This document shows, in pieces, positions 1-9,247 of a DNA stretch of 9,247 nt. Both the position numbers and the translations under genes were made by a program. The DNA is from Candidatus Latescibacterota bacterium. Its GTDB lineage: Bacteria; JAAXHH01; JABIQT01. The notes beneath the pieces were generated by a model. That model saw only the letters and a list, made by a program, of their open reading frames with translations, was not told the DNA's origin and ran no database searches. The DNA is taken from positions 1 to 9,247 of the forward strand of contig JABIQT010001124.1 in the NCBI GenBank assembly GCA_018667995.1, in the 5' to 3' direction. Within the stretch, counting starts at the first letter, position 1. Each line of letters starts with the position of its first letter.

Positions 1-911
1 ACATATATGATGCCGATAGCATAGGACAACGGCAAATACTCCGCATAACCGTAGCCCAAACAGACCGCCATGAGAAGGAGGGCGTCGATCATCAATAGCG
101 CCCGTTCTCCCAATCGATCGATGAGATATCCGATTTGTGGAGAGAGAAACATGCCAAGGGCGGAGGCAACCACGGTAAGCTCAGCAATGGTGGAAACCGG
201 CTCGCAAAACACCTTAACCAAAACCCACGGCCCGAAGGTTATGAAAACTTGCTTCCGAGCGCCAAATAGGATGTTGAGTAAATAGAACAGCCAGTATTTC
301 TTTCGAAAGACGAATTTGGGACGCTTTCCTTCGTGCCCCGCTATAGGCCGCATTAGCATCATAGCGCCGGCGCATAATAAACAGGCCAAGGCAGCCCCGA
401 TGAAAATGGGCAAGTATTCCCACTCAGTTTCTCCCAATCCCAGCCATACGAGACCGCCACCTATGATCGCAGCCCCAGTTCGAATGCCGCCGAGGCGTCC
501 GAGCATGGTCCCACCACGGCCTTCCTGGGCAAGATTCAAACTGATGGCCCGAATCACCGGCATGGCCAGATGCATCCCGATGCTCCATACCACCATGGCT
601 CCCATCATGATCGAATAATCCTGACCGTACAGACCGATACCGGCCAAGCCAATAGCCATCAGAATCATGGAGAGAATTGCTATGTGCAGTTCGGAGAAAA
701 GAAAGAGGGCGCCGGCCATCACTGCTACCAGGAACCCGGGTAATTCGCGGGGAAATTCCAGACGGCCGCGTTCGTCAGCGCCCATCTGATAGGTGTCACT
801 CAAGTAGTTGTTAAAGCTGGTCTCCGATAGTCCCGTGGAGATGCCATAGAAGACAGTACCGGCAATGAAGAAAAGCAGTTGGGAATCGAGGGACCGGAGA
901 CGATTGATCAC
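1..911 (-). CDS. MFS transporter (C-terminus beyond the window edge)
   Basis: This is a polytopic carrier of the inner membrane. The frame stays open for 303 codons from a GTG at 911-909 and leaves the window, so about the last quarter of a usual 400-residue MFS protein is missing. The start overlaps the TGA of the upstream UVR-motif gene as GTGA, which points to translational coupling; no earlier start is possible without a larger overlap. The product has a short basic N-terminus (VINRLRSLDS), then hydrophobic segments near residues 11-28, 58-75 and 78-95 and further ones after that, separated by short charged loops. A loop near residue 50 reads RGRLEFPRELPGF, and a loop near residue 270 reads GYLIDRLGERALL, an MFS-type cytoplasmic loop. 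The substrate cannot be inferred. Family assignment is fairly secure and specificity is unknown. Confidence 0.85.
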   Translation of the reverse strand, partial: MINRLRSLDSQLLFFIAGTVFYGISTGLSETSFNNYLSDTYQMGADERGRLEFPRELPGFLVAVMAGALFLFSELHIAILSMILMAIGLAGIGLYGQDYSIMMGAMVVWSIGMHLAMPVIRAISLNLAQEGRGGTMLGRLGGIRTGAAIIGGGLVWLGLGETEWEYLPIFIGAALACLLCAGAMMLMRPIAGHEGKRPKFVFRKKYWLFYLLNILFGARKQVFITFGPWVLVKVFCEPVSTIAELTVVASALGMFLSPQIGYLIDRLGERALLMIDALLLMAVCLGYGYAEYLPLSYAIGIIY

Positions 912-1666
912 AGCTCATCGTACTTTTTCAGTTCGTCGCGCAACTGGGCAGCGCGTTCAAACTCCTCGTTTTCCACCGCTTCATCCAGTTCTTCCTGCAG
1001 CTGTTCCGCGGGAGAACGGGGGCGTTCGCTCTCTATCTGCTCCGCCCATTCCTTCAGTAATTTCAGTTCCTGGCTTTCTTCGACAAGGTCGTCTCTGTCG
1101 TAGTTCTTGTAGAAATCTTCAATTTCCTCAATGCCCTCCTGGATATATCGGAGCGCTTCATTAAGGTCCTTTCGCTCAGCACTCAGCAAGCCGTTAGCTC
1201 TAGTCCTATGCATGATCACAAAGGGCCGAAACTGTTCGAATGCCAGTTTATCGCTTTCATCCATGGCATACGTCCGGATCAGATCCATGATCTCGAGATT
1301 GTGTTCGGCATCGCATGCCGCCTCTTCATAGGCCTCTAACTCGAAGAAACTAATCCTTCTATGATAGTATTGAATGGATTCGCTCTGCAGCTTTTCACAG
1401 TCCTCATGGGTGAGCGAAAATTGGGCCTCCGGGCCGTATTTCTCTTCCTGCTCCTGTCGCACGGACTGAAAATGGTCCAGAAGAGATGCTTCACCGTACG
1501 GCCTCTTGCCATCGGGCCGTTCGGACCATTCCATCTGAAACAGCCCAAGGTCAAGACGCATTTGAACTTTTTCTTTACCGTCTTCGCCCGTAAATTTCCG
1601 AACTACGATTTCATGCGGACCTTTGTAGTCCCACCCTTCAAGCAGGCGGCTGATATCTAAATCCAT
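908..1666 (-). CDS. UvrB/UvrC-motif (UVR) domain protein, uncharacterised
   Basis: This is a soluble, acidic 252-residue protein with no signal peptide or membrane segment. The C-terminal 35 residues (about 218-252, containing EELDEAVENEEFERAAQLRDEL) match the UVR motif, the helical hairpin through which UvrB and UvrC interact and which also occurs in unrelated proteins such as McsA and Clp ATPases. The N-terminus (MDLDISRLLEGWDYKG, then QMRLDLGLFQMEW) looks like a conserved domain of its own, and the middle is helical and rich in Glu. No nuclease, helicase or zinc motif is visible, so it is not UvrB or UvrC and a repair role should not be assumed. A GGGAG ribosome binding site lies 5 bases before the ATG. 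The gene follows manC after 122 bp, and its stop overlaps the MFS start by 4 bases. A protein-protein adaptor role is an inference. Confidence 0.8.
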   Translation of the reverse strand: MDLDISRLLEGWDYKGPHEIVVRKFTGEDGKEKVQMRLDLGLFQMEWSERPDGKRPYGEASLLDHFQSVRQEQEEKYGPEAQFSLTHEDCEKLQSESIQYYHRRISFFELEAYEEAACDAEHNLEIMDLIRTYAMDESDKLAFEQFRPFVIMHRTRANGLLSAERKDLNEALRYIQEGIEEIEDFYKNYDRDDLVEESQELKLLKEWAEQIESERPRSPAEQLQEELDEAVENEEFERAAQLRDELKKYDEL

Positions 1667-1669
1667 ATT

Positions 1670-1725
1670 GTCTCCCAGACAGCCTCACGACCAGCATCAC
1701 AACCAAGGTTTGAGAAATTGAGGCT
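1670..1725 (-). promoter_or_regulatory. Leader hairpins in front of the UVR-motif gene
   Basis: In the 122-bp gap after manC, a perfect 7-bp inverted repeat (AGCCTCA at 1681-1687, TGAGGCT at 1719-1725) encloses 31 nt. It is followed in the minus-strand transcript by a 4-bp stem with a 3-nt loop at 1670-1680 (GTCT-GGG-AGAC). The ribosome binding site GGGAG lies in the loop and 3-prime arm of that second hairpin, 5 nt before the start. Folding could modulate translation. No U-tract follows, so a simple terminator is unlikely. Short stems like these also arise by chance. Confidence 0.25.
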
Positions 1726-1788
1726 ACTTGTGCCTTCTGTATCTTCATTACACTCGATTAATTGCGAATCCACATTTGATATCAGTGG

Positions 1789-2847
1789 TTACAGGTATTC
1801 CTTCAGATTTCTGTTACCAAGCGCCTCAATTACCTGTTTGATATCCTGATCGCGGTCTTTTCGACAGACCAGCACAGCATCTCCCGTGTTGATGACGATC
1901 AGATCCTCAACACCGATTAGCGCAATCAGATCGTCGCCTGCGTCGACTATTGACCCGGATGAGTCAACGTCAATCACTCGGCCCCGAAAGGCATTGCCCT
2001 TCTCGTCAGTGTACCAGAATTGCTGGACCGCGGACCAACTTCCCACATCGCTCCAACCGAATTCGCCTCTGACCACGAAAACGTGCTCGGCTTGTTCCAT
2101 CACCGCGTAATCTATGGAAATAGTAGGCAGATTCTCGTAGACGCGCAAGACCTCCCGCTCCTGATTCTCTGCGCCGAGTGATGGAATAAGCGAGGTTAAC
2201 CTGGTGTGGAGATCGGGGCAATGTCGCAACATATTGTTGAGTATAGTATCAACCGTCCATATGAACATACCACTATTCCAGAGATGGCGGCCACCTGAAA
2301 GAAACGTCTCGGCCGTGGCACGATCGGGCTTCTCTCGAAATCCATCAACCCGGTGGATACCAGGATTGACTTCATCACCGACTTCGATGTATCCGTATCC
2401 AGTCTCAGGGGCCGTAGGCTGGATTCCTATAGTTACGAGTGCCTGCTCCGCAACGGCCACATTGGCGCCGACTGTGAGTGCATTATGAAAAGCCCCATCA
2501 TCGGGGATGTAGTGGTCGGCCGGCAACACGACCATCACCGGATCCGCACTTCGGTGCTGAATATTCAGCGCGGCGAGACCAATGCACGGTGCAGTGCTAC
2601 GGACAAACGGCTCAGTGATTACATTTTCCGAGGGGATTTCGGGGATCTGCCGCACCACTTCGTGCCCGTACTCTTCGTTGGTGACCACCCAAATGGACGA
2701 TGGATCGGCCAGTGGGAGTACTCTTTCGAAGGTCTGGCGAAGCATCGATCCCTCTCCAACAATATTCAAGAACTGCTTGGGCGTACGAATACGGCTCTGA
2801 GGCCAGAATCGAGTGCCGCGGCCACCCGCCATAATCACAATATTCAT
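1789..2847 (-). CDS. manC: Mannose-1-phosphate guanylyltransferase (GDP-mannose pyrophosphorylase)
   Basis: This cytoplasmic nucleotidyltransferase makes GDP-mannose from GTP and mannose 1-phosphate, feeding mannose-, fucose- or rhamnose-containing glycans. The 352-residue product begins with the pyrophosphorylase signature MAGGRGTRFWPQSR (residues 6-19), followed by the TPKQF lysine segment. Downstream are LPADHYI, ETGYGYIE, the FREKP sugar-phosphate-binding motif, LWNSGMF, SIDYAVME and WSDVGSW, all in the family order. The length equals the short single-domain type, which lacks the C-terminal phosphomannose isomerase domain of the fused enzymes (about 470 residues). The ATG is preceded by AGGA at about 10 nt. 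It lies 67 bp after uppP in a same-strand series with rfbB and a glycosyltransferase. No phosphomannomutase gene is present in the window. Confidence is high. Confidence 0.95.
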   Translation of the reverse strand: MNIVIMAGGRGTRFWPQSRIRTPKQFLNIVGEGSMLRQTFERVLPLADPSSIWVVTNEEYGHEVVRQIPEIPSENVITEPFVRSTAPCIGLAALNIQHRSADPVMVVLPADHYIPDDGAFHNALTVGANVAVAEQALVTIGIQPTAPETGYGYIEVGDEVNPGIHRVDGFREKPDRATAETFLSGGRHLWNSGMFIWTVDTILNNMLRHCPDLHTRLTSLIPSLGAENQEREVLRVYENLPTISIDYAVMEQAEHVFVVRGEFGWSDVGSWSAVQQFWYTDEKGNAFRGRVIDVDSSGSIVDAGDDLIALIGVEDLIVINTGDAVLVCRKDRDQDIKQVIEALGNRNLKEYL

Positions 2848-2914
2848 AAAAACGTGATCCTATTCTGATACAGATTAATGATTCACGGTACCTGTGGCCA
2901 ACCGCAACCTTAAA

Positions 2915-3733
2915 TTACCAATCAGCGACAAATGACAGCGTCAATATGCCGATTCCCCAACAGTAATAAGCAAAGCCGGAGAAATTGCCTCGCGTAACGA
3001 TGCGCATCAGAATCCGAAGCGCAACGTAGCCGCTCACAGCCGCCACGAGCGTTCCGATGGCCACGGTGGGCCATACTTCCGGGGGAAAGTCCGTCGCATC
3101 GCGCAATTGAAGTACCGCGGCCCCTGCAATGGCCGGAATGGCCATGAGAAATGAAAAGCGGCCTGCGAGACCCCGATCCATCCCGAGAAGCAGCGCCACT
3201 GAAATGGTAGTTCCCGACCGTGAGATCCCCGGAGTGATTGCCAGCGCCTGACTGATTCCTATCAATAGCGCCGCGAGCACACTGACTCGGTCCACATCCT
3301 TGTCATTGTGCTTAGCAAATCGTGATATCCAGAGAACTCCACCCGTTGCCAGGAAAGCGCAGCCCACCAGAATCGGGGACCCGAATAGCGAATCAACGAA
3401 ATCCTTCAAGAGGAGCCCCACTACCACCGTCGGTAGTGTGGCGACAACGACCAGCCAGAAAAGCCTTCTGTACATCACATCGGTTCGGTCGGAGGTTGTC
3501 GTACTCATCAACCCGTGCTGAATACCCTTTACAATGCCTGTGATGTCACTCCGAAACACTACAATCACCGCCAGGAGCGTCCCCAGATGAAGCATGACAT
3601 CCAGAAGCAACTGGGGTTCTGTAAGCCCAAAGAGGTGCTGCGCGACCACGAGATGGCCTGAGCTGCTAACCGGAAGAAATTCGGTAATTCCCTGGATCAA
3701 ACCAAGCAGTACTGCCTGATAGAACGCAATCAG
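2915..3733 (-). CDS. uppP: Undecaprenyl-diphosphatase (BacA/UppP), probable CTG start
   Basis: This integral membrane phosphatase regenerates undecaprenyl phosphate, the lipid carrier for peptidoglycan and surface polysaccharide, and is a known bacitracin-resistance determinant. Both family signatures are present: QGITEFLPVSSSGHL near the N-terminus and ITPGISRSGTT in the second half, within a protein of several hydrophobic helices. A TTG at 3700 would remove the conserved first helix. The frame continues upstream as LIAFYQAVLLGLIQG, which matches the family N-terminus (typically MDLLQAIILGIVQG). No ATG, GTG or TTG lies at the expected point, but a CTG at 3733-3731 sits 8 nt after a strong AAAGGAG ribosome binding site (3742-3748); ATT at 3730 is the alternative. 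That start gives 272 residues, the normal family length. The gene begins 58 bp after the glycosyltransferase stop. Function is secure; the start codon is inferred. Confidence 0.93.
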   Translation of the reverse strand: MIAFYQAVLLGLIQGITEFLPVSSSGHLVVAQHLFGLTEPQLLLDVMLHLGTLLAVIVVFRSDITGIVKGIQHGLMSTTTSDRTDVMYRRLFWLVVVATLPTVVVGLLLKDFVDSLFGSPILVGCAFLATGGVLWISRFAKHNDKDVDRVSVLAALLIGISQALAITPGISRSGTTISVALLLGMDRGLAGRFSFLMAIPAIAGAAVLQLRDATDFPPEVWPTVAIGTLVAAVSGYVALRILMRIVTRGNFSGFAYYCWGIGILTLSFVADW

Positions 3734-3791
3734 TTTCCAGGCTCCTTTAATCAGCCGTATTCCCGAGCAGGCGCATTCGCGTGCAACATCA

Positions 3792-5072
3792 TCAGTTTGA
3801 TGACTGTTGCTTCACACGACGTCGGTGCGGAGGACGGCGCCTGGAGGAAGTCCCCTTCTCGGAATGTTGCGCCGATTGGGCACGCGCGGGAACAGCTTTT
3901 GATGAGCGACGCGATCTCTCCCATCGCCACGATTTGAAGGAACGCCAGAGTACATAGAAAGGCATGGCTGGCAAACCTACATATGCCAGAAATGGAGATC
4001 CGATGAGGGCCATGCGACCGAGTACCATAACCAAGATCCCGGCAATCAGGATCTCCCAGCCCAGCAGCAGAAATGAATCGGCCTCCAAAGGGTTCAGCGT
4101 AGCTCCGTGTAGCATAGCGGAAAGGCAGAGAAAGAAGAAAGCTCCCCCTAACAGAACCGTCAGTGATGGCATCAACAGATTTATCCCGCCAGATATCTGA
4201 GCGATGCTGTCCCATTCTCGCCCCTCTTTGATGAGCCGGAGCGCATCGTTACGGAGCATCCTGAGACGAATCTCAATCTGTCGCCGAAACGAACGAATTG
4301 GAGGCGTCGCATACCCATGATCGTAGACCACCGCTTCGGCGGCATACACGACTGCAACATCATCGTGCAAAAGTTTGGTGGTGTAAGCGTGGCCATCCGT
4401 TATGGACGGCGACCGTACACCAAATCTCTCCACTACTTCTTTCGATAGACAAAAGCCCAAGCGCCGAATGCCAGTTGCCCATTTCAAAATGCTGGACCAG
4501 GGCGTGAATGGAGTCGGCGAAAGGGCATGCAGCACTGAGGCAGCTGCGGCTTTCCAGGATTTAGACGAGCCCGCAAAACGATAGCCAGTCTGGATGATTT
4601 TTGCGCCTTTGGACAATCTATCACTGAGTACCGCCAGGATTTCTGGCGATACATCTGCTCTCGTATCGAGCATCAGATAAGCATCATATCGCTTCTTTGA
4701 TGCCAGACGTTCGAGTGCCGACTGAATCGCGTCATTGCGATCACGCCACCTCCGCTTGCCGGGTCCATACACCGTCGCGCCCTTCTCTCGGGCAATCGCT
4801 GTGGTACGATCCGTGCAATTCACGGGTACAACGATCAGATCAAACATGCCGCTGGGATACAGGATCGTCTTTGTCAAACGATCCAGGGCACGCCCGATCA
4901 AACGTTCCGCATTTGTCGTAGGGATTACCACTGCGAAGACGTGACGGGGTTGAATTAAAGGCGCTTCTTGACGCCTTTTGACCCAGTTTGCGATACAGAG
5001 AAATAGACCATAGAGCACTATGCACATCCAACCGGCTAAGACGAGCGACTCGACCACAGAGAGGAGCGTCAC
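3792..5072 (-). CDS. Membrane-anchored family 2 glycosyltransferase with altered catalytic motifs
   Basis: This 426-residue protein has one N-terminal membrane helix (about 8-29), a cytoplasmic GT-A domain (about 45-255), three C-terminal hydrophobic segments (about 290-395) and a very basic tail. VVIPTTNAERLIGRAL and VNCTDRTTAIAREKGATV match the nucleotide-sugar-binding half of GT2 enzymes of the EpsO-like or NAG-transferase type, and AEAVVYDHGYA matches a later family block. Expected catalytic motifs are changed: the DAD-type metal site reads LDTRADVSP (136-143), the usual TED reads ITDGHAY (224-230), and the QxxRW position reads RQIEIRLR. It may be an atypical or inactive transferase. The GTG start at 5072 has a GGAGG site 7 nt upstream. 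Between rfbB and uppP, a role in envelope polysaccharide synthesis is likely; donor and acceptor are unknown. Confidence 0.78.
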   Translation of the reverse strand: MTLLSVVESLVLAGWMCIVLYGLFLCIANWVKRRQEAPLIQPRHVFAVVIPTTNAERLIGRALDRLTKTILYPSGMFDLIVVPVNCTDRTTAIAREKGATVYGPGKRRWRDRNDAIQSALERLASKKRYDAYLMLDTRADVSPEILAVLSDRLSKGAKIIQTGYRFAGSSKSWKAAAASVLHALSPTPFTPWSSILKWATGIRRLGFCLSKEVVERFGVRSPSITDGHAYTTKLLHDDVAVVYAAEAVVYDHGYATPPIRSFRRQIEIRLRMLRNDALRLIKEGREWDSIAQISGGINLLMPSLTVLLGGAFFFLCLSAMLHGATLNPLEADSFLLLGWEILIAGILVMVLGRMALIGSPFLAYVGLPAMPFYVLWRSFKSWRWERSRRSSKAVPARAQSAQHSEKGTSSRRRPPHRRRVKQQSSN

Positions 5073-5100
5073 GTCTTAACCTCCAATAGTGTATTGTATG

Positions 5101-5155
5101 GGAATCCTGTCAGACGCCACGTCGAGATCAGAACACCACGAACGACAGCGATTCC
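5101..5155 (-). other. Structured intergenic element between rfbB and the glycosyltransferase
   Basis: Within the 98-bp gap, GGAATCCTGTC (5101-5111) pairs with GACAG and GATTCC (5144-5155), giving 11 base pairs interrupted by one bulged base (5149). The 32-nt interior contains a second perfect hairpin, GACG-CCA-CGTC (5113-5123). No U-tract follows on the minus strand, so it is not a classical terminator. It lies about 20 nt upstream of the glycosyltransferase ribosome binding site and might act in RNA processing, attenuation or mRNA stability. Pairing is seen directly; function is a guess. Confidence 0.35.
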
Positions 5156-5170
5156 AGCTACTGCTACATT

Positions 5171-6184
5171 TTACTGAGCAGACCTTTCTTCATATTGCTT
5201 CTTGTAGTAGGACTTGTAGGAATCCTCTTCCTTGATGGCCCGCCACCAGAATTCGTTCTCCTGGTACCAGCGGACAGTTAGGTCCATCATTTCGTCAAAT
5301 GAAAATCGCGGCTGCCATCCGAGGGCCCCTATCTTCGTACAGTCCAGCGAATAGCGAAGATCATGGCCCGGTCGATCGGTTACGAATTGCCGCAGACTTT
5401 CCGGTTTTTCCAGCACGGATAATACCCGGTCCACCAACGTGAGACCGTTGATCTCTATATCCGTACCGATATTGTAGGCCTCACCGATCAGGCCGTCGTG
5501 CAATACAAGGTCGATTCCGGCGCAGTGGTCCTCCACGTACATGTAACCGCGCACGGCATTTCCGTCGCCATAGACGGGTAATGACCTGTCTTCCATGGCA
5601 TTGGTCACGAAGACCGGTACTACTTTCTCAGGATACTGGTAGGGGCCTATGGTGTTTCCGCCCCGTGTGATCAAAACCGGCAGATCATAGGTCGTGACAT
5701 AGGAGAGCGCCAGCAGCTCGGCACTGGCCTTACTGGCGGCATACGGACTCCGGGGATGGAACGAATCCGATTCCTTAGATGCTCCTGTCGGAACGTGCCC
5801 ATAAACCTCGTCCGTTGAGACCTGCAGATAGCGACTGTGATTATGCTTCCGGGCCGCTTCGAGCAGCACGTGGGTGCCCTTGAAGTTAGTCTCTATGAAA
5901 GCGTCCGGATTGAGAATTGATCGATCTACGTGAGACTCCGCTGCGAAGTTCACAATGGCATCGACATCTTTTGCGATGTCATCGACCACCTGCTGGTCGC
6001 AGATGTCCCCCTTTACAAAGGTCAATTGACCCGTCTCATCAAGCCCTTCCAAGTTAGCGGTATTGCCGGCATAGGTAAGTACGTCCAGGACAACGATCGC
6101 ATAATCCGGATACTTGCTAAGCATGTAGCGAACGAAGTTACTACCGATAAAACCGGCTCCACCAGTGACTAGAATAGACTTCAT
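5171..6184 (-). CDS. rfbB: dTDP-glucose 4,6-dehydratase
   Basis: This NAD-dependent short-chain (extended SDR) enzyme converts dTDP-glucose to dTDP-4-keto-6-deoxyglucose, the branch point to dTDP-rhamnose and other deoxysugars. The 337-residue product has the Rossmann motif GGAGFIG (8-14), NFAAESHVDRSI (79-90), the STDEVYG segment (123-129) carrying the Asp-Glu pair specific to the 4,6-dehydratases, and the catalytic Y148-xxx-K152 in YAASK. GPYQYPEKVVP (180-190) and MYVEDH (215-220) are also family blocks. Length and motif order are normal. The ATG has only a weak ribosome binding site. The rfbA, rfbC and rfbD partners are not in the window, so the final sugar is unknown. It follows the molybdoenzyme gene by 65 bp and precedes the glycosyltransferase. 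Confidence 0.95.
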   Translation of the reverse strand: MKSILVTGGAGFIGSNFVRYMLSKYPDYAIVVLDVLTYAGNTANLEGLDETGQLTFVKGDICDQQVVDDIAKDVDAIVNFAAESHVDRSILNPDAFIETNFKGTHVLLEAARKHNHSRYLQVSTDEVYGHVPTGASKESDSFHPRSPYAASKASAELLALSYVTTYDLPVLITRGGNTIGPYQYPEKVVPVFVTNAMEDRSLPVYGDGNAVRGYMYVEDHCAGIDLVLHDGLIGEAYNIGTDIEINGLTLVDRVLSVLEKPESLRQFVTDRPGHDLRYSLDCTKIGALGWQPRFSFDEMMDLTVRWYQENEFWWRAIKEEDSYKSYYKKQYEERSAQ

Positions 6185-6249
6185 AGCTTAGAATTTGACT
6201 CCTTACATGGACCCGGCGACATGCACCAGGTCTGTAGCTGTTCATGAGA

Positions 6250-6891
6250 CTACGAGCGAATCGTCCCGTCATCCGAGTATCCGCGTTGCTCCCAGTATCC
6301 CTTGTGGTTCTCGGTAACGACATCGATACGTGTGATCCATTTTACCTGCTTATACCCATATACGCCTGGTAGAACGAGTCGGACAGGCGAGCCGTGATTA
6401 GGTTGGAGAGCTGCTCCATTCATTCGGTGCGCCAGGAGACTGTCCGGTTTCATTGCCATGGCCACTGGAATACTGCTCTCGTAGCCGTCTCCGGCGTAAA
6501 ATACGACCTTCTTGGCATCAGACTGAATCCCTGCTCTATCGAGCAAGAATCGAAGCGGCATCCCAACCCACTCGGCAGTTCCACTTGCGCCACCAACACA
6601 TTGCAGCACCGCTCGATAGGTCTGCTGCGGATCGGTGGCAAGCTCTTCATACAACATGCTGAATGAGTGCTCTACAGCTCCCCCGACTGTCAGCATTGAT
6701 GTAGTAACGTCAATCCTGGGAGCGAAGGATGTGATCGCCGTTACAAAGAATCGTCTCAGCGGCGTCAATCCATTTTCATCGCGCTCCACCGGCACACTAC
6801 GCTGTGCCGGCATGGATGTCCGCGCAGGCACGGCACAATCGGCGACCAGGAGGCCGGCGGCGAGCGTCTCCAGAAAATGTCGTCGATTCAT
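6250..6891 (-). CDS. Tat-exported sulfite-oxidase-family molybdopterin protein (small, MsrP/YedY-like fold)
   Basis: This is a 213-residue protein of the sulfite oxidase or YedY molybdopterin-binding fold. The N-terminus MNRRHFLETLAAGLLVADC is a twin-arginine signal, implying folded, cofactor-loaded export. AVLQCVGG places Cys98 at the molybdenum-ligating cysteine position. Family blocks follow in order: WVGMPLRFLLDRAG (108-121), VVFYAGDGYESSIPV (129-143), MNGAALQPNHGSPVRLVLPGVYGYKQVKW (157-185), and KGYWEQRGY near the end. It is clearly shorter than YedY (over 300 residues), and the segment right after the Cys is compact. The heme partner MsrQ/YedZ is not nearby. The substrate is unknown; protein-methionine-sulfoxide or sulfite chemistry is only suggested by the family. 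The TPR gene 55 bp upstream may form an operon with it. Confidence 0.85.
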   Translation of the reverse strand: MNRRHFLETLAAGLLVADCAVPARTSMPAQRSVPVERDENGLTPLRRFFVTAITSFAPRIDVTTSMLTVGGAVEHSFSMLYEELATDPQQTYRAVLQCVGGASGTAEWVGMPLRFLLDRAGIQSDAKKVVFYAGDGYESSIPVAMAMKPDSLLAHRMNGAALQPNHGSPVRLVLPGVYGYKQVKWITRIDVVTENHKGYWEQRGYSDDGTIRS

Positions 6892-6946
6892 ATGACAAAT
6901 TATCCCGGAACCTAACCCTGTTGTCCTGCGCTCCCTTGTAGCAACC

Positions 6947-7549
6947 CTACTTATTACGCATTGACGCCATCTGCTCCCTTATCCACCCCGCACGGGGATG
7001 GTTCGGGGTATACATCAGGAGCGTATCCCAAGCGGCGATCGCTCCCGGAAAGTCCAGCGCATCGGACTGAAGCACCAATCCGAGATTGTAGCGGGCATTG
7101 ACATGCGATGGATCTATGGAGAGCGCCTTACGAAACCTCTTAATACAGGCGTCGCTTTCACCGATCCTACGGTACGAAATACCGAGATCCACGATCACAT
7201 CGGGGTTGTTCGGGTCTGTCTCAAGAACTTGCGCATATTGCATTATGGCACTCTGGTAATTCCCCGCATCAAAGTAAGCATTCGCAAGTTGCGTCCTGGC
7301 CTCTCTGTCTTCGGGGGAGTGCGTCAAATGTGTCTGAAGCTGATTTATGACTGCGCTACCTGCCGATGGAGTCCCTGTTGGTGGGGGAACACCACCGGCA
7401 TTTACCGGCAGGGGTTCATTTCCACCCAGAACCATTGACATAATAATACCAGCCAATGCGCCGAATACGAATGTCACCAGATGTGAAACCCAGGGTTGAT
7501 AATTGGGAGCGCGTGTTTTGCGATTAGTTCGGGGAGATTTCTTGGCCAT
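6947..7549 (-). CDS. Membrane-anchored tetratricopeptide repeat protein
   Basis: With the start at 7549, the 200-residue product has a basic cytoplasmic N-terminus (MAKKSPRTNRKTR), one membrane helix (about 21-42), a Pro/Gly-rich linker (44-65) and three TPR units: about 80-113 (ARTQLANAYFDAGNYQSAI), 116-148 (DLGISYRRIGESDACIKRF) and 151-184 (ARYNLGLVLQSDALDFPGAI). The repeats should lie outside the membrane as a protein-binding platform. An in-frame ATG at 7639 would add 30 residues (MNPGSNFTLHSVKGSRL and onward), but the basic-then-helix layout favours 7549; neither start has a strong ribosome binding site. The gene is first in the minus-strand series and has a good promoter upstream. The molybdoenzyme gene follows after 55 bp, so a role in assembling an envelope complex is possible but unproven. 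Confidence 0.78.
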   Translation of the reverse strand: MAKKSPRTNRKTRAPNYQPWVSHLVTFVFGALAGIIMSMVLGGNEPLPVNAGGVPPPTGTPSAGSAVINQLQTHLTHSPEDREARTQLANAYFDAGNYQSAIMQYAQVLETDPNNPDVIVDLGISYRRIGESDACIKRFRKALSIDPSHVNARYNLGLVLQSDALDFPGAIAAWDTLLMYTPNHPRAGWIREQMASMRNK

Positions 7550-7680
7550 GCCGTATACCACCGTTGGCCCTACTGGAAGGCGGCATATCAGCCTGCTTCC
7601 TTTCACGCTGTGCAGTGTGAAATTCGAGCCTGGGTTCATGTTTCATGGGGTCGCTATTCTGCGTGCTATAATACGTTTTC

Positions 7681-7709
7681 ACGATAAGGGCAGGAGGGAT
7701 CATTGTCAA
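7681..7709 (-). promoter_or_regulatory. Sigma-70-type promoter for the TPR/molybdoenzyme series
   Basis: Read on the minus strand, a perfect -35 box TTGACA (7709-7704) is followed after exactly 17 bp by TATCGT (7686-7681), four of six matches to the -10 consensus. Transcription would begin near 7674, leaving a leader of about 125 nt to the ATG at 7549, or about 35 nt to the one at 7639. Spacing and box quality are good, and the position, upstream of the first gene of the minus-strand series, is sensible. Activity is inferred. Confidence 0.55.
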
Positions 7710-7741
7710 GAGAAAACTGGGCCGGTATTGGTGCCTACTGA
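7703..7741 (+). other. Possible 12-codon leader ORF with a full Shine-Dalgarno sequence
   Basis: AGGAGGG (7692-7698), the strongest ribosome-binding match in this region, stands 4 nt before a TTG that opens a 12-codon frame (M/LSRENWAGIGAY) ending in TGA at 7739-7741. A perfect TATAAT occurs at 7667-7672 on the same strand, with only a weak -35 (TTCATG, 19-bp spacing). A transcript from there would carry this ORF and later the two hairpin regions before the selenoprotein gene. The purine tract also falls within the spacer of the opposing minus-strand promoter, so it may be coincidence. Confidence 0.2.
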
Positions 7742-7748
7742 GAAGCAC

Positions 7749-7793
7749 AAATAACAGAAAAAACTTGTGATTTAACAAGTAATTACGTTATTT
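7749..7793. repeat. Nested AT-rich inverted repeats (possible operator)
   Basis: An inner perfect palindrome ACTTGT-N6-ACAAGT (7763-7780) is framed by a second pair, AAATAAC (7749-7755) and GTTATTT (7787-7793), with almost the same centre (about 7771). The spacers between the pairs are 7 and 6 nt. The site lies between the divergent TPR and selenoprotein genes, about 40-90 bp upstream of the minus-strand -35. It could bind a dimeric regulator serving one or both genes. It does not match a regulator site I recognise with confidence, and its AT-rich stems make a terminator unlikely. Confidence 0.4.
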
Positions 7794-7843
7794 TCGGAGC
7801 ATTCAAATCACAGCTCAAACTGGGGTGAAATAGGTTTGCGAAA

Positions 7844-7887
7844 ATCGCCGTTTCCCATACGTATTACTGGGCGTTGGAAACGGCGAT
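7844..7887. promoter_or_regulatory. Perfect 12-bp hairpin in the leader of the selenoprotein gene
   Basis: ATCGCCGTTTCC (7844-7855) and GGAAACGGCGAT (7876-7887) are exact reverse complements, separated by 20 nt that can form three further pairs (ACG 7859-7861 with CGT 7872-7874). The stem ends 7 nt before the GGGAGG ribosome binding site of the AhpD-like gene, leaving that site free. On the plus strand no T-run follows. On the minus strand the stem is followed by TTTT, so it might instead weakly terminate read-through arriving from the SGNH hydrolase side. It could be an mRNA-stabilising leader, an attenuator or a protein-binding site. Confidence 0.55.
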
Positions 7888-7905
7888 ACGACACGGGAGG
7901 ATATT

Positions 7906-8463
7906 GTGGCTTGGATAGATACGATAAGTGCTGGCGCCGCCACGGGTAGCTTGAAACGTCAATACGAAGCGGCCATAAAGCGAGCCGGTAAGATCTTTGG
8001 AATCGTCAAGATCATGAGTTTGAGTCCGGAAACCATGAGGACCTCAATGGGGCTCTATAGGGCATCAATGATGGGCGAGTCTCCACTTTCACGCGCCCAT
8101 CGCGAGATGCTGGCAACGGTAGTATCGAGGGCAAATGACTGCCACTACTGAACAGAGGCACACGGAGAGGATCTCCGTAAGCTCACCGACGACGAGGTGA
8201 TGGTCGGCCACATGAAGACGGACTATCGGGAGGCAACTCTTGACGAAGCGACTCGGGCCCTGCTGGACTATGCCGTAAAATTGACCAACACACCGTCAGC
8301 AATGACGAAGCAGGACATCATCCACCTTCGGAATCTCGGATGGAGTGATACAGCGATTCACGATGCAGTCCAGGTAATAAGCTACTTCAATTATATCAAT
8401 CGTATCGCCGATGCGCTGCACGTGGATCTTGAACCCGAGATGCCGCCATATCCGGAGGCGTAG
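7906..8463 (+). CDS. AhpD-like peroxidase-related selenoprotein (CxxU, in-frame TGA = Sec82)
   Basis: This is an alkylhydroperoxidase D / carboxymuconolactone-decarboxylase fold protein, expected to be a cytoplasmic thiol (here selenol) peroxidase or oxidoreductase. GTG at 7906 follows GGGAGG by 5 nt. The frame meets TGA at 8149-8151 and continues open for 103 more codons to TAG at 8461. Around the TGA the product reads ANDCHY-U-TEAHG; AhpD proteins have CxxC there, so the TGA replaces the second, reactive Cys. The family active-site set aligns: Glu67, Cys79, Sec82 and His86, with the same spacing as E118, C130, C133 and H137 of mycobacterial AhpD. Both halves match one 180-190-residue peroxidase-related family. 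A SECIS-like hairpin follows the TGA. A nonsense mutation is less likely, and TGA ends other genes here, so it does not encode Trp. It is divergent from the TPR gene and convergent with the SGNH hydrolase. Confidence 0.87.
8149..8184 (+). promoter_or_regulatory. Candidate bacterial SECIS element with UGA codon
   Basis: The Sec codon is 8149-8151. Twelve nucleotides after the TGA (8152-8161 plus the first stem base) a perfect 6-bp stem, ACGGAG (8162-8167) with CTCCGT (8173-8178), closes a 5-nt loop AGGAT. A lower stem of GAG(g)C (8155-8159) with GCTC (8181-8184) extends it below a small internal loop. The loop has G at its second and third positions, about 18-20 nt from the UGA. Known bacterial SECIS elements have a short apical loop with a G among its first bases and a UGA-to-loop distance of about 16-37 nt. 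SelB recognition is inferred. Confidence 0.75.
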
Positions 8464-8477
8464 TGCCGCACTACCGC
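8458..8477. terminator. Hairpin spanning the two convergent stop codons
   Basis: The 7-bp gap between the plus-strand selenoprotein gene and the minus-strand SGNH gene is covered by TAGTG-CCG-CACTA (8461-8473), which includes both TAG stops. It is extended by G8460-C8474 and, past one bulged base, by two more GC pairs (8458-8459 with 8476-8477). The position suits a shared bidirectional terminator, but no U-tract follows on either strand, so intrinsic termination would be weak. Confidence 0.3.
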
Positions 8478-9112
8478 AGTGCCTCGACGACGGCCTCTGC
8501 AATCACTACATGCCCCGCCTGATGAGGGTGCACAGGCTCGGGACAGAACGTATCCGCATCCCGATATTTCAACTGATTCTGAAAGATGTCGTGCGTCTTG
8601 ACAAGGCGCGTATCATACTTCTCGCTCATTCGCTCAACGATCTCGATATATCGAGGCAGATTCTCAAGCAGCCGGCTCCGACTTGTGGCTCCGGACCGGT
8701 CTCTGCTGATGTAAAACGGAGAAATCAGCAGAACGGGGCAGCCGAGCTTTGACTTTGTCTCTTCAAGGATGTAATCATAGGTCTCTTCAAAAAGCTCCGG
8801 AGCCACGCCACCATCGACTTGATTCAAATAACTACCCAAATCGTTGATACCTATTTTTATGGACAGCCAATCGGGCCGATGATATACCACATCGTCTTGC
8901 CAGCGATTGCGGAGATCCGTTACCTTATTGCCCCCAATGCCCTTATTGATATAGCGAATCTTCCGATCTGGAAATCTGCTCGTAATCAATTCAGAGGCAA
9001 TACGCACATATCCGCTTCCTAATGGTGCGTCTGCACCACGTCTCCCGCAATCGGTGATACTATCACCGATGAAGAGAACCGTCTGTCCGTCCTGAATCGC
9101 AATATCGTTCAC
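8471..9112 (-). CDS. SGNH/GDSL-family hydrolase (probable esterase)
   Basis: This is a serine hydrolase of the SGNH fold, 213 residues and complete as a single domain. Block I is VLFIGDSITDCGRRG (Ser nucleophile, about residue 18), block II is NKGIGGNKVTDLRNRW (oxyanion Gly), block III is IKIGINDLGSYL (oxyanion Asn), and block V is EPVHPHQAGHVVIAEAV (catalytic His). Related proteins include carbohydrate acetylesterases and lysophospholipase-like enzymes. In block V the usual D-x-V-H-P reads E-P-V-H-P, so the acid member is Glu. No signal peptide is visible, suggesting a cytoplasmic enzyme. The GTG start at 9112 has GGGAG 6 nt upstream and overlaps the stop of the preceding gene (GTGA), implying coupling. 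An acetylated sugar substrate is plausible but unproven. Confidence 0.87.
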   Translation of the reverse strand: MNDIAIQDGQTVLFIGDSITDCGRRGADAPLGSGYVRIASELITSRFPDRKIRYINKGIGGNKVTDLRNRWQDDVVYHRPDWLSIKIGINDLGSYLNQVDGGVAPELFEETYDYILEETKSKLGCPVLLISPFYISRDRSGATSRSRLLENLPRYIEIVERMSEKYDTRLVKTHDIFQNQLKYRDADTFCPEPVHPHQAGHVVIAEAVVEALR

Positions 9113-9247
9113 TGGCTTCTCCCGATCCGCATGTTCGGACCGCTGTGATGCGGATCTGTGAGATATTCACAATCCGGCCTTGTCTGAGTGTACCATCGAA
9201 ACAGATATCGCTCCCTATCAGCAAATGCGGGAGCCACCGGGCCACCA
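9109..9247 (-). CDS. C-terminal end of an unidentified protein (truncated by the window edge)
   Basis: A minus-strand frame enters from the right edge and stays open for 45 codons to TGA at 9111-9109. The visible tail runs from GGPVAPAFADRERYLF to PHHSGPNMRIGRSQ. Its stop overlaps the GTG of the SGNH hydrolase by four bases, the same arrangement as the UVR-motif/MFS pair, which supports a real coupled upstream gene. The tail is too short to assign. The HHSGPN segment faintly recalls the C-terminal part of phytanoyl-CoA-dioxygenase-like proteins, but I do not rely on that. Confidence 0.5.
   Translation of the reverse strand, partial: GGPVAPAFADRERYLFRWYTQTRPDCEYLTDPHHSGPNMRIGRSQ

Follow-up and report, generated by a model that had tools for sequence, protein, structure and literature searches.

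A predicted AhpD-like CxxU selenoprotein gene, with its selenocysteine codon conserved among relatives, in a Candidatus Latescibacterota bacterium

AhpD-like selenoproteins with a CxxU motif were described in 2005 from the Sargasso Sea, where 27 sequences belonging to COG2128 were found (PMC1088965), and in 2008 the GOS 'AhpD-like 1' group comprised 299 Sec and 902 Cys sequences (PMC2398784). A 2026 review names AhpD-like CxxU selenoproteins explicitly in connection with TIGR01926 (PMC13188914). Selenoproteins have been reported from Planctomycetes as well, in a paper whose main text does not feature AhpD (PMC4807772). In AhpD of Mycobacterium tuberculosis, the catalytic relay consists of Glu118, Cys130, Cys133, and His137, while the AhpD-like protein PA0269 shows only weak activity with H2O2 (PMC3141380). 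The gene analyzed here is a member of this selenoprotein family known since 2005, in agreement with an initial sequence-only reading of the DNA, which had regarded the class as already described. It shares with the known members the family assignment (COG2128/TIGR01926), Sec at the second position of CxxU, a hairpin just past the UGA and a marine origin, but differs in its host, which belongs to a small phylum represented by 16 genomes.

The window, i.e., the whole stretch of DNA that was analyzed, comprises 9,247 nt of a Candidatus Latescibacterota contig (JABIQT010001124.1, assembly GCA_018667995.1). When TGA is translated as a residue, positions 7906-8463 on the plus strand encode a protein of 185 residues that begins with GTG, ends with TAG and contains a single TGA as codon 82 (8149..8151). 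GGGAGG at 7895..7900 (+), 5 nt upstream of the GTG, is likely to serve as the Shine-Dalgarno sequence. The TGC at 8140..8142 (+) encodes Cys79, the first residue of CxxU and the equivalent of AhpD Cys130, and the TGA takes the place of AhpD Cys133. The frame is broken by TGA alone and precisely where the CxxC site has its second Cys, as had been proposed. Downstream of the TGA the frame stays open for 309 nt, which was the case in just 1.1% of shuffled sequences.

Translation table 11 divides 7906-8463 into two ORFs of 81 and 88 aa, exactly the two small ORFs that the first reading had anticipated. Taken at face value, this would mean that translation stops at the TGA and that the region holds two distinct genes or encodes a protein in two parts, and a GTG at 8197 could indeed start the second ORF. 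However, such a start would sacrifice His86 together with the whole block between the TGA and 8197, which is conserved and invariant in the homologues, and the homologues with Cys are single proteins. We therefore consider two separate products extremely improbable and treat 7906-8463 as one gene.

The read-through product matches TIGR01926 (peroxidase-related enzyme) with 142.9 bits (E 8.5e-42) over residues 3-177, well above the curated cut-off of 81.8 bits, and also passes Pfam CMD. The PDB chains 3c1l and 2pfx align on both flanks of the TGA and have Cys at its position, so that the homology suspected on either side of the stop codon is genuine. Together with 6k40, they represent the Cys form of peroxidase-related proteins and align with the window protein over nearly the full length, differing in Cys where the window protein has Sec. 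All relay residues of TIGR01926 (Glu, CxxC/U, and His) are present as Glu67, Cys79, TGA82, and His86; these four positions, whose AhpD-like spacing had been pointed out from the sequence, do not vary among 11 aligned homologues. The catalytic spacing Glu-12-Cys-3-Cys/Sec-4-His is common to the window protein and M. tuberculosis AhpD (TIGR00777), whereas the second Cys of the latter is replaced by Sec and His132, which precedes it, by Tyr81, as in PA0269. The window protein does not belong to TIGR00777 itself (20.3 bits, cut-off 191.95). NF041238 (AhpD_rel_CFYUT), named after its CxxU-T motif, and NF053654 (YciW-related (seleno)proteins) are likewise AhpD-related selenoprotein families, and the window protein is a member of neither, scoring 67.8 bits against a cut-off of 175 for the former and 22 bits against 310 for the latter.

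An ordinary AhpD gene with a CxxC site could also have acquired a TGA in this frame through a nonsense mutation or through an error of sequencing or assembly, and both the origin of the window from a fragmented MAG and the two ORFs obtained with table 11 would fit a pseudogene. The conservation of the TGA refutes this explanation and leaves it with a negligible probability. A syntenic orthologue with 73% identity in an independent bin (ERR599008_bin.45; G013, locus L056) has the same TGA and neither TGC nor TGT, and the codon recurs in dozens of other genomes. Between the window gene and this orthologue, changes at codon positions 1/2/3 amount to 18/15/45 before the TGA and 23/14/53 after it, with dS being saturated. 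Because the differences concentrate at third codon positions, the part after the TGA is kept as protein and has remained under selection. Within the host phylum, each of the 33 copies detected at E <= 1e-20 in 16 genomes contains exactly one in-frame TGA, located at the same place in the loci read. Three further AhpD-like paralogues were seen in the host bin (L117, L118, and L119; G000:C749, C870, and C496), with one TGA each at the CxxU site.

The same codon is found beyond the host phylum. C-x-Y-U with TGA is present in all 23 homologues on genome contigs (47-73% identity, mostly Planctomycetota), and Planctomycetota and similar loci have TGA at 52 of 52 sites read and TGC or TGT at none. 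Among 294 sampled genomes of the phylum to which the Planctomycetota record G048 belongs, TGA is present in every one of the best 79 matches listed, and the first match lacking it has 42% identity. Cys forms were encountered only at greater distance, with L030 at 43% identity, L043-L045 at 23-30%, and plasmid-borne homologues at about 33% or less. As homologues were sampled by their similarity to a Sec query, these counts describe the neighborhood of the gene and not the whole family. Within this neighborhood, the relatives aligned to the read-through product have either Sec (TGA) or Cys at position 82 and no unrelated residue, and the nearest copies almost all have Sec, in contrast to the predominance of Cys among the GOS AhpD-like 1 sequences.

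We also considered that the in-frame TGA, which is evidently read through, might specify an ordinary residue such as Trp (code 4) without any involvement of selenium. The other clear ORFs of the window contain no internal in-frame TGA; these genes use 43 TGG codons, and two of them end in TGA. Since the neighboring genes thus use TGA as a normal stop, reassignment of the codon is refuted and has hardly any probability left. In addition, homologues align Cys and not Trp at this site, and genes for Sec synthesis are present. The host bin encodes SelA (486 bits) and SelD (373 bits), and its selD (L022:1478-2569, G000:C1058) is itself a Sec gene with a TGA in the N-terminal CGUAAK motif.

Of the Sec machinery expected in the host, selA and selD are thus present in the bin, while a search of its assembly, which comprises 1165 contigs and is 85% complete, recovered neither selB nor tRNA-Sec(UCA). 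The best match to the SelB profile examined in this assembly proved to be a CysN/CysC-like protein adjoining CysD, and the tRNA-Sec candidates were Ser and Leu tRNAs. Both components do occur in relatives of the same order, with selB above the cut-off in 14 of 15 and tRNA-Sec (68-72 bit) in 13 of 15 genomes, the latter often directly adjoining selB. ARAGORN classified five candidates as tRNA-SeC(tca), of which four belong to this order and the fifth to G016, a more distant genome. At the same threshold, tRNA-Sec was detected in 21 of 22 other genomes with a homologue, but in only 3 of 14 control genomes. In the host (L021:1512-2705, G000:C455) and in several order relatives (L159-L162), the best selA genes align with the SelA profile from about position 64-71 onward only, and their N-terminal domain seems to be absent. 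A second SelA-like gene (L025:1185-2507) is full-length and low-scoring (189 bits).

Shortly 3' of the TGA, the window gene contains a SECIS-like hairpin (8162..8178, +) with a 7-bp stem (8162-8168/8172-8178) and a GGA triloop (8169-8171), ACGGAGA-GGA-UCUCCGU, overlapping the codons from His86 to Arg91. It starts 10 nt 3' of the UGA, and places its small apical loop, with a G, at +18. Its stability exceeds expectation only moderately (z -1.65; -1.46 against synonymous shuffles), energy alone being a weak argument. In one group of paralogues, this position is occupied by ACGCAGA-GUU-UCUGCGU, in which one base pair is fully compensated; 98.6% of cells were paired, compared with 19-66% in slid versions. 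The other paralogue group forms a 7-bp stem one base further from the UGA. The selD gene of the host bin, whose product is an unrelated protein, likewise forms a 7-bp stem; its loop of four bases, GGUA, starts at nucleotide 18 after the UGA as well.

Copies from Planctomycetota (L057-L078 and L129-L158) contain a different hairpin, GAYCUC-CGUGCC-GARRUC, with 6 bp and the loop at +25. All six pairs are formed in 28 of 48 distinct sequences, and one pair alternates between C-G (24) and U-A (11). Over all Sec copies, the folding energy gave a mean z of only -0.55 against synonymous shuffles, a weak argument because in GC-rich sequence many of the hairpins from Planctomycetota do not stand out. 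Taken singly, the hairpins have energies that deviate only moderately from expectation, so the case for them rests on position and covariation; the covariation may also reflect codon preference in a conserved DLRAE stretch. Rfam yielded no match at the gathering threshold in the window and, near the gene, one chance-level match only. Considering gene structure, conservation and Sec genes together, we predict with a probability of roughly 0.96 that TGA codon 82 of 7906-8463 encodes selenocysteine inserted in a SelB-dependent manner.

Divergently from the selenoprotein gene, the window encodes a molybdopterin-binding oxidoreductase (PF00174) and a TPR protein (6250-7639). This divergent pair also adjoins the G013 orthologue and is the only part of the neighborhood common to both loci. 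A gene for a GDSL-like lipase (8471-9112, -) converges on the selenoprotein gene and lies 7 nt from its end. In several Planctomycetota (L058, L059, L066, L076, and L078), an M1-family peptidase with HEAT repeats is encoded directly upstream on the same strand; no such gene was seen in the window or at the G013 locus.

The product is most likely a thiol-selenol oxidoreductase with the TIGR01926/AhpD fold, which is known from the solved homologues. According to our model, SelB carrying Sec-tRNA(UCA) would bind the hairpin 10 nt past the UGA, and Sec would be inserted at residue 82. A relay of Glu67, Tyr81, and His86 would then activate Sec82, which could attack a hydroperoxide or another oxidized substrate. 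A selenenylsulfide would form between Sec82 and Cys79, and a dithiol reductant would reset the pair. The attacking and resolving roles are those of the corresponding residues in AhpD, and by this analogy Sec82 would be the attacking residue and Cys79 the resolving thiol. A peroxide is somewhat more likely than not to be the main substrate, and the relay residues linked to the peroxidase activity of AhpD are conserved. It is possible, though we think it less probable, that the selenoprotein mainly serves as a general thiol/selenol oxidoreductase or as a reductase of another substrate. The designation of TIGR01926 members as merely 'peroxidase-related', the weakness of PA0269 towards H2O2 and the lack of an ahpC gene in the window are all in line with such a role.

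Two aspects of the gene are mildly new, namely that Cys forms are nearly absent from its subfamily and that two hairpin designs accompany the same Sec codon; in the literature searched, we found no statement on near-universal Sec in the subfamily or on a lineage-specific hairpin design. These observations tentatively suggest, at odds slightly short of even, that Sec is almost obligatory in a subfamily spanning the small host phylum and much of Planctomycetota, with different hairpins serving one Sec codon. If this is true, the Sec residue persists even as SECIS elements are exchanged, and the enzyme hardly tolerates Cys. Because table 11 cuts the gene in two, annotation that is unaware of Sec would miss the enzyme in these genomes. 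With this finding, a small phylum that apparently uses selenium steadily joins the known Sec users, and the results point to an AhpD-like subfamily in which Cys is rare.
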